Below are positions 1 through 64,000 of a stretch of 64,000 nucleotides of DNA, piece by piece. Under the pieces are notes generated by a model, which saw nothing but the letters and a program-made list of their open reading frames with translations, ran no database searches and had not been told where the DNA came from. The stretch's first letter is position 1; each line of letters starts with the position of its first letter. Position numbers and translations under genes: made by a program. The stretch covers positions 372,001 to 436,000 of the forward strand of contig NZ_CP115859.1 in the NCBI RefSeq assembly GCF_027920545.1, read 5' to 3'. This stretch comes from Chryseobacterium camelliae (GTDB taxonomy: Bacteria > Bacteroidota > Bacteroidia > Flavobacteriales > Weeksellaceae).

Positions 1-1647
1 GATTTTTGCATCATTTACAAAGTAATCATAGTAAGCGTTTTTATTTTTTGTTAAACTTAACTGAAGGTTAAATAGTGTCAGTCTATGTGTAATCCTTTCA
101 TTGACATTGGCAGCATAATTAAGTCCTGTATTAAAGTTTATTCTCCCCAATCCTATATTATTCTGAATTGACGATCCTAAAAGAATAGAGGTTGTAGGGG
201 TGTAACGCTTAGGAATCAGCTTGTAATAATTGAAAGGAACCAATAACCTTGGAAAATTAAGGGCAACCTGAGCCGTGAGTTCATAGGCTAAAATTCTTTT
301 ATCCAGGTTTTTAGGGTTTTTAATGGTACCAAAGGTTCCGGCAACGCTGGTTGATAAGTTTTCTGCACCTCCAAAAACATTTCTGGTGACTAAGTCCACA
401 GATGGGGCAACTCCAAAATTCAACAATGGAGAATAGTTAACATCTGTTGCTACTTTAATATCATATTTATCAAGTGGTTTCAGAATATAAAGAACATCTA
501 CTATACTGTCATTCGGGGAGGATCCGCCACCTCTTCTTAAAGAATCTTTCGCCTTCAGGATACTGAAATTATTCATGGATAGAATATTTCTTTTCGTAAC
601 ATCCAGCTGTTTTTGATCATAGATCGAATTGGGAGCTACAATGATTGATCTCCATAGAGCAGGGGTTCTATACTGTTCGTTAATTTTATGAAATCTAATC
701 CTTCTAAGGCTGTCTTTTTTTGTGTTTTTTTGAAAATCACTGATTTTGTCAACGATGGCCACATCCACATTTCCAAAGGTTGCAATTTTATAGGGAGTGT
801 TTACGGAATCTTTATGGATTTCTAAGGTTAAAGGAACATTTTTAGTGCTTTTCAGTGAGTCTGCCACAAAACCAACCTCTTCTCCGGAAGCGTTGAATTT
901 ATAATATCCCTGATCTCTCATGATCTCATTAATTCTGTTCACTTCTTTTTCCAGTACGGTCTGGTCAAGAATTTGTCCGGACTTTATAAGGCTTTTCTGT
1001 ATATTCAGCTGATAATTACTTTTTATACCGGGATCAGGAATATTATAATAGTATTCTTTAATCAGAGTGGGTTCATTATGGGTAATATAATAAGTAGTCT
1101 GAGCTTTTTTTGAAGTCGAATCTGTAGTGTTTTTAAACTTTACTTTCGCATCCCAATATCCTTTATATCCCATTCTGTTTTCAATGGATTCGGCGCCTTT
1201 TTCCGTTCTTGTAGGATCCAGAATAACAGGTGCGGATCCCCAGTTATGATACAGCCTGTCCAGAAATAAACTTTTACCGACACTGCTTTTCATATCATAT
1301 TTCAAAAAAAGAGAATCTCTGAGTTTCTGATCTCTCATTTCGTTGGGATAGGTCATATATTCGTTGAGAAGAGCATCGTATTTAGGATCTGCAGCATTGT
1401 ACAGCCATAAACTTAAAGGCATAAAAAGAAACTGCTTCTTATTCGGCTTTTGCTGTACATATCCTTTTAATTCACTATCAAAAGGCTGTTTTGCATCTTC
1501 GAACTCAAATGAATTTTTGGTAAGCAAATATTCTCCGTCAGGAACTTTTTTGGTGGTGCTGCAAGCATAAAGTAGCCCTACAAATGTTGCAAATGATATA
1601 ATTTTATAATATTTTTGAGGAGAATTTTTAAAATGCTTACAGCTCAT
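1..1647 (-). CDS. TamA/BamA-like outer membrane assembly lipoprotein, 3' end cut by window
   Basis: Incomplete at the window edge; about 549 codons are visible and the C-terminal strands of the barrel are missing. The N-terminus has a signal peptide ending in a lipobox (LYAC, then STTKK), so it is probably an outer membrane lipoprotein. Middle residues look like POTRA-type repeats and the distal part (VATDVNYSPLLNFG, RNVFGGAENL) reads as the start of an Omp85-type barrel. The family inserts or translocates proteins at the outer membrane. I chose ATG 1647 because no other start lies upstream of the signal peptide; it overlaps the 5' end of the divergent methyltransferase by 15 bases. Family assignment is firm, exact substrate unknown. 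Confidence 0.8.
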   Translation of the reverse strand, partial: MSCKHFKNSPQKYYKIISFATFVGLLYACSTTKKVPDGEYLLTKNSFEFEDAKQPFDSELKGYVQQKPNKKQFLFMPLSLWLYNAADPKYDALLNEYMTYPNEMRDQKLRDSLFLKYDMKSSVGKSLFLDRLYHNWGSAPVILDPTRTEKGAESIENRMGYKGYWDAKVKFKNTTDSTSKKAQTTYYITHNEPTLIKEYYYNIPDPGIKSNYQLNIQKSLIKSGQILDQTVLEKEVNRINEIMRDQGYYKFNASGEEVGFVADSLKSTKNVPLTLEIHKDSVNTPYKIATFGNVDVAIVDKISDFQKNTKKDSLRRIRFHKINEQYRTPALWRSIIVAPNSIYDQKQLDVTKRNILSMNNFSILKAKDSLRRGGGSSPNDSIVDVLYILKPLDKYDIKVATDVNYSPLLNFGVAPSVDLVTRNVFGGAENLSTSVAGTFGTIKNPKNLDKRILAYELTAQVALNFPRLLVPFNYYKLIPKRYTPTTSILLGSSIQNNIGLGRINFNTGLNYAANVNERITHRLTLFNLQLSLTKNKNAYYDYFVNDAKI

Positions 1648-2361
1648 ACAATAAAAATTTTACAGTCTTTAGATAAAAAGAAGTTCAGACAAAAATACAA
1701 TTTGTTTTTGGTTGAAGGTAATAAAACCATCCGAGAACTCTTCAATTCTAACTTTAAAATTAAAGAAATATTCTCTACCGATCCACAAAAATTGGATTGC
1801 AGTACAATACCTGTCACTCATGTCTCTGAAAATGAATTGAAAAAAATCAGTTTTTTGATGAATCCTAAAGATTCTGTTGCCGTTTGCTGGCTTAATGGAG
1901 AGCAGGCTGAAATAGAAGACAAAAAGATTCAGCTTGTTTTAGACGGTATTCAGGATCCCGGAAATTTAGGGACAATTATTCGTTTGGCAGATTGGTTCGG
2001 AATAGAACAGATTGTTTGCAGTGAAGATACCGTAGACTTTTATAACCCAAAAGTTGTTCAGGCAACGATGGGGTCATTTACAAGAGTTAATGTTGTTTAT
2101 ACAAACCTTACAGAATATCTTTCAGCTACCGGAAATGTCAATGTAGGAACGGATATGGTAGGAGAGAGCATTTATACTTTTGAAAAACCTGAAAATTTAA
2201 ATTTAATTTTAGGAAATGAAGGCAACGGAATGCGTCCGGAAACCGAAAAATTACTTCAGAAAAATATTACGATTCCAAGATTTGGGAAATCCCAGTCTAC
2301 GGAAAGCCTGAATGTTTCTATGGCGGCAGGAATTATTTTAGGACAACTTTTTTCAAAATGA
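1633..2361 (+). CDS. TrmH/SpoU-family RNA 2'-O-methyltransferase
   Basis: SAM-dependent methyltransferase of the SPOUT class, expected to methylate a ribose in tRNA or rRNA in the cytoplasm. The three SpoU motifs are visible: motif 1 DPGNLGTIIRLADWFG (about residues 106-121), motif 2 LILGNEGNGM (about 191-200) and motif 3 STESLNVSMAAGII near the C-terminus. The N-terminal FLVEGNKTIREL segment is the small RNA-binding domain of the family. Length of 242 residues fits. A TTG at 1615 is in frame, but ATG 1633 starts the conserved region and gives the usual length. Target nucleotide cannot be told from sequence. Confidence 0.92.
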   Translation: MLTAHTIKILQSLDKKKFRQKYNLFLVEGNKTIRELFNSNFKIKEIFSTDPQKLDCSTIPVTHVSENELKKISFLMNPKDSVAVCWLNGEQAEIEDKKIQLVLDGIQDPGNLGTIIRLADWFGIEQIVCSEDTVDFYNPKVVQATMGSFTRVNVVYTNLTEYLSATGNVNVGTDMVGESIYTFEKPENLNLILGNEGNGMRPETEKLLQKNITIPRFGKSQSTESLNVSMAAGIILGQLFSK

Positions 2362-2421
2362 TAAGATCAAAAGTAAAAAGTTATAAGTAAGAAGCAAGAA
2401 GTAAAAATGTTAAAGGTTAAA

Positions 2422-2473
2422 GGTTAGAAATTAGTTTAAATGAAATGTCATTCGATTTTGCTAATTTCTAACC
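2422..2473. repeat. Inverted repeat between convergent genes, possible bidirectional terminator
   Basis: Perfect 13-base arms (GGTTAGAAATTAG at 2422-2434 and its complement at 2461-2473) around a 26-base loop, between the convergent methyltransferase and the 165-residue gene. No clear T-run follows. The preceding bases (2362-2421) are low-complexity words such as AAGTAA and TTAAAGG, like repeats scattered in other intergenic gaps of this window. Confidence 0.5.
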
Positions 2474-2485
2474 TTCAATTTTAGT

Positions 2486-2983
2486 TTAAATCAGTTGTTC
2501 CAAACTGGAGACACTTTTATTCTTTTGATATTCTTCCAGTTTTTTTCTCACCATTTTCAAGGCAATAGGAGCAATATATATTAAAGCGGCACCGATCAGC
2601 TTTTTCTTCCAGTTGGAGCTGCCCATACTCTTTTTCGCATAGTTTCCTACAAGAGCGGTTACTCCCAATTTTACCACACTGTCAAAAGCGTTTCCTTTGA
2701 GTGCAGAACTGGCAATTCCCAATGCAGTACTTTTATTCATAAATACGTCTTTTACTTCTGTAGCAAGCTGCTTGGCAATTACATCTTTTCTTAAAACAAT
2801 CTTTTCATCCCCGTCTTCATCTACTTTTTCCTGCAGGTACTGATCGGTAAGCCCATTGGTAAATGCACTTAAACTCTCTTTTGTATTTTTAAAAGTTAAA
2901 AGACCTTCCAAATCATTAATTTCATTTTTTAATAATTTTTTCTTGATTCTTAACTCCTGTATGCTCTCATATTTCGCGCTCAT
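2486..2983 (-). CDS. Conserved hypothetical protein following holin-like gene
   Basis: I do not recognise a characterised family. The 165-residue protein has a charged N-terminal helix (residues 1-60, possible coiled coil), an alanine/glycine-rich middle, and one hydrophobic stretch (LIGAALIYIAPIALKMV, about residues 130-146) followed by basic residues, so it may be membrane-associated. Its start is 4 bases from the end of the holin-like gene, so the two are very likely co-transcribed and act together. Similar YtxH/holin/third-gene trios are common in Flavobacteriia and are usually taken as envelope or stationary-phase stress genes; that role is inference. Confidence 0.7.
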   Translation of the reverse strand: MSAKYESIQELRIKKKLLKNEINDLEGLLTFKNTKESLSAFTNGLTDQYLQEKVDEDGDEKIVLRKDVIAKQLATEVKDVFMNKSTALGIASSALKGNAFDSVVKLGVTALVGNYAKKSMGSSNWKKKLIGAALIYIAPIALKMVRKKLEEYQKNKSVSSLEQLI

Positions 2984-2987
2984 GATG

Positions 2988-3296
2988 TTAATGGTTTAAA
3001 AATTTGATTACCTTATCTGCTACAGAATATACTATTTTTTGTTTGAAAGCCACAATGAAAATCATAATAACGAAATAAAATGCAGCAACAATTAAAAAAC
3101 CGTAAGAAGTATTGTCCAATGCTTTTCCTATAAGAAATGCAATTCCAAAATTAAAAAGAACGATGAAAAATGCAAAAGCAACCAACATAATGACAAGGTA
3201 AGTAATAATACCTGCAGAAAGAGAAGACTTTTCTGTAGCTTCAAGCTTTAGCAGGTCTATTCTTTTCGATGCATATTCTTTAATAGTTTCTATCAT
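2988..3296 (-). CDS. Holin-superfamily (phage_holin_3_6-like) membrane protein
   Basis: Small protein of 102 residues: a short charged N-terminal helix (IKEYASKRIDLLKLEATEK), then two hydrophobic hairpin segments (about residues 30-52 and 62-84) and a short basic tail. This is the layout of the Actinobacterial Holin-X / holin superfamily III proteins, which despite the name are mostly chromosomal inner membrane proteins of unknown role. Neighbours are YtxH upstream and an unknown protein downstream; there are no phage genes nearby, so I do not read it as a lysis gene. Confidence 0.75.
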   Translation of the reverse strand: MIETIKEYASKRIDLLKLEATEKSSLSAGIITYLVIMLVAFAFFIVLFNFGIAFLIGKALDNTSYGFLIVAAFYFVIMIFIVAFKQKIVYSVADKVIKFLNH

Positions 3297-3320
3297 TGTT
3301 TTTGTTTAAAGTTACAAAAA

Positions 3321-3347
3321 AAGGAACTTTCATTCACAAAGTTCCTT
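3321..3347 (-). terminator. Rho-independent terminator after ytxH
   Basis: Arms AAGGAACTTT (3321-3330) and AAAGTTCCTT (3338-3347) around a 7-base loop, followed on the minus strand by a run of five or more T. It sits between ytxH and the holin-like gene, so most ytxH transcripts should end here. Confidence 0.8.
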
Positions 3348-3380
3348 CTTATAATTTATTCCAAAAAAATAAATTATGTA

Positions 3381-3728
3381 TTATTTAAGATCATTCAGTT
3401 CTGCTTCTACATCCTTTACCACGTTAGTAGTTTTAGCAACAATCTGATCTTTGTATTTATCATAGCCATCCTTTACGGTATGTGCTACATTACTTGCTGT
3501 TTCTTTAAAAGTAGAAGAAATATTGTCATACTGATCTTTTACTTTTTCAGAAACTTCTCCGTATTTATTTCTTGCCTGATCTTTTAAATCGTTCGCTTTA
3601 TTTTTAATTTTCTTTCTCGTTTCCTTTCCTTCTTCCGGAGCATAAAGCATTCCCAAAATAACTCCTGCAGCTGCTCCTGCAAGAAGTCCTGCCAAAATTC
3701 CCGCTGTATTGTTTCCTTTTCTAGACAT
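3381..3728 (-). CDS. YtxH domain-containing protein
   Basis: 115 residues. A glycine/alanine-rich hydrophobic segment near the N-terminus (ILAGLLAGAAAGVILGMLYAP, about residues 10-30, broken across my quote as one segment) is followed by EEGKETRKKIKNKA and a long amphipathic helical tail rich in Lys, Asp and Val. This is the YtxH (general stress protein) pattern known from Bacillus, where the gene is sigma-B dependent; biochemical function is unknown. A minus-strand candidate promoter (TTTG 3793-3796, 16 bases, TATTTTTA 3769-3776) lies upstream. Family assignment is good, role uncertain. Confidence 0.85.
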   Translation of the reverse strand: MSRKGNNTAGILAGLLAGAAAGVILGMLYAPEEGKETRKKIKNKANDLKDQARNKYGEVSEKVKDQYDNISSTFKETASNVAHTVKDGYDKYKDQIVAKTTNVVKDVEAELNDLK

Positions 3729-3822
3729 TTCTTGTTTTTTTAATAGTTAATAAAATTAGTTTTTACGGTAAAAATAATTACAATTAATATACCAAAGGAC
3801 ACCAACCTGCTATTAAAAAATG

Positions 3823-4497
3823 TTAAATCTTCTCAATATAAGCCAGTATGCTCTCTATAGTCTGTTCTTTGGTAAGAAGGCTATTGTCTATGACAATGGC
3901 ATCATCAGCCTGTCTTAATGGCGCAATTTCTCTTTCACTGTCTATTTTGTCACGTTCTATCAGGTTTTCTTTTACCTGCTGCTCTTCAGCCTGTATCCCC
4001 AAACCTAAAAGTTCCTGGTATCTTCTCTTTGTTCTTTCCTCTATGCTTGCCGTAAGAAAAAATTTGTAATCCGCATCAGGAAGAACCACTGTTCCTATAT
4101 CCCTTCCATCCATAATAATTCCGCCTTTTTCTGCTAATGAACGTTGAGACTGAAGCAAAAAATCTCTAATTTCTTTTTGCTTGGCCACCAAACTTACATT
4201 GTCAGAAACCTCATTGGTTCTTATCTGTTTGGAAATGTCAATATGATTCAGAAAAAGAACAAGCTCAGTTCCTACATTTTTAAACTCCAATTCAATCTGA
4301 TCCAATGAAGAAAATAATTCGTTTAAATTAATTGTACCGTCTTCATTAAGGCAATTTTGAAGGGCAAACCACGTCACTCCTCGGTAAAGAGCCCCCGTAT
4401 CCAAATGAATAAGCCCAAGCTTTTCGGCAATCACTTTAGATATTGAACTTTTTCCGGTAGATGAGTACCCATCAATCGCTATTACAGGTTTTTTCAT
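3823..4497 (-). CDS. cmk: (d)CMP kinase
   Basis: Phosphorylates CMP and dCMP with ATP in pyrimidine nucleotide salvage. Visible: P-loop IDGYSSTGKSSISK near the N-terminus, substrate segment LDTGALYRGVTW, DGRDIGTVVLPDADYKFFL, lid residues in ERTKRRYQEL, and the C-terminal RDKIDSEREIAPL with DAIVIDNS. 224 residues matches the family. It lies 95 bases after porQ on the same strand with a strong terminator between, so expression may be partly separate. Pairing of porQ with cmk is common in Bacteroidota. Confidence 0.95.
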   Translation of the reverse strand: MKKPVIAIDGYSSTGKSSISKVIAEKLGLIHLDTGALYRGVTWFALQNCLNEDGTINLNELFSSLDQIELEFKNVGTELVLFLNHIDISKQIRTNEVSDNVSLVAKQKEIRDFLLQSQRSLAEKGGIIMDGRDIGTVVLPDADYKFFLTASIEERTKRRYQELLGLGIQAEEQQVKENLIERDKIDSEREIAPLRQADDAIVIDNSLLTKEQTIESILAYIEKI

Positions 4498-4530
4498 ACT
4501 ACAAATTTCAAGAAATTTTCTTAAAAAGCA

Positions 4531-4561
4531 AGAAACCTTAAGAGATTTTCTTAAGGTTTCT
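4531..4561 (-). terminator. Rho-independent terminator after porQ
   Basis: Perfect 13-base arms (AGAAACCTTAAGA at 4531-4543, complement at 4549-4561) with a 5-base loop; on the minus strand the stem is followed by GCTTTTTAAG. It separates porQ from cmk. Confidence 0.85.
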
Positions 4562-4592
4562 ATTTATTTGATGATCAATTTTTTTATTTGAA

Positions 4593-5585
4593 TTAATATC
4601 CTGCATGACTTGATAGATCTACAGAAACACCTATCTGGTTGACATTTGAAGAGTTATGATATCTTACGTGAGCATAATCGATTCTGAATCTTGACAATTT
4701 AATTCCAAAACCGGCTGAAAGTCCTGAAAAGTTTCTTTGATCGGCAACAGCCAGCTCATTTCCTCTTTTCACATTATATCCCAGTCTGATATTAAAGCCT
4801 TTTTCCGGGAAAAGTTCAGCACCGATAGAAAAGTGATCGGCAATTTTTCTTCCCACGTTTACTTCTTGCCCGTCTACATTATATTCTGAAGAAATATCAA
4901 ACTGTTGAAGATCGTGCGCTGTAATAGTCACAGCTAACGGAATGCTTTTTAATATTTTTGTATATCCTAAATCTACTCTGAAAGGAAGATTTTCTCTTGT
5001 TCCGTTGAAAGATTTGAACTGATATCCGAAATTTCTCGCCACTACAGATACCGTTTCCTTATTTTTTTTGTTGTGATACGTAATTCCCGCAGTTCCGGAA
5101 ATAGCGGAAGAAGTGAAATTATCAATTTTTGAAGTGATGAAGTTTAATCCGCCGCCAATTGTCCAGTCTTCTTCAAACTGATAGGCATATCCTGCTCCTA
5201 CAGCTACATCCGAGGCTGAAAACTCTCCGTTTTCAAAACCACTTTCATCTGTTCTGGGAATATTGCCATAACTCATGTAACGGGCATTGACAGTAGCCAT
5301 ATGTCCGTTGTCAAAGTCTTTTGCATACGCAATGGTTCCATATTTTGAATCCGCCAGATAGGCTGCTCCGTTTACAGAAAGCTGTTGGTCTGAATCTTTA
5401 TTAAGCAATGCAGGGTTTGCAATTGCAAAGGAAACATCATAATCTCTTATCGTAATTGCATCTCCTCCCAAAGCTGCTTGTCTGGCAGATACAGGAATAT
5501 TTAAGAAAGGATAAACATTTGTTCCTGTTTGTGCATAAGAAACAATTCCTGACAGAAATAATGAAAAAATGATAATTTTCTTCAA
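4593..5585 (-). CDS. porQ: Type IX secretion system protein PorQ
   Basis: 330-residue outer membrane beta-barrel protein with a signal peptide (MKKIIIFSLFLSGIVSYAQ). The conserved start of the mature protein (TGTNVYPFLNIPVSARQAALG) and the repeated glycine/aromatic strands (GIELFP-like, RLGYN, FSIGAELF) are typical of the PorV/PorQ group of FadL-like barrels. In Porphyromonas gingivalis PorQ, with PorZ and PorU, forms the attachment complex that processes and anchors type IX cargo at the cell surface. Cargo with the matching C-terminal sorting domain is encoded at 43688-44854 and 63107-64000 in this window. Confidence 0.9.
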   Translation of the reverse strand: MKKIIIFSLFLSGIVSYAQTGTNVYPFLNIPVSARQAALGGDAITIRDYDVSFAIANPALLNKDSDQQLSVNGAAYLADSKYGTIAYAKDFDNGHMATVNARYMSYGNIPRTDESGFENGEFSASDVAVGAGYAYQFEEDWTIGGGLNFITSKIDNFTSSAISGTAGITYHNKKNKETVSVVARNFGYQFKSFNGTRENLPFRVDLGYTKILKSIPLAVTITAHDLQQFDISSEYNVDGQEVNVGRKIADHFSIGAELFPEKGFNIRLGYNVKRGNELAVADQRNFSGLSAGFGIKLSRFRIDYAHVRYHNSSNVNQIGVSVDLSSHAGY

Positions 5586-5603
5586 TTCGATTTATAATTA
5601 ATG

Positions 5604-5633
5604 CAAAAATAATTCTTTTTCGTTCGTATCAAA
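5604..5633 (-). promoter_or_regulatory. Promoter of porQ
   Basis: On the minus strand TTTG (5630-5633), 18 bases, TATTTTTG (5604-5611): matches the Bacteroidota -33/-7 consensus. The -7 box lies about 19 bases upstream of the porQ ATG. Confidence 0.65.
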
Positions 5634-5670
5634 ATATTTAGAACATTATTTACAACTAAATATTTTTCTT

Positions 5671-5698
5671 TTTGCAATATTTTTAATGATTATATTTG
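5671..5698 (+). promoter_or_regulatory. Promoter of pyrH-frr
   Basis: TTTG (5671-5674), 16 bases, TATATTTG (5691-5698), a perfect -7 element with a slightly short spacer, 53 bases before the pyrH ATG. Confidence 0.6.
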
Positions 5699-5751
5699 CA
5701 GCATCAAATTTAAAAGAATTTGGTTCTGAAATAAACTCTTAAAAATAAAAG

Positions 5752-6459
5752 ATGAAATATAAAAGAATCCTTCTAAAACTTAGTGGTGAAGCCTTAATGG
5801 GAAACAGACAATATGGTATTGATAATGACAGGCTGCAGGAATATGCTCTGGAGATTAAAAAAATAGTAGATAAAGGGTGTGAAGTAGCTATTGTGATTGG
5901 AGGAGGAAATATTTTCCGTGGAGTGGCAGGAGCCGCAAAAGGAATGGACAGAGTGCAGGGAGATTATATGGGAATGCTGGCAACAGTAATCAACGGAATG
6001 GCTCTGCAAGGTGCATTGGAAGATGCGGGAATCAAAACGAGACTTCAGTCTGCCATTGAAATGGATAAAGTGGCAGAACCTTTCATCAAAAGAAGAGCGG
6101 TAAGACATCTTGAAAAAGGAAGAGTAGTTATTTTTGGGGCAGGAACAGGAAATCCTTATTTTACAACCGATACTGCTGCAACTTTGAGAGCCATTGAAAT
6201 AGGGGCGGATGTCATTTTAAAAGGAACAAGAGTAGACGGAATCTATGACAGCGATCCTGAGAAAAATGAAAACGCCGTAAAATATAATTCATTATCTTTC
6301 GACGAAGTTTATGCTAAAAATCTTAAAGTAATGGATATGACAGCATTTACTCTAAGCCACGAAAATAAATTGCCTATTATTGTTTTTGATATGAACAAAG
6401 ACGGTAACTTGGAAAGAATTGTAGACGGAGAAATCGTGGGTACTTTAGTAGATTTGTAA
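5752..6459 (+). CDS. pyrH: UMP kinase
   Basis: Hexameric amino-acid-kinase-fold enzyme that converts UMP to UDP with ATP. Recognised by [13 protein letters not shown] at the N-terminus, [11 protein letters not shown], the [18 protein letters not shown] segment, [15 protein letters not shown] and [14 protein letters not shown]. 235 residues is the family length. It is followed by frr after about 100 bases, the usual order (tsf-pyrH-frr in many bacteria). Confidence 0.97.
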
Positions 6460-6471
6460 TCTGGTAGCAGG

Positions 6472-6534
6472 TAATAGATTTTAGGAATTAAGTTTGTTAC
6501 TCATTGCCTATTACTCATTACTCATATTTATAAA
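6472..6534 (+). repeat. Low-complexity ACTCATT word repeat between pyrH and frr
   Basis: Contains near-tandem copies of ATTACTCATT / TTACTCATTGCC. Degenerate direct words of this sort recur in gaps of this genome (see 2362-2421). It sits inside the pyrH-frr transcript; no hairpin with a T-run is seen. Confidence 0.5.
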
Positions 6535-6564
6535 ATGTGTAACTTTTCAAATTTTAAATATATA

Positions 6565-7119
6565 ATGGAAGAATTAGATCTTATATTAGAATCTGTAAAA
6601 CAGGACATGGATGCAGCAGTAAGACACTTGGATCATGCTTTTCAAAGAATTAGAGCAGGACGTGCTTCTACAGCTATGGTTCAGGATGTAATGGTAGAAT
6701 ATTACGGAGCAATGACTCCTATCAACCAGGTTGCTAACGTTTCTGTTCCGGATGCCATGACGATTTCTATTCAACCTTGGGATGCAAAAGCGATTAACGA
6801 TATTGAAAAAGCAATCATCAATTCAAATTTGGGTTTTGCACCCTCTAACAACGGTATCAATATTATCCTGAATGTACCGCCATTAACGGAGGAAAGAAGA
6901 AAGGAGCTGGCTAAACAGGCTAAAGTAGAAACTGAAAATACCAAAATTGTAGTAAGAAATGCAAGACAGGACGGTTTGAAAGAACTGAAAAAACTGGATG
7001 GCGTTTCTGAAGACGTTGTTAAAGGAATTGAAGCAGATATTCAGGTACTCACCGACAAATATGTAAAACTTTGTGATGAGCATCTGAAAGCTAAAGAAGC
7101 AGATATTTTGAAGGTATAA
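6565..7119 (+). CDS. frr: Ribosome recycling factor
   Basis: Splits post-termination 70S ribosomes together with EF-G. The 184-residue product from ATG 6565 (MEELDLILESVKQDMD) has the family length; the in-frame ATG at 6535 would add ten atypical residues and is rejected. Signature stretches are HAFQRIRAGRASTAMV, PWDAKAINDIEKAI, NVPPLTEERRKEL and RNARQDGLKELKKL, covering the three-helix bundle and the hinge. Confidence 0.96.
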   Translation: MEELDLILESVKQDMDAAVRHLDHAFQRIRAGRASTAMVQDVMVEYYGAMTPINQVANVSVPDAMTISIQPWDAKAINDIEKAIINSNLGFAPSNNGINIILNVPPLTEERRKELAKQAKVETENTKIVVRNARQDGLKELKKLDGVSEDVVKGIEADIQVLTDKYVKLCDEHLKAKEADILKV

Positions 7120-7135
7120 GTTTTCAAGAAAATAT

Positions 7136-7175
7136 AAATAAAAGAGGTTTTCAATAATGAAAACCTCTTTTATTT
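7136..7175. terminator. Bidirectional terminator between frr and the DUF695 gene
   Basis: Perfect 17-base arms (AAATAAAAGAGGTTTTC at 7136-7152, complement at 7159-7175) with a 6-base loop. A/T-rich ends give U-rich tails on both strands. The right arm overlaps the stop codon of the convergent gene. Confidence 0.85.
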
Positions 7176-8268
7176 AATAATGTTTGAACCTGTCAAACGT
7201 TTGCCAGTACTTATCTTTATAAATGTGATAGTCTATTTTTAATTGATCAGAATATCTGGAAATCGTTTGGTGGGTAATTCTGGATGAATCCCTAAATTCC
7301 TTGCAGGCAAAGAAAATTTCTCTGAGATTATCTGCGGTTTCCCTTCCAATATTCAAATAACCTTCAGTATCAATAAGAACCTTATGCAGTTCATCTTCAA
7401 AAGCATTCATTATATACGAATCTTCAGAATTCGGAAGTCCACGGTGATCTTTGCCGTCATAATGAATTTCAATTTTTAAAATCCAGGGATGAGAGGCTTT
7501 ATGATTCCACTCCAATATGGTGGTATTCGCTATCGCAAAATACGGATTCCCGTTGCTGAGGGCAGCTTCAAAGCTTCCCCAATTATCTTTTTTAGCAGAA
7601 TATCTTTTGTGTTGGTATTTTTGTTCAAACTCACTTTCTCTCCAGGCAAGATAATCTTTCAGTTTTGAAATCGGAATAAGCTCCGCATTTTTAGGGCTGC
7701 TTCCCTTTATCTGTAAATGATCAATGATTGTTGCAGAAGACAATTCCCCAAGAAGATTATTCAGATAGATATACACTCCGTTGATGATCACTTCCTTTTC
7801 TGCCTCATTAAAATAATCGTAGACTATGGTAAGATCTATTTCATCAGGATAATTCTCATCATAAGTTGCAAAAAAAGACAGATTATCTTCGGAAAAAGTA
7901 TGGTTTTCCATTTTGATCTGAAACCTGGAAATCTTCGCTTCAGGTTTAAGCGCTGTGAACCTCCAGTTATCAATATCAGGAGCCGATTTGATGAGATCTT
8001 CCACAAAAACAATATTCTTGATATTGGTATCTGCGGTGAGAATAAGTTCGGCTGTACGGCTGTCGTACATTCCTGTAAGGAAATAAATTCCGTCCTTAAT
8101 TTGATTTAATTTTGACATCATTTTATCAAAAAAGACTTCCTCCGTTTTTTCGCCTTTATGTACTGCTTTCCAGATTTTTTTATGGTTGGCTGAAAACCAA
8201 TTCCAAAAATCTGTATTCGAAGCCATATTTTCGTATTTAGAAGGGAACATTCTACGTAAAAATTTCAT
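7174..8268 (-). CDS. DUF695 domain-containing protein
   Basis: 364 residues, no signal peptide, probably cytoplasmic. The C-terminal third (WGSFEAALSNGNPYFAIANTT about residues 225-245, then KIEIHYDGKDHRGLPNSED and the closing YHIYKDKYWQTFDRF) matches the DUF695 pattern; the N-terminal part is a separate conserved domain found in front of DUF695 in Bacteroidota. Function is unknown. It stands alone between terminators, with a -7 element TACTTTTG on the minus strand at 8288-8295. Confidence 0.75.
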   Translation of the reverse strand: MKFLRRMFPSKYENMASNTDFWNWFSANHKKIWKAVHKGEKTEEVFFDKMMSKLNQIKDGIYFLTGMYDSRTAELILTADTNIKNIVFVEDLIKSAPDIDNWRFTALKPEAKISRFQIKMENHTFSEDNLSFFATYDENYPDEIDLTIVYDYFNEAEKEVIINGVYIYLNNLLGELSSATIIDHLQIKGSSPKNAELIPISKLKDYLAWRESEFEQKYQHKRYSAKKDNWGSFEAALSNGNPYFAIANTTILEWNHKASHPWILKIEIHYDGKDHRGLPNSEDSYIMNAFEDELHKVLIDTEGYLNIGRETADNLREIFFACKEFRDSSRITHQTISRYSDQLKIDYHIYKDKYWQTFDRFKHY

Positions 8269-8358
8269 CGATCTATTTGTATTACTACAAAAGTAGGAAA
8301 GAAGTTTCTAAAAAGAATTTATTTTACATTAAATTTCTTGGAATTTATAATTTTTGTG

Positions 8359-8379
8359 ATGAAAATTTAAGATTTTCAT
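8359..8379 (-). terminator. Weak hairpin after the Nudix regulator
   Basis: Eight-base arms (ATGAAAAT at 8359-8366, ATTTTCAT at 8372-8379); only a broken T-run follows on the minus strand. Low stability. Confidence 0.3.
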
Positions 8380-8398
8380 ATTTTGACCTTGCTTTTAT

Positions 8399-9154
8399 TT
8401 ACCAGTTATTAAGTCCGTTTTCAAGAGCTTTTTTATAGTTTTCTTCATCAAAGCTGTATAGATCCGGAGCTTTATAAGCTCCTCCACGACGTTGTTCGTC
8501 TAGTTTCTTAAGAATTCCCAGATTTTTAATTTTCCTGTAAAAATTTCCGCGATTCAGTTCTTTTCCTAAAATTGCCTCATATAATTTTTGTAATTCGGGC
8601 AGGGTAAATTTTTCGGGAAGAAGGTTAAATCCGATAGGTTTAATAGATATTTTTTCTCTTAAGGTAAGCAAAGCTTTTTCGATGATTTCCCGGTGATCCA
8701 TTGCCAGTTCAATTTCCGGAAGTTCACTTAAATAAATCCATTCACAGGTTTCGCTCATTTCATCAGCAACAGGATGTAGTGTTGTGGCATTATAAAGCGC
8801 ATAAAAACCAATTGTTATAAACCTCTGTTTTTGGAACAACGTTTCATCAAAATCTTCAAAATAAAACTCGCTCCTGTTCTTTTTCCCAAACACACCGAAT
8901 TCTTCAAGGTACGAAACCGCTACACCGGCTCTTTCCTTTAAAAGTCTTACAATACCTTCATCCAGATCTTCGTCTTTACGGATATAACCTCCGGGAAGCA
9001 TCCATTGTTTTCTGTAATTCATTTTCAAAAGCAAAACTTTCAGTTCATTATTATCGAAACCGAAAATTACAGGATCTGCAGATAAATGAGGAAGAAAAAT
9101 TTCTTTTGCTTCTGAAGATTTATCTAAAAATTGTTGTTTAGAATCCATATTCAT
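8399..9154 (-). CDS. Nudix-domain transcriptional regulator (NrtR-like)
   Basis: 251 residues in two parts: an N-terminal Nudix fold (about residues 20-150) and a C-terminal winged helix (about 165-245; LPEKFTLPELQKLYEAILG, NRGNFYRKIKNLGILKKL). This is the NrtR architecture, in which a non-catalytic Nudix domain senses a metabolite and the winged helix binds DNA. The Nudix box reads GGYIRKDEDLDEGIVRLLKE with R-A-G-V after it; key glutamates of REUxEExGU are replaced (L and R), which supports sensing rather than hydrolysis. It is divergent from a sugar transporter, so it most likely controls sugar uptake; the ligand is unknown. Confidence 0.82.
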   Translation of the reverse strand: MNMDSKQQFLDKSSEAKEIFLPHLSADPVIFGFDNNELKVLLLKMNYRKQWMLPGGYIRKDEDLDEGIVRLLKERAGVAVSYLEEFGVFGKKNRSEFYFEDFDETLFQKQRFITIGFYALYNATTLHPVADEMSETCEWIYLSELPEIELAMDHREIIEKALLTLREKISIKPIGFNLLPEKFTLPELQKLYEAILGKELNRGNFYRKIKNLGILKKLDEQRRGGAYKAPDLYSFDEENYKKALENGLNNW

Positions 9155-9174
9155 ACAGGTAAAATCTGAGACTA

Positions 9175-9182
9175 CAAATGTA
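9175..9182 (-). promoter_or_regulatory. -7 element for the Nudix regulator
   Basis: TACATTTG on the minus strand, 20 bases before the ATG, matches TAnnTTTG; no good -33 TTTG is present. Confidence 0.4.
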
Positions 9183-9225
9183 AGGTTTAATTTTAGAGAT
9201 CATTCTAATTTTACTTCCTGCTTTA

Positions 9226-9254
9226 GTGAAATTTATCTCTTTTGTGAATTTTAT
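9226..9254 (+). promoter_or_regulatory. Candidate direct-repeat operator between regulator and sugar transporter
   Basis: GTGAAATTTAT (9226-9236) and GTGAATTTTAT (9244-9254), one mismatch, start-to-start spacing 18 bases, in the divergent gap. Position suits a site shared by both promoters, but the assignment to the Nudix regulator is only a guess. Confidence 0.3.
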
Positions 9255-9336
9255 AAATTTTTAAGTATAAAACCGTGATTTAAAATCATCTTATCAATTA
9301 AAAAGGAATTATCTTTAGCCTCTTTTTATTAAATGA

Positions 9337-10764
9337 ATGATTATGACGAATGAAGTAAACACGAAAAGCAGGAACTACACGATTCCTCTTATTACCATTA
9401 CACTTTTATTTTTTATGTGGGGATTCATTACTTGTATGAATGATATCCTTATTCCTTACCTGAAACAGCTTTTTAAACTGACTTTCTTCGAATCGATGCT
9501 GGTACAGTTTTGTTTCTTCGGAGCCTATTTTATCGGTTCGCTTATTTATTTCCTGATTTCAACCTCAAGCGGAGACCCCATCAACAAAGTAGGATATAAA
9601 AAAGGAATCCTGTTCGGAATTTTTCTGGCAGCTTTAGGATGTATTTTATTTTATCCGGCAGCTACTTTTTCTTCTTATGGGTTGTTCTTAGGAGCTTTAT
9701 TTGTTTTAGGATTAGGGTTCACAGTTCTGCAGATTACGGCAAATGCCTATGTTTCACTTTTAGGCTCGGAAGAGTCTGCATCCAGCCGACTGAATATGAC
9801 ACAGGCTTTCAACGCATTCGGAACGACCATTGCTCCTGTTTTGGGCGGACATTTGATTTTTGAGTTTTTCTCCGCAGCAGACGGATCTTTCAGTGCTGTA
9901 GCCACAAGAATTCCTTATTTAATCTTTGCAGCCATTTTATTATTGGTAGCCTTATTGATTTCAAGGGTCAAACTACCTTCTTTCCAGACGGCAGAAGAAG
10001 AGATTGAAAAAGGGTTCGGTGCTTTTCAGTTCAGTCACCTGAAATTCGGCGTGTTTGCCATGTTCTGTTATGTGGGTGGGGAAGTAGCCGTAGGAAGCTT
10101 TATTATCAGCTTTTTAGAACAGCCTCAGGTGATGAATCTTAACGAGGTCGTAAGTAAAAATTATCTTTCTCTGTATTGGGGAGGAGCAATGATTGGTAGA
10201 TTTTTGGGAGCTATTTCTTTAAATCAGTCGATTAGTCAGACAAAAAAAGCAATATACATGTTAGGAGCTGCAACGTTAGTATTTTTAGTAATTTTCAGTA
10301 TTGTTGACTTAACATTTGCCCAGATAAGTTTCTTTTTGGTATTTATTGTTCTTAATTTTGTAGCTTTCTTCATTGGAAAAGCGGCTCCTGCAAGAACATT
10401 ATCCATTTTTGCAGCTATTAATGTAGTACTTCTCATCTCTGCAATGGTAAATCATGGAGAGTTGGCTATGTACAGCATCTTAGGGATCGGAATTTTTAAT
10501 TCTATCATGTTTTCGAATATCTACACATTGGCAATTTCAGGATTAGGAAAATATACCAGCCAGGGTTCTTCATTGGTTGTAATGGCAATATTGGGTGGAG
10601 CAATTGTTCCTATTTTCCAGGGATATCTTGCCGATAATTTCGGAGTACAGCATTCCTTTATTATTCCGGTATTCTGTTATCTGGTAATTTTGATTTTCGG
10701 AGCGTATTGTACAAAGTATTTAAGTCATGTACAGCATGATGGAGATGCAAAATCAGGACATTAG
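9337..10764 (+). CDS. Sugar MFS transporter, FucP/GluP (fucose-glucose-galactose) family
   Basis: 475 residues, about 12 membrane helices. The opening LLFFMWGFITCMNDILIPYLK is the hallmark of the fucose/glucose/galactose:H+ symporter family (TC 2.A.1.7), with LGLGFTVLQITANAYVSLLG and SRLNMTQAFNAFGTTIAPVL in helices 4-5 and GGAIVPIFQGYLAD near the end. It should import a hexose across the inner membrane. Divergent from the Nudix regulator and closed by its own terminator, so it forms a single-gene sugar uptake unit; the sugar cannot be told from sequence. Confidence 0.88.
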   Translation: MIMTNEVNTKSRNYTIPLITITLLFFMWGFITCMNDILIPYLKQLFKLTFFESMLVQFCFFGAYFIGSLIYFLISTSSGDPINKVGYKKGILFGIFLAALGCILFYPAATFSSYGLFLGALFVLGLGFTVLQITANAYVSLLGSEESASSRLNMTQAFNAFGTTIAPVLGGHLIFEFFSAADGSFSAVATRIPYLIFAAILLLVALLISRVKLPSFQTAEEEIEKGFGAFQFSHLKFGVFAMFCYVGGEVAVGSFIISFLEQPQVMNLNEVVSKNYLSLYWGGAMIGRFLGAISLNQSISQTKKAIYMLGAATLVFLVIFSIVDLTFAQISFFLVFIVLNFVAFFIGKAAPARTLSIFAAINVVLLISAMVNHGELAMYSILGIGIFNSIMFSNIYTLAISGLGKYTSQGSSLVVMAILGGAIVPIFQGYLADNFGVQHSFIIPVFCYLVILIFGAYCTKYLSHVQHDGDAKSGH

Positions 10765-10789
10765 AATTTAACTTTATCAATATAAAATA

Positions 10790-10814
10790 AAAACCTGCCT
10801 AAAAAGCGGGTTTT
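10790..10814 (+). terminator. Terminator after the sugar transporter
   Basis: AAAACCTGC (10790-10798) and GCGGGTTTT (10806-10814), one G-U pair, 7-base loop. Confidence 0.7.
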
Positions 10815-10883
10815 CTTTGTTTAAGATTTAATTAAAATATACTAATCAAACTTACTCAGCAGCTTTTAATTTAGAGCAAAAAA

Positions 10884-10906
10884 AAAATCCGGAAACCCCG
10901 GATTTT
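10884..10906 (-). terminator. Terminator after lptF-like gene
   Basis: AAAATCCGG (10884-10892) and CCGGATTTT (10898-10906), 5-base loop, followed on the minus strand by an uninterrupted T-run. Ends the ftsK-lolA-lptF series. Confidence 0.85.
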
Positions 10907-10909
10907 AAA

Positions 10910-12364
10910 TTATTGATATCTTTTATGCTCTTTACTTTTTGAAAATCTTTTCGTAATAGGCTTAAGAAGAGATTTGTATTTTTCAGCATCAAAAAGCTGC
11001 GAATCTGTAAGCGCTTTATAAGTCATCCAGATTCCGAATGGGAACAATACCAGATTGGGAATCCAAGAGGCTAAGTAAGGATTTATTTTTCCTGCCCAAG
11101 CCAGGTTTTCCATTCCTACATTAATGATATAGAAAATAATGAAAATAACGATGGCGATAATCACAGGAAGTCCCATTCCTCCTTTTCTGATGATTGAACC
11201 TAAACTGGCTCCAATTAAAAAGAAAATGATACAGGTAAAAGAGTAGGTTACAATTCTCTGCTGGTACATGACTACTTTTCCAAAGTATTTTACACTCGGA
11301 TTGATTTCATTGCTTTTTGTTTCCAGAACAGATTTTAAATTATTCAGTCTTTCGTGGGCGTTAGAAATCATTTCTAATTTTTTCTCACTTTTTACGGTAT
11401 CCAGCTTTATTTGTTGTTTTGCAGCAGTTTTAGACTTGTTTTTGTCCATGTAGGTAATGACCGTATTTACCTGATTCAAAACATCCGTGTTTACCGTATT
11501 AAAAAATGATTCGTTATCTTTTTTACTTTTTTCAATGGTTTTATTCAGTTCACGATACGTCTGGAAACGGTAATCATCGGTGATCTGCTCTTCTTCAATC
11601 GCTTTATTGATCAACTCACTTACATCAAAATGTGAAACCAATGTATCAAATTTAATCACCTGATCAGGTTGTTTCAATCTTACATTTTCACCTTTTCCGG
11701 CAAAATTATCTTCAACCACGTAACCATTATAAAGTTCGAGCTTTAAAAAGTTCTTGTTGGCAGGTGTTACAAATTTTCCTTTTTTAGCGACAATGGTCTG
11801 TTGATTTTCGAAGGTGCTCGCTTTTTTGTGAACAAAAACACCTTCAATATCTTTTCCGTCTTCACCATATATTTTATCAAACTTTACCATATATCCCGGA
11901 AGCTGATCGATAAACTGACCGGGCGTAAAGTTCAGTGCAGGTTTTGTCTGAGCAATATTAAAAAGCATATTTTTTGCCTTTCGCTGAAAATCGGGAATAA
12001 TATTGTTGGAAAAAAAGTAAAGCATAATGGCAAGAACTGCTGCCACACCCAAAAGAGGGGTCATTACTCTCGTTAAAGAAATTCCTGCGGCTTTCATGGC
12101 TGCAAGCTCATACCGTTCTCCAAATTCTCCGAATGACATGATACTTGCCAAAAGTATGGTAAGCGGTAATACCATACTGATAACGCTTACTCCGAGATAA
12201 AAAAGAAGTTTAACAATTTGAAAAGTGGTAAGCCCTTTTCCCATAAACTGCCCTAATTGTACCCAGATAATATTCACAATGAAGATAAAAAACAAAACAC
12301 TGAAAATAAAGAAAAAGGGACCAAAAAAGGTTTTTATGATATAGCGGTCTAATATTTTAAACAT
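10910..12364 (-). CDS. LptF/LptG-family permease (lipopolysaccharide export)
   Basis: 484 residues. Three membrane helices at the N-terminus (FKILDRYIIKTFFGPFFFIF opening, then two more to about residue 120), a large periplasmic beta-jellyroll-like domain (about 130-370), and three C-terminal helices: the YjgP/YjgQ layout. LptF and LptG form the transmembrane part of the ABC machine that extracts LPS from the inner membrane. Bacteroidota often encode the two permeases apart. Transcribed after lolA, both being envelope-export functions. Confidence 0.88.
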   Translation of the reverse strand: MFKILDRYIIKTFFGPFFFIFSVLFFIFIVNIIWVQLGQFMGKGLTTFQIVKLLFYLGVSVISMVLPLTILLASIMSFGEFGERYELAAMKAAGISLTRVMTPLLGVAAVLAIMLYFFSNNIIPDFQRKAKNMLFNIAQTKPALNFTPGQFIDQLPGYMVKFDKIYGEDGKDIEGVFVHKKASTFENQQTIVAKKGKFVTPANKNFLKLELYNGYVVEDNFAGKGENVRLKQPDQVIKFDTLVSHFDVSELINKAIEEEQITDDYRFQTYRELNKTIEKSKKDNESFFNTVNTDVLNQVNTVITYMDKNKSKTAAKQQIKLDTVKSEKKLEMISNAHERLNNLKSVLETKSNEINPSVKYFGKVVMYQQRIVTYSFTCIIFFLIGASLGSIIRKGGMGLPVIIAIVIFIIFYIINVGMENLAWAGKINPYLASWIPNLVLFPFGIWMTYKALTDSQLFDAEKYKSLLKPITKRFSKSKEHKRYQ

Positions 12365-12381
12365 TTGCCAAAATTAAAAAA

Positions 12382-12410
12382 AAAGCCACAAAGTTGTTCT
12401 TTGCGACTTT
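12382..12410 (-). terminator. Possible terminator/attenuator just ahead of lptF-like gene
   Basis: Hairpin with inner stem CAAAG/CTTTG (12389-12393, 12399-12403) and outer stem AAAG/CTTT, followed on the minus strand by a run of nine T that ends only about 10 bases from the lptF ATG. It could stop part of the ftsK-lolA transcript. Confidence 0.55.
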
Positions 12411-12430
12411 ATATATTTTACAGATTCCTG

Positions 12431-13078
12431 CTACAATTCTGTGATGATATAATTTTTGAACTTATTTTTATCAAAAACAAACATATTGGGATCCAGGTTT
12501 TGATTTTCTTTGTATTCTTTGATCGCAATAATGGCAATATCTTTATTGTTTCCGTGCTGCTCCAGCTTTAACATCTGTTTTTTTGCCGAGTTTACGAAAA
12601 TATAAACGGCTTCTAATCCGTTATTTTTTACGGGAGTCAGTTTTATAAAATCAGCGCTTACTCCGTCTACTGTTTTTTTACCGTTATAGGTTACGTTATA
12701 ATCTTTTCTGTAAGTCGTCAGATAATTAATAGGGGAGAACATCGCACTGCTTCCGTTGGGCTTTGCAATGGCAACTTCCATATCTTCTGTATTAATATTA
12801 TAGATTTTGTTTCCGTCAAAAATCTGTTCGGTTTCCATGATTTTCAACTTGTACTTATCTCCGGCTACATAATAAATTCCCGGTTCTGTTTTGGTAATTT
12901 TCCCGTTAATACCGCTTCCAAACGAAAATTTGAAATAAGAGTTTTTCTTAGAATTATAATTTGCAGTAACATCGTCAAGTATCTTTTTAGCCTTTGCATC
13001 AATTTTCTGTGCACTTGCCAATCCTACTGTTCCTACCACCAAACCACTCAGTATAATTTTTGAAATAATATTTTTCAT
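12431..13078 (-). CDS. LolA-like outer membrane lipoprotein carrier
   Basis: 215 residues from ATG 13078, which opens a clean signal peptide (MKNIISKIILSGLVVGTVG, then LASAQ); a longer in-frame start at 13126 adds sixteen residues ahead of it and is less likely. The mature part has the LolA pattern of an incomplete beta-barrel (DAKAKKILDDVTANYNSK, YYVAGDKYKLKI, FINYLTTYRK-like segment, YIFVNSAKKQMLKLEQHG). LolA ferries lipoproteins across the periplasm. Placement directly after ftsK is conserved in Bacteroidota. Confidence 0.88.
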   Translation of the reverse strand: MKNIISKIILSGLVVGTVGLASAQKIDAKAKKILDDVTANYNSKKNSYFKFSFGSGINGKITKTEPGIYYVAGDKYKLKIMETEQIFDGNKIYNINTEDMEVAIAKPNGSSAMFSPINYLTTYRKDYNVTYNGKKTVDGVSADFIKLTPVKNNGLEAVYIFVNSAKKQMLKLEQHGNNKDIAIIAIKEYKENQNLDPNMFVFDKNKFKNYIITEL

Positions 13079-13137
13079 TTTTTTATTTAATAATATAGAT
13101 ATTTTAGATTGATAAAGGTTAAACAATCATTTTCCCT

Positions 13138-15660
13138 TTACTTACGCAGATCTTCCAAAAACTGTTCCAAAGAATGAAGATCCCCGATAATCACTTCTCT
13201 TGCCTTAGCTCCGTTGAATCCACCAACAATACCACTTGCTTCCAACTGATCCATAATTCTTCCGGCTCTGTTGTATCCTAATTTTAATTGTCTTTGAAGC
13301 ATCGAAGTAGAACCCTGCTGCGTAGAAACGATAATCCTTGCCGCTTCTTCGAATAAAGCATCTTTTTCATTAGGATCGAAAGCTCCGACTGTACTTGTTG
13401 ATTCTTCAGAGGTATATTCAGGAAGAAGGAAAGCAGAAGCATAACCTTTTTGTTCCCCGATAAACTCTGCCAATCTTTCTACTTCAGGAGTATCTACAAA
13501 AGCGCATTGAAGTCTTAAAATTTCATTTCCGTTAAAATAAAGCATATCTCCTTTACCAATCAGCTGATCTGCACCCGGAGAATCCAGAATCGTTCTGGAA
13601 TCTACACTTGAAATTACCCTGAATGCTGCTCTTGCAGGGAAATTAGCCTTAATCATACCTGTAATTACGTTTACAGAAGGTCTTTGTGTAGCAACAATTA
13701 AGTGAATACCTACTGCTCTTGCCAACTGTGCCAATCTTGCAATCGGTAATTCCACTTCTTTTCCGGCTGTCATAATCAGGTCGGCAAATTCGTCGACAAC
13801 CAAAACGATATACGGTAAGAATCGATGTCCGTTTTCCGGATTCAGTTTTCTTTCAGAGAATTTTTTGTTGTATTCTTTAAGATTTTTACAGAAGGCATTT
13901 TTAAGCAGGTCATACCTTGTATCCATCTCTATACAAAGAGAATTCAATGTATTAATTACTTTATTGGTATCTGTAATAATTGCTTCGTCAGCATCCGGAA
14001 GTTTTGCCAGATAATGTCTTTCAATTTTTGAATATAAAGAAAGTTCAACTTTTTTAGGGTCCACCATGACGAATTTTAATTCGCTAGGATGCTTTTTGTA
14101 GAGTAGGGAAGTCAGAATCGCATTGATCCCTACTGATTTTCCCTGACCTGTTGCCCCCGCCATCAATAAGTGAGGCATTTTAGCTAAATCGGCCATGAAG
14201 ATCTCGTTGGAAATTGTTTTACCGAAAACGACAGGAAGATCCATATCAGTGTTCTGGAATTTTTGAGAAGCAATTACCGAACGCATAGAAACCATCGTAG
14301 GATTTTTTCTCGGAACTTCAATCCCGATTGTTCCTTTTCCAGGCATCGGAGCAATGATTCTGATTCCTAAAGCCGATAGATTCAATGCAATATCATCCTG
14401 CAGTTTTTTAATTGCCGCCACTCTGATCCCTGCTTCCGGTACAATTTCATATAAAGTAACGGTAGGGCCGATTGTAGCTTTAATTTCAGCAATTCCTACG
14501 TTAAAGTTTTTAAGAAGGCCTACAATCTTATTTTTGTTCTCTTCTAGTTCTTCTTTATTGATCGAAATCTCTTCGTTTCCGTAATCTTTTAAAAGATCTA
14601 CCGTTGGCATATGGAAATTCGCAAGATCCAATTTATGATCATACAGACCATGTTTTTCTACAAGCTCCTGCGATTTTTTATCAGACTCATCCAAAACATC
14701 AATAACCGGAGCTACTTCTACATTAAATTTAATATCCTCTTCTCCTTTACTTAATGATGATACCGGTTTATTATCAAAAGCGTCTGCAGGATTTATGACA
14801 GGAATTGAAGGCTTTGTATTAAGATTTAAATTAATGGACTGAGAAATCCCTTTATCCTCATCAAATGAAGTCTGATTTGGGGTAGAAATTGTTTCAATAA
14901 CCGGAGAAGAAGTGACTTCCGTGAAATCTTTTGAAATACTTAAAGACTCCTCATTCACTTTAGTGGTAACCATTTCAGTTACGGTAACATTATTTTCACT
15001 GATCTCTTCTTCCAGCTCTTCATCAGCCTCAAAATTTTCATCAGAACTTGGCATCATGGATTTTACCCTTCCGATCGTATTTTCGTTAATCTCATTCAGT
15101 TTTGCTTTTACAGAACTTGGACGAAGATTGAATTCTAAAATAAAATAAAGCGCGATACTTGCTGCTAAAACCAGCCACATCCCAATATTTCCGATAATCG
15201 TGTTAAGAGAGTCCATGATCTGGTATCCATAAACTCCGCTTAAAACTCCGCCTTGATTTTTTGTAAATGCAGCTCCAAAAAAGATAGGGAGCCAGCAAAT
15301 GAAAAACAAAGAATGACCGATGGTTTTCCACGGCTTGAAATAATTTTTTTTCAGAATAAGGGTTCCGAAAACAAAAACCAAAAATGCAATGATAAAAGAT
15401 GCTATTCCAATGCTGTCAAAAATAAAAATATGTCCCAACCAGTCACCTACCTTTCCAAAAAGGTTGGAGGATTTTATGGTTTTATCAAGCATAGTTCCTG
15501 CCTGGCTTTGATCTGATTTCCAGTTCATCAAATAAGAAATGAATGAAAATGTAAGGATAATAGAGAAAAGTATAAATATAAGCCCGAAGAATATACGCGG
15601 CTTTGATAATATTTTGCCTTTATCAGGCATTTCCTGTGTTTTTGTTTGCGTCTTACTCAT
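13138..15660 (-). CDS. ftsK: DNA translocase FtsK/SpoIIIE family
   Basis: 840 residues. Four or five N-terminal membrane helices (about residues 20-180), an acidic, poorly conserved linker (about 190-350), the RecA-like motor with Walker A GATGQGKS (about 503-510), Walker B VLVVDEFADLIM and ATQRPSVNVITGMIKANFPA, and a C-terminal gamma winged helix (YNRAGRIMDQLEASGIVG) that reads KOPS-type DNA sites. It pumps chromosome ends through the septum and activates XerCD. First gene of ftsK-lolA-lptF; -7 box TAAATTTG on the minus strand at 15675-15682. Confidence 0.96.
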   Translation of the reverse strand: MSKTQTKTQEMPDKGKILSKPRIFFGLIFILFSIILTFSFISYLMNWKSDQSQAGTMLDKTIKSSNLFGKVGDWLGHIFIFDSIGIASFIIAFLVFVFGTLILKKNYFKPWKTIGHSLFFICWLPIFFGAAFTKNQGGVLSGVYGYQIMDSLNTIIGNIGMWLVLAASIALYFILEFNLRPSSVKAKLNEINENTIGRVKSMMPSSDENFEADEELEEEISENNVTVTEMVTTKVNEESLSISKDFTEVTSSPVIETISTPNQTSFDEDKGISQSINLNLNTKPSIPVINPADAFDNKPVSSLSKGEEDIKFNVEVAPVIDVLDESDKKSQELVEKHGLYDHKLDLANFHMPTVDLLKDYGNEEISINKEELEENKNKIVGLLKNFNVGIAEIKATIGPTVTLYEIVPEAGIRVAAIKKLQDDIALNLSALGIRIIAPMPGKGTIGIEVPRKNPTMVSMRSVIASQKFQNTDMDLPVVFGKTISNEIFMADLAKMPHLLMAGATGQGKSVGINAILTSLLYKKHPSELKFVMVDPKKVELSLYSKIERHYLAKLPDADEAIITDTNKVINTLNSLCIEMDTRYDLLKNAFCKNLKEYNKKFSERKLNPENGHRFLPYIVLVVDEFADLIMTAGKEVELPIARLAQLARAVGIHLIVATQRPSVNVITGMIKANFPARAAFRVISSVDSRTILDSPGADQLIGKGDMLYFNGNEILRLQCAFVDTPEVERLAEFIGEQKGYASAFLLPEYTSEESTSTVGAFDPNEKDALFEEAARIIVSTQQGSTSMLQRQLKLGYNRAGRIMDQLEASGIVGGFNGAKAREVIIGDLHSLEQFLEDLRK

Positions 15661-16002
15661 AATATCAATGTGGGCAAATTTAATGTTTTTTTGAACATTT
15701 AAAGATGATTTTGATTTTAAATTTCAGATTCTAAATTAAGGGTATTTTCTTAAAAAGACGATCTTTTTTAATGAAATTTTGAAGAGGTATCCACAACAGG
15801 ATATAGAGGTTCACGATAAGAGATATAGCTTTTATAAATAACTATCGATTGGATATGAATATTTAAATTTTTCTCAATAGATTTACCGCTATTAAGAATG
15901 AGTCAAAATAAGGTTTTGGGGGCTTTCAACTGATAAATGACAGTTTTTTTTATCCCCCTTTTCATTAATCATCCTTATTTTTGCATGTCAAGTATATAAA
16001 AT
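15661..16002. promoter_or_regulatory. Divergent promoter region ftsK / ccsBA (342 bases, no gene)
   Basis: Holds a minus-strand -7 element TAAATTTG (15675-15682) 15 bases before the ftsK ATG and a plus-strand -7 element TATTTTTG (15976-15983) 20 bases before the ccsBA ATG. Neither has a clean TTTG at -33. The rest is AT-rich with no reading frame of note. Confidence 0.5.
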
Positions 16003-19000
16003 ATGAAGAAGCTCCAGGACATTCTTATTTCAACCAGGACAATGGCTGTATTGCTGCTGGTTTACGCATTTGCAATGGCATATGCAACGTTCTTAGAAAA
16101 TGACTACGGAACCCCTACAGCAAAAGCCTTAATTTATGAAGCAAAATGGTTTGAACTGATTATGGTTCTGCTTATTCTTAACTTCATAGGAAATATCGGA
16201 AGATACAGACTTTGGAAAAGAGAAAAGTGGCCGGTTTTGGTTTTCCACCTAGCTTTCATCTTTATCTTCATTGGAGGTGCTATCACAAGATACATCAGTT
16301 TTGAAGGACAGATGCACATCAGAGAAGGAGAAACTTCGAATGAAATTGTAACCGACAAAAATTTCCTTAAAATTCAGATTGAAGAAAAAGGGGATGTTCT
16401 TAATTATCAGGATATTCCTTACTTAATGTCTCCACTGCACAAAGATCTTGAAGCTACTTATGATTTCCACGGGAAAGAAGTGAAAGTGGTGGCTAAAGAA
16501 TATGTTCAGAGAAAAAAAGACAGCTTATTGGCAGACCCGAACGGAGCTGAATACCTTCATTTGGTTTCCACAGGAAATACAGGAAGACAAAACATATATA
16601 TCAAACCGGGAGAAACAAAATCAATCAACGGAACATTGGTTACCTTCAACAGATCGATTGAAGGAGCCGTTGAATTTAAAAATGAAAACGGACAATTGTT
16701 TATCAAAACTCCTGTTGATGCTGCTTATATGACCATGGCAACTCAAGCTACAGGAAACACTGTAAAAGACCAGTTTCAGCCTTTGGCTTTAAGAAGTTTA
16801 TATACCATTAATGAATTAAAACTGGTTGTTCCTGAAGGTCTGAGAAAAGGAAAATTAATGGCCATTGAAGGAGACCGAAAGAAGGATCAGAATGTTCCCG
16901 ATATGCTTACTGTTGAGCTGCAAGGACCAAAAACAAAGCAATTAGTAGACTTATCTGTTGAAAGAGGAAACCCTAATGCTTACAAGCAGGTTACTATGGA
17001 CGGATTAAACATAATGGTAGGCTTCGGACCAAAGATTTACAATACTCCTTTTGCACTTAAATTAGATGATTTCGTAATGGAAACGTATCCGGGAAGTTCA
17101 TCTCCAAGTGCTTACGAAAGTCATGTTAAAATCGTTGATGAGGGTAAAGAAACTCCTTATAAAATATATATGAATCACGTTCTTAATCATAAAGGTTATC
17201 GTTTTTTTCAGTCAAGTTTCGACCCGGACAGAATGGGAACCGTTCTTTCTGTAAATCACGATTATTGGGGGACTTTGATCTCTTATATTGGTTATGCTCT
17301 GTTATTTGGAGGAATGTTCGTTATTTTCTTCTGGAAAGGAACGCACTTCTGGAAGCTTAATAAAATATTGAAAGACGTTAACAGGAAAAGAACTGTAGCT
17401 GTTTTATTGCTGTTCTTAAGCTTAGGTTTAAATGCTCAAAAAATTGAAACTCACGGAACAACCGACGGAAGCAGAGAACACATTCATGTAGAAGGAGACG
17501 GGCATACTCACGCTCAAACGTCTGAAACAGTTCGCCCACAAGGTCCGCAGCCATTAACGAAAATGAAAGTGGTTTCTGCAGACGAAATCATTGCAAGAAA
17601 TAAGATCAGCAAAGAGCACGCAGATAAATTCGGATATTTATTGGTACAGAATTTTGAAGGAAGAATTGTTCCGATCAATACAGAAGCATTAGATGTTTTA
17701 AGAAAATTATACAAAAAAGACGAATTCAAAGGAACTGACGGAAAGTCTTTGACTGCTAACCAATGGTTTTTATCTGTCAATATAGATACACCAAGCTGGA
17801 CAATGGTTCCGATGATTAAAATAGGTCCTAAGGGAGGTGATGAATTAATAAAAAAAACAAAGGCTAATGAGGATGGCTATACTTCATTAATGAATCTTTT
17901 TCCTGCAGATGCAAATGGAAATTTAACCTACATTCTTGAAAACGATTACAACACCGCTTTTCGTAAAAAACCGGCGGAACAGACCAATTATGATAAAGAG
18001 GTAATTGCCGTAAACGAAAGGGTTCAGATTTTCAATCAATTTTTCAGTGGCCAGTTTATGAGAATTGTTCCTGTAAAAAATGATGCGAATCACACTTGGC
18101 ATTCTTGGCTTAACCAAAAATTTGAACCGGATATGGAATCTCAGCAAGTGATGGGACCTTATTTTGCCGAAGTTTTACAAGCTCAGCAATCAGGAAACTG
18201 GAGCAAAGCAGATAAAGAACTGGCAAAGCTTTCCGACTATCAACAAAAATGGGGTAAAGCTGTAGTTCCTGCAAAATCTAAAGTAGATCTTGAAGTTTTC
18301 ATGAATGAAGTAAATCTTAACTTCAAATTATTAATTTTCTATACCATAATTGGAGGATTATTATTAATCCTAGGATTTGTTGAATTATTTAAATCTAAAA
18401 AAGTTTTAAGTACGATCATTAAAGGCATTATTGCAGTTGGAGCCATCGGATATATATTCCATTTCTTAGGATTGGTTGCAAGATGGTATATTTCAGGTCA
18501 CGCACCTTGGAGTAACGGCTATGAAGCCATTATCTTTATTTCTTGGGTGGGTATTACTGCAGGTTTAATATTATACAGAAACTCAAATGCATTAATTCCT
18601 GCAGCCGGATTTATGGTGGCAGTAATTATGATGGGATTTGCACACGGAGGTTCCGCCCTTGATCCACAGATTACACCACTTGTACCGGTATTAAAATCAT
18701 ATTGGTTAATTGTGCATGTCGCCATTATTACATCCAGTTACGGATTCTTTGCCTTGTCAATGATTATCGCAGTGATCAGTTTGGTATTTTATATTATTTC
18801 CAATAAAGAAACCTACAAAATTCACCATGATACCACATTGAAAGAATTGGCAATCGTATCTGAAATGTCTTTAACAATTGGTTTATTTGCATTAACCGTT
18901 GGAAACTTCTTAGGAGGAATCTGGGCAAACGAATCCTGGGGAAGATACTGGAGCTGGGATCCAAAAGAAACATGGGCATTTATTTCAATCATGGTATATG

Positions 19001-19248
19001 CTTTTGTACTGCACATGAGATTAGTTCCGGGATTGAGAAGCAGATGGGCCATTCATGTGGCTACCATGTTTGCATTCTGTTCAATGGTAATGACTTACTT
19101 TGGGGTAAATTATTACTTAAGCGGACTGCACTCTTATGCAGCAGGAGATCCGGTTCCGGTTCCGGCCTGGGTATATATCGGCCTGGCAACAATGCTTCTT
19201 TTATCTCTAGTTTCTTACTTTAAATTTAAAGCATTAACTAAAAAATAA
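16003..19248 (+). CDS. Fused cytochrome c biogenesis protein CcsBA (system II)
   Basis: 1081 residues joining a ResB/CcsB domain (residues about 1-460: TRTMAVLLLVYAFAMAYATF opening, large periplasmic loop, last helix near 445) to a CcsA domain (about 770-1081). CcsA carries the WWD heme-handling motif WANESWGRYWSWDPKETW at about 974-991 and flanking histidines. The complex exports heme and ligates it to CxxCH of apocytochromes c. Between the halves is a second hydrophobic, signal-like stretch (VLLLFLSLGLNAQ) and a histidine-rich segment (HGTTDGSREHIHVEGDGHTH, about 483-502). The fusion is typical of Bacteroidota and Epsilonproteobacteria. Confidence 0.94.
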   Translation: MKKLQDILISTRTMAVLLLVYAFAMAYATFLENDYGTPTAKALIYEAKWFELIMVLLILNFIGNIGRYRLWKREKWPVLVFHLAFIFIFIGGAITRYISFEGQMHIREGETSNEIVTDKNFLKIQIEEKGDVLNYQDIPYLMSPLHKDLEATYDFHGKEVKVVAKEYVQRKKDSLLADPNGAEYLHLVSTGNTGRQNIYIKPGETKSINGTLVTFNRSIEGAVEFKNENGQLFIKTPVDAAYMTMATQATGNTVKDQFQPLALRSLYTINELKLVVPEGLRKGKLMAIEGDRKKDQNVPDMLTVELQGPKTKQLVDLSVERGNPNAYKQVTMDGLNIMVGFGPKIYNTPFALKLDDFVMETYPGSSSPSAYESHVKIVDEGKETPYKIYMNHVLNHKGYRFFQSSFDPDRMGTVLSVNHDYWGTLISYIGYALLFGGMFVIFFWKGTHFWKLNKILKDVNRKRTVAVLLLFLSLGLNAQKIETHGTTDGSREHIHVEGDGHTHAQTSETVRPQGPQPLTKMKVVSADEIIARNKISKEHADKFGYLLVQNFEGRIVPINTEALDVLRKLYKKDEFKGTDGKSLTANQWFLSVNIDTPSWTMVPMIKIGPKGGDELIKKTKANEDGYTSLMNLFPADANGNLTYILENDYNTAFRKKPAEQTNYDKEVIAVNERVQIFNQFFSGQFMRIVPVKNDANHTWHSWLNQKFEPDMESQQVMGPYFAEVLQAQQSGNWSKADKELAKLSDYQQKWGKAVVPAKSKVDLEVFMNEVNLNFKLLIFYTIIGGLLLILGFVELFKSKKVLSTIIKGIIAVGAIGYIFHFLGLVARWYISGHAPWSNGYEAIIFISWVGITAGLILYRNSNALIPAAGFMVAVIMMGFAHGGSALDPQITPLVPVLKSYWLIVHVAIITSSYGFFALSMIIAVISLVFYIISNKETYKIHHDTTLKELAIVSEMSLTIGLFALTVGNFLGGIWANESWGRYWSWDPKETWAFISIMVYAFVLHMRLVPGLRSRWAIHVATMFAFCSMVMTYFGVNYYLSGLHSYAAGDPVPVPAWVYIGLATMLLLSLVSYFKFKALTKK

Positions 19249-19270
19249 ATTCAAAATTTATTAATATACG

Positions 19271-19296
19271 AATCCCGGAAATTACTTTCCGGGATT
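19271..19296 (+). terminator. Terminator after ccsBA
   Basis: Perfect 11-base arms (AATCCCGGAAA 19271-19281, complement 19286-19296), 4-base loop, then a T-run. Confidence 0.9.
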
Positions 19297-19405
19297 TTTT
19301 TATGCTATTTTAAGACTAAAAATTTTAAAAAAATAAAATTCAGATTATTCAAAATTTAGTAATACCTTTATGATATCAAAATAATATCAAACTAAAAATC
19401 ATATC

Positions 19406-20272
19406 ATGGAAAAAGTCTTAAAACCAATGTCCGGCTATTTAACTTTAGTAATATGCTTAGTCCTTTTTATAGCCGCTATTTATTTTTTTATAACAGGAGT
19501 GGACAACAATATTACTTATATCATTCTTGCCATTCTTTGCTTCATTGCATCATGTTTTTTCTTAAAAGGCTTGATGATTATTCAGCCTAACCATTCAAGG
19601 GTTTTAAATTTCTTCGGAAAATATGTAGGAACGGTAAAAGACAACGGTTTGTTTTTCATCAACCCGTTGTATTCATCCCAAAGAATCAGTTTACGTTCTG
19701 AAAACCTTCAGGGACAAACCTTAAAAGTAAACGATAAAATGGGAAATCCTATTGAAATTGCAGTTGTTATGGTATGGAAAGTAGGAGATACCTATAAAGC
19801 CGCTTTTGACGTCGAACGCTATTCAGACTTTGTAAAAATGCAGAGTGAAGCAGCTGTCCGCCATTTAGCCATGAGCTTTCCTTATGACAACCTGGAAGAT
19901 GATCATGCTCCCATTACATTAAGAGAAGGTGGAGAAAAAATCAATTCAATTTTAGAGCAGGAACTTACAGACCGACTTTCAAAAGCAGGGATTGTTATTC
20001 AGGAAGCCAGAATTTCACATTTGGCTTACGCTTCGGAAATTGCAGGAGCAATGCTTCAAAGACAGCAGGCCACAGCAATTGTGGCGGCAAGAACTAAAAT
20101 CGTTGAAGGAGCCGTTGGAATGGTAGATTTGGCACTGAAAAAACTGTCAGAAGAGAATATTGTTGAACTGGATGATGAAAGAAAAGCAGCTATGGTCAGC
20201 AATTTAATGGTGGTTTTATGTGGTGAAAAAGCGGCAACTCCAATTTTAAATGCCGGAACTTTGTATAACTAG
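19406..20272 (+). CDS. SPFH (band 7/prohibitin-like) domain membrane protein
   Basis: 288 residues. Two N-terminal hydrophobic segments (about residues 10-32 and 38-58), the SPFH core (MIIQPNHSRVLNFFGKYVGT, PIEIAVVMVWKVGDTYKAAF, SEAAVRHLAMSFPYD), then an alanine/glutamate-rich coiled coil (MLQRQQATAIVAARTKIVEGAVGMVDLAL). Proteins of this kind build flotillin-like membrane microdomains or regulate proteases. The next gene, 15 bases on, is a small ribbon-helix-helix protein, a pairing seen widely in Bacteroidota; what joins them functionally is not known. Confidence 0.87.
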   Translation: MEKVLKPMSGYLTLVICLVLFIAAIYFFITGVDNNITYIILAILCFIASCFFLKGLMIIQPNHSRVLNFFGKYVGTVKDNGLFFINPLYSSQRISLRSENLQGQTLKVNDKMGNPIEIAVVMVWKVGDTYKAAFDVERYSDFVKMQSEAAVRHLAMSFPYDNLEDDHAPITLREGGEKINSILEQELTDRLSKAGIVIQEARISHLAYASEIAGAMLQRQQATAIVAARTKIVEGAVGMVDLALKKLSEENIVELDDERKAAMVSNLMVVLCGEKAATPILNAGTLYN

Positions 20273-20287
20273 GAGAAAAATCAAAAA

Positions 20288-20476
20288 ATGAAATCAGAAA
20301 AAACTCAAGCTTCTCCCGAAAGCAAAGGCAAAAAATCTTTTGTCATAAGGATAGATGAGTCTACTTACAAACTCCTTGAAAAATGGGCCAATGATGAATT
20401 CAGAAGTGTAAACGGACAGATTGAGTATTTACTTCATCAAAGCTTAGTCGATTCGGGAAGAAAAAAGAAAGAATAA
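20288..20476 (+). CDS. Arc-type ribbon-helix-helix DNA-binding protein
   Basis: 62 residues; KKSFVIRIDESTYKLLEKWA NDEFRSVNGQIEYLLHQSL (split here at the turn) shows the beta strand and two helices of the Arc/MetJ fold, with the Arc-like tail ending in basic residues. It should bind DNA as a dimer. Directly follows the SPFH gene in one transcript that ends at the strong terminator just downstream, so it may autoregulate the pair; that is inference. Confidence 0.82.
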   Translation: MKSEKTQASPESKGKKSFVIRIDESTYKLLEKWANDEFRSVNGQIEYLLHQSLVDSGRKKKE

Positions 20477-20477
20477 G

Positions 20478-20515
20478 AAAAAGGTTACAGTTTTAATTAA
20501 AACTGTAACCTTTTT
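20478..20515 (+). terminator. Terminator after SPFH-RHH operon
   Basis: Perfect 17-base arms (AAAAAGGTTACAGTTTT at 20478-20494, complement at 20499-20515), 4-base loop, T-rich tail. Confidence 0.9.
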
Positions 20516-20573
20516 GTTTTAGCTTTACTCTATTGTTTTAGAAGTCATAATTTTTAATCTAAAAAAAAATAAA

Positions 20574-20963
20574 ATGGAAACGACACAACTAAAACAAAAT
20601 GTACGGCCTGTTTTTACTGTTTTAAAATTTACTTTTACAATAGTTCCCGTAGTGGCCGGACTGGATAAGTTCACCAATATTCTTTGTGACTGGACGCAGT
20701 ACATCAATCCGGGTATTCACAGCATGTTACCCTTTCCCGATAGCACATTTATGATGATTGTGGGAATTATTGAGATCATTGCCGGAATTTTGGTATTTGC
20801 AAAACCTAAGACAGGAGGTATGATTGTTTCGGCATGGTTGGTTTTAATTGCACTGACCTTATTGGCTGGCTGGAAATTTGTAGATGTAGCAGTAAGAGAT
20901 CTGGTAATGGCAATTTCAGCTTTTTCAATGACAAGATTGGCTTTAATTTTCGATAACAACTAA
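20574..20963 (+). CDS. Four-helix membrane protein, DoxX-like
   Basis: 129 residues with four hydrophobic segments (about residues 12-34, 58-78, 82-104, 106-126) and a conserved VAGLDKFTNILCDWTQYI loop; the GLDKFTN-type motif and size suggest the DoxX/DoxD-like superfamily. Biochemical role unknown. Its stop codon (20961-20963) directly abuts the ATG of the ECF sigma factor, so the two are translationally coupled. It does not look like a known anti-sigma factor, but the coupling makes a regulatory or target relation plausible. Confidence 0.72.
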   Translation: METTQLKQNVRPVFTVLKFTFTIVPVVAGLDKFTNILCDWTQYINPGIHSMLPFPDSTFMMIVGIIEIIAGILVFAKPKTGGMIVSAWLVLIALTLLAGWKFVDVAVRDLVMAISAFSMTRLALIFDNN

Positions 20964-21611
20964 ATGAATGCACAAGAAAAATATACCGACCAGGAATTAA
21001 TTGAAAAGATCCTGAATAAAGAAACTGCTATTTTTGAATTAATCATCAGACGAAATAACCCGTATCTGTACCGAATCGGAAGAATGTATCGTTTCAGTCA
21101 TGAAGATACGCAGGATCTGATGCAGGAGACTTATATTGAAGCCTACACTCATCTTCATCAGTTTGAAAATAAGTCCTCTTTTCGCACCTGGATTTCAAAA
21201 ATAATGCTTCATCAATGCTATCATAAAGCCCAGAAATGGTATACAAAACATATAGAATCTCTCGAAAATAACAGTCAGATTATTGCAAACCTTCAAGATA
21301 CTGAAACATCAAGCTATGTGATGAATAAAGAACTCAATTCAATTATTGAAAAAAGCCTGCTCAATATTCCTGAAGATTACAGAACGGCTTTTACCCTAAG
21401 AGAAATTAACGGATTAAGTGTTCAGGAAACAGCCGAAGTGTTGGAGATAAGTGAAAACAATGTAAAAGTCCGTGTAAACAGAGCTAAAACTTATTTGAGA
21501 AAAGAAATAGAAAAGTTTTATGTGAATGAAGAAATTTTTGAATTTAACTTAATCTATTGTGACCGTATGGTTTCACGGGTGATAAATAAAATAAAGGAAA
21601 TATCCAGCTAA
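20964..21611 (+). CDS. RNA polymerase sigma-70 factor, ECF type
   Basis: 215 residues. Region 2 (LYRIGRMYRFSHEDTQDLMQ, then ETYIEAYTHLHQFENKSSFRTWI, about residues 25-85) and region 4 (IPEDYRTAFTLREINGLSVQE, TAEVLEISENNVKVRVNRAK, about 125-180) are both intact. The roughly 30-residue C-terminal tail (NEEIFEFNLIYCDRMVSRVI) resembles that of the ECF group whose members are encoded with DoxX-like or cupin genes. No FecR-type anti-sigma gene follows. Regulon unknown. Confidence 0.93.
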   Translation: MNAQEKYTDQELIEKILNKETAIFELIIRRNNPYLYRIGRMYRFSHEDTQDLMQETYIEAYTHLHQFENKSSFRTWISKIMLHQCYHKAQKWYTKHIESLENNSQIIANLQDTETSSYVMNKELNSIIEKSLLNIPEDYRTAFTLREINGLSVQETAEVLEISENNVKVRVNRAKTYLRKEIEKFYVNEEIFEFNLIYCDRMVSRVINKIKEISS

Positions 21612-21631
21612 ACAACCTGTAAATAAAAGAG

Positions 21632-21655
21632 AAAGCAGAGAATTATCTCTGCTTT
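21632..21655 (+). terminator. Terminator after the ECF sigma gene
   Basis: AAAGCAGAGA (21632-21641), ATTA loop, TCTCTGCTTT (21646-21655), T-run. Confidence 0.88.
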
Positions 21656-21678
21656 TTTAATTTCATATATCAATTAAT

Positions 21679-21876
21679 TTAATCAAAAATAGCCGTAAAA
21701 TAATTACTGATTACAGTCCAGAAATTTTTCCCAAGAAAATAGATAAGGGTAGAAGTGATGATTCCTTTCACTGTAAAGAATATAATTCCGCCAATTCCAA
21801 ACTTCTTAACCAGGCTTTTCCATTTAGAACTTTTCTTTTCTTCTTCAGATTCTTTTACCATTTTATTATTTTCCAT
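21679..21876 (-). CDS. Small membrane protein of unknown function
   Basis: 65 residues: a charged Glu/Lys N-terminus (MVKESEEEKKSSKWKSLVKK) and one long hydrophobic region (about residues 30-60, IGGIIFFTVKGIITSTLIYF). Similar short one-helix proteins with a basic stretch before FFTVKG are common in Flavobacteriia. A near-perfect promoter in front supports it as a real, monocistronic gene. Function unknown. Confidence 0.7.
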   Translation of the reverse strand: MENNKMVKESEEEKKSSKWKSLVKKFGIGGIIFFTVKGIITSTLIYFLGKNFWTVISNYFTAIFD

Positions 21877-21901
21877 TTCTGAAACTCAAATATTTACTTT
21901 A

Positions 21902-21932
21902 CAAAGATAATTATGTTTATAATTAGTCCAAA
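21902..21932 (-). promoter_or_regulatory. Promoter of the small membrane protein gene
   Basis: Minus strand TTTG (21929-21932), 19 bases, TATCTTTG (21902-21909): full match to the Bacteroidota consensus, 26 bases before the ATG. Confidence 0.75.
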
Positions 21933-21959
21933 TAAAAAATAAGTTAAAAAAAATTAAAT

Positions 21960-21989
21960 TTTGAGGTTCATATAATATTTTTATCTTTA
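21960..21989 (+). promoter_or_regulatory. Promoter of pcd-lat
   Basis: TTTG (21960-21963), 18 bases, TATCTTTA (21982-21989), one mismatch at the last -7 position; 25 bases before the pcd start. Confidence 0.55.
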
Positions 21990-22013
21990 GAGAAAACGAA
22001 AAGTAAAATTTTT

Positions 22014-23564
22014 ATGTCTAAAAAAATAAAGGATTTCGGAATCGAAAAAACACTGAAAAACTTAGGAATTAAAGAAGAAAATAAAGGAACTTCGGTAGGC
22101 GGAAAATATTTCGCATCTGGAAAAACTATAGAAAGTTTTTCGCCGGTAGACGGCAATTTGATTGCTAAAATAAAGACTTCGGGAGAATCTGATTATGACA
22201 AGGTGATTGAAACTGCTGAAAAAGCGTTTAAAGAATTCAGATTGATCCCGGCTCCTAAAAGAGGAGAAATCGTAAGACAGCTGGGTCAGAAATTAAGACA
22301 ATACAAAGATGATCTTGGAAAACTGGTTTCTTATGAAATGGGTAAATCTTTACAGGAAGGTTTAGGAGAAGTTCAGGAAATGATCGATATCTGCGACTTT
22401 GCAGTAGGAGTTTCAAGACAGCTTCACGGATATACGATGCATTCGGAAAGACCGGGCCACAGAATGTACGAGCAATATCACCCGCTTGGAATTGTTGGAA
22501 TCATTACGGCTTTCAACTTTCCGGTAGCAGTCTGGTCTTGGAATACGGCTTTAGCATGGATCTGCGGTAATGTTACGATCTGGAAACCTTCAGAAAAAAC
22601 GCCACTTTGTGCGATTGCATGTCAAAATATAATGAATGAAGTTTTAAAGGAAAATAACCTTCCGGAAGGAATTTCAAGTGTATTGGTTGCAGATCATGAG
22701 ATCGGGCAAAAATTGGTGGATGACAAGAGAGTTTCTTTAGTTTCTTTCACAGGCTCTACAAGAGTAGGAAGAATGGTTTCTACCAACGTTGCGCAAAGAT
22801 TCGGAAAATCTATCCTTGAACTGGGAGGAAACAATGCCATTATTATTTCTAAAGATGCAGATATCGATATGTCGATCATCGGCGCGGTTTTCGGAGCAGT
22901 TGGAACAGCTGGTCAGAGATGTACTTCTACAAGAAGACTGATCATTCATGAAGACATTTATGATGAAGTGAAAAACAGACTGGTAAAAGCTTACGGACAA
23001 TTAAAGATTGGAAATCCACTGGATGAAACGAATCATGTTGGACCGCTTATCGATACAGACGCGGTAAACATGTACCAGGAAGCCATTAAAAAAGGAAAAA
23101 AAGAAGGGGCGAAATTCATTGTTGAAGGCGAAGTTTTAAAAGGAAAAGGATACGAATCAGGCTGCTATGTAAAACCTTGTATTGCTGAAGTGAAAAACTC
23201 TTATGAAATCGTTCAGCACGAGACTTTCGCACCAATTTTATATTTAATTAAATACAAAACTTTGGACGAAGCAATTGCTATCCAGAATGATGTTCCTCAA
23301 GGATTATCATCTTCGATTATGACCCAAAACCTGAGAGAAGCAGAATTATTCCTTTCTCATGCAGGTTCAGACTGTGGTATCGCCAACGTAAACATCGGAA
23401 CATCGGGAGCTGAAATCGGTGGTGCTTTCGGTGGTGAAAAAGAGACAGGAGGCGGAAGAGAATCCGGTTCAGACGTTTGGAAATACTATATGAGAAGACA
23501 AACCAATACAATAAATTACACCACACAACTTCCTTTAGCACAGGGAATTAAATTTGATTTATAA
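22014..23564 (+). CDS. pcd: L-2-aminoadipate-semialdehyde (piperideine-6-carboxylate) dehydrogenase
   Basis: 516-residue NAD(P)-dependent aldehyde dehydrogenase of the ALDH7 group. Visible: ITAFNFPVAVWSWNTALAWI, cofactor GSTRVGR, catalytic glutamate in ILELGGNNAI, catalytic cysteine in GTAGQRCTSTRRL, and FGGEKETGGGRESGSD near the end, typical of antiquitin-like enzymes. It oxidises 2-aminoadipate 6-semialdehyde (or cyclic piperideine-6-carboxylate) to 2-aminoadipate. The neighbouring lysine 6-aminotransferase makes exactly this substrate, as in the Flavobacterium lutescens lat/pcd pair, so I assign the name from family plus context. Confidence 0.9.
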   Translation: MSKKIKDFGIEKTLKNLGIKEENKGTSVGGKYFASGKTIESFSPVDGNLIAKIKTSGESDYDKVIETAEKAFKEFRLIPAPKRGEIVRQLGQKLRQYKDDLGKLVSYEMGKSLQEGLGEVQEMIDICDFAVGVSRQLHGYTMHSERPGHRMYEQYHPLGIVGIITAFNFPVAVWSWNTALAWICGNVTIWKPSEKTPLCAIACQNIMNEVLKENNLPEGISSVLVADHEIGQKLVDDKRVSLVSFTGSTRVGRMVSTNVAQRFGKSILELGGNNAIIISKDADIDMSIIGAVFGAVGTAGQRCTSTRRLIIHEDIYDEVKNRLVKAYGQLKIGNPLDETNHVGPLIDTDAVNMYQEAIKKGKKEGAKFIVEGEVLKGKGYESGCYVKPCIAEVKNSYEIVQHETFAPILYLIKYKTLDEAIAIQNDVPQGLSSSIMTQNLREAELFLSHAGSDCGIANVNIGTSGAEIGGAFGGEKETGGGRESGSDVWKYYMRRQTNTINYTTQLPLAQGIKFDL

Positions 23565-23595
23565 AAGTTTTAATTTAAATTAAAACAATTTAAAT

Positions 23596-23649
23596 TTCAG
23601 AGATTTAGATATCCGGAAATTACCAGTCACTAATTTCTAAATCTCTGAA
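23596..23649 (+). repeat. Inverted repeat between pcd and lat
   Basis: Perfect 13-base arms TTCAGAGATTTAG (23596-23608) and complement (23637-23649), with a second small stem (AAATT/AATTT) inside the loop. No T-run, so not a simple terminator; may be an mRNA-processing hairpin or a dispersed repeat. Confidence 0.5.
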
Positions 23650-23673
23650 CTTCTTAATCACTAATTAAAAAAT

Positions 23674-25002
23674 ATGGAACACACAACAATTGATATACAA
23701 GCAAATAAAGTAAAAGAAACCGTAGGAAGACACGTTTTAGCAGATGGTTTTGATTTCGTAATGGATATTGAAAAATCTCACGGATCTTGGCTGTATGACA
23801 AGCTTACGAACAGAGAATATTTAGATATGTTTTCAATGTTCGCTTCAGCTTCTGTAGGGTATAACCATCCTTATATCGTTGAAAAATCAGCATGGTTAGG
23901 AAAAATGGCGGTGAATAAACCAACATTGGCAGACGTATACTCTGAAGAATATGCTCACTTTTTAGAAGTTTTTGAACGAGTAGTCATTCCTGAAGAACTG
24001 CAGTATGCTTTCTTTATTGAAGGCGGAACTTTAGGGGTTGAAAATGCAATGAAAGCATGTTTTGACTGGAAAACCAGAAAGAATTTTGAAAAAGGTCTTG
24101 ATATTGAAGCCGGAATCTGCATTCATTTCAGACAGGCATTTCATGGAAGAAGCGGTTACACATTAAGCTTAACCAATACTTCAGATCCAAGAAAATATCA
24201 ATATTTCCCGATGTTTAACTGGCCAAGAATCCTTAATCCTAAATTAACGTTCCCGATTACGGAAGAAAATTTAGAAGAGACAATCCAAAATGAAAAACTG
24301 GCCCTTATTCAGATTGAAGAAGCGATTCTGATGAATCCTGATAAAGTGGCATGTATCATTATCGAACCTATTCAGGCTGAAGGAGGAGATAATCATTTCA
24401 GAGATGAATTTTTACTAGGATTAAGAAAAATCTGTGATGATAACGAAATCTTGTTGATTTTTGATGAAGTGCAGACCGGAATCGGAATCACTGGAAAAAT
24501 GTGGGCTTTCCAGCATTTTACAGCAAAACCGGACATTATTTCTTTTGGTAAAAAAGCGCAGGTTTGCGGAGTTTTAGCCAATAAGGAAAAGTTTGATGAA
24601 ATTCCGAACAATGTCTTCAGAGAAAGCTCAAGAATCAATTCTACATTTGGCGGTAACTTTATTGACATGCTTCGTTTTCAGTTGGTAATGGAAATTATTG
24701 AAAAAGAAAATCTGGTAGAAAATGCACGGGTTGTAGGAGACTATTTATTGGAAGAATTGAAAAAATTAGCCGAAAAATATCCCGAGAAACTTTCCAATGC
24801 GAGAGGAAGAGGGTTGATGTGCGCTATCGATCTTCCTACTCCTGAACAAAGAAACATATTAAGAGACGAGCTATGGAATGACGGAATGATTATTCTTTCT
24901 TGTGGAGATCAGTCGCTTCGTTTCAGACCGCATTTAAATGTTAAGAAAGAAGAAATTAAACTTGCCATAGCAAAAATCGAGAATAATATCAACAAAATTT
25001 AA
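23674..25002 (+). CDS. lat: L-lysine 6-transaminase
   Basis: 442-residue PLP-dependent class III aminotransferase. Key stretches: MFSMFASASVGYNHPYI, FFIEGGTLGVENAMKACFDW, FHGRSGYTLSLTNT, the aspartate in LLIFDEVQTGIGITGKMWAF, the Schiff-base lysine in ISFGKKAQVCG, and STFGGNFIDM. These match lysine epsilon-aminotransferase (EC 2.6.1.36), which moves the 6-amino group of lysine to 2-oxoglutarate. With pcd it converts lysine to 2-aminoadipate. Length and context agree. Confidence 0.92.
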   Translation: MEHTTIDIQANKVKETVGRHVLADGFDFVMDIEKSHGSWLYDKLTNREYLDMFSMFASASVGYNHPYIVEKSAWLGKMAVNKPTLADVYSEEYAHFLEVFERVVIPEELQYAFFIEGGTLGVENAMKACFDWKTRKNFEKGLDIEAGICIHFRQAFHGRSGYTLSLTNTSDPRKYQYFPMFNWPRILNPKLTFPITEENLEETIQNEKLALIQIEEAILMNPDKVACIIIEPIQAEGGDNHFRDEFLLGLRKICDDNEILLIFDEVQTGIGITGKMWAFQHFTAKPDIISFGKKAQVCGVLANKEKFDEIPNNVFRESSRINSTFGGNFIDMLRFQLVMEIIEKENLVENARVVGDYLLEELKKLAEKYPEKLSNARGRGLMCAIDLPTPEQRNILRDELWNDGMIILSCGDQSLRFRPHLNVKKEEIKLAIAKIENNINKI

Positions 25003-25051
25003 AACCTCAATTTGTAATTTCAAAATAAATGTCATATATTTAGATACTCAA

Positions 25052-25294
25052 ATGGAACAGAATATGGAAAGAAGCACAAGAGTATCAGTTTTTGAAAGTG
25101 ATTTACACACAGAAATTCAGTTGATCAAATCTAAGTTGGATGATGCGCAGATTACCAATGCGGTAGAAAACAATTATATGACTTTTACAACTACGCCTAC
25201 AGCGACCTCGTTGAAAGTAATGGTAGATTTGCAAGATGAGAAGAAAGCATTTGAAATCATTGATGCTTATCTTCAACAAAATGAAAATCAATAA
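25052..25294 (+). CDS. DUF2007-type small protein
   Basis: 80 residues. RVSVFESDLHTEIQLIKSKLDDA near the N-terminus and VMVDLQDEKKAFEIIDAYLQ near the C-terminus fit the DUF2007 (putative signal-transducing) pattern, a ferredoxin-like alpha/beta fold. Follows lat by about 50 bases and ends at a terminator, so it is probably the last gene of the lysine-degradation transcript. Role unknown; it may simply be carried along. Confidence 0.7.
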   Translation: MEQNMERSTRVSVFESDLHTEIQLIKSKLDDAQITNAVENNYMTFTTTPTATSLKVMVDLQDEKKAFEIIDAYLQQNENQ

Positions 25295-25328
25295 AAACAA
25301 TTTCATAATTTTAAATTTTACTACTTCG

Positions 25329-25361
25329 AACCGAAAATTAATTTCAAATTAGTTTTCGGTT
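25329..25361 (+). terminator. Terminator after pcd-lat-DUF2007
   Basis: AACCGAAAATTAAT (25329-25342) and ATTAGTTTTCGGTT (25348-25361), one G-U pair, followed by TTTT. Confidence 0.8.
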
Positions 25362-25385
25362 TTTTAATTCAAATTTTTCAAAGCA

Positions 25386-25898
25386 ATGAATTCAGAAATT
25401 AAACTAAGAAAGGCAGAAATTGAAGACAGAGATATTATCTGGAATATTTTGCAGCAGGCCATTGAAAGAAGAAGACAGGACGGAAGCACGCAATGGCAAC
25501 AAGGTTATCCCAATTTAGATACCGTAGAAAGTGATATTGCAAAAGGTTTTGGATACGTAATGACAGTAGATGGAGAAATTGCAGTGTATACCGCACTGAT
25601 TCTTAATGACGAGCCAGCTTACAGTACCATAGAAGGAGAGTGGCTAAGCAATGGTGAATTCGTTGTAGTGCACAGGGTAGCTGTGGATGAAAAATTTGCT
25701 GGTCAGGGAATGGTGAAAAAATTATTTGACCATATCGAAGAGTTTACAAAATCCAATGGAATTCAGAGCGTTAAGGTGGATACCAACTTTGACAATATTG
25801 CGATGTTAAAAATTCTTGAAGGGAAAGGATATACATATTGCGGAGAAGTCTTTCTGGCCGGCGGAATGAGAAAAGCTTTTGAGAAGATTATAATTTAG
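25386..25898 (+). CDS. GNAT family N-acetyltransferase
   Basis: 170 residues with the GNAT fold: VVVHRVAVDEKFAGQGMVKK carries the acetyl-CoA-binding Q/RxxGxG/A motif (here GQGMVKKL) at about residues 96-118, and VDTNFDNIAMLKILEGKGYTYCGEV the C-terminal half. Substrate unknown. Stands alone between terminators. Confidence 0.87.
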   Translation: MNSEIKLRKAEIEDRDIIWNILQQAIERRRQDGSTQWQQGYPNLDTVESDIAKGFGYVMTVDGEIAVYTALILNDEPAYSTIEGEWLSNGEFVVVHRVAVDEKFAGQGMVKKLFDHIEEFTKSNGIQSVKVDTNFDNIAMLKILEGKGYTYCGEVFLAGGMRKAFEKIII

Positions 25899-25936
25899 GC
25901 AAAAAGTTAAATCAACTTTCATTGAATTTTTAAAAG

Positions 25937-25963
25937 ACCCAATATTGAGAAACTCTATTGGGT
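25937..25963 (+). terminator. Terminator after the GNAT gene
   Basis: ACCCAATA (25937-25944) and TATTGGGT (25956-25963), 11-base loop, then TTG. Confidence 0.6.
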
Positions 25964-25990
25964 TTGTTCGTTTAGTTCTGAACTAATTTT

Positions 25991-25998
25991 TACATTTG
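25991..25998 (+). promoter_or_regulatory. -7 element of the efflux operon
   Basis: TACATTTG 17 bases before the regulator ATG, full match to TAnnTTTG; upstream TTTA (25971-25974) is a poor -33 candidate. Confidence 0.45.
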
Positions 25999-26014
25999 TT
26001 TAAATTTATATACC

Positions 26015-26470
26015 ATGCATAAGAGTATAGAAATTGATGAAAAAATTTTTCAGGATGCCGTAAAGTTCTACGGCACCATTTTCAATATACCTCCATTAGC
26101 CTCCAAAATCTATGCCTATCTGCTTTTTGATTACGAAAAAGTGGGAATTACTTTTGATGAGTTTGTGGAAGTTCTTTCTGCAAGCAAAAGCTCTGTTTCT
26201 ACCAGTATTTCTTTATTACTGAAAGCACAGCTTATTGTAGATCATAATAAAATGGATGAACGAAAACGGTATTTTTTCATCAATGATGAATATAAGAAGA
26301 TAAGATTTGAAAAAATAGTTCAAAAGATGCAAGACGAATTAAAACTACTAGATGACTTAGATCAATTTAAAAAAAATCATGACGATGGATACAACAAAAA
26401 AATGGAAGTCTACAAAGCTCTGTTAAACAAAAACATCCTTAATATTCAGGAATCACTTAATAAACTATAA
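26015..26470 (+). CDS. GbsR/MarR-family transcriptional regulator
   Basis: 151 residues. The winged helix (ASKIYAYLLFDYEKVGITFD, EFVEVLSASKSSVSTSISLL LKAQLIV as recognition helix and wing, about residues 28-80) and the C-terminal coiled coil fit the GbsR branch of MarR-like regulators. Its stop is one base before the adaptor ATG, so it is the first gene of the RND efflux operon and most likely a local repressor of it. Confidence 0.85.
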   Translation: MHKSIEIDEKIFQDAVKFYGTIFNIPPLASKIYAYLLFDYEKVGITFDEFVEVLSASKSSVSTSISLLLKAQLIVDHNKMDERKRYFFINDEYKKIRFEKIVQKMQDELKLLDDLDQFKKNHDDGYNKKMEVYKALLNKNILNIQESLNKL

Positions 26471-26471
26471 A

Positions 26472-27656
26472 ATGAACAGTAAACTAGTTATACTTTCTGT
26501 TGCAGCGCTATCACTCACAGCCTGCAAAAAAGAAGCTCCTAAGCAGGATGGCGCAAAGCCATATCCTGTAGTGAATGTGGAGGCAAAAAATATAGTCGGT
26601 TATCAAACTTTTCCGGCTACCATTCAGGGTAGAGTAAATAATGATGTTCGTGCTAAAATACAGGGGTACATTACACAGGTTTTAGTAGATGAAGGACAAT
26701 ATGTTACCAAAGGACAGCCTTTATTCCGCTTGGAAACCAATATCCTAAGTGAAAACGCAGCTGCTTCAAAAGCAGGAATCGGGGCTGCAGAATCTAATAT
26801 TGCCGCAGCTCAGGCTTCCGTAAATGCAGCTCAGGTGGAAGTGAACAAACTTAAACCGCTTGTTCAAAAAAATATCATCAGCAATGTTCAGCTACAGACA
26901 GCTCAGGCAAATTTAGCTCAGGCCCAGGCTCAATTGCAGCAGGCCAATGCAGCAAAAAGACAAGCCGTAGCAAATTACAAAGGAGTAGAAGCCAATATCG
27001 AATACTCTGTTATTCGTGCTCCTATTTCCGGAGTAATCGGAAAGCTTCCTTTGAAAGTAGGAAGTTTGGTAGGACCAACAGATCAAACTCCTTTGACTAC
27101 CATCTCAGATACCTCAGAAATTTACGCCTACTTTTCGATGAATGAGAAGGAATATTTTGATTTCCTTGAAAAATCTCCGGGAGCTTCAATGCCAGAGAAA
27201 ATTAAAAACCTTCCGATGGTTGAATTGCAACTGGCCAACGGAAGCCTTTATCCGGAAAAAGGTAAAATAGAGGCTATTACAGGACAAATTGACCCTACAA
27301 CAGGAACGATCCAGTTCAGAGTAAGCTTTAGCAATGCTCAAAAACTATTGAGTAACGGAAATAGCGGAACCATCAGATTGCCAAAAGCATATGACAATGT
27401 TTTAGTCGTACCGGAAAGTGCCACTTACGAACAGCAAGGTATTGTTTACGTTTACAAAGTAGAAAAGGACACTGCTAAAAATGCTGTCGTTGAAGTCATT
27501 GACCGAATTGACAATATGGCTTTAATTAAATCCGGAGTTAACAAAGATGAAACGATCATTGCAGCCGGTATCGGAGGTTTAAAACCGGGAACAGCAGTAA
27601 TTAAAAAGCCTGTGAAAATGGATAGTCTTGTTCAATCAATAAAACCGAAATTCTAA
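26472..27656 (+). CDS. RND efflux periplasmic adaptor (membrane fusion) lipoprotein
   Basis: 394 residues. Lipobox at SLTAC (residue about 18), lipoyl half-motifs (VRAKIQGYITQVLVDEGQYV and YSVIRAPISGVIGKLPLKVG), a long alanine/glutamine coiled-coil hairpin (about residues 95-175) and the beta-barrel and membrane-proximal domains. AcrA/MexA family: bridges the inner membrane pump to the outer membrane channel. Confidence 0.93.
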   Translation: MNSKLVILSVAALSLTACKKEAPKQDGAKPYPVVNVEAKNIVGYQTFPATIQGRVNNDVRAKIQGYITQVLVDEGQYVTKGQPLFRLETNILSENAAASKAGIGAAESNIAAAQASVNAAQVEVNKLKPLVQKNIISNVQLQTAQANLAQAQAQLQQANAAKRQAVANYKGVEANIEYSVIRAPISGVIGKLPLKVGSLVGPTDQTPLTTISDTSEIYAYFSMNEKEYFDFLEKSPGASMPEKIKNLPMVELQLANGSLYPEKGKIEAITGQIDPTTGTIQFRVSFSNAQKLLSNGNSGTIRLPKAYDNVLVVPESATYEQQGIVYVYKVEKDTAKNAVVEVIDRIDNMALIKSGVNKDETIIAAGIGGLKPGTAVIKKPVKMDSLVQSIKPKF

Positions 27657-27657
27657 G

Positions 27658-30600
27658 ATGATTAAAAATTTTATAAACAGGCCGGTTTTATCCACTGTAA
27701 TCTCAATTTTAATTGTGATTCTCGGTGTTTTAGGACTTGTCTCGTTGCCGGTTACACAGTATCCCGACATTGCTCCGCCTACCGTAAGCGTTACGACAAA
27801 CTATACGGGAGCCAATGCAGAAACTGTTATGAAAAGTGTTGTTGTACCCTTAGAAGAACAGATCAACGGGGTAGAAGGGATGGACTACATTACCTCTTCT
27901 GCAGGAAATGATGGTTCTGCCAATATTCAGGTTTTCTTTAAGCAAGGAATCGACCCGGATATTGCCGCGGTGAACGTACAAAACCGCGTAGCGAGAGCAA
28001 CTCCGCTATTACCAAGTGAAGTTACACGTTCCGGGGTAGTTACCCAAAAACAACAGACCAGTGCATTAATGTATATGTCTTTCTATTCTGAAAACAAGGA
28101 TTTGGACGATGTATATCTTCAGAACTTCCTGAACATCAATATCATTCCAAACTTAAAAAGGATTAATGGTGTAGGAGATGCGAATGTTTTCGGAGGTAAA
28201 AACTATTCCATGAGAATCTGGCTTGATCCGGCAAAAATGGCGGCTTACGGTCTTACACCAACCGATGTTACCACGGCAATCAACGAGCAGAGTAGAGAAG
28301 CTGCGGCCGGTTCTATCGGACAAAACAGCGGAAGTTCTTTTGAATACATTATTAAATATGTAGGTAAATTCAATGATAAAGAACAATACGATAATATTAT
28401 CATCAAATCTCTTCCGGACGGACAAAATTTAATGCTGAAAGACGTTGCAAAAGTAGAATTGGCAGGTCAGTCTTACTCCGGAATCGGAGAAAACGGAAAC
28501 AATCCGTCTATCAGTATGGGGATTTTCCAGACTCCCGGTTCTAATGCACAGGAGATTATTCAGAACATTAAAACTTATTTAAAATCAGCAGAAAGTACTT
28601 TTCCTCAGGGAATTAAATACACGTATAACTTCGATACCAACGAATTCCTTGAAGCATCGATCGAAAAGGTGGTTCATACCCTAATCGAGGCATTTATTCT
28701 GGTATTTATTGTGGTGTATATTTTCCTTCAGGATTTCAGATCTACCCTAATTCCGGCTATTGCAGTTCCGGTTTCTATTGTAGGTGCATTTTTCTTCCTG
28801 AATTTATTCGGATATTCCTTAAACTTATTAACGCTGTTTGCTTTAGTTCTAGCCATCGGTATTGTGGTGGATGACGCCATTGTCGTCGTCGAGGCAGTAC
28901 ACGCCAAGATGGAGCATGGGATTTCTGATGCCAAAAAAGCAACCGTGGAAGCCATGGATGAAATTACTGGTGCCATCATTTCAATCACATTGGTAATGGC
29001 TTCCGTATTTATTCCGGTGACGTTTATTACAGGGCCTACAGGAGTTTTCTACCAACAGTTTGGGATTACGCTGATTGTGGCGATTATCATTTCTGCCGTA
29101 AACGCATTGACTTTAAGTCCGGTTTTATGTTCGTTATTCCTAAAACCGCATGCTGCACATCATGAAGAATATCAGAAAATGAACTTCCTTAATAAGTTCT
29201 TTTATAAATTCAATATTGCTTTTAAAACAGCTACAGAACGATACGGAAAGGGGTTCGTGTTCTTATTGCGACACAAATGGGTTACCCTGATTATTTTTGC
29301 CGTTACCGGAGGTATTTTATTCTGGGCAAGTTCTACCATGAAAAAAGGATTTGTACCTACGGAAGACCGAGGAATTATTTTTACAGACGTTCAGCTTCCA
29401 CCGGGAGCTTCTATGGAAAGAACTTATAATGCTCTTAAAGCACTTCAGGCAAAAGCTATGAAAATACCCGGGGTACAAAACGTGACGATTTCTACCGGTA
29501 GAGGTTTCTTATCCGGGAACGGAAGTAATAACGGTCTTGCTTTTGTGAAATTAAAGCCTTTTGAAGAAAGAAAAAAAGACAATTTAACCTCTGAAGATAT
29601 TACAAAAAAATTATTCGGAATTTCGGGAGCTGTTCCTGACGCCAAAGTTGTATTTTTCCAGCCTCCAAGTGTACCCGGCTTCGGTAGTAGTGCAGGATTT
29701 GAAATGGTATTGCTTGACAAATCGGGTGGTGCCTATACAGATCTGGATGCTAAAACCAATGAATTTATCGGTAAATTGATGGAAAGACCTGAAATTGAAT
29801 TTGCACAGACTTCATTCAATACAAAATATCCTCAGTATCAAATGGAAATCAATGTTCCTTTAGCAAAACAACTCGGGGTTTCAGTGAGTGATATTTTAGC
29901 GACAATGCAAGGGTATATAGGAGGGATCTATACCGCTGACTTTACCAAATACGGGAAACAGTTCAGAGTAATGGTTCAGGCACTTCCTGAAAACAGACAA
30001 AATGTAAATAATCTTAACCAATTGTATGTTAAAACAGGTTCCGGAGCAATGTCACCGATTTCACAGTTTGTAACATTGGAAAAAGCATACGGACCACAAT
30101 CTGTAAGTCGTTACAACCTATTTACATCAGTAAAAATTACAGGAGCCAATTCTGCAGGATTCAGTTCAGGAGACGCGATTGGAGCCGTACAACAGGTTGC
30201 CAAAGAAACCCTGAATCAAAACTATGCGGTTGAATTTACCGGATTAACCAGAGAAGAATTAAATTCAGGTTCTCAAACCCTTTTAATCTTTGCATTAAGT
30301 TTAGTGTTTGTTTATTTTATCCTTTCTGCTCAGTACGAAAGTTATATTCTTCCGCTAATTGTGGTAATTTCCCTTCCTCTCGGAGTAATGGGAGCTTATT
30401 TCGGACAAAAAATCATGGGCTTGGAAAACAATATCTATTTCCAGATTGCCTTAATCATGTTGGTCGGATTATTAGCAAAGAATGCCATTTTGATTGTAGA
30501 ATTTGCAGTTCAGAGAAGACATCATGGTGAAACAATCGTTATGTCTGCCATTAATGCTGCAAAAGCAAGATTAAGACCTATTTTGATGACCTCATTTGCA

Positions 30601-30804
30601 TTCATCTTCGGTTTATTGCCATTGGTTTTGGCAAGCGGAATCGGTGCAGTCGGAAACAGGTCGATTGCAACAGGTGCGGCAATAGGATTGTTGATAGGAA
30701 CCATCCTAGGATTATTCGTAATACCGGTATTATATGTGATTTTCGAATATTTACAGGAGAAAATTAAGCCTATCAAAAAAGAAGAAATCAATTTAGCAGA
30801 ATAA
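27658..30804 (+). CDS. RND multidrug efflux permease, HAE1 (AcrB-like) family
   Basis: 1048 residues, the usual length. Starts MIKNFINRPVLSTVISILIV; twelve helices in two groups; proton-relay aspartates in ALVLAIGIVVDDAIVVVE (helix 4, about residues 400-417); porter and docking domains between; LVGLLAKNAILIVEFA in the second half. Substrates are probably hydrophobic or amphiphilic drugs and detergents. One base after the adaptor gene. Confidence 0.95.
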   Translation: MIKNFINRPVLSTVISILIVILGVLGLVSLPVTQYPDIAPPTVSVTTNYTGANAETVMKSVVVPLEEQINGVEGMDYITSSAGNDGSANIQVFFKQGIDPDIAAVNVQNRVARATPLLPSEVTRSGVVTQKQQTSALMYMSFYSENKDLDDVYLQNFLNINIIPNLKRINGVGDANVFGGKNYSMRIWLDPAKMAAYGLTPTDVTTAINEQSREAAAGSIGQNSGSSFEYIIKYVGKFNDKEQYDNIIIKSLPDGQNLMLKDVAKVELAGQSYSGIGENGNNPSISMGIFQTPGSNAQEIIQNIKTYLKSAESTFPQGIKYTYNFDTNEFLEASIEKVVHTLIEAFILVFIVVYIFLQDFRSTLIPAIAVPVSIVGAFFFLNLFGYSLNLLTLFALVLAIGIVVDDAIVVVEAVHAKMEHGISDAKKATVEAMDEITGAIISITLVMASVFIPVTFITGPTGVFYQQFGITLIVAIIISAVNALTLSPVLCSLFLKPHAAHHEEYQKMNFLNKFFYKFNIAFKTATERYGKGFVFLLRHKWVTLIIFAVTGGILFWASSTMKKGFVPTEDRGIIFTDVQLPPGASMERTYNALKALQAKAMKIPGVQNVTISTGRGFLSGNGSNNGLAFVKLKPFEERKKDNLTSEDITKKLFGISGAVPDAKVVFFQPPSVPGFGSSAGFEMVLLDKSGGAYTDLDAKTNEFIGKLMERPEIEFAQTSFNTKYPQYQMEINVPLAKQLGVSVSDILATMQGYIGGIYTADFTKYGKQFRVMVQALPENRQNVNNLNQLYVKTGSGAMSPISQFVTLEKAYGPQSVSRYNLFTSVKITGANSAGFSSGDAIGAVQQVAKETLNQNYAVEFTGLTREELNSGSQTLLIFALSLVFVYFILSAQYESYILPLIVVISLPLGVMGAYFGQKIMGLENNIYFQIALIMLVGLLAKNAILIVEFAVQRRHHGETIVMSAINAAKARLRPILMTSFAFIFGLLPLVLASGIGAVGNRSIATGAAIGLLIGTILGLFVIPVLYVIFEYLQEKIKPIKKEEINLAE

Positions 30805-30815
30805 AATTAAGTGAG

Positions 30816-30864
30816 TGTAAGGTTTTGATTTCAACGTTTAACGACCGGAATCCGAAACCTTGCA
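30816..30864 (+). repeat. Intercistronic hairpin between RND permease and outer membrane channel
   Basis: TGTAAGGTTT (30816-30825) and AAACCTTGCA (30855-30864), one G-U pair, 29-base loop, no T-run. Could set the ratio of pump to channel mRNA. Confidence 0.4.
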
Positions 30865-30887
30865 CATAAACTTTAAACCTTTAAAGA

Positions 30888-32303
30888 ATGAAGAGTTTAT
30901 TAAACATCATAAAAGGAATCACTTTTTCAGTTGCCATTCTTGCTGCCGTATCATCTTGTATGGCCAGAAAAGAATATGAACGTCCCCAAAATGTGGTAGA
31001 CGAAAAGCTGTTCCGTACAGATATGCTACCTTCAGACAGTACAAACGTCGCCAACGTTTCCTGGAAAGAAATTTTTACGGATCCGATACTTCAGGGGCAT
31101 ATTTCTAAAGCTCTAGAAAACAATTTAGACATACGAATTGCTTTGCAGAGCATTACTTCTGCGGAAGCCTATTTAAAGCAAAGTAAAGCAGCATATCAAC
31201 CTACCGTAACGGTTGGTCCCGGTTATACTTTCCAGACCCAGTCTCTGAATACGCAAACCGGACGTTTGTTTGGTGACAGACGATATATCAATCAGCTTGA
31301 TATTACGGCGAGCATTGGTTTTGAAGCTGATATCTGGGGAAAACTGAAAGCTCAGGAAAAAGCGCAAATGGCAACTTATTTAGGAACTGTTGCGGCTCAT
31401 AAGGCTGTGAAAAGTGATCTGGTTGCGTCTATCGCTTCCTCATATTATCAATTACTGACTTTTGATGATCAAAAAAGAATCATCACTGAAACTATTGCAG
31501 TTCGTGAGAAAAATTTAGAAACCACAAAAGCTTTAAAAGCAGCCGGAACCCTTACAGAAGTTGCTGTTCAGCAAAGTGAAGCACTGGTTTTCAACGCAAA
31601 ATCTTTACTCATCGATATTGACACGCAGATTCAGTTATTAGAGAACACGATGAGCCTTTTGATGGGTGAACCTTCTCATGCCATTGAAAGATCAACATTG
31701 AAAAGCCAGCATGTTCCGATTGATTTAAAACTAGGATATCCGGCTCAATTACTAGCCAACAGACCCGATGTAATGAGAGCTGAATACAGTTTAATGAATG
31801 CTTTTGAACTGACCAATGCGGCAAAAGCTCAGTTTTATCCTACGTTGAAAATTACAGGAAACGGAGGATTACAATCGATGGATATCGATCATTTATTCAG
31901 TGTTAATTCATTATTCGCAAGCGTAGTAGGAGGTTTAGCTCAACCTGTTTTGAACAGAAGAACGATTAAAACCAACTATGAAGTGAGCCTTGCCAATCAG
32001 GAAACCGCTTATTTAAATTTCAGAAAAATAGTTCTTACTGCCGGAAAAGAAGTTTCTGACGCGATCAGAGTGTTCTCTGTTCAGGATTCTTTTATCGACT
32101 TGAAACAGAAAGAATTGGAATCTTATAAAAAATCGGTAGACTATTCCCAGGAATTGGTTAATTACGGGATGGCCAACTATCTTGAAGTACTGAATGCAAG
32201 CGTGAATTCATTAAACGCAGAGCTTAATATTTCAAATGCGCAATACAGTAAAATGAAAGCGGCTGTAGAGCTTTATCAGGCTTTAGGAGGCGGCTGGAAA
32301 TAA
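30888..32303 (+). CDS. TolC/NodT-family outer membrane efflux lipoprotein
   Basis: 471 residues with a lipobox (AAVSSC, residue about 24), two repeats of the outer membrane efflux protein domain (GFEADIWGKLKAQEKAQMAT in the first; LANRPDVMRAEYSLMNAFEL and FYPTLKITGNGG in the second) and the C-terminal ELYQALGGGW. Forms the trimeric exit duct of the pump encoded just upstream. Confidence 0.93.
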   Translation: MKSLLNIIKGITFSVAILAAVSSCMARKEYERPQNVVDEKLFRTDMLPSDSTNVANVSWKEIFTDPILQGHISKALENNLDIRIALQSITSAEAYLKQSKAAYQPTVTVGPGYTFQTQSLNTQTGRLFGDRRYINQLDITASIGFEADIWGKLKAQEKAQMATYLGTVAAHKAVKSDLVASIASSYYQLLTFDDQKRIITETIAVREKNLETTKALKAAGTLTEVAVQQSEALVFNAKSLLIDIDTQIQLLENTMSLLMGEPSHAIERSTLKSQHVPIDLKLGYPAQLLANRPDVMRAEYSLMNAFELTNAAKAQFYPTLKITGNGGLQSMDIDHLFSVNSLFASVVGGLAQPVLNRRTIKTNYEVSLANQETAYLNFRKIVLTAGKEVSDAIRVFSVQDSFIDLKQKELESYKKSVDYSQELVNYGMANYLEVLNASVNSLNAELNISNAQYSKMKAAVELYQALGGGWK

Positions 32304-32323
32304 ATATCGCTATTTATTTTATT

Positions 32324-32356
32324 AAAAAACGTATGCCGGTTTAGCATACGTTTTTT
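32324..32356 (+). terminator. Terminator of the efflux operon
   Basis: AAAAAACGTATGC (32324-32336) and GCATACGTTTTTT (32344-32356), 7-base loop. Confidence 0.9.
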
Positions 32357-32436
32357 AATTTCAGCCTTAAAATAGTGTAAATAATGATAATTATATAGCT
32401 AATTTCTATTTTCGTTAAATAAAAACTAACAAATTA

Positions 32437-32467
32437 TTTGTATATGTAGTTTAAATACTTACTTTTG
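32437..32467 (+). promoter_or_regulatory. Promoter of tRNA-Ala
   Basis: TTTG (32437-32440), 19 bases, TACTTTTG (32460-32467): a full Bacteroidota consensus promoter 27 bases before the mature tRNA 5' end. Confidence 0.8.
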
Positions 32468-32494
32468 TAGCGTTTCGGAATACGGACAACGAAT

Positions 32495-32568
32495 GGGGGA
32501 TTGGCGCAGTTGGCTAGCGCGTTTGACTGGCAGTCAAAAGGCCACGGGTTCGAATCCCGTATTCTCCA
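32495..32568 (+). tRNA. tRNA-Ala, anticodon GGC
   Basis: Folds as a full cloverleaf: acceptor GGGGGAT (32495-32501) with ATTCTCC (32561-32567), D stem GCGC/GCGC, anticodon stem TTTGA/TCAAA with loop CTGGCAG (anticodon GGC at 32529-32531), T stem ACGGG/CCCGT with loop TTCGAAT, discriminator A. Pair 3-70 is G-U, the main identity signal for alanyl-tRNA synthetase, which supports alanine. The 3' CCA is not encoded (A is followed by CA). Confidence 0.95.
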
Positions 32569-32608
32569 CAATATTGAATTTATTTCATACAACTTTTTTA
32601 TTAAAACT

Positions 32609-32983
32609 ATGAAGAAACTTTTTTTACTCTTATTAACAGCTTTTTTATTTATTGGATGCAGCTCTGATGACGACAGCATTTACGATTTTATCGGAACTTG
32701 GCATGGAACATACGATGGTAGTGATAAAGGAGTCTGGAATATTGTTGTAGCAAGCGATGGGAAAGTTACCGGAACGATGCATTCTGATGTTAATCAGGAA
32801 AATTATAACATTTCAGGAAACCTTAGCTCTTCGGGAGATTTAAACGCTGTAGTAGGACTTCCGTCAGACGGAGAATTCAGAGGTAATCTTAATACCGATA
32901 AAAAAGGAAGCGGAACTTGGGTAAATTCAGTTCCTACACCTGGAAGATCAGGAAGCTGGACAGGCGAAAAAGATAAAAATTAA
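32609..32983 (+). CDS. Small secreted lipoprotein, beta-rich
   Basis: 124 residues from ATG 32609. Signal peptide MKKLFLLLLTAFLFIG ends in a lipobox with Cys followed by SSDDD. The mature part (FIGTWHGTYDGSDKGVWNIV, DGKVTGTMHSD, GSWTGEKDKN) looks like a small lipocalin-like or beta-sandwich domain with repeated G-x-W/G-T strands. An upstream in-frame ATG at 32501 lies inside the tRNA and is rejected. No promoter is seen in the 40 bases after the tRNA, so it may be read from the tRNA promoter. Function unknown. Confidence 0.78.
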   Translation: MKKLFLLLLTAFLFIGCSSDDDSIYDFIGTWHGTYDGSDKGVWNIVVASDGKVTGTMHSDVNQENYNISGNLSSSGDLNAVVGLPSDGEFRGNLNTDKKGSGTWVNSVPTPGRSGSWTGEKDKN

Positions 32984-33001
32984 GATTAAGAATACATATA
33001 C

Positions 33002-33031
33002 AAAAACCGGAAAATAAATTTTCCGGTTTTT
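33002..33031 (+). terminator. Terminator after tRNA-lipoprotein unit
   Basis: AAAAACCGGAAAA (33002-33014) and complement (33019-33031), 4-base loop, T-run. Confidence 0.9.
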
Positions 33032-33153
33032 TGTTTTTAAGGAATACATCAGTTGCGAAATATTAGGGTAATTTAACAAAATATAAAGATTACATCCTAT
33101 TCTAAATGTATATATTTGCAACACACATACTTTATTAAACAACTATCCGGCGT

Positions 33154-33726
33154 ATGAAATTGGGATTATTTGAAAAACATTTAAGAATAAAACAACTATC
33201 TGTTCTACTGATTACATCCTCAATTATCATTTCCTGTGGAAGCTCAAAAACAGCTTCCAATAAAAATTCAAAAACCAAATCCGTAGCAAGAGCTGAAAAC
33301 TTAAGAAAATTAGATTCAAAATTTGACGGGAAAGTTTCCAAATCGATCAATGATATTTTAAAAGATGCTGAAAAATACATTGGTACCCCTTATAAATTCG
33401 GAGGAAATACACCTTCCGGCTTCGATTGTTCAGGATTTACCGTAAAAGTATTTGAAGAAAACGATTTCAAACTTCCCAGAAGATCTTCAGACCAGGCTTT
33501 AACCGGTGAAAAAATTGATATTACCGACGTAAAACCGGGTGATCTTTTATTTTTTGCAACTGGCGGCGGAAGCAGGGTTTCTCATGTCGGAATTGTGCAT
33601 GATATTGGAAATGATGGTGAAGTTAAATTCATTCATGCTTCTACCTCAAAAGGAGTGACCATTTCTTCACTCAATGAAAAATACTGGAACAAGGCTTATC
33701 TTCATGCTCAAAGAGTCGGATTATAA
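33154..33726 (+). CDS. NlpC/P60 (C40) family peptidoglycan hydrolase, lipoprotein
   Basis: 190 residues with a lipobox (IIISC, then GSSK) about residue 29. Catalytic Cys in GFDCSGFTVKVFEEN (about residue 92), catalytic His in SRVSHVGIVHDIG (about 149) and third residue His in KFIHASTSKGV. The family cuts D-glutamyl-diaminopimelate bonds in cell wall peptides; Spr/MepS-like. A -7 element TATATTTG lies at 33111-33118. Likely inner leaflet of the outer membrane. Confidence 0.9.
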   Translation: MKLGLFEKHLRIKQLSVLLITSSIIISCGSSKTASNKNSKTKSVARAENLRKLDSKFDGKVSKSINDILKDAEKYIGTPYKFGGNTPSGFDCSGFTVKVFEENDFKLPRRSSDQALTGEKIDITDVKPGDLLFFATGGGSRVSHVGIVHDIGNDGEVKFIHASTSKGVTISSLNEKYWNKAYLHAQRVGL

Positions 33727-33805
33727 TGATTTCTAAAAGCACAGAAACGACGGAATAATCAAATTTTTCTAGCTTTTACGGTTTAAAGTAAGCTGAACTT
33801 TTTTG

Positions 33806-33813
33806 TATCTTTG
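33806..33813 (+). promoter_or_regulatory. -7 element of dapD
   Basis: TATCTTTG 24 bases before the dapD ATG, full match to TAnnTTTG; TTTA at 33782-33785 with a 20-base spacer may serve as -33. Confidence 0.5.
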
Positions 33814-33837
33814 GCAAAATAATTTTAAACTAGAAAC

Positions 33838-34650
33838 ATGTCGTTACAACAAACTATTGAAAATATCTGGGACAACAGAGAATTATTGCAGAATGAAGAC
33901 AGCCAGAAGGCTATCAGAGAGGTTATTTCTTTGGTTGATAAAGGAGAACTTCGTACAGCTGAGCCTACGGAAAACGGATGGCAGGTAAATGAATGGGTGA
34001 AAAAAGCTGTCGTAATGTATTTCCCGATCCAGAAAATGGAAACTATCGAAGTAGGTCCGTTTGAATTTCATGACAAAATGCCTTTGAAGAGAAACTATGC
34101 TGAAAAAGGAGTAAGAGTTGTACCTCATGCGGTTGCAAGAGAAGGAGCGTACATTGCTCCGGGAGTAATTATGATGCCTTCTTACGTTAACATCGGTGCT
34201 TACGTAGATTCAGGAACAATGGTAGATACATGGGCAACAGTAGGAAGCTGCGCACAGATCGGTAAAAATGTTCACTTGAGCGGTGGTGTAGGTATCGGTG
34301 GTGTTTTAGAGCCGCTTCAGGCTGCTCCGGTAATCATTGAAGATGACTGTTTCATCGGTTCAAGATGTATCGTTGTAGAGGGAGTTCACGTAGAAAAAGA
34401 AGCCGTTTTGGGAGCAAATGTTGTTCTTACAGCTTCTACAAAAATCATTGATGTTACAGGTCCTGAACCTATCGAAATAAAAGGAAGAGTTCCTGCTCGT
34501 TCAGTGGTAATTCCTGGAAGTTATACAAAACAGTATCCTGCCGGAGAATATCAGGTTCCTTGTGCTTTGATCATCGGTCAGAGAAAAGAATCTACAGATA
34601 AAAAAACATCTCTTAATGATGCTTTGAGGGATAACAATGTAGCAGTTTAA
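33838..34650 (+). CDS. dapD: Tetrahydrodipicolinate N-succinyltransferase
   Basis: 270 residues, the family size. Transfers succinyl from CoA to tetrahydrodipicolinate in the succinylase route to diaminopimelate and lysine. N-terminal helical domain (LQQTIENIWDNRELL), then the left-handed beta-helix of hexapeptide repeats (GVIMMPSYVNIGAYVDSGTM, VDTWATVGSCAQIGKNVHLS) and GRVPARSVVIPGSYTK. Diaminopimelate is needed for peptidoglycan. Confidence 0.95.
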   Translation: MSLQQTIENIWDNRELLQNEDSQKAIREVISLVDKGELRTAEPTENGWQVNEWVKKAVVMYFPIQKMETIEVGPFEFHDKMPLKRNYAEKGVRVVPHAVAREGAYIAPGVIMMPSYVNIGAYVDSGTMVDTWATVGSCAQIGKNVHLSGGVGIGGVLEPLQAAPVIIEDDCFIGSRCIVVEGVHVEKEAVLGANVVLTASTKIIDVTGPEPIEIKGRVPARSVVIPGSYTKQYPAGEYQVPCALIIGQRKESTDKKTSLNDALRDNNVAV

Positions 34651-34667
34651 AACTTTAGCTAAAAACC

Positions 34668-35342
34668 ATGGCCATTCCTAAACAGATCTTTCAGACTTTT
34701 AAAACCGATAAGCTGCCTTGGCTTACGAAGTTTCATATTAAAAGAATGCTTAAGAAAAACCCGGAATATCAATATCATTTCTATGATGATAAAAGGATTA
34801 CCGAATTCTTTAAAGATGAATTTCCGCCTGAATATCTGAAAGCCTACAACAGGCTTACCATAGGAGCAGCCAAAGCAGATTTTTTCAGATATGCCATCCT
34901 GTATAAAAAAGGAGGCGTATATCTTGATATCGATAGCGGAATCAATATCCCGTTAAGAGAATTGATTCGCGAAGATGATTCTGCATTAGTTACGGATGAA
35001 GATCCGCCAACATATTATGTACAATGGGGTCTGGTTTATGAAGCCGGACACCCGTTTTTACAGAGAACATTGGAAAATATCATGGATAATATTAAAAATA
35101 ATCCACATCCTCATAATGTTCATAAAACCACCGGTCCAACAGTTTATACAAACTCAATTAAAGAATGTCTTAAAGAAAATCCAAATATCCCTCACCGATT
35201 TTTGGGACCTCATTATGACAACAAAATGCAGTTTAAATATAAACTAGGCAAATTCTTCCTGTATAAAGATAAATCCGAACACTGGAAAAAGAAACAACTG
35301 ACTCAAAACATCATAAGACCGGAGAATGAAGATAGCTTATGA
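34668..35342 (+). CDS. Glycosyltransferase with DXD sugar-binding motif (Gly_transf_sug/OCH1-like)
   Basis: 224 residues. IPKQIFQTFKTDKLP opening and the core AAKADFFRYAILYKKGGVYL followed by DIDSGI (about residues 65-90) give the DXD nucleotide-sugar motif of the OCH1/capsule glycosyltransferase group (GT32-like). Soluble or peripheral. Overlaps the next glycosyltransferase by 17 bases, so both probably act on one surface polysaccharide or glycolipid. 17 bases after dapD. Confidence 0.85.
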   Translation: MAIPKQIFQTFKTDKLPWLTKFHIKRMLKKNPEYQYHFYDDKRITEFFKDEFPPEYLKAYNRLTIGAAKADFFRYAILYKKGGVYLDIDSGINIPLRELIREDDSALVTDEDPPTYYVQWGLVYEAGHPFLQRTLENIMDNIKNNPHPHNVHKTTGPTVYTNSIKECLKENPNIPHRFLGPHYDNKMQFKYKLGKFFLYKDKSEHWKKKQLTQNIIRPENEDSL

Positions 35343-36426
35343 TGCCAAACGTTTTTTTCATAACACCTCAGGATTAGGCAACTATTCCCGTGATCTGGTT
35401 CGTATTGTATCAAAATATTTTCCTGAAAACGAATACATTTTATTCAATAAAAACCAATCGGATAGAGGTAAGGATATTTTAGAAAACCCCAGCGTTCACT
35501 TTGCTGAAACCTCAAAAGGAAGCATGTCCCGGCAATTTAAAATGGGAAAAGATGCACAGAAACAGAATGCAGACGTTTTCCATGGATTATCCGGTGAATT
35601 ACCCTTAAAATGGGACAAAAAACCAATCAAAAAAATCGTTACCATTCACGATTTGATATTCGTACGATATCCTCAATATTATTCTTTTTTTGATCGAAAA
35701 ATTCATCTTTGGAAATTCAAAAAAGCCGCAAATACTGCAGATAAAATCATTGCGATTTCAGAGCAGACAAAAAGAGACATCATTCAGTTTTTAAAAGTTC
35801 CTGAATCTAAGATTGAAGTGATTTATCAGGGCTGTCATAAAGCTTTTAAAGAACAGCAATCTGAAGAGTTTATCCAACAGACAAAAGAAAAATTTAACCT
35901 TCCTGAACGATTTATTTTAAATGTCGGAACCATAGAAGACCGCAAGAATCTTTTAAACATTGTAAAAGGAATCAGCGGAACCGATATTCCATTGATTGTA
36001 GTCGGAAAAAAAACAAAATATTTTCAGAAAATAGCTGCTTTTATCCAGAAGAATAAAATGGAAAAACAGGTTCATTTTTTAGAAGGTGTTTCTATGGATG
36101 AGCTGGCCGTTATTTATAAATCAGCGGATATTTTTGTGTATCCAAGCTTTTTTGAAGGCTTCGGAATTCCTGTAATAGAAGCGCTTTTCTCAAAAACTGT
36201 AACCATTACAAGCAATACAAGCTGTCTTCCGGAAGCAGGCGGTCCGGATTCTGTTTATATCGATCCCAAGAATCATTTGGATATTCAATCAAAAATAAAA
36301 TTTTTGTGGGAGAATGAATCTGAAAGAAAACGCCGTGCTGAAAAGAGTTTTGAGTTTGTTCAAAAGTTTAATGACGAGCCTATTGCCAACGAATTGATGA
36401 TGCTCTACAGAAAAATTATTTCGTAA
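35326..36426 (+). CDS. GT4-type glycosyltransferase
   Basis: 366 residues, GT-B fold. N-terminal domain MKIAYDAKRFFHNTSGLGNY (the glycine loop), and the C-terminal donor domain with NVGTIEDRKNLLNIVKGI, FLEGVSMDELAVIYKSADIF, VYPSFFEGFGIPVIEALFSK (the EX7E motif). Probably transfers mannose or glucose in O-antigen, capsule or glycan synthesis. Start overlaps the preceding gene by 17 bases. Confidence 0.88.
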   Translation: MKIAYDAKRFFHNTSGLGNYSRDLVRIVSKYFPENEYILFNKNQSDRGKDILENPSVHFAETSKGSMSRQFKMGKDAQKQNADVFHGLSGELPLKWDKKPIKKIVTIHDLIFVRYPQYYSFFDRKIHLWKFKKAANTADKIIAISEQTKRDIIQFLKVPESKIEVIYQGCHKAFKEQQSEEFIQQTKEKFNLPERFILNVGTIEDRKNLLNIVKGISGTDIPLIVVGKKTKYFQKIAAFIQKNKMEKQVHFLEGVSMDELAVIYKSADIFVYPSFFEGFGIPVIEALFSKTVTITSNTSCLPEAGGPDSVYIDPKNHLDIQSKIKFLWENESERKRRAEKSFEFVQKFNDEPIANELMMLYRKIIS

Positions 36427-36430
36427 AATT

Positions 36431-36461
36431 CTTGCAGGATTAAAAATTAGTCCTACATTTG
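36431..36461 (+). promoter_or_regulatory. Promoter of the histidine operon
   Basis: CTTG (36431-36434, three of four -33 bases), 19 bases, TACATTTG (36454-36461). It lies 18 bases before the leader peptide ATG. Confidence 0.65.
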
Positions 36462-36479
36462 TACCACAAAATTTCAACA

Positions 36480-36530
36480 ATGAACCCGAATTTTTTAACA
36501 GTACATCATTATTATCATCATCTCTGCTAG
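36480..36530 (+). CDS. hisL: His operon leader peptide
   Basis: A 16-codon reading frame encodes MNPNFLTVHHYYHHLC, with four histidine codons among six (CAT CAT TAT TAT CAT CAT, 36504-36521), ending at TAG 36528-36530. It lies between the his promoter and a strong terminator, upstream of hisG. This is the layout of ribosome-mediated transcription attenuation: scarce histidyl-tRNA stalls the ribosome at the His run. The call rests on composition and position, not on homology. Confidence 0.9.
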   Translation: MNPNFLTVHHYYHHLC

Positions 36531-36602
36531 ACGGAATTGTTGATATATGACTATGTTAAAAATCAAAATAATTAAAAACCGTCTGAGTAAATAGACGGTT
36601 TT
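36529..36602 (+). promoter_or_regulatory. His attenuator: antiterminator arm and terminator
   Basis: Terminator stem AAAACCGTCT (36575-36584) with AGACGGTTTT (36593-36602), 8-base loop, T-run to 36605. The sequence AGACGG also occurs at 36529-36534, overlapping the leader stop codon, and can pair with CCGTCT (36579-36584) instead. A ribosome stalled in the His codons leaves 36529-36534 free to form this antiterminator; one that reaches the stop codon covers it and the terminator forms. The mutual exclusion is read directly from the sequence; its operation is inferred. Confidence 0.82.
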
Positions 36603-36674
36603 TTTGTTTCTAAATTGATCCCGGGAATTTTTCAATTCAACCATTTTTATTTGCTCAGACTCAACAAAAGTAAA

Positions 36675-37532
36675 ATGAGTATAATAAAAATAGCGATACA
36701 AAAAAGCGGGCGGCTTTACGAAGAATCACTCCAGCTCCTCAAAGACTGCGGTATTTTCATCAACAACGGAAAAGACCAGCTTAAAGTTTCTGTAGACAAT
36801 TTCCCAATGGAAATCATGTATTTACGAAATTCAGATATTCCTCAATACCTGGAAGACGGAGTGGTTGATATTGCCATCGTGGGTGAAAATCTTTTAGTAG
36901 AAAAACAAAAAAACATTGAGATTGTTCAATCTCTGGGTTTCTCAAAATGCAGGGTTTCTTTAGCCATTCCTAAAGACATTGAAACGAATGACATCAATTA
37001 CTTTCAGGGTAAAAAAATTGCAACCTCTTATCCGAATACCTTAAAAAACTTTCTTCAGAAAAATAATATTTCAGCAGACATCCATATTATTTCAGGTTCG
37101 GTTGAAATCGCTCCCAATATTGGTCTTGCCGATGGAATCTGTGATATTGTAAGCTCCGGAAGTACTTTATTTAAAAACGGGTTGAGAGAAACCATAACGC
37201 TTCTAAAATCAGAGGCTGTACTGGCAAAGACATCACAATTAAGTCCGGAAAAAGTATCCGTTTTAGAGAAGTTTATATTCAGGATAAAAGCGGTTTTAAA
37301 GGCTAAAAATTCAAAATATATTCTGATGAATGTTCCTAATGAAAAGATAGATCTTATTTCAAAAACTCTTCCCGTTCTTAAAAGTCCGACCGTAATTCCT
37401 TTGGCTGAAAAGGGTTGGAGCAGTATTCATTCAGTCATTGATGAAGAACGTTTTTGGGAAGTCATCGATGAACTGAAAGAAAAAGGAGCCCAAGATATTT
37501 TAATAATTCCAATCGATAAAATGGTAATTTAA
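36675..37532 (+). CDS. hisG: ATP phosphoribosyltransferase, long form
   Basis: 285 residues from ATG 36675 (MSIIKIAIQKSGRLYEESLQ); the in-frame ATG at 36615 begins within leader RNA just after the terminator and is unlikely. Catalyses ATP + PRPP to phosphoribosyl-ATP, the first and committed step of histidine synthesis. Visible: DIAIVGENLLVEK, FSKCRVSLAIPKD, and the PRPP loop in GICDIVSSGSTLFKNGL. Its C-terminal about 75 residues form the regulatory domain that binds histidine, so no HisZ is needed. Confidence 0.95.
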   Translation: MSIIKIAIQKSGRLYEESLQLLKDCGIFINNGKDQLKVSVDNFPMEIMYLRNSDIPQYLEDGVVDIAIVGENLLVEKQKNIEIVQSLGFSKCRVSLAIPKDIETNDINYFQGKKIATSYPNTLKNFLQKNNISADIHIISGSVEIAPNIGLADGICDIVSSGSTLFKNGLRETITLLKSEAVLAKTSQLSPEKVSVLEKFIFRIKAVLKAKNSKYILMNVPNEKIDLISKTLPVLKSPTVIPLAEKGWSSIHSVIDEERFWEVIDELKEKGAQDILIIPIDKMVI

Positions 37533-37534
37533 GT

Positions 37535-38827
37535 ATGAAAATTAATACATATCCTCAAAGAGAAAGCTGGTCAGAATTAATAAAAAGACCTGTTTTACGA
37601 AGAGAAAAACTCACAAAATTAATTGCTGAAATTTTTAAGGAAGTTGAACAAAACGGTGATCAGGCATTACTTGATTTCAATAAAAAATTTGACGGAACTG
37701 AACTTAAAAATATAAAGGTTTCCGAAGAAGAAATAGAAAATGCTGAAAGCTTAATCAGTAACGAATTAAAAGAAGCAATTCAAAAGGCAAAAGAAAATAT
37801 TACGAAGTTTCACACCTCTCAAATCACTGAAATAGAAAAGATTGAAACTACAAAAGGAGTCGTTTGCTGGAGAGAAAACAGAGCCATCGAAAAAATCGGG
37901 ATTTATATTCCCGGAGGAACCGCACCTTTATTTTCTACGGTTTTAATGTTGGCAATTCCCGCTCAATTGGCAGGTTGTAAAGAAATCATTTTATGTACGC
38001 CTCCGGATAAAACCGGTAATATCAATCCGGCAATTCTTTACACGGCAAAGCTTTGCGGAGTTACAAAAATATTTAAGACCGGTGGAGCTCAAGCCGTTGC
38101 AGCAATGACTTTAGGCACAGAAAGCATTCCGAATGTGTATAAAATTTTCGGGCCGGGAAATCAATATGTTGTTGCAGCTAAAGAATTTGCTCAAAATTAT
38201 AATGTAGCCATTGATATGCCTGCAGGACCAAGTGAAGTACTTGTAATTGCCGATCAACAGGCTATACCTGAATTTTGTGCGGCAGATTTACTTTCTCAGG
38301 CTGAACACGGAAGCGACAGTCAGGTAATTTTTCTTTCAACTGATGAGGAAGTTTTTAACCAAACCATTAAAGAAACTAAAAAGCAACTTCAAGAACTGCC
38401 AAGAAGTGAGTTTACTAAAGAAGCTTTAAAAAACAGTCATTTTATCTTGCTAAATACGATTGATGAAGCTTTAGAATTCAGCAATCTATATGCTCCAGAA
38501 CACTTGATTTTAGCATTGGAAGACTTTGAAAAGCATATCCCTGAAATTCAAAATGCAGGCTCGGTTTTCCTTGGAAATTATTCTTGTGAAAGCGCAGGAG
38601 ATTATGCAAGCGGAACCAACCACACGCTTCCCACCAACGGATTTGCAAAAAATTACAGCGGAGTTTCTTTAGACAGCTTTGTGAAGAAGATTACATTCCA
38701 GAATTTATCACAAAAAGGACTTCAGAATTTAGGAAAAACAATAGAAATCATGGCAGAAGCAGAAGGATTATTTGCTCACAAAAATGCCGTAAGCATAAGA
38801 TTAAAACAAGAAAATGAAAGAGTTTAA
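37535..38827 (+). CDS. hisD: Histidinol dehydrogenase
   Basis: 430 residues. Oxidises histidinol to histidine with two NAD. Signature stretches: IGIYIPGGTAPLFSTVLMLA, FKTGGAQAVAAMTLGTESIP, KIFGPGNQYVVAAKEFAQ, DMPAGPSEVLVIAD, SQAEHGSDSQVIFLST and AGDYASGTNHTLPTNGFAK (zinc and catalytic His). Starts 2 bases after hisG; its end overlaps hisC by 14 bases. Confidence 0.96.
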   Translation: MKINTYPQRESWSELIKRPVLRREKLTKLIAEIFKEVEQNGDQALLDFNKKFDGTELKNIKVSEEEIENAESLISNELKEAIQKAKENITKFHTSQITEIEKIETTKGVVCWRENRAIEKIGIYIPGGTAPLFSTVLMLAIPAQLAGCKEIILCTPPDKTGNINPAILYTAKLCGVTKIFKTGGAQAVAAMTLGTESIPNVYKIFGPGNQYVVAAKEFAQNYNVAIDMPAGPSEVLVIADQQAIPEFCAADLLSQAEHGSDSQVIFLSTDEEVFNQTIKETKKQLQELPRSEFTKEALKNSHFILLNTIDEALEFSNLYAPEHLILALEDFEKHIPEIQNAGSVFLGNYSCESAGDYASGTNHTLPTNGFAKNYSGVSLDSFVKKITFQNLSQKGLQNLGKTIEIMAEAEGLFAHKNAVSIRLKQENERV

Positions 38828-39848
38828 TATCAATAGTTTAGTAAGAAAAAACATCTTAGAATTACAACCTTACATCAGCTTTAGGGATAACAATGAATTT
38901 GAAAGTCCTGTTTTGCTGGATGCGAATGAAAGTCCGCTTGGTGAACTGAATCGTTATCCTGATTCCACGCAGAAGAAATTAAAGCAAAAACTTTCCGAGA
39001 TAAAAAATATTTCAGCCGGTCAAATTGCAGTTGGAAATGGAAGCGATGAATTAATTGACCTGATCATCAAGGTATTTTGTGAGCCGAAAAAAGATTCGAT
39101 CTTAATGATGAATCCTTCCTTTGCGATGTATGGTTTCTATGCTTCTATCAATGAAAATAAAGTGATAAAACTTGATTTAAATGCAGATTTTGAGATCGTT
39201 AAAGACGATTTTCTTAAAATTTCAAGAGACTTTAAATCCAAAGTTTTCTTCTTGTGCTCACCTAATAATCCTACCGGAAACTCTATTGAAGATATTGAAT
39301 TTTATATTCAAAATTTTGATGGAATTGTAGTGGTCGATGAAGCCTACATAGAATTCTCAGGAAAAAAATCCTGTGTTGGATTATTAGAGAAATATCCTAA
39401 TCTGATTGTTCTTCAAACCTTCTCAAAAGCTTGGGGAATGGCGGGGGCCAGAGTGGGTATTGCTTATTCTTCAGAAGAAATTATTAAGCTGATTAATACG
39501 GTAAAAGCCCCTTATAACATTAACTCATTAAGTTTAAATAAAATAGTTGAAGTAATTAAAAAACAGGAAGCTATGAATTCAAATATAAAAAACACTTTAA
39601 ATGAAATTTCCTGGCTTAAGAACGAATTTCAGTCTGTAAAATGCATCAAAAAAGTATATCCGACTGATGCTAATTTCTTTTTGATTGAATTTGAAAATGG
39701 AGAAAAAGTTTATGAAAAATTATTGGAAAATAAAATTCTAACAAGCAAAAGAAGCCCTCAAATTCCCAATTGTATCAGAGTGAATGTTGGAAATCGGGAA
39801 GAAAATATTCAATTAATCGAAGTTTTAAAACAGTACGAAACCTTATAG
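38814..39848 (+). CDS. hisC: Histidinol-phosphate aminotransferase
   Basis: 344 residues, PLP class I/II fold. Contains LLDANESPLGELNRYPD, GNGSDELIDLIIKVF, SPNNPTGNSI, VVVDEAYIEFS and the Schiff-base lysine in LQTFSKAWGMAGARVGIA. Converts imidazole-acetol phosphate to histidinol phosphate. A palindrome overlaps its stop codon. Confidence 0.95.
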   Translation: MKEFNINSLVRKNILELQPYISFRDNNEFESPVLLDANESPLGELNRYPDSTQKKLKQKLSEIKNISAGQIAVGNGSDELIDLIIKVFCEPKKDSILMMNPSFAMYGFYASINENKVIKLDLNADFEIVKDDFLKISRDFKSKVFFLCSPNNPTGNSIEDIEFYIQNFDGIVVVDEAYIEFSGKKSCVGLLEKYPNLIVLQTFSKAWGMAGARVGIAYSSEEIIKLINTVKAPYNINSLSLNKIVEVIKKQEAMNSNIKNTLNEISWLKNEFQSVKCIKKVYPTDANFFLIEFENGEKVYEKLLENKILTSKRSPQIPNCIRVNVGNREENIQLIEVLKQYETL

Positions 39849-39870
39849 GTTTTAAAAACCTATAAGGTTT
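39838..39870 (+). repeat. Perfect palindromic element at the hisC stop / before hisB
   Basis: Fifteen-base arms AAACCTTATAGGTTT (39838-39852) and AAACCTATAAGGTTT (39856-39870) with a 3-base loop. It includes the hisC stop codon and lies in the widest gap of the his operon. No T-run follows. From memory, ACCTTATAGG-type palindromes are scattered in Flavobacteriia genomes, so this is probably a REP-like dispersed unit. Confidence 0.6.
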
Positions 39871-39908
39871 GACAAAGAATTAAGTAACAGATTTACAATT
39901 ATTTAAAA

Positions 39909-41003
39909 ATGAAAAAACTATTATTTATAGACCGTGACGGAACTTTAATCATAGAACCGCCAACCGATTTCCAAGTAGATTCTTTGAAAAAACTGGAATT
40001 TTATCCAGGAGTTTTTCAAAACCTTTCAAAAATTGCCAAAGAACTGGATTTTGAGCTGGTCATGGTGACTAATCAGGATGGGTTAGGAACAGCAAGCTTT
40101 CCTTATAAAGATTTTATAAAACCGCATGAAAAGATGCTAAAAGCCTTTAAAAATGAAGGAATTATTTTTAATGACATTCTCATTGATAAAAGCTTTGAAA
40201 GTGAAAATCTCCCTACAAGGAAACCCGGAGTTGGAATGTTAGGAAAATATATTTACGGAGATTATGATCTTGAAAATTCTTTCGTGATTGGAGATCGGTT
40301 GACAGATATTCAATTAGCCCAAAATTTAAATTCTAAAGCAATTCTTATCAGCCAAATTCAGAATGAAGAGGCTGAATTGACCACAGAAAGCTGGGATGAG
40401 ATCTATCAATATTTAAAACAGATTCCGCGAAAAGCTAAAGCTTCAAGAACAACCAATGAAGCGGATATTGAAATTGAAGTCAATTTGGATGGAAAGGGGA
40501 ATTCCGAGATTTCAACGGGATTATGTTTTTTTGATCACATGCTGGAGCAGATTTCAAAACATGGCAATTTAGATTTAAAAATCCAAGTAAAAGGAGATCT
40601 GCAGGTTGATGAGCACCACACGGTCGAAGATACAGGAATTGTGTTAGGAGAAGCTGTTTTAAAAGCTTTGGGAAAGAAAAAAGGGATTGAAAGATATGGT
40701 TTTCTGCTTCCGATGGACGATTGTTTAGCACAAGTCGCTCTAGATTTCGGAGGACGTTCCTGGTTAGTTTGGGAAGCTAATTTTAAACGTGAAAAGATAG
40801 GTGATGTTCCGACTGAAATGTTTGAGCACTTCTTTAAATCTTTTACTGATTCTGCTAAATGTAACCTCAATGTCAAAGTGGAAGGAGAAAATGAGCATCA
40901 TAAGATTGAATCTATTTTTAAAGCCTTCGCAAAAGCGATAAAAATGGCCGTTAATCAGTCTGATCAGAATTTTAATCTCCCCTCAACAAAAGGAAGTTTA
41001 TAG
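39909..41003 (+). CDS. hisB: Bifunctional histidinol-phosphatase / imidazoleglycerol-phosphate dehydratase
   Basis: 364 residues. N-terminal HAD phosphatase ([15 protein letters not shown] with catalytic aspartates, [33 protein letters not shown]; about residues 1-165) and C-terminal dehydratase ([62 protein letters not shown]; about 175-364). Carries out steps six and eight. This fusion is known from Enterobacteria, Campylobacter and Bacteroidota. Confidence 0.95.
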
Positions 41004-41004
41004 C

Positions 41005-41583
41005 ATGATAGCGATTATAAAATACAACGGCGGAAACGTCAGATCTGTACAGAATGCCTTGAACAGATTGGGAGCAGAGTCAATTATTACCGATGATTTT
41101 GAACTGATTAGAAATTCAGATAAAGTGATTTTTCCGGGAGTCGGAGAAGCGTCTTCAACGATGAAAAACTTACAGGAGAAAGGCTTGGATAAGCTCATTC
41201 CAACCTTAAAACAGCCTGTTTTGGGAATTTGCCTGGGAATGCAACTGATGTGCAAAAATAATGAAGAAGGAAACACTGTCGGAATGGGGATTTTTGATAT
41301 TAATGTAAAGAGATTTCCGGCGAAAGATGTTGTTCCGCATATGGGATGGAATACGATTTCAGGCTTTCAATCCTCAATTTTTAAAGAAATTGAAGAGGAG
41401 AGTGATGTCTATTTTGTTCACAGCTATTATTGCGAGCTTTCGAAGAATACCACTTCGGTTTGTGACTATATTTTGCCTTTCAGTGCGTCTTTGCAAAAAG
41501 ACAATTTTTATGCGATGCAGTTTCACCCTGAAAAATCGGGAAAAGTCGGAAGTCAATTAATAAAAAACTTTTTAAAGCTTTAG
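41005..41583 (+). CDS. hisH: Imidazole glycerol phosphate synthase, glutaminase subunit
   Basis: 192 residues, class I glutamine amidotransferase. Catalytic Cys in [11 protein letters not shown] (about residue 77), His and Glu in [13 protein letters not shown] near the C-terminus; oxyanion region FPGVGEAS. Supplies ammonia to HisF. One base after hisB. Confidence 0.95.
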
Positions 41584-41585
41584 TT

Positions 41586-42308
41586 ATGAAAATTATCCCA
41601 GCCATTGATATTATTGACGGAAAATGTGTACGTCTCTCAAAAGGAGATTACGGAACAAAAAAAATATACAACGAAAACCCGGTTGAAGTCGCCAAAGAAT
41701 TTGAAAATTCAGGGATCAGATTTCTGCATTTGGTTGATTTAGACGGTGCAAAATCCAGGCATATTGTCAACCAGAAGGTTCTGGAAGATATTGCCAGAGA
41801 AACTTCTTTAGAAATTGATTTTGGTGGAGGCTTAAAGACTTTAGAAGATATTGAAATCGCTTTTAATTCGGGAGCCAAACAAATTACCATTGGAAGTATT
41901 GCCGTTCAAAACCCTGAATTTTGCTTTGATTTAATTAAAAAATACGGCTCGGAGAAAATTATTCTGGGAGCGGATTGCGATAACAGAAAAATAAAAACAT
42001 CAGGCTGGCTGGAAGAAAGCAATCAGGATGTCATTGATTTTATCCTTCAATATCAGGAAAAAGGAGTAAAAGATGTAATCTGTACCGATATTTCAAAAGA
42101 CGGAATGTTGGAAGGACCTTCAACAAATTTATATCAGGATATTTTAAGCAGAACCGCCATTCAATTGGTGGCAAGTGGTGGAATTTCGGGGATTGGGGAT
42201 GTCTGTCGGATGAAAGAAATCGGTTGCTCCGGAACGATTATCGGGAAAGCGATTTATGAAGGAAAAATAGAGTTGAAAGAATTACAAAAATTGATTGAAA
42301 ATGCTTAA
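41586..42308 (+). CDS. hisA: Phosphoribosylformimino-AICAR-phosphate isomerase (ProFAR isomerase)
   Basis: 240 residues, TIM barrel of two half-barrels. [20 protein letters not shown] contains the first catalytic aspartate; [12 protein letters not shown] and [18 protein letters not shown] carry the second; [12 protein letters not shown] binds phosphate. Starts 2 bases after hisH. Confidence 0.95.
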
Positions 42309-43053
42309 AAAGAGAATCATTCCCTGTTTGGATATAAAAGACGGAACAACGGTGAAAGGAATCAACTTCGAAGGATTGAGAAACGCCGGAAATCCTATTG
42401 AACTGGCAAAAAAATATGAAAATGACGGTGCTGACGAATTAATTTTTCTGGATATTACCGCAACGATTGAAAAACGAAAAACTTTCGTTGATTTGGTAAA
42501 AGAGATTGCCCGGGAGCTTAGTATTCCTTTTACAGTGGGTGGCGGAATTTCAACTGTTGAAGATGTCAGAAAGTTGTTGGAAGCCGGAGCGGATAAAATC
42601 AGCATTAATTCTTCTGCCGTTAAAAACCCGCAATTGATCTCAGATCTTTCGAAAGAATTTGGAAGCCAGTGTATCGTCGTAGCGATTGATACCAAATTTG
42701 TTGATGATTCAGATTGGGTTCATGTGAAAGGAGGAAGGGAAATTACGGATTTAAAAGCGTTGGATTGGGCGAAAAAAGCAGAGGAATTGGGAGCCGGAGA
42801 AATTCTTTTAACTTCAATGGACGGGGACGGAACCAAAGCCGGTTTTGATTTAAGAATCACAAAATTAATCTCCGAAAACGTAAATATTCCGGTCATTGCT
42901 TCCGGTGGTGCAGGGAAAATTGAAGACTTTGAAACTGTTTTTAATGAAACAAAAGCAACCGCAGCCTTGGCAGCAAGCATTTTCCATTTTGGAGAAGTTA
43001 AAATTCCGGATTTGAAAAATGAATTAAAAGCTAAAAAAACTGCAGTACGATGA
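42301..43053 (+). CDS. hisF: Imidazole glycerol phosphate synthase, cyclase subunit
   Basis: 250 residues from ATG 42301 ([15 protein letters not shown]), overlapping hisA by 8 bases; an ATG two codons earlier (42295) is equally possible. TIM barrel with catalytic aspartates in [15 protein letters not shown] and in [16 protein letters not shown], phosphate loops FTVGGGIST and [12 protein letters not shown]. With HisH makes IGP and AICAR, the latter returning to purine synthesis. Confidence 0.95.
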
Positions 43054-43637
43054 ATATAAATTTTAATAAAAGTCGTGGTCTGGTTCCTGTTATCATCCAG
43101 GACAACAGAACGTTGCAGGTATTAATGCTGGGTTATATGAATGAAGAAGCTTTTGAGAAAACAAAACAGGAAGGAATTGTCACATTTTTCAGTCGTTCGA
43201 AAAACAGACTTTGGACAAAAGGCGAAGAATCGGGTAATTTTTTAACGGTAAAAAGCATTGATACTGATTGTGACCGGGATACTGTTTTAATTAAAGCCAT
43301 TCCTGAAAACGCAGTGTGCCATACCGGAAGTTTCAGCTGTTTTGGAGAAAAAAATGCTAAAGGCTTTTTATATGAACTGGAGGAAAAAATCAACCAAAGA
43401 ATTGATGAAAAAGCAGAAGATTCTTATACGTATTCCTTATTTCAAAGAGGAATCAACAAAATGGCTCAAAAAGTAGGAGAGGAGGCTGTAGAATTAGTCA
43501 TTGAAGCGAAGGATAATAATGATGATTTATTTAAAAATGAAGCTGCGGATCTGCTTTATCATTATTTAATTTTATTAAAGGCTAAGAATTTAAGTTTAGC
43601 AGATATTGAAGAAGTATTGATGAAGCGTAATAAATGA
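43050..43637 (+). CDS. hisI: Bifunctional phosphoribosyl-AMP cyclohydrolase / phosphoribosyl-ATP pyrophosphatase
   Basis: 195 residues, the HisIE fusion. Cyclohydrolase half: [57 protein letters not shown] (metal Asp/Cys). Pyrophosphatase half: [34 protein letters not shown]. Performs steps two and three. Overlaps hisF by 4 bases and ends the operon. Confidence 0.95.
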
Positions 43638-43643
43638 AATAAG

Positions 43644-43670
43644 AAGAGCCGATTATTAAAACCGGCTCTT
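43644..43670 (+). terminator. Terminator of the histidine operon
   Basis: AAGAGCCG (43644-43651) and CGGCTCTT (43663-43670), 11-base loop, then TATTTTT. Lies between convergent genes and may serve both strands. Confidence 0.8.
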
Positions 43671-43687
43671 TATTTTTCTCTCAGAAT

Positions 43688-44854
43688 TTATTTAATTAAA
43701 AACTTTCTTACGGCAGTTTTATCTTCAGATTTGACAATCCCCAAATACGCTCCTTTTTTTAGCATGGAAACATTAATTTTTGTTTCATTTTCTGTTTTAA
43801 ACAAAGACCTTCCGGATAAGTCCGTAATCTCGAAATTAAAATTTCCGATCTCCTTAGGAAGCCAAATATTTAAAGTATCTTTTGCCGGATTAGGGTACAT
43901 TCTCACCGCATCAAGCTTATCAATCGACAGGTCAGAAGTTGATAATGTAGAACTTGCTATTGCAAAATGCTGAAGCGCTCCAACCGCAGCTTTTCCTACA
44001 TTAAAAACATAGGTAGGATCTACATTGGCAAAAGTATCATTTGTCGTATGCTCGTTGTAGCTTCTTGTCGTTTCATAAAAGCCTGTGATAATATCTCCTT
44101 TACCTTCAAAAGGCATATAATCTGAAGCATATGCATTTGACATATTCGTCTGGAGTGGTGAATACAATGTTGTACAAGCCGCTAGTTGTTGTGTAAAAGA
44201 CAGAGAAGCAGCATTGTTACCCGACTGACCGCTCTGGTCGCTTTCACAATTGATCGAGTTATTGGTATTTCCGATTTTCCCGCCTACCTGATCTATATTG
44301 AAGACCATACGTAAATTCAGCTGACGAACACTATTCTGAAACACTACATTATTGACATAGTGAGTACTTCCTAACAACCCTTGTTCTTCACCAGAAAAGT
44401 GAATAAATTTAACAGAGTATTCCGTAGGAACATCTTTTAAAATTCTTGCTGCTTCCAGTATAATTGAAGTACCGCTTCCGTTATCGCTTACCCCAGGTCC
44501 GGCTATCGTATCGTAATGTCCGCAAATAATCACATAAGTGTTCGGATACAACGTTCCGGTTTTGGTAATGATCAGGTTTTTTGATGTGGAACTTCCGTAT
44601 GTAAAAGAATCTTCCGTAATCTGACTTGCATCATAGCCATAAGACTGATATTTTGCTTTTAACCAATTTAATGCATTCGTATTTGCAGTAGAACCTGTAG
44701 TTTTCACGCCTAAATTACCAAACTCCTGTAAAAGAGTCGTTACATTCGTCTGAGAAACCTGATTGGCTCTCGTTTGATATGCCTGAATAAAACTCTGTGC
44801 CTTACTGCAAAATCCTGCTACCGATAAAAGTAGAATAGTGGTAATCTTTTTCAC
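43688..44854 (-). CDS. Secreted M28-family metallopeptidase with type IX sorting domain
   Basis: 388 residues. Signal peptide MKKITTILLLSVAGFCSKAQ. Peptidase core: zinc ligands in VIICGHYDTIAGPGVSDNGS (His, Asp), catalytic Glu in HFSGEEQGLLGSTHY, Asp in MVFNIDQVGG, and YASDYMPFEGKGD. C-terminal domain (MYPNPAKDTLNIWLPKEIG to KGAYLGIVKSEDKTAVRKFL) is a type A sorting signal, so the enzyme should be exported by the type IX system and cleaved or anchored. An aminopeptidase acting on extracellular peptides is the best guess. Confidence 0.92.
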   Translation of the reverse strand: MKKITTILLLSVAGFCSKAQSFIQAYQTRANQVSQTNVTTLLQEFGNLGVKTTGSTANTNALNWLKAKYQSYGYDASQITEDSFTYGSSTSKNLIITKTGTLYPNTYVIICGHYDTIAGPGVSDNGSGTSIILEAARILKDVPTEYSVKFIHFSGEEQGLLGSTHYVNNVVFQNSVRQLNLRMVFNIDQVGGKIGNTNNSINCESDQSGQSGNNAASLSFTQQLAACTTLYSPLQTNMSNAYASDYMPFEGKGDIITGFYETTRSYNEHTTNDTFANVDPTYVFNVGKAAVGALQHFAIASSTLSTSDLSIDKLDAVRMYPNPAKDTLNIWLPKEIGNFNFEITDLSGRSLFKTENETKINVSMLKKGAYLGIVKSEDKTAVRKFLIK

Positions 44855-44907
44855 TGAAATTCCTGATTTTAAACTTTACTAATAAAGAACAAATGTAAAT
44901 AATAAAA

Positions 44908-44934
44908 AAATCCCGAGCAAAAAACCCGGGATTT
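44908..44934 (-). terminator. Terminator after rplT
   Basis: AAATCCCG (44908-44915) and CGGGATTT (44927-44934), 11-base loop, then a T-run on the minus strand. Confidence 0.85.
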
Positions 44935-44957
44935 ATATTGATAACAAAAATTTTACA

Positions 44958-45302
44958 TTATTTTACTTGATCTACAACTGCTTTGAAAGCTTCAGGGTGA
45001 TTCATTGCTAAATCTGCTAAAACTTTTCTGTTAAGCTCAATGTTGTTCTTTTTAAGAGCTCCCATAAACTGAGAGTAAGACATTCCGTGTACTCTAGCTC
45101 CCGCGTTGATACGAGTGATCCAAAGTGCTCTGAAGTTTCTTTTCTTCTCTTTTCTACCACGGTAAGCATATTGCATTGCTTTTTCTACCGCGTTTTTAGC
45201 TACTGTCCAAACGTTCTTTCTTCTACCGAAAAAACCTTTAGCTTGCTTAAAAATTTTCTTTCTGCGTGCTCTTGAAGCAACGGCATTTACTGATCTTGGC
45301 AT
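44958..45302 (-). CDS. rplT: 50S ribosomal protein L20
   Basis: 114 residues, standard length. [40 protein letters not shown] and [24 protein letters not shown] stretch (here [20 protein letters not shown]) are family signatures. Early assembly protein binding 23S rRNA; in many bacteria it represses its own operon. Follows rpmI by 120 bases. Confidence 0.97.
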
Positions 45303-45422
45303 AATTTAAATTGTTTTTTTGAAATGTGCGGTAAATTTTTCATTACTCTTAGTGGCTCCATTTCAGGGTTAAATTGTTGAATTTGTTTGAATTCTTATAA
45401 ACCGAATATAGATTTATAAAAA

Positions 45423-45620
45423 CTACTTGATTGCTAATTGACGCATAACGCTTTTCTCGTCCACAGAAGCAACATAAGAAGTACTAGTAAGATTTCTCTT
45501 TTGTTTAGTTTCTTTCTTAGTTAAGATGTGGCTTTTGTAAGCATTTTTTCTTTTGATCTTACCTGTTCCGGTAAGAGCAAAACGCTTTTTAGCACCTGAT
45601 TTCGTTTTTAATTTTGGCAT
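45423..45620 (-). CDS. rpmI: 50S ribosomal protein L35
   Basis: 65 residues; [40 protein letters not shown] are diagnostic. In most bacteria infC lies directly upstream; here infC is 11 kb away and a different gene (an alpha/beta hydrolase) precedes it. A minus-strand -7 element TAATTTTG (45695-45702) with TTTC at 45722-45725 (19-base spacer) suggests an own promoter. Confidence 0.97.
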
Positions 45621-45665
45621 TGTTTTGCTTTTTATTGTTTTGTTATCAATATCTGTTTTGGCTAC

Positions 45666-45683
45666 TCCTAAAATTATTTAGGA
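45666..45683 (-). promoter_or_regulatory. Hairpin in the rpmI-rplT mRNA leader
   Basis: TCCTAAA / TTTAGGA arms (45666-45672, 45677-45683), 4-base loop, between the -7 element and the rpmI start. Could be part of an L20-type autoregulatory leader or just a local fold. Confidence 0.35.
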
Positions 45684-45757
45684 ATAATAGTTTGCAAAAT
45701 TAAGAAAAAAAAATGAGACTTGAAAGCAAATTTTCAAAGCCTGATTAAGGATAAATA

Positions 45758-45794
45758 AAAAGCCACAACCGAAAAAATATCAATTGTAGCTTTT
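45758..45794 (-). terminator. Terminator after the alpha/beta hydrolase
   Basis: AAAAGC-ACAA arms (45758-45768, 45784-45794, one mismatch), followed on the minus strand by TTTTTATT. Confidence 0.65.
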
Positions 45795-45815
45795 CTTTAA
45801 ATATATAGATAAAAA

Positions 45816-46637
45816 TTATGACTGAATAAACTCCAAAAGATCTTTATTAATCGTTTCGTGTTCCGTAGTCGGCATTCCGTGAGGAAAACCCGGATACGTA
45901 ATCAGCTTTCCGTTCTTCAATAATTTTGCAGATTTTATGGCTGAGTTCTCAATAGGAACAATCTGGTCGTCTTCACCATGAAGAAGCAGGACAGGAATAT
46001 CTACCGCTTTTAGATCTTCTGTGAAATCGGTTTCCGAAAAAGCTTTAATTCCATCATAATGAGCAACAATTCCTCCCATCATTCCCTGTCTCCACCAGTT
46101 TCTTTGCACTCCGTCTTTTATGTTTGCATCTTCTCTGTTGTACCCATAAAAAGGGAAAGTAAGATCATAATAAAATTGGTTTCTGTTATTCATGGTCTGA
46201 TCTCTGATATTATCAAAAACTTCCATCGGAACTCCGTCAGGATTATTTTCGCTTTTTACCATAACTGGCGGAACGGCACTTATTAACACTGCTTTTTTAG
46301 CTCTTCCGTTAGCGTATTTGTGAACATATCGGATCACTTCTCCACCTCCTGTAGAGTGTCCGATGTGAACAACATCTTTCAGATCCAGAAATGTTACTAG
46401 TTCAGCCGCATCAGAAGCGTATTGTTCAATGGTATGATTATAAATATTCTGGCTTGAACGCCCATGACCTCTTCTGTCGTGTGAAATCACTCTATATCCT
46501 TTCTTTAAAAAGAAAATTACCTGCGCATCCCAGTCATCAGATGACAAAGGCCATCCGTGATGAAACATCAGTACAGGTCCTTCTCCTTGATCTTTGTAAT
46601 AAATTTCTGTCCCGTCTTTTAAAATAAGTGTGCTCAT
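45816..46637 (-). CDS. Alpha/beta hydrolase, non-heme chloroperoxidase-like
   Basis: 273 residues. LILKDGTEIYYKDQGEGPVL MFHHGWPLSSDDWD (two pieces, residues 4-37) gives the HGxP oxyanion loop; RVISHDRRGHGRSSQ; nucleophile Ser in HIGHSTGGGEV (about residue 94); catalytic Asp in LLLHGEDDQIVP; catalytic His in GFPHGMPTTEH. The set is that of cofactor-free haloperoxidase-like esterases. A 17-base palindrome overlaps its promoter, so it is probably an inducible stress gene. Lies inside the split translation cluster. Confidence 0.9.
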   Translation of the reverse strand: MSTLILKDGTEIYYKDQGEGPVLMFHHGWPLSSDDWDAQVIFFLKKGYRVISHDRRGHGRSSQNIYNHTIEQYASDAAELVTFLDLKDVVHIGHSTGGGEVIRYVHKYANGRAKKAVLISAVPPVMVKSENNPDGVPMEVFDNIRDQTMNNRNQFYYDLTFPFYGYNREDANIKDGVQRNWWRQGMMGGIVAHYDGIKAFSETDFTEDLKAVDIPVLLLHGEDDQIVPIENSAIKSAKLLKNGKLITYPGFPHGMPTTEHETINKDLLEFIQS

Positions 46638-46688
46638 CGTTTCTTGTTTTAATAATTAATAAATAGTGAATTTGATTTTTTATACTCA

Positions 46689-46731
46689 CAAAGGTAGACG
46701 GAAAATTTCCATAATATCTTGATCTAAGATA
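46689..46731 (-). promoter_or_regulatory. Promoter and palindromic operator of the hydrolase gene
   Basis: Minus-strand -7 element TACCTTTG (46689-46696). Eighteen bases upstream is the palindrome TATCTTGATCTAAGATA (46715-46731; 6-base arms, 5-base centre), just where the -33 element would lie. The arrangement suggests a dimeric repressor of the MarR/HxlR kind; no such gene is adjacent. Confidence 0.5.
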
Positions 46732-46938
46732 ATATTTGAAATAAAACCAAAACACACAACCTATTATTAACATTAATTTAATGATAAGTAAATAAAATTT
46801 AGAATGTTATAAAATAAATTTAAGTAGATAGTAGAGAAGTAATAATTATGTCTCCAAAAAATATCGCTGATAATCGGGATTGTTTTATTCTTCGGTTCTC
46901 TCTAATATTGATTCCCACGAAAAATAAAATTTCGAACT
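46732..46938. other. Gap between hydrolase operator and WG lipoprotein gene
   Basis: The 301-base divergent gap 46638-46938 holds the hydrolase control region; this remainder is AT-rich. I see no clear consensus promoter for the plus-strand gene and no reading frame of note. Confidence 0.4.
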
Positions 46939-48423
46939 TTGAAAACATCAATATTTAGCCTCTTTTGTCTGCTGAGTTCATTTATAGCTTGTACTCAGGA
47001 AAAAAAAAATAATTCTCCATTAGTTCTTTCAAAAATAAAGACAATACATTGGGTTCCGTTTCTAACAAAGCAGGGTAATTTCATCTATGTAGATAAAGCA
47101 GATATGAAGCCGCTCACGAATCAGGCATTCAAAAATGCTTCTGTTTTTACTCCTACCGGTTTTGCCGTTGTTGAAAATGAAAAAGGAGAATATGCAGCAA
47201 TAAACGACCATGGAAAAATAGTGTTGGATTTTTCATCCAGTAATATTGATTTAAATGTAATTAATGGTCTTACATTCTATAAAAAAGCCGTTGAGTACGA
47301 GAAAAAAATGCCTGCCTGGAAATGGGAGTGGAATATTTTGGGAGGAGACATTAAGAAAGAACAGACCTACCATAAAATTGAGATTGGAGTTGTAGAAACC
47401 CAACAGGTTTTACTTGATAAAGATATCCCATACTTAGAAGATAATTATTCCCTGAACTTTATTTCTGTAGATGAAAACCATGTTTTTTGGAATGAAAGTC
47501 TTTATGAAATCAAAAACAACCGTTTAAATCAAATTGATAAGAATATTGTTCAATTATTGGAAAATAAGCGTTTCATCAAAGCTTCCAACGAAGGTTTTTC
47601 AATGTACGAATTGAATCAAAAAAAAGCAATTCATAAGGAAATGAAAGGTCCTGAAACACTTTCAATTCAATTTGGAAAAGAAACAATGCTACTACAGGAA
47701 GTCAATAAGGAACGTTATGATCCGGAAGTTCCAAAGCTTTTAACCGACTACAAAACCAATGATGTTTACGCTTTCCCTCAATATGAAAAGGTATTTCCGA
47801 AGGAGATTACAAAGGCAACAGCTTCCCAGATCGATTTCATAAAAAAAGTTTCTTTAGTGTATTCTATTACCCATTCACCTTATTTTTTACTGGGTGTTTT
47901 TAATTATGATCATGATGTCTGGGCATATGACTGGCTTTATATCGATACCGAGGGAAATGTTACAGATTCTATTGGTCCGTATAATTTTAAGGTTCTGGAT
48001 CAGATCGGTAATGTAGTCTGGCCCGATAGAAAAATGATTTTACCTGACCAGTTCATCAATAAAAACTGGAAATTTGGAAAAATAAATTCTTATGAAGGAA
48101 TGAATGATTCATATCTGATCAGAATTGAGGACCAAAAACAGCTGAGAACCATAGGTTTATGGAATAGCATTACAAAAGCGTGGGAGATAAAACCTGAATA
48201 TCATGATGTTTCAGTTTTAGATGCAGAAAAACAGATTTATGCTCTTCAAAAAGAGAAAGACGGGTTGTACATCCTTTATAACCATAAAAACAAAAAACAA
48301 ATCGGATCAAAAGCTTATCAGTCAATCAATTCGGACGGTTTGGTGAGTGTTAAGCTTGATCCGGCGAAAAATATGTATTACTATATTGATATTGAATCAG
48401 GGAAAGAATACAAAGAACATTAA
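46939..48423 (+). CDS. WG-repeat-like secreted lipoprotein
   Basis: 494 residues, initiated at TTG 46939: MKTSIFSLFCLLSSFIA then Cys and TQEKKNN forms a lipoprotein signal peptide. The mature protein is a chain of beta-strand units such as LTKQGNFIYVDKADMKPLTN and GFAVVENEKGEYAAINDHGK, like the WG repeats (KNGKxGVID) common in Bacteroidota, and near the end KEKDGLYILYNHKNKKQIGS. Binding or scaffold function is likely but no partner is known. First gene of a plus-strand run that includes a second WG protein. Confidence 0.72.
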   Translation: MKTSIFSLFCLLSSFIACTQEKKNNSPLVLSKIKTIHWVPFLTKQGNFIYVDKADMKPLTNQAFKNASVFTPTGFAVVENEKGEYAAINDHGKIVLDFSSSNIDLNVINGLTFYKKAVEYEKKMPAWKWEWNILGGDIKKEQTYHKIEIGVVETQQVLLDKDIPYLEDNYSLNFISVDENHVFWNESLYEIKNNRLNQIDKNIVQLLENKRFIKASNEGFSMYELNQKKAIHKEMKGPETLSIQFGKETMLLQEVNKERYDPEVPKLLTDYKTNDVYAFPQYEKVFPKEITKATASQIDFIKKVSLVYSITHSPYFLLGVFNYDHDVWAYDWLYIDTEGNVTDSIGPYNFKVLDQIGNVVWPDRKMILPDQFINKNWKFGKINSYEGMNDSYLIRIEDQKQLRTIGLWNSITKAWEIKPEYHDVSVLDAEKQIYALQKEKDGLYILYNHKNKKQIGSKAYQSINSDGLVSVKLDPAKNMYYYIDIESGKEYKEH

Positions 48424-48506
48424 ATATTTTAAAAATATTAAAACTATGATTTTTAGAAAGCTGTTGCCTGTTCGCTTGTATTATCAATGTATTATCTTTT
48501 GCTCAA

Positions 48507-49193
48507 ATGAGGACGGCAATATATTTTTCTTCAGATAAAAAATACAAGGAAATTATTGAAGAGGTTGGGAATCCATTACCGGGAAATCCGGTAATGATTG
48601 TACAATTATTTGCCCCTAATCATGGAAGCTATATCTGGTTTTTGAATGAAAGCAAAGCTAAAAATCCCACTTATTTTGACAAGAATCCAAAAGATGTACA
48701 CTCGGGTATTTTTCTGGAAGATCACGGCGGATTACTTCCTCAAATAACCTTTAAGGATTTTGCAGAAGGCTTGGCGCAGCCTAAATATCTGATTAATTTC
48801 TGTGAAACCGGAGATGCAAACCATGATGGTTTTCCTGAGTTTTATCTTACTTATTTTAAAGAATCAGACGGATTGGATGCCAAACCCTTAAAAGTAATTG
48901 TATATACCTGTTTAGATAAAAAAACATTTTCAAAATCAAAAATTACCGGTTGGATTCCATTTCAGGAAGGAGATCGGTATTATGAAGAAAAAGATGCCAA
49001 TTTTAAACTATTGCCTAAAGAAATAAGGCTGAAAGCTGAAAAACTATTGAAAGATGCCCAAAAGGAATCAGCCAGAACAATTAAAAACCACCATTATCGG
49101 GGATATAATCTTCCAATCTCTTTGATTATCTTTATCATTTTAATAAAGCAGTCAAAACACAACAGTAAATGGATCATAAAGAAATCTGGATAG
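48507..49193 (+). CDS. Putative secreted protein (M949_RS01915-like), signal peptide apparently frameshifted
   Basis: 228 residues from ATG 48507. SGIFLEDHGGLLPQITFKDF, CETGDANHDGFPEFYLTYF and ESDGLDAKPLKVIVYTC followed by WIPFQEGD and FKLLPKEIRLKAEKLLKDA look like a Flavobacteriia family tied to surface polysaccharide in Riemerella; I recall the resemblance and cannot test it. The annotated start lacks export signals, but the preceding bases in this frame encode LFACIINVLSFAQ, an obvious signal-peptide core, while its ATG (48446, MIFRK) is in another frame. A single-base change near 48455-48470 therefore seems to have cut off the signal peptide. Confidence 0.6.
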   Translation: MRTAIYFSSDKKYKEIIEEVGNPLPGNPVMIVQLFAPNHGSYIWFLNESKAKNPTYFDKNPKDVHSGIFLEDHGGLLPQITFKDFAEGLAQPKYLINFCETGDANHDGFPEFYLTYFKESDGLDAKPLKVIVYTCLDKKTFSKSKITGWIPFQEGDRYYEEKDANFKLLPKEIRLKAEKLLKDAQKESARTIKNHHYRGYNLPISLIIFIILIKQSKHNSKWIIKKSG

Positions 49194-49846
49194 AAGGAGA
49201 CACCCTTTTTTACAAAGATCACGACAATATCGAAAATGCAAATATTAACTCCCTAAAATATGCTTATGTACAGATTTTAGGTGATGTCCCATTTCTGTTT
49301 GTCTTTACCGATCAGCAACACTATCTCTCTACTAAGCTTAAGGGTTTTGATGAAGTATATCACGAACTTTCGGATCGTTTTCGTTTTGATAGCGAAACCT
49401 TTTTTTGCGGTTTGCAAAGCAAGAAAAGAAGACGAGAAAGTAAAAATTTGGGCAAAGAAAGAATCTCAAAACTTTCAGATCCTGGATGAATATGTGGATG
49501 ATGGTGATTTTGGCTACGAAATATATACAGAACCCAAACAAATGGTATCCTGGGATACAACTTACGGGCAATTGGAAGCATCGGGTTTTGTAGAAGCTTA
49601 TTTTGCCAATTATGGTACTAAATATCTAAGATTCAAATATCCGGTGAGAATAGAAGGTATTTTACCCTTCAGAATATTCTTCCCGCAAAAGGACCGGGAT
49701 ATTCAGATTTTACGGTTCATCTTAAAACAGAAGAAGCTCTGACTGTTTTTATGGAAGACACTTATTTCTTCGATCAATTTGCTGAACAACTGCAACAGAT
49801 GACAAAAAAGCCGGTAAAAATTCCCGAAGCATATCACAACTGTTAA
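49169..49846 (+). pseudogene. Frameshifted cytoplasmic protein of unknown family
   Basis: One protein is spread over three frames. Frame 1 runs from ATG 49169 (MDHKEIWIEGDTLFYKDHDN) to the T-run at 49400-49406 (seven T); removing one T restores the continuation FFAVCKARKEDEKVKIWAKK in frame 2, which goes on through YVDDGDFGYEIYTEPKQ and KYLRFKYPVRIEGI. After about 49655 the sensible reading moves to frame 3 (LQNILPAKGPGYSDFTVHLK) up to PEAYHNC and stop 49844-49846. The later shift probably comes with a deletion. Start overlaps the previous gene by 25 bases. Either a decayed gene or assembly error; function unknown. Confidence 0.65.
49400..49406 (+). repeat. Seven-T homopolymer at a frameshift
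   Basis: T7 within the pseudogene; a length of six T would keep the long frame open. Suitable for slippage (phase variation) or a sequencing error. Confidence 0.55.
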
Positions 49847-49874
49847 AACCAAACATTATATTTCCAAATTACAA

Positions 49875-52343
49875 ATGGCACACCGGATTTATTTATACAA
49901 TTACGATCAGAAAACAAATCAATCTTTTGATACTTATTTAGGCGAATGGAACTACGAAATTCCATTATTGCTGTACCCTCTCATTGCAGAAAATATCAAA
50001 TTGGAAGGTGTTGATTTTTTATCAGACAGAGAACAGGGAATTGTTCAGTTGCGTTATTTCTTCAATTTGCTGGCAGATACCTATCAGTTACATTACAAAA
50101 AAGCTTACCACGAACCCGTTAATAAAATGTTTGAATTTCTGGAAGCATTACCTTATGATTCTTTTGTATTGAATGCCACAGATGTTTTTAATATGAACGA
50201 AGAAAAGCATAAAGTACAGGCAAAAGAGTGGTTGGTAGAGATTCAGCAGAAAAGTAAACTGTTTAAAAAAGCGGTAGAAACCCAGAATCTTTCATTATTA
50301 GATTCCTTGGTTTCTTACACGGGTTATTCTTCATTTCTTGAGATTTTACAAACCGATTGGATTAATTATGGTTTTGGATATTTTGAAGAACTTGCTTATA
50401 AGCAGATCGCATCTTCTATATTTGAAGAAAATGGAAAATTCGGTTTAAAGGATGCGAAAGATAAAATTTTGGCTCCCGCAATATATGATGAAATTTTTGA
50501 AGCAGATTATCATTACGGTATATCGGTAATTCAAAAAGAAGGATTATTCGGTTACCTGCAAAATGACGGAAAAGAATTGGTTCCACCACTGTATGAAGAT
50601 GCTTTTGATGTGTTCGATTTTGCATCGGAACCTTTGGGTGAGGTAAAAGTAAACGGAAAATCAGGAATTTTAAAGGTGTATTCAAATACCTGGATGATTC
50701 CAGCTGATTATGATGCAATAGAAAGAGTGACTTATGGATTTTTAAGCGTAGAAAAAGACGGAAAATTTGGAGTTTATCATGATGAAAGCGGAATCATTCT
50801 TCCTGTCGAAAGCGAAAATCCGTATGAGTATGATTATTTTCCGGAACTGTTTTTTACTAAACAAGAAGGAACCGGCAAGCGCAGATATTATACGGAAGAA
50901 GGAAACTATCTGGGAGATTTTGTAGAAGGCAGCATCTTAAAAACCAGTGCCAGTTTTTGGATTAAGCCGAATAAATTTGACAAAAAAGGAAAACTGATCA
51001 ATGAAAAAGGCAAGCTTATTATAGACGAGGCAGATCAACTGATTTTAATAGACAATTTTGAAGCATTGGCTATCCGTAAAGATAAAAACTGGAAGATTTA
51101 TCACACTACACAACACCGGTTTTTGTTGGAAAATGAATACATTACAAAAGTAAAAGCAGAATTAAATACAGGGAATAAAAGCAACATTTTCATCCTTGAA
51201 ACTCAAAACGGATTAGGTCTTTTTGATGCGGATAATACGACCTGGCTCATTGCTCCTCATACCGGAATTAAACAGATTCGCTACCTGGATAATGGATTTC
51301 TTTCGGTTCAAAAAAAGGAAGGTTATCAATTGCTTGATTTTGAAAAAGGTCTGTCTGCCGAAATATACGACTACATTTCTAATCCTCTGAATTATAGAAG
51401 AGAAGAAGGTTTATTATTTCTGTACCGAGGTGACAATATGTTCAGAATGCATGAAGATAAAAGCATTCATCCGGTAGAGGTTCCCGGGTATGGATCGATT
51501 TATCTGGACCGGTTTTCATTTCGGGGAAAAGATCTGGAATATTTTGTTTCCTTTTATAATCGTTGGAAAGATAGGGCAGGAAGCAACTCCGAACAATTCA
51601 TGGATGTTGAAGTTATTAAAAAAATGGCTTTTGACGCCAAAGAAAGTCAAAATTACAGAGAAGCTTTACGTTTATTTGAATTAGCTGCACAAAAAAATGA
51701 TGCCGACAGTTGGGTAGAAATCGGTTTATTGCTTACTGATCCTGAAATTGAAGCATTATTTGACCCTCAAAAAGGAATTGTGTATTATGAAAAAGCGGCA
51801 CAACAAAATCACCCTGCAGCATGGAATAATATCGGTGCTATGTATCATAACGGAATCGGATATCCTCTGAATATCAAAAAAGCCATCCGGGCATACGAAA
51901 GAGGAGCTGAGCTTGGTGACGGAATGGCACTTACCAATTTAGGGGATTTGTATTATTTTGGAGAGCTGGTAATACAGGATTACGATAAAGCATTGGATTT
52001 CTATCAAAAAGCAGAAAAGGAATACTATTATAATTACGATAAAATTTCAGAAATCTATTATCAGCAAAGAGACTATAGCAATCTTTTGGTATATTTAAAG
52101 AAAGACTACGACCAGTCTTACTCGGGAATTTATTATGGTATTATTTATGAACATGGATTGGGAGTAAAAGTAAATTTAAAGAAAGCCATTAAGTATTACG
52201 AACAAGCGAATACTTACAGTGCCTATGAATATGCCACCCAACGTCTGGTATATTATTATAGTGAAGATCCGGAATTTAAAAATGAAAAGAAATTCCGGAA
52301 GTGGAAATCTTTCGCTGAACAGAATGACTTCGAAATCGATTAG
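49875..52343 (+). CDS. Large WG-repeat and Sel1-repeat protein
   Basis: 822 residues, no signal peptide. Residues about 1-180 are a helical domain of unknown type (MAHRIYLYNYDQKTNQSFDT). About 190-480 hold WG-type repeats: ENGKFGLKDAKDKILAPAIY, KEGLFGYLQNDGKELVPPLY, KDGKFGVYHDESGIILPVE. About 580-800 hold Sel1-like helical repeats (YYEKAAQQNHPAAWNNIGAM, YERGAELGDGMALTNLGDLY, GLGVKVNLKKAIKYYEQA). Both repeat types mediate protein-protein contact. It sits directly upstream of a sensor kinase gene (48 bases to its ATG), so a link to signalling is plausible. Confidence 0.8.
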   Translation: MAHRIYLYNYDQKTNQSFDTYLGEWNYEIPLLLYPLIAENIKLEGVDFLSDREQGIVQLRYFFNLLADTYQLHYKKAYHEPVNKMFEFLEALPYDSFVLNATDVFNMNEEKHKVQAKEWLVEIQQKSKLFKKAVETQNLSLLDSLVSYTGYSSFLEILQTDWINYGFGYFEELAYKQIASSIFEENGKFGLKDAKDKILAPAIYDEIFEADYHYGISVIQKEGLFGYLQNDGKELVPPLYEDAFDVFDFASEPLGEVKVNGKSGILKVYSNTWMIPADYDAIERVTYGFLSVEKDGKFGVYHDESGIILPVESENPYEYDYFPELFFTKQEGTGKRRYYTEEGNYLGDFVEGSILKTSASFWIKPNKFDKKGKLINEKGKLIIDEADQLILIDNFEALAIRKDKNWKIYHTTQHRFLLENEYITKVKAELNTGNKSNIFILETQNGLGLFDADNTTWLIAPHTGIKQIRYLDNGFLSVQKKEGYQLLDFEKGLSAEIYDYISNPLNYRREEGLLFLYRGDNMFRMHEDKSIHPVEVPGYGSIYLDRFSFRGKDLEYFVSFYNRWKDRAGSNSEQFMDVEVIKKMAFDAKESQNYREALRLFELAAQKNDADSWVEIGLLLTDPEIEALFDPQKGIVYYEKAAQQNHPAAWNNIGAMYHNGIGYPLNIKKAIRAYERGAELGDGMALTNLGDLYYFGELVIQDYDKALDFYQKAEKEYYYNYDKISEIYYQQRDYSNLLVYLKKDYDQSYSGIYYGIIYEHGLGVKVNLKKAIKYYEQANTYSAYEYATQRLVYYYSEDPEFKNEKKFRKWKSFAEQNDFEID

Positions 52344-52391
52344 CAGGTATTTGCCTATATTTACGTTCTTTAATGTAATGAACAGGAATTG

Positions 52392-54605
52392 ATGTACAGG
52401 TTATTACTAATATTTACTTTATGTATTTGTCCGTTTTTTGCTCAGGCACAAGATGTTTTAAGCAGACTGGAAAAGGAATACAACAATGCTTCAGGCAAAA
52501 CAACAGAGCAGTTAAATCTGGCTCCAAAATATGCTACAGCTTTATTTTTTCACAATTTAAAATCTAAATCTTACCAGATTTTAGAAAACAATATTGCCAT
52601 CGCAAGAAGACAGACCGACGGGAAGTATGCCATCATTTTGTACGCTGTACAAGCCATGAACTATCGACTTGATAATAAAGAAGCTGAGTCTTTAAAAAGC
52701 CTGGAAATGGCAAAAATGTATAGCTTAAAAACAAATAGTGATGAAGCTAAGGGGTACTTTCACTATGCAAAGGGCTGGATTCTGACCCGTAATAATAAAA
52801 CGACAGAAGCTGTTACCGCTTATCTGAAAGCAATTGAATATTTCGAGAACTCACCGACAACCTCTACGCTGTACGCAAGATTTGGTAATACAGCTAAAGA
52901 GCTGTCTACGATCTATTCCAACCTTAATGAATATCAGCTGGAAGAAAAATACAGCAAACAGTTTTTGTTGTTGGCATCCAAACAAAATGATCCTAACCTT
53001 ACCTTTGATGCCTATATGCGAATGGGGTACGTGTATGAGCAGAAGTACGCTCAACATCCATCAAATACTGAGTTTAGAAATAAGACAGAGCAGTATTATC
53101 TGCAGGCTATTAACACCTTCAATAAAAATAAAGAGGCGATGCTCAACAGGAGCAGCCTTTCCTATGCCGCCATCAATTTAGCCAACTTATATACCGGTTT
53201 TGACAGAAATAAAGCCATGCAATATGCCCGTCTAGCCAATACAGTGAGCCTGGAAACCGGAGATGCCATTCATATTGCTTCTTCATTCGGAATTTTGGCT
53301 GAGTTGGCCATACAGGATGAAAATTATGATCTAGCCAAGTCGTACTTTCTAAAAGCTTCCATGGAAATTGGAAAAAGCCCGGTCAGAGATCATAATATAG
53401 AATTATCCATTCTTGAATCCCTCTCTCAGATCAGTGAACAGCAAGGTAATTATAAAGAAGCGCTCACTTACTATAAAAGTTATGTGGAAAAATATAAAAG
53501 TGTTTATGATCAGGAAAAGCTGAATATTACCAAAAGATTGGAGTCCCAGTTTGATAAGGAACGTCAGGAACAAAAGTACATAAAACTGCAACTGGAAAGC
53601 GATAAAAAAGCACAGCAGATTAAGCTGATCAATATTCTTAGGGCACAACGGGAACAGGTGTACAATAACTTAAAACTGGTAGAAGAAAATCAAAGGGAGC
53701 GACTCAGGTTTTCAGAACTCGAATCCGAAAAGAGGGCCCAACAACTTCGTTTGTCAAAATTAGAAACTGAAAAGAAAAATAACGATCTCAATACCTTTAA
53801 AAAACTTTTAGCCTACAAGGAAAAAATGAATACCTATTATATTGTTTTTATTGTGATTTCTATCTTTTTGATCATCTTATTATTTTATGCTTATAAGCAA
53901 CGTGTAAGGTCAATGAAGCAAAAAAATGAACTGTATGAATTAGCCTTGGAAAAAGAAAAACAGAATTCAAAAATATCCACACTTACCGCTTTGCTTGAAG
54001 GGCAGGAGCAGGAGCGTGGCCGCTTGGCCCGTGATCTTCATGACGGATTGGGTGGTTTGCTTTCAGGAACAAAACTTCAGTTGTCATCACTAGAATCTCA
54101 TCATTCCGAAAATATAAAAGAGGGAATTTCAAAATCGATTAACCAAATTGATGGCGCAGTAGAAGAATTAAGGCGCGTTGCCCATAATTTAATGCCTGAT
54201 TTATTAATGAAATATGGTTTGGAAGCAGCCGTCAAAGAGTTTGCTTCCCGCATGTCTAATAAGACATTAGATATCCATACCGAATTTATCAATTACAGCA
54301 ATTCTATATCAGAGGAAAAACAATTGATTTTGTACAGAATCATTCAGGAACTGGTCAATAATGCCATAAAACATGCCCAAACTTCAGAAATCATTATTCA
54401 GATCAGTGAAGAAGAAAATGTCGTAAATCTTACGGTAGAAGACAATGGCAAAGGTTTCGAAACAACCAGTGTAGACGTAAGAAAAACAGCTGGTTTTCAT
54501 AATATAGAATCAAGAGTTCAGTTTTTAAAAGGAACAATGAACATCAGATCCGAACTGAATATCGGTACCAGTATAGAACTTCAAATTCCAATTAATCCAT
54601 CATGA
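52392..54605 (+). CDS. TPR-containing sensor histidine kinase (HisKA_3)
   Basis: 737 residues from ATG 52392 (a TTG one codon earlier is ignored). Signal peptide MYRLLLIFTLCICPFFAQAQ; periplasmic TPR-like array (about 25-390); coiled coil (about 390-475); one membrane helix (YYIVFIVISIFLIILLFYAY, about 481-500); dimerisation/phosphoacceptor helix RGRLARDLHDGLGGLLSGTK with His about residue 548; ATPase N box IIQELVNNAIKHAQ and G boxes VEDNGKGFE, GFHNIESRV. Phosphotransfer partner is the LuxR-type regulator overlapping it by 4 bases. Stimulus is read in the periplasm, perhaps by protein contact with the TPRs. Confidence 0.92.
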   Translation: MYRLLLIFTLCICPFFAQAQDVLSRLEKEYNNASGKTTEQLNLAPKYATALFFHNLKSKSYQILENNIAIARRQTDGKYAIILYAVQAMNYRLDNKEAESLKSLEMAKMYSLKTNSDEAKGYFHYAKGWILTRNNKTTEAVTAYLKAIEYFENSPTTSTLYARFGNTAKELSTIYSNLNEYQLEEKYSKQFLLLASKQNDPNLTFDAYMRMGYVYEQKYAQHPSNTEFRNKTEQYYLQAINTFNKNKEAMLNRSSLSYAAINLANLYTGFDRNKAMQYARLANTVSLETGDAIHIASSFGILAELAIQDENYDLAKSYFLKASMEIGKSPVRDHNIELSILESLSQISEQQGNYKEALTYYKSYVEKYKSVYDQEKLNITKRLESQFDKERQEQKYIKLQLESDKKAQQIKLINILRAQREQVYNNLKLVEENQRERLRFSELESEKRAQQLRLSKLETEKKNNDLNTFKKLLAYKEKMNTYYIVFIVISIFLIILLFYAYKQRVRSMKQKNELYELALEKEKQNSKISTLTALLEGQEQERGRLARDLHDGLGGLLSGTKLQLSSLESHHSENIKEGISKSINQIDGAVEELRRVAHNLMPDLLMKYGLEAAVKEFASRMSNKTLDIHTEFINYSNSISEEKQLILYRIIQELVNNAIKHAQTSEIIIQISEEENVVNLTVEDNGKGFETTSVDVRKTAGFHNIESRVQFLKGTMNIRSELNIGTSIELQIPINPS

Positions 54606-55231
54606 TAAAAGTAGCTATAACAGACGATCATCCTCTTCTATTGGAAGGGCTTAAAAATATTTTAGGAAATAGCGATACCATTGATGTAGTAGATTGCTTC
54701 AAAAGTGTTTCAGAAATGAATTCAGGACTGGAAAAGCAAGCGATCGATATTTTATTGCTGGACATCAATCTGGCAGACACCAACAGCATCGAACTTATAA
54801 AACCTTTAAAGAAAAAATACGAGGATCTTCAGATTATTATGTTGAGTGTTCACAACGAACTACCTGTAATTAACAGCACATTGGCGGAGGGGGCATTGGG
54901 ATACATTCAGAAAAATGCTTCCGTTTCCGAAATCCTGGAAGGTATTGCTACCGTATATTCCGGTGAAAGGTTTTTATGTTCACAAACCCAATCTGTTTTG
55001 GAGAAAAAATCATCGGACGGGTTAAATCAAGTTCCGAGATTAACACGAAGAGAAAAGGAAATCTTAGCAGAAGCCGCGAAAGGGCTTACAACCAATCAAA
55101 TGGCAGAAAAGCTCTTTATCAGCCCGCACACGGTAGAAAGTCACCGGAAAAATCTTATTGAAAAATTTCAGGCTTCCAATCTGAGTTCGGCTATTAAATT
55201 AGCCATAGAATATGGTTTGATTATCGAATAA
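54602..55231 (+). CDS. NarL/LuxR-family response regulator
   Basis: 209 residues. Receiver domain: acidic pair Asp8-Asp9 (VAITDDHPLLLEGL), phosphoacceptor Asp54 (ILLLDINLADTNS), switch residues in IIMLSVHNE and lysine in YIQKNASV. C-terminal LuxR HTH (LTRREKEILAEAAKGLTTNQ, AEKLFISPHTVESHRKNLIE, about 145-190). Translationally coupled to the kinase. It may control the upstream WG/Sel1 genes or the divergent 55544-56110 gene; unproven. Confidence 0.94.
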   Translation: MIKVAITDDHPLLLEGLKNILGNSDTIDVVDCFKSVSEMNSGLEKQAIDILLLDINLADTNSIELIKPLKKKYEDLQIIMLSVHNELPVINSTLAEGALGYIQKNASVSEILEGIATVYSGERFLCSQTQSVLEKKSSDGLNQVPRLTRREKEILAEAAKGLTTNQMAEKLFISPHTVESHRKNLIEKFQASNLSSAIKLAIEYGLIIE

Positions 55232-55275
55232 TACTACAAACTAAAGGTTAGTTTTTAGATGACACAGATGAATTA

Positions 55276-55402
55276 AACCATTAAGAAAAGTGAAGATTTT
55301 AAGGTAAGTTTAGCTTCAATCAAAGATGAATTTAAGCATAACTTAATAAATAGCTTAGCTATTCCCTTAATTATTCTTATCACCTTAATAATCTTAATGG
55401 TT
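55276..55402. repeat. Possible 127-base palindromic (MITE-like) element
   Basis: Bounded by 11-base inverted repeats AACCATTAAGA (55276-55286) and TCTTAATGGTT (55392-55402); the interior is rich in TTAAG/CTTAA words (TTTAAGG, CTTAATAA, CCTTAAT). No reading frame. It lies in the 312-base gap 55232-55543 between convergent genes. I recall AACCATTAAG-bounded elements from other Chryseobacterium intergenic regions, but cannot verify. Confidence 0.45.
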
Positions 55403-55478
55403 AAAATATTATCCTTGACTTTAGCATTACCTTGTCTCTACATCCCTAAAACATTTGTATTCTATATTTTATCCCGCA

Positions 55479-55513
55479 AAAAGGCCTGCTTTCATAATGA
55501 AAACAGACCTTTT
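55479..55513 (-). terminator. Terminator after the secreted-protein gene
   Basis: Sixteen-base arms (55479-55494 and 55498-55513) that pair fully on the minus strand with two G-U pairs; TTTTTG follows there. Confidence 0.8.
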
Positions 55514-55543
55514 CTATATAATTAAATAATTAGGTGTTAATAA

Positions 55544-56110
55544 TTAATCTTTAAATTTCAGGGTAGCATTGAATAGGTTTTTCTTCCCTATTAAATCATA
55601 TTCATCATTATATACAGGATGATACATTAATACATAAGCGTTTCCAACAAAATCTTTCAAATTAACGGGCTGATCTACCATAATATCATAAAACCTTGTA
55701 ATCGTACGTGTCGCCGTCCATTGTTTTAAGTTTCCTTTAGGGGTTTTATCGAATCTATGATCTTTTGTATCTGTATAATACCAATAGGATGGAGCCTGAT
55801 CCATTAAATACATTTCTTTGTCCTTGTTATACAATTCCTCCGCCATACCCGTATTCTGAAACCATTGAACCTCAGGATTATAAAGATCTACCGCTGATGC
55901 ATAGATATTTTCATCTGCAGTTGCTCCTATTAAAAAGCCTTCCAGATCAGTAGAGGTAATTTCAAATTGAAAAGCCGATTTTTTCAGTTCATACACATCA
56001 TTTACAGGCTTAATTACTTTTCCATCCTGTTTAATGACAACTTTTAGAGATTGTGCAAAAGTCATAAAACTTAGTAAACAAAAAAGGATGGTTAAACTTA
56101 TTTTTTTCAT
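55544..56110 (-). CDS. Secreted protein of unknown function
   Basis: 188 residues from ATG 56110, where a clean signal peptide starts (MKKISLTILFCLLSFMTFAQ). A longer in-frame start (56167) would include the -7 element TATCTTTG (minus strand 56137-56144), so it is rejected. Mature part is beta-rich (SLKVVIKQDGKVIKPVNDVY, LEGFLIGATADENIYASAVD, WYYTDTKDHRFDKT, ITRFYDIMVDQPVNLKDF). I do not recognise the family. Confidence 0.75.
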   Translation of the reverse strand: MKKISLTILFCLLSFMTFAQSLKVVIKQDGKVIKPVNDVYELKKSAFQFEITSTDLEGFLIGATADENIYASAVDLYNPEVQWFQNTGMAEELYNKDKEMYLMDQAPSYWYYTDTKDHRFDKTPKGNLKQWTATRTITRFYDIMVDQPVNLKDFVGNAYVLMYHPVYNDEYDLIGKKNLFNATLKFKD

Positions 56111-56710
56111 TTGTATATCTGTTAAAATAACTGCTGCAAAGATATCGGACTTTGCCACTATAAACACTGGCTGATTTCAGGGGTTTTTTGATGTTATTTC
56201 AAATTAGTTTCAAGGAAGATGGGGCAGGAAGTTTAAACAATTTTATTAAAAAATAATTACCCATAAAATAGCATAGAGAATAAATGGCTGAAAACAGGGA
56301 TATACTGAATGATCTATTTTAAACAATTTTGCAAAAGATAAATAGATATTAATAGAGTAGCAGTTGATCCGGATTTGAGCAGTCTTAAAAGTTGGAGAAG
56401 AATTTTTCGCTAACCCTATATTTAAAATGATTCACTTTATAAAAACACAAAACTAATATAGAATCATTTTATATGTAAATAAGCTTAGGAAAAAATCAAT
56501 GTATTTGATTCCTGTATTTAGTCTTAAAAGGGTAGCTCAAAATACTAAATCTTTGCGCCAAATAGTTTGTAAGGTTAACCTCCACAATTTTGACGACTGA
56601 TCCGGATCAGCTCTCTCTTTTTATACTGCCCATAGTTTTCCTTAAAATCGTAAAATAAAAAAAAACCTCAAAGTATATTGAGGTTTCTTATATTTAAAAT
56701 AATAACTTAA
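56111..56710. other. 600-base region without a gene upstream of infC's end
   Basis: Holds the -7 element of the secreted-protein gene (56137-56144), an inverted repeat AAAATGATTC (56424-56433) with its complement at 56461-56470, a 14-base palindrome CTGATCCGGATCAG (56597-56610) with a partial copy TGATCCGGAT at 56365-56374, a repeated word AGTCTTAAAAG (56381-56391 and 56520-56530), and the infC terminator. No convincing reading frame; may be the scar of a lost or inserted element. Confidence 0.5.
56663..56686 (-). terminator. Terminator after infC
   Basis: AAACCTCAA (56663-56671) and TTGAGGTTT (56678-56686), 6-base loop, followed on the minus strand by a run of T. It shows that transcription now stops after infC instead of running into rpmI. 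Confidence 0.85.
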
Positions 56711-57271
56711 TTATTTTGCTGGTTTTTTAGGACTCATCATCATAATCATTCTCTTTCCTTCAAGTTTAGGAAGCTGGTCTACTTTTCCAACGTGCTCCAG
56801 TTCCTGAGCCAGTTTTAAAAGCAAGATTTCTCCCTGATCTTTAAAGATAATGGAACGTCCTTTAAAAAATACGTAGGTTTTCAGTTTCGAACCTTCTTCA
56901 AGGAATTTTTCAGCATGCTTTTTCTTGAATTCATAATCGTGATCATCTGTCTGAGGACCGAAACGAATTTCTTTCACAACTACTTTTACCTGCTTAGCTT
57001 TTAGCTCCTTTTGCTTTTTCTTTTGCTCGTATAAGAATTTTTTATATTCCAATACTCTTGCAATAAACGGTTCTGCCTTATCGGAAATTACTACTAAGTC
57101 CAATTCCTGTTCCGCAGCAATTTGTCTTGCTTTGTCAATCGGATAAATTCCCGGCTCTACGTTATCTCCCACTAAACGAAGCTCTCTCACACGAATTTTA
57201 TCGTTGATCAAGTGTGCGTCCTCTTGTACCGGACGTCTTTGTGGGCCCCTGTTGTTAAATCTTTGTGCTAT
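56711..57271 (-). CDS. infC: Translation initiation factor IF-3, probable AUA start
   Basis: Family core is clear: [80 protein letters not shown] and [16 protein letters not shown]. No ATG lies in frame before the core. Upstream the frame stays open through a basic N-terminus ([19 protein letters not shown]), ending at ATA 57269-57271, nine bases... only four codons after an in-frame TAA. TTG 57211 would remove this N-tail, which IF-3 proteins normally have. I therefore place the start at ATA (186 residues). IF-3 discriminates against non-canonical starts, and infC in other bacteria uses such a start (AUU) for autoregulation. Confidence 0.85.
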
Positions 57272-57363
57272 TGTATTATAATTTTATTGGTTAACTTCTA
57301 ATTTTATGGATCATTTGAACAAAAATTAGTTTTTAATTTTATTCAGAATGATATTTTTTAGAT

Positions 57364-59301
57364 TTAAGCATTAAACTCAAATCCTGTTTTTGACGCTTCT
57401 TTAAAATAAGCAACGAAATCCTCAATTTTCATGGCTCCTAAATCACCTTCAACACGTCTTCTTACAGAAATTGTGCCATCATTTTCTTCATTTTCTCCCA
57501 CCACAATCATGAATGGAATCTTCTTCAATTCTGCATCACGAATCTTTTTACCCGTCTTCTCGTTTCTGTCATCAATTAATCCGCTAATATCGTGATTTTC
57601 CAGTAATTGAGAAACTTTTTTAGCATAATCTACATATTTCTCACTGATTGGTAAAATGATGAATTGATCCGGCGCCAGCCACAATGGGAAATCTCCGGCT
57701 GTATTTTCAATCAGAATCGCGATAAATCTTTCCATAGAACCAAATGGCGCTCTGTGAATCATTACAGGTCTGTGCTTTTCACCATCATTTCCTGTATACC
57801 AAAGATCGAATCTTTCCGGCAGGTTATAATCCACCTGAATGGTTCCTAACTGCCATTTTCTTCCTAAGGCATCTTTCACCATGAAATCTAGTTTAGGACC
57901 ATAGAATGCAGCTTCACCGTATTCAGTTACTGTATTTAAACCTTTTTCAGTGGCAGCGGTTACAATTGCATTTTCAGCTTTCTCCCAGTTTTCATCAGTT
58001 CCGATATATTTTTCTTTGTTATTCGGATCTCTTAATGAAATCTGTGCTGTAAAATCAGCAAAGCCTAGCGAACCAAAAACATAAAGAACCAAATCAATCG
58101 TTTTCTTAAACTCATCCATCAACTGATCAGGAGTACAGAATAAATGCGCATCATCCTGAGTAAACCCACGAACTCTCGTTAAGCCGTGAAGTTCACCACT
58201 TTGCTCATATCTGTATACTGTACCAAATTCTGCATATCTTTTAGGTAAATCCCTGTAGCTCCATTGTGAAGTTTTATAAATCTCACAGTGATGCGGACAG
58301 TTCATTGGCTTCAGCATAAATTCTTCTCCTTCATTCGGAGTTTTAATAGGCTGGAAGCTGTCTGCTCCATATTTATCCCAGTGTCCTGAAGTTACATACA
58401 ATTCCTTTGCCCCGATGTGCGGAGAAATTACAAACTCGTAACCTGCTTTTTTCTGAGCTTCAGAAAGGAAGTTTTCTAATTTTTTTCTTAAAGCCGCTCC
58501 TTTTGGTAACCATAAAGGTAATCCCTGACCCACTTTTTCAGAAAAAGCAAAAATTCCTAATTCTTTACCTAGTTTTCTGTGATCTCTCTTTTTAGCTTCT
58601 TCTAAAAGCTCAAGGTATTCGGTTAAATCTTTCTGTTTTGGGAAAGAAATACCATAAACTCTCGTTAATTGAGGATTGTTTTCATTTCCTCTCCAATAGG
58701 CTCCGGCAGCATTTAAAATCTTCATTGCCTTCACAATACTTGTGTTCGGAATGTGTCCTCCACGACAAAGATCTGTGAAATCGTCGTGGGTAACAAAAGT
58801 GATTTCTCCGTCATTAAGATTAGAAATCAATTCCACTTTATAAGGATTGTCAGCATACACTTTTAAAGCTTCTTCTTTAGAAACCGGGTACAACGAGAAC
58901 GTTGAACCTTTTTTAGCGTTTTCCAACACTTTTTTCTCGATTTTCTCGAAGTCTTTATCAGATAAACTTTCGTCACCGAAGTCTACATCATAATAGAATC
59001 CTTTTTCAATTGCAGGACCAATGGTAAGCTTAGCATTAGGATAAAATTCAAGGATCGCCTGCGCCAAAAGGTGGGCTGAAGAATGCCAGAATGCCTTCTT
59101 ACCAAGATCATCATTCCAGGTCAACAACTGTACCGTAGAATCCGTGGTTATAGGTGTGGTCGTCTCTACTTGTTTGTCATTTACAACTGCGGAAATGGTA
59201 TTTCTAGCCAATCCCTCGCTTATAGATTTTGCCACATCTAGCGGAGTAACTCCCGCCTCGAATTCTCTGACGCTATTGTCTGGAAGTGTAATTTTTATCA
59301 T
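57364..59301 (-). CDS. thrS: Threonyl-tRNA synthetase
   Basis: 645 residues. TGS domain (1-60), editing domain with [11 protein letters not shown] and CRGGHIPNT zinc-site region, class II core with [16 protein letters not shown] (zinc Cys), [33 protein letters not shown] and [20 protein letters not shown], and the C-terminal anticodon domain ([17 protein letters not shown]). Followed by infC after about 90 bases as usual. Minus-strand -7 element TATTTTTG at 59326-59333. Confidence 0.97.
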
Positions 59302-59325
59302 TGTTTACTAAGAAATTTTAAGATG

Positions 59326-59333
59326 CAAAAATA
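59326..59333 (-). promoter_or_regulatory. -7 element of thrS
   Basis: TATTTTTG on the minus strand, 24 bases before the thrS ATG; matches TAnnTTTG, no clear -33. Confidence 0.45.
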
Positions 59334-59516
59334 CGGAATTTTTAATAAAAAAACGACATCTATGCGACTTATAGATAAGATTTAATATGAAAATTAAACA
59401 AAAATCATTTTTAGTAATCAACAATTTTTTATTGTTTTCATTATAAATGAGTTAAAATTCTCTGAATTCACATTTAAAATTGTTAATTTATATTTTATAT
59501 GTTATGGGATTTTAAT

Positions 59517-59552
59517 AAAAAAGGTTCCGTCTTATGGAGACAGAACCTTTTT
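59517..59552 (-). terminator. Terminator of the 61403-59562 operon
   Basis: AAAAAAGGTTC and GTCT on the left (59517-59532), AGAC and GAACCTTTTT on the right (59538-59552), pairing fully on the minus strand with one G-U; T-run follows. Confidence 0.85.
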
Positions 59553-59561
59553 ATTGTAAGA

Positions 59562-59747
59562 TTATTCTTTCGTATTATCTGTTTTTCCTGATTTGTTTTT
59601 TGAAGGTTTCTGAACATCTTCTTTATCAATATCAGGCGGATTCGTTTTCTTTGATGAAGCAGGAATATTGGGGAAATCCTGATTTTGTTTCTTAGTTTCC
59701 GCACTGTTGGCAGATTCTTTTCCTTTTTTATTTCCTTTTGAGTCCAT
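59562..59747 (-). CDS. Small, highly hydrophilic protein
   Basis: 61 residues, almost wholly charged or polar (MDSKGNKKGKESANSAETKK, DVQKPSKNKSGKTDNTKE), probably disordered. Follows the DUF4230 gene by 12 bases and precedes the operon terminator, which supports it as real. An overlapping minus-strand frame (59495-59704) is richer in Ile/Arg and runs through the terminator, so it is rejected. Function unknown. Confidence 0.6.
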   Translation of the reverse strand: MDSKGNKKGKESANSAETKKQNQDFPNIPASSKKTNPPDIDKEDVQKPSKNKSGKTDNTKE

Positions 59748-59759
59748 AACTTTTGAATT

Positions 59760-60365
59760 TTACAGTCCTAAAATACCCAGCTTGCCGGTCTGGTCATCTA
59801 TACTATAATTCAAAGCCTTTGCCAAAACGAAAATATTGTTCAGATTTTCCATTAATTGCTTGTGTCCTTCCGTTCTCAACTTATTCTGATCCACAGATTT
59901 CATGGCAGATTCTTTTGCTTTTTGCGTCACATTTTTAATGTCTTTTTCAGAAATTCTGTTGAAAAAAGAATCGTCCAGTGACTGAATTTCCACGCTGGGT
60001 GTAATCCTGATGTCTGCTTCCGGAAGGTCTGTAATAATCAGTTTTTTATTAATGGAATCGACCTTAATCTTCATTTTATTAAGATCGTAAGAAACCTGCG
60101 CATTCGTCTTGGTGAAAGTGATAATGCTGTTGCTGGAAACTTCTTTTCCGAAAAACTCATAGCCCATTTTCGTCTTCTGCATAGTAGAAAAATCCTGCTC
60201 GATCACCACCATTTTATTCATCTTGGCAATCTGATTCGTCAGAATATAATAGTCGGACTGTTCGGTTTTCCCTCCAAGATTCAGACAAGATTTCAATCCG
60301 AAAAAAAGCACTACCATTAACAGAGCTCCTGCTAAGAACGGTATGATGAATCTGATATTTTTCAA
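59760..60365 (-). CDS. DUF4230 domain-containing membrane-anchored protein
   Basis: 201 residues: one N-terminal membrane anchor (FIIPFLAGALLMVVLFFGLK, about residues 5-24), then an extracytoplasmic DUF4230 domain (KMVVIEQDFSTMQKTKMGYE, KIKVDSINKKLIITDLPEAD, AKESAMKSVDQNKLRTEGHK). Function unknown. Third gene of the operon led by the pyrophosphohydrolase, 5 bases after the thioredoxin-like gene. Confidence 0.82.
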   Translation of the reverse strand: MKNIRFIIPFLAGALLMVVLFFGLKSCLNLGGKTEQSDYYILTNQIAKMNKMVVIEQDFSTMQKTKMGYEFFGKEVSSNSIITFTKTNAQVSYDLNKMKIKVDSINKKLIITDLPEADIRITPSVEIQSLDDSFFNRISEKDIKNVTQKAKESAMKSVDQNKLRTEGHKQLMENLNNIFVLAKALNYSIDDQTGKLGILGL

Positions 60366-60370
60366 ATCTT

Positions 60371-60934
60371 TTATTTTATGATTTCATTGATTACAGATTG
60401 GTCGTCTTTCTTCAGAATATTCACTAAATCTCTTTCAATATAGCCCGTAGTAGGCATTTCTATGATTCTTCCGATTTCCTTACCATATTTTTCAACAATG
60501 ATCGTCGGAACTTTCTGAATATTATAACGACCTTCGTCTCCGGCAGGAGATTCTTTTTTACGATTTACCGCAATAATCGTCAGCTTATTGTCCGGATATT
60601 TCACTTCCTCCAATATTTTCATCAGTCTCGGAAAATCTCTATGGCTGTCTTCACACCATGTTCCCATGAAAACAATGATATTGTAGGAGTTGATTTTATC
60701 TTTTTTAAGATCATTGATGGCTTTTTGGTCCATGGCATACTCGTCATGTTCTTTTACATACCAGTCTGCATACGGAGCTTTCAGGAACTGATCTTTTAAT
60801 TGATGTCCCAAAAGCATTTTGCCGTCATTAGTTGTTTCAACTTCGCGGTTTACCACTACTTTTTGAGCACTGAACTGTTGGGCTGTAAGAACCAAACATG
60901 AAATCACGGCAACATTTGTAATGAATTTTTTCAT
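60371..60934 (-). CDS. Secreted thioredoxin-like protein with CxxS active site
   Basis: 187 residues with a signal peptide (MKKFITNVAVISCLVLTAQQ, cleavage near FSAQ). Thioredoxin fold: NIIVFMGTWCEDSHRDFPRL (about residues 85-104), cis-proline segment NIQKVPTIIVEKYGKEIGRI. The usual CxxC is C-E-D-S, so a single cysteine is present at the active site; it may act as isomerase, mixed-disulfide carrier or substrate-trapping protein rather than a standard oxidoreductase. One base after the upstream gene. Confidence 0.85.
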   Translation of the reverse strand: MKKFITNVAVISCLVLTAQQFSAQKVVVNREVETTNDGKMLLGHQLKDQFLKAPYADWYVKEHDEYAMDQKAINDLKKDKINSYNIIVFMGTWCEDSHRDFPRLMKILEEVKYPDNKLTIIAVNRKKESPAGDEGRYNIQKVPTIIVEKYGKEIGRIIEMPTTGYIERDLVNILKKDDQSVINEIIK

Positions 60935-60935
60935 A

Positions 60936-61403
60936 TTATTTTTCGATAATTGTCTTCAGATCAGCCGGAGAATAATATTTATTTTTCAGGACTTTATGAT
61001 CTGCCTGTCTGTAAACATTGAATTTCTCACCTGATTTTTCATAAAATGATTCTACGTCTTTTGCTTTGTAAAATTCTACGGTTTCCTGTGCCTGCTCTTC
61101 ATTATCGCAAGCTTTCGACATATTGGAACGCTGAACTTCGTTGAAGAGTTCTACAAATTTGCTGCCAAGTCCGAACTCCAGTACAGCACCACTCAAAACA
61201 TACTGCAAATCACATAATGCATCAGCAATTTCTACAATATTATTATCCGCGATTGCTTGTTTTAATTCGTTCAGTTCTTCCTGTAAAAGCTCAACTCTAA
61301 GATTGCATCTTTCCGGTGAAGGAATTTGTGGAGTATCTAAAATAGGGGCTTTGAAAGTGGTGTGGAATTCTGCTACTTGGTTCAGACTATCAATTTTATC
61401 CAT
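60936..61403 (-). CDS. MazG-like nucleoside triphosphate pyrophosphohydrolase
   Basis: 155 residues, all-alpha NTP-PPase. VELLQEELNELKQAIADNNI and VEIADALCDLQYVLSGAVLE give the EExxE(n)ExxD metal-binding motif (about residues 38-80). Likely hydrolyses non-canonical or excess nucleoside triphosphates, or a related pyrophosphate substrate. First gene of the operon; -7 element TATATTTG on the minus strand at 61423-61430. Confidence 0.85.
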   Translation of the reverse strand: MDKIDSLNQVAEFHTTFKAPILDTPQIPSPERCNLRVELLQEELNELKQAIADNNIVEIADALCDLQYVLSGAVLEFGLGSKFVELFNEVQRSNMSKACDNEEQAQETVEFYKAKDVESFYEKSGEKFNVYRQADHKVLKNKYYSPADLKTIIEK

Positions 61404-61422
61404 GAATATTTTTTATTTAGAG

Positions 61423-61430
61423 CAAATATA
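61423..61430 (-). promoter_or_regulatory. -7 element of the pyrophosphohydrolase operon
   Basis: TATATTTG on the minus strand, 19 bases before the ATG. Confidence 0.45.
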
Positions 61431-61488
61431 GAAAACGATTTTGAAAATATATAGCGCTTCTTCATGAATTACCGAATCTTTTCATTAA

Positions 61489-61517
61489 AAATCCACAGCT
61501 CAAAAAACTGTGGATTT
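61489..61517 (-). terminator. Terminator after the TNT/CxxC gene pair
   Basis: AAATCCACAG (61489-61498) and CTGTGGATTT (61508-61517), then TTTAA on the minus strand. Confidence 0.8.
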
Positions 61518-61542
61518 ACTTACTTATCAGATAATTCGTTTA

Positions 61543-61965
61543 TCAATATTTTAATTCTTCATACTCCCAAATCCCTGAAACATCCAAAACAGTTAATCCC
61601 GGCTGTTTTTCTCCGTAACCAAAAACCCCAACATATCGTGTTTGACAAGCTTCACAATAGGTTCCGAAATATAAGGTAGGTAAATTATTTACTGTTAACG
61701 CTCCAAAATGCTGCATTCCCGGTGATGTTTTGGTAACAACATTATTATTAATAAGTTCAGTTTTCGATAATACTTTGTCTTCATTATAAATTTGGAAGAT
61801 AGGAAATCCCGATTCATAAGGTGTAATTTCAACTGTATTTACATGGTTGCACTTATTACAGGTAAATTTTACGATTGCCGATGGGCTCATCCCATCATTA
61901 CTAAAGTATTTTTTTGCAACAAGAGCTTTTCTACCTAGGATTATTTTTTTTGATATTGAATGCAT
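61543..61965 (-). CDS. Small two-CxxC protein, possible immunity factor
   Basis: 140 residues, no signal peptide. CxxC pairs at Cys36/Cys39 (CNKCNH) and Cys104/Cys107 (CEACQ) could hold one zinc ion (zinc ribbon). Remaining segments (ALTVNNLPTLYFGTYCEA, YVGVFGYGEKQPGLTVLDVS) are beta-rich. It starts 13 bases after the TNT-like lipoprotein gene and shares its terminator, as an immunity gene would; no known immunity family recognised, and the lack of an export signal argues for cytoplasmic action. Confidence 0.6.
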   Translation of the reverse strand: MHSISKKIILGRKALVAKKYFSNDGMSPSAIVKFTCNKCNHVNTVEITPYESGFPIFQIYNEDKVLSKTELINNNVVTKTSPGMQHFGALTVNNLPTLYFGTYCEACQTRYVGVFGYGEKQPGLTVLDVSGIWEYEELKY

Positions 61966-61978
61966 TCGGGTTTATTTA

Positions 61979-62686
61979 TTATTGTATCACCGTTCCTACC
62001 AGGTTATTGTACTTTCCGCTCGGACTTTTTTTAATGATGATTTTCACATATCCTTCTTGTGCTAATTTATTCCAAGTTTTCTGATATCCTGTTGTAATAT
62101 CGATCGGAATTTTCCACATCGTCTGCTTTCCGCCTCCAACCTGACCAAACCAAGGAATTACATCTGCCGTTTGGGATTTGAAAGGTAATACATTATTTAA
62201 AACATCGATCTCATAATAGAAATCATATGTATTTTCAGGCTGATTTAAGGCTCTTTGCGAAAAAGTATACGTATATCCGTTGATGATCGGGCTTGTAAAG
62301 CTTCCTCCCAAAGTAGGAACGCCGGTTCCGTTATAATTACCAATCGCCCCGCTGTATCTGTCGAATTTCTGTCCGGCCTGTAAAGGTACATCATCAACAA
62401 TATTGTATCCTCCGTTTGCCGGAGGCCATCCTCCGTTTAGTTTACTACCTTTGAAAATAACTTCTAATGATCCCCATTGCCCTTTTCTGTAGAGCTCAAA
62501 GATCTGATCTCTTGATGCCTGGTCTACAGTTCCGCCCGTATCGTAGGTTAAAGCAAATTCGTTGGCGTTTTTGTAGAATACGGTTTTAACAGGTGGTATA
62601 TCCGTTTCCGACTCATTGTCTGAGCTGCACGCCATTGAAAAAGAAGTAATTGCGAAAAAAAATAAATACTTAAATAAATGCTTCAT
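61979..62686 (-). CDS. TNT-domain lipoprotein (putative NAD glycohydrolase)
   Basis: 235 residues. Signal peptide with lipobox (FSMAC, Cys20) and an acidic spacer SSDNESETD, which favours outer membrane or surface display. From about residue 87 the sequence follows the TNT pattern (tuberculosis necrotizing toxin, PF14021): WPPANGG (87-93), KFDRYSG (107-113), GGSFTSP (127-133), RAL (145-147), YYEIDVLNNVLPF, and WFGQVGGGKQ (179-188). Known members cleave NAD. Identification is by motif recall; the terminal WFGQxGGGxQ is the strongest point. No other secretion module is present. Confidence 0.72.
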   Translation of the reverse strand: MKHLFKYLFFFAITSFSMACSSDNESETDIPPVKTVFYKNANEFALTYDTGGTVDQASRDQIFELYRKGQWGSLEVIFKGSKLNGGWPPANGGYNIVDDVPLQAGQKFDRYSGAIGNYNGTGVPTLGGSFTSPIINGYTYTFSQRALNQPENTYDFYYEIDVLNNVLPFKSQTADVIPWFGQVGGGKQTMWKIPIDITTGYQKTWNKLAQEGYVKIIIKKSPSGKYNNLVGTVIQ

Positions 62687-63106
62687 ATAAAAATTTTAAA
62701 TTATGTAGGATGGAGTAGACCGCATAATAGTTTATCCTGTTAAGCAACAAGACCTCATTTTAATGATTTTTACTATTATTTACTGGAAGTTTGATATGAT
62801 CATTACCTTTTTAAGCAATGGATGCTATTACCCGGTTTTTCTAAGAATATCTATTTTAGAAAACCTCTTCAAGTGCAAGTCGGGTAAGCGGTACAACAGG
62901 AATAAATTCCGAATCCTAAAATTAAATAAAAAATTCATTTAACAGTGATTTTTTTGGCAAAATTGCAGTTTCTTCATTAATAATAATTTACAAAAGAAAA
63001 TTTCACAATCACATCTGAATTGGTTTTAACTATGTTAAATTTGATTTTCAACAATAAAAAAGCTGCCTGTTTTCACAGACAGCCATACATAATTTAATAT
63101 TCGGTA
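62687..63106. other. 420-base gap without a gene
   Basis: AT-rich, between two minus-strand genes. Contains the terminator of the downstream-facing surface-protein gene (63062-63083). I found no clear TAnnTTTG element before the TNT gene and no reading frame worth calling. Confidence 0.5.
63062..63083 (-). terminator. Terminator after the surface-protein gene
   Basis: GCTGCCTGT (63062-63070) and ACAGACAGC (63075-63083), full pairing with one G-U on the minus strand, 4-base loop, then TTTTTT. Confidence 0.85.
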
Positions 63107-64000
63107 TTAGTTTTTAATGAATCTCTTAGAAACCTCTCCAATCTGGATCATATAAGCCCCTTTAATAAGACTGCTTACATTAATAGAACCTCTTTCAAGT
63201 TTTCCTGATTTAATTAGTTTTCCACCCATATCGAAGATTTTATAATCTTCTGAAGTTGAATTTGAAATATTTAAAATATCTCTTGCCGGATTTGGATATA
63301 GCTTAACCTCAGTAATCAAGTCTTTCGTCTCTAACTGATCTCCTCTTCCAGATGAAACAATATTTAAGGTGTAATCTTCTACCTGCCCGTATGTGTAAGA
63401 TCCACAAGAAGATGTAGGGACAGAGCTGTATTTCATCATCACTCTCATTCTGGTAGTTCCTAAAGTTGCCGTAGCCGGAATGGTAATCGATCCTGTAACC
63501 GGTGTAGTTGTAGAACCTGCTTTAGACCACGCCAATTCACCACTGTCTGCAAAGTCTCCATCTTTATTGTAATCAATATACACTGCATAAGCTTCACTGT
63601 ATTTTGTAGAAGACCAAGTCGGAGTTACTGAGATTGTGTAAGCATTCCCTCTTGTTACATTGGTAGAAACAGATGTAAAGTCTTCGTAACCAGCAGTTCC
63701 TGTAGAAGTGTTATTAATTGTTCCGAAGCTCACATTTCCGATTCTCTCATCAGCCGTATTCGTTGCTGTTGCTGAGCAGTAGCTTACCGAAGTTCCTGCA
63801 AGAGTGGTTACATTTACCGTATTGCTTGAAACAGAAACATTTCCTGCCGCATCTTTAGCTTTTACAGTAAAGTTGTACGTTGTAGAAGGAGTTAAGCTTG
63901 TTACAGTATAAGAAGCAGATGCTGTGGAACCGATCAATGAAGCACCCTGATAAACATCGTAACCTGTAACTGCTACGTTATCTGTTGCTCCTGACCAAGA
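63107..64000 (-). CDS. Type IX-secreted surface protein with FnIII and GEVED domains, 5' end cut by window
   Basis: 298 codons visible; the start is beyond the window edge. The first residues (WSGATDNVAVTGYDVYQGAS to AKDAAGNVSVSSNTVNVTT) are a fibronectin type III repeat, next a GEVED domain (IDYNKDGDFADSGELAWSKA, MRVMMKYSS, GQVEDYTLNI), and last a type A sorting domain (VKLYPNPARDILNISNS, KGAYMIQIGEVSKRFIKN). It should be exported by the type IX system; such combinations occur on chitinases, proteases and adhesins, and the missing N-terminus would decide. Confidence 0.9.
   Translation of the reverse strand, partial: SWSGATDNVAVTGYDVYQGASLIGSTASASYTVTSLTPSTTYNFTVKAKDAAGNVSVSSNTVNVTTLAGTSVSYCSATATNTADERIGNVSFGTINNTSTGTAGYEDFTSVSTNVTRGNAYTISVTPTWSSTKYSEAYAVYIDYNKDGDFADSGELAWSKAGSTTTPVTGSITIPATATLGTTRMRVMMKYSSVPTSSCGSYTYGQVEDYTLNIVSSGRGDQLETKDLITEVKLYPNPARDILNISNSTSEDYKIFDMGGKLIKSGKLERGSINVSSLIKGAYMIQIGEVSKRFIKN

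Follow-up and report, generated by a model that had tools for sequence, protein, structure and literature searches.

A candidate exported TNT-type NADase and a putative cytosolic immunity partner encoded by a linked gene pair in Chryseobacterium

Here we describe a two-gene unit in the genome of Chryseobacterium camelliae (3.44 Mb, single contig; assembly GCF_027920545.1). The closest named protein matches of this genome are from Chryseobacterium. The window, by which we mean the whole stretch of DNA that was analysed, comprises 64,000 nucleotides (contig NZ_CP115859.1, positions 372,001 to 436,000). The genes and features of interest are as follows, in positions of the window and with the evidence for each in brackets.

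61979..62686, minus strand: TNT-type NADase-like exported lipoprotein of 235 residues, hereafter the enzyme (ORF; PF14021 score above cut-off)
62627..62629, minus strand: Cys20, the predicted lipidated cysteine after the signal peptide (sequence; pattern among homologues)
62045..62383, minus strand: TNT domain, residues 102-214, with R110, F130, R145 and Q188 (stretch matched by Pfam; listed homologues)
61543..61965, minus strand: partner of 140 residues, candidate cytosolic immunity protein (ORF; structural model)
61849..61860, minus strand: first CxxC pair of the partner, residues 36-39 (both cysteines invariant in 101 sequences)
61645..61656, minus strand: second CxxC pair of the partner, residues 104-107 (both cysteines invariant in 101 sequences)
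61558..61644, minus strand: C-terminal hairpin motif of the partner, residues 108-136, with FGYGEKQPG (hhalign; genome scan; strands of the model)
61489..61517, minus strand: terminator-like hairpin after the pair (fold energy; z-score)
63107 onward, minus strand: T9SS-type secreted protein, preceding the enzyme gene (GEVED and sorting domains)
60936-61403, minus strand: PRA-PH family gene, beyond the hairpin (PF01503), which we take to be MazG-like

The gene order, motifs and ORF sizes given by an initial annotation of this DNA were borne out by an ORF and sequence check, including a 140-residue protein with two CxxC pairs that starts 13 bases after the stop codon of the enzyme gene. A terminator shared by both genes had also been proposed, and a hairpin (61517-61489) does lie 3' of the partner stop codon, with a fold energy of -17.3 kcal/mol for a 71-nucleotide stretch and a z-score of -3.94 against shuffles; a simple terminator scan did not list it.

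The proposed membership of the lipoprotein in the TNT family agrees with its score of 30.1 bits against PF14021 (E 6.5e-7; Pfam gathering cut-off 27), and the motifs cited in its favour are present as PWFGQVGGGKQ at residues 178-188 and DRY at residues 109-111. The enzyme is the sole PF14021 match of its genome, and none of 14 control genomes has a match. Within the genus, PF14021 matches at E<=0.001 in 115 of 171 genomes and exceeds the cut-off in 68 of the 171; orthologues of the enzyme straddle that cut-off. TNT domains at two other loci of the genus (L062 and L067) score 86.2 and 85.2 bits against PF14021 and share 34% and 32% identity with the enzyme (E 5e-21 and 2e-19 within their loci), which appears to be a stronger link to the TNT family than the enzyme's own Pfam score. 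Relatives of the enzyme carry the NCBI name 'glycohydrolase toxin TNT-related protein'.

A total of 153 homologues of the enzyme were found, and residue and signal counts refer to the 120 listed. All 120 retain R110, F130, R145 and Q188. Alignment with AfNADase chains places DRY against DRF (R129), FTSP against FLAP (F137) and the glutamine of the PWF motif against Q194, thereby pairing R110, F130 and Q188 of the enzyme with R129, F137 and Q194, and leaves a twelve-residue stretch of the loop between R110 and F130 with no counterpart in AfNADase. R145 aligns with the arginine of SQRAL in chain 8r15 and, judged by eye only, would correspond to R148 of AfNADase. In AfNADase, mutation of R129, F137 or Q194 abolishes activity, and R148 touches the nicotinamide (PMC7955114).

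The 235 residues of the enzyme comprise a signal peptide and then the domain, in keeping with the earlier description of a free-standing lipoprotein that lacks long secretion or repeat regions. The combination by which polymorphic toxins are recognised (a long N-terminal delivery or repeat region and an exchangeable C-terminal tip) is absent from it. The hydrophobic signal sequence closes in SMAC, and the mature chain starts C-SSDNE. Among the listed homologues, 104 of 120 have a cysteine following Ala, Gly, Ser or Thr within residues 13-40, by a loose pattern, and 101 of these 104 have at least two acidic residues at positions +2 to +7; a stricter lipoprotein pattern is matched by 6 homologues. 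Published signals include SDDFE of SusD-like lipoproteins in Flavobacterium johnsoniae and QKDDE of surface lipoproteins in Capnocytophaga (PMC5080379). Compared with these types, SSDNE at positions +2 to +6 is acidic like SDDFE, though not identical to it. Export of the enzyme as a lipoprotein is likely on these grounds, and surface exposure is plausible. Judged by the signal sequence and the published export signals, the lipoprotein may be displayed at the outer membrane.

Searches of Pfam and NCBIfam gave no family match for the partner, and no signal peptide was recognised in it by eye. The four cysteines of its two CxxC pairs do not vary across 101 aligned sequences, a pattern that points to a single zinc site, and the partner probably binds zinc. 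In the AlphaFold model (pLDDT 94.1), the conserved end of the protein forms a long C-terminal hairpin with strands at residues 110-121 and 124-137 and GEKQPG at the turn. Comparison of the partner with the PDB gave no clear match. The sequence matches that the partner profile has in the PDB include no IFS chain, and IFT (PDB 4QLP) is not among the listed PDB matches, by sequence or by fold, of the partner or its relatives.

Linkage of the two genes, on which the initial annotation had made its reading depend, was surveyed in 173 genomes of the genus (match threshold E<=0.001). The enzyme is found in 121 genomes (122 copies) and the partner in the same 121; neither gene is matched in 52, and none of the 173 genomes has an enzyme without a partner or a partner without an enzyme at this threshold. 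The partner adjoins the enzyme downstream on the same strand in all 122 copies, most commonly (75/122) at a distance of 16 bases from the match end, counting the stop codon. Linkage of enzyme and partner is far beyond chance. The two outcomes that the initial annotation had named as refuting its reading, no significant PF14021 match and no conserved linkage, did not occur. Two pairs occur in one genome, G103. In another, 75% complete (G128:C1:46328-46742), the partner match falls into three pieces beside an open enzyme frame, which reflects either a sequencing error or a real break.

The surroundings of the pair are largely stable. A MazG-like gene lies within 4 kb of the pair in 92 of the 120 copies for which such a gene was listed, and farther off or on a different contig in the remaining 28. 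Among the 52 pair-less genomes, 31 have a listed MazG-like gene, and 14 of these loci were read: in every one the T9SS-type gene is succeeded directly by the MazG-like, thioredoxin-like and DUF4230 genes, with no remnant of either gene of the pair, suggesting that the pair is gained or lost as one unit. In wider samples, which include members of the genus, the enzyme profile matches in 16 of 158 genomes of the family and 8 of 345 genomes of the phylum, and the partner profile in 13 and 4, respectively. Outside the genus, the enzyme profile matches in 5 genomes of the family sample and 5 of the phylum sample, and the partner profile in 2 and 1, respectively. One of these genomes, from another order (G322; L102/L107), holds the full pair, which suggests that it also moves sideways as a pair. 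One enzyme homologue (P0114) is annotated as plasmid-borne in Fulvitalea axinellae, in line with sideways transfer. The idea that the pair travels with NAD-salvage genes was rejected, as none was recognised by eye when the ORF starts near 12 relocated copies were read.

Besides the pair, a scan of the genus found 11 weaker TNT matches, which lie inside ORFs of 528 to 1780 residues; counts of TNT loci omit L101 (a 33-residue fragment match in G188), and L001 is a duplicate of L002. Downstream of the TNT domain, 8 of these 11 loci have a small gene whose protein ends like the last ~29 residues of the partner, for example LFSYGEFQPGRYMLFLEGIY in L062 and LFTYGEKQPSRWILILENVW in L064; we refer to such genes as motif genes. 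In L064 the motif gene starts 5 bases past the toxin, and at the other seven loci one or two genes lie between. A PF14021 scan of 171 genomes yielded 7 strong toxin domains (>90 bits), all within the 8 loci that have a motif gene. Outside the genus a motif gene is present at 2 of 9 TNT loci, lying 4 bases after the TNT ORF in L096 and occurring as two tandem copies in L099.

An alignment of seven motif-gene proteins, termed A3 and including no partner, was compared with the partner family. Using hhalign, 29 columns aligned with a probability of 96.1 and an E-value of 3.2e-9 (96.6 and 5.8e-10 with deeper alignments), and the remainder of both proteins gave no significant alignment. In a six-frame scan of 171 genomes the A3 profile matched in 88, with 47 strong matches (E 1.5e-30 or better) and 78 weaker ones, 71 of which are partner genes. 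Across the window and control loci (383,962 six-frame residues) the motif pattern occurs a single time, in the partner. The model of an A3 member (pLDDT 93.1) combines short strands with two helices and ends in three strands, the last hairpin of which is the motif. Strands and helices follow the same order as in the partner model, and the loops that bear the CxxC pairs in the partner are shorter in the A3 member. In a comparison of structural-element strings 8 of 300 shuffles score equally high, and the likeness of the two models is only suggestive. No motif protein scored over cut-off in Pfam or NCBIfam.

Several of the loci with motif genes have further features of toxin systems. In L062, phage-type sheath, tube and AAA genes beside the toxin form an eCIS-type system, and the toxin itself carries a further Ntox28 tip in addition to TNT. 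Seven loci (L062-L063 and L065-L069, in G066, G103, G078, G148, G138, G023 and G021) encode large toxins with TNT at about residues 950-1050 and then a variable end, followed by the motif gene after one or two other genes; a PG_binding domain is present in the toxins of L062 and L067, and a Tsi6-type gene lies ahead of the motif gene in L063. From their layout these look like two-warhead toxins with two antidotes. For several of the proteins retrieved by A3, the Tsi6 immunity domain PF18660 is listed on the same chain, and those of the type of P0296, P0301, P0309 and P0332 (these and others have ~204-227 residues) are possible two-in-one immunity proteins; a Pfam scan of a similar 227-residue protein in L130 gave no match at E<=0.01. 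L084 (genome G230) contains an isolated motif gene, at about 1501-1722, that encodes a CxxC, lies ~14 kb from a TNT toxin and adjoins two similar small genes; this may be an orphan immunity gene as well as an intermediate of the two forms.

The association of motif and TNT domain has limits in both directions. In the stretches fetched, a motif gene is absent at 10 of the 20 other TNT loci (3 of 11 in the genus and 7 of 9 outside it, where flanks were only 1.5 kb). Four of these ten (L070, L071, L072 and L098) also lack the PWF..G.G.Q signature and six (L097, L100 and L103-L106) carry it; in L063 and L099 a motif gene is present and the signature as written is absent. L105 encodes a free-standing secreted TNT protein of 207 residues (Pfam score 74 bits) with no motif gene in the fetched stretch, and thus offers a natural comparison, an exported TNT enzyme that has no such partner there. 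Such loci suggest that other TNT enzymes manage with different partners or with none.

In the other direction, 20 of the 47 strong A3 loci were read with wide flanks, namely the 8 TNT loci and 12 further loci, and none of the 12 has a clear TNT domain beside the motif gene. At 7 of these 12 (L167-L173, from G139, G091, G054, G124, G043, G146 and G108) the motif gene closes a series of small genes that follow a toxin with the N-terminus MSRHxKTFAPR and a different end, with weak TNT fragment matches (E 4e-4 to 0.007) in L171-L173. A different large toxin lies upstream of the motif gene in L174, and no such toxin was found within the wide flanks of L175-L178. A reading of 16 motif-gene loci with 1.5-kb flanks gave one weak TNT match. 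Because toxins of the same type have another end at the seven loci L167-L173, the motif copies there may be orphans or may guard against something else; the loci look like immunity-gene arrays in which a gene outlives its warhead, and this layout fits an immunity role of the motif genes. With 7 strong TNT domains against 47 strong A3 matches, and 12 of 12 further loci lacking a clear TNT domain, the view that the motif family is simply the TNT antidote family is weakened, and the motif cannot be claimed as a mark of TNT inhibitors only.

Taken together, we consider that the two genes encode an enzyme-inhibitor pair, an exported TNT-type NAD(P)+ glycohydrolase and a cytosolic immunity protein that would act in the manner of SPN and IFS, and give this reading, drawn from sequence and analogy, a probability of about 0.72. 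The enzyme would exit via Sec as a lipoprotein and probably end on the outer membrane, possibly facing outward, while the small partner would remain in the cytoplasm, probably with zinc bound. There its C-terminal hairpin, with GEKQPG at the turn, could be pushed into or over the active site and block it, both in enzyme that has folded before export and in any that re-enters; a plug is proposed by analogy with NADase effectors, whose immunity proteins insert a loop at the active site (PMC10539506). Of the toxin-immunity pair put forward by the initial annotation, the linkage in 122 of 122 copies and the motif held in common with genes downstream of TNT toxins speak in favour, and the presence of the motif family away from TNT domains speaks against. 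Also counted against this reading are that the locus is not polymorphic, as competition toxins usually are, and that the shared stretch is short, at 29 columns.

Two alternatives differ from the enzyme-inhibitor reading in purpose and not in mechanism. According to the first, which we regard as a tentative possibility, and in line with the extracellular NAD use that the initial annotation gave as its other option, the enzyme is a nutritional ecto-NADase in a housekeeping role that splits NAD released by other cells and makes the products available for salvage, and the partner is a safety inhibitor that only shields the maker's own NAD before export. A conserved enzyme with no delivery domain, at a mostly single-copy locus that in 92 of 120 copies keeps close to a MazG-like gene, would suit such a role, as would the surface TNT NADases of fungi, in two of which no immunity-factor homologue was found (PMC7955114). 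It fits less well with the clean absence of the pair from all but 121 of 173 genomes, with the kinship of the partner to genes beside injected and polymorphic toxins, and with the relocated copies, around which no NAD-salvage gene was recognised by eye.

According to the second, which lies on the unlikely side, the lipoprotein would serve as a weapon against other bacteria, carried on the cell surface or on outer-membrane vesicles and passed on by contact or by vesicles, and the partner would protect siblings. The partner is of the cytosolic immunity type, the pair is duplicated in one genome and present in another order, and the motif family is found beside eCIS-type and polymorphic toxins and in arrays of immunity-type genes. 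Against this, none of the 173 genus genomes has a partner gene by itself, there are no variable tips, and we know of no route by which such a lipoprotein would enter the cytoplasm of a target. Use of the enzyme as a weapon against competitors or as a scavenger of free NAD would be about equally likely; kinship to immunity-type genes leans towards an origin as a weapon, and the stable locus towards a settled function.

The partner could instead act on the lipoprotein as a chaperone for export or regulate it in a zinc-dependent way, which we consider quite unlikely. Its two invariant CxxC pairs and the strict two-gene unit with an exported protein are compatible with this role, and the motif family at loci lacking a TNT domain implies that the motif need not mean TNT binding. 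The motif nevertheless recurs beside TNT toxins with quite different exit routes, in small-gene arrays behind polymorphic toxins and in proteins listed with a Tsi6 domain, which argues against a chaperone or regulator. A reading of the TNT domain as a remnant that has lost catalysis and serves in binding, at which the modest Pfam score, the orthologues often just under the cut-off and the lengthened R110-F130 loop might hint, is highly improbable given that all four active-site-type residues are retained in every listed homologue.

A broader scenario that builds on the enzyme-inhibitor reading is doubtful as a whole. A single, so far undescribed inhibitor fold with a C-terminal F-x-[YF]-G-E-x-Q-P hairpin might commonly serve Flavobacteriia as an antidote to TNT NADases, irrespective of exit route (surface lipoprotein, contractile-injection cargo or polymorphic toxin), and often stay on in immunity arrays once another warhead has replaced TNT. 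The lipoprotein form would then derive from a weapon and now be a surface NADase found across the genus, acting on neighbouring cells through contact or vesicles, with a zinc-stapled form of the antidote keeping it harmless within the maker.

The initial annotation considered neither protein to have been described. This stands for the partner, which has no family, and fails for the enzyme, which falls in a known family and has relatives that databases already call TNT-related; neither the partner nor the motif proteins have a Pfam or NCBIfam family. The partner appears, from its sequence, to belong to a so far unnamed antidote family, and the motif provides a handle on an immunity-like gene family that neither database matches. 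No report of the enzyme-partner pair was found in open-licence papers, and the first 300,000 characters of Zhang et al. 2012 (PMC3482391) do not contain DUF4237, TNT, NADase or Chryseobacterium.

Bacterial TNT-type NADases known so far are mostly parts of injected or channel-forming toxins, and the immunity proteins described for them have no relation to one another (PMC10539506). The stand-alone exported TNT enzyme described here has a dedicated partner in each of the 121 genomes that carry it, which opens to experiment the question of whether export is enough to shield a cell from the NADase it makes. A stand-alone exported layout is reported from fungi in which no immunity-factor homologue was found (PMC7955114); why an inhibitor should be needed here despite export, when fungal surface enzymes are reported to do without one, is an interesting question.

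Among known systems, the eCIS-associated toxins (PMC8213781) resemble L062, where a TNT toxin lies beside tail-sheath, tube and AAA genes with a motif gene downstream; they are large and multidomain, and the word TNT is absent from the available text of that paper. The T6SS effectors Tse6, Tne2 and Serratia Rhs1 (with RhsI1) are NAD(P)+ glycohydrolases with immunity proteins; the immunity proteins of Tse6, Tne2 and Rhs1 put a loop in the active site and are called unrelated (PMC10539506). These effectors are injected by the T6SS. The partner here has its own motif, and the Tsi6 domain found in some chains of the motif family is a domain separate from the motif. AfNADase and other fungal surface NADases are free-standing, secreted, surface TNT enzymes, as is predicted for the bacterial enzyme, with the same active-site residues, and some species have a calcium site; in contrast to the bacterial enzyme with its dedicated partner, N. 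crassa and A. fumigatus are reported to have no immunity-factor homologue (PMC7955114).

The TNT domain of CpnT belongs to the same family as the enzyme and has its own immunity factor, IFT (PDB 4QLP; named in PMC7955114). Its Arg757, Tyr765 and Gln822 are the counterparts of AfNADase Arg129, Phe137 and Gln194, and it is cleaved from a channel protein, whereas the enzyme is a free-standing lipoprotein (PMC10539506). In Streptococcus pyogenes, SPN is a secreted NAD glycohydrolase whose maker is guarded by the intracellular inhibitor IFS, which protects it from unsecreted SPN and must let go during export (PMC3795565). SPN is grouped in that paper with the ADP-ribosyltransferases and not as a TNT protein, and the enzyme described here also differs in being a predicted lipoprotein. 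By analogy, SPN-IFS would nonetheless be the closest working analogue, and we infer the same mode of action for the Chryseobacterium pair.
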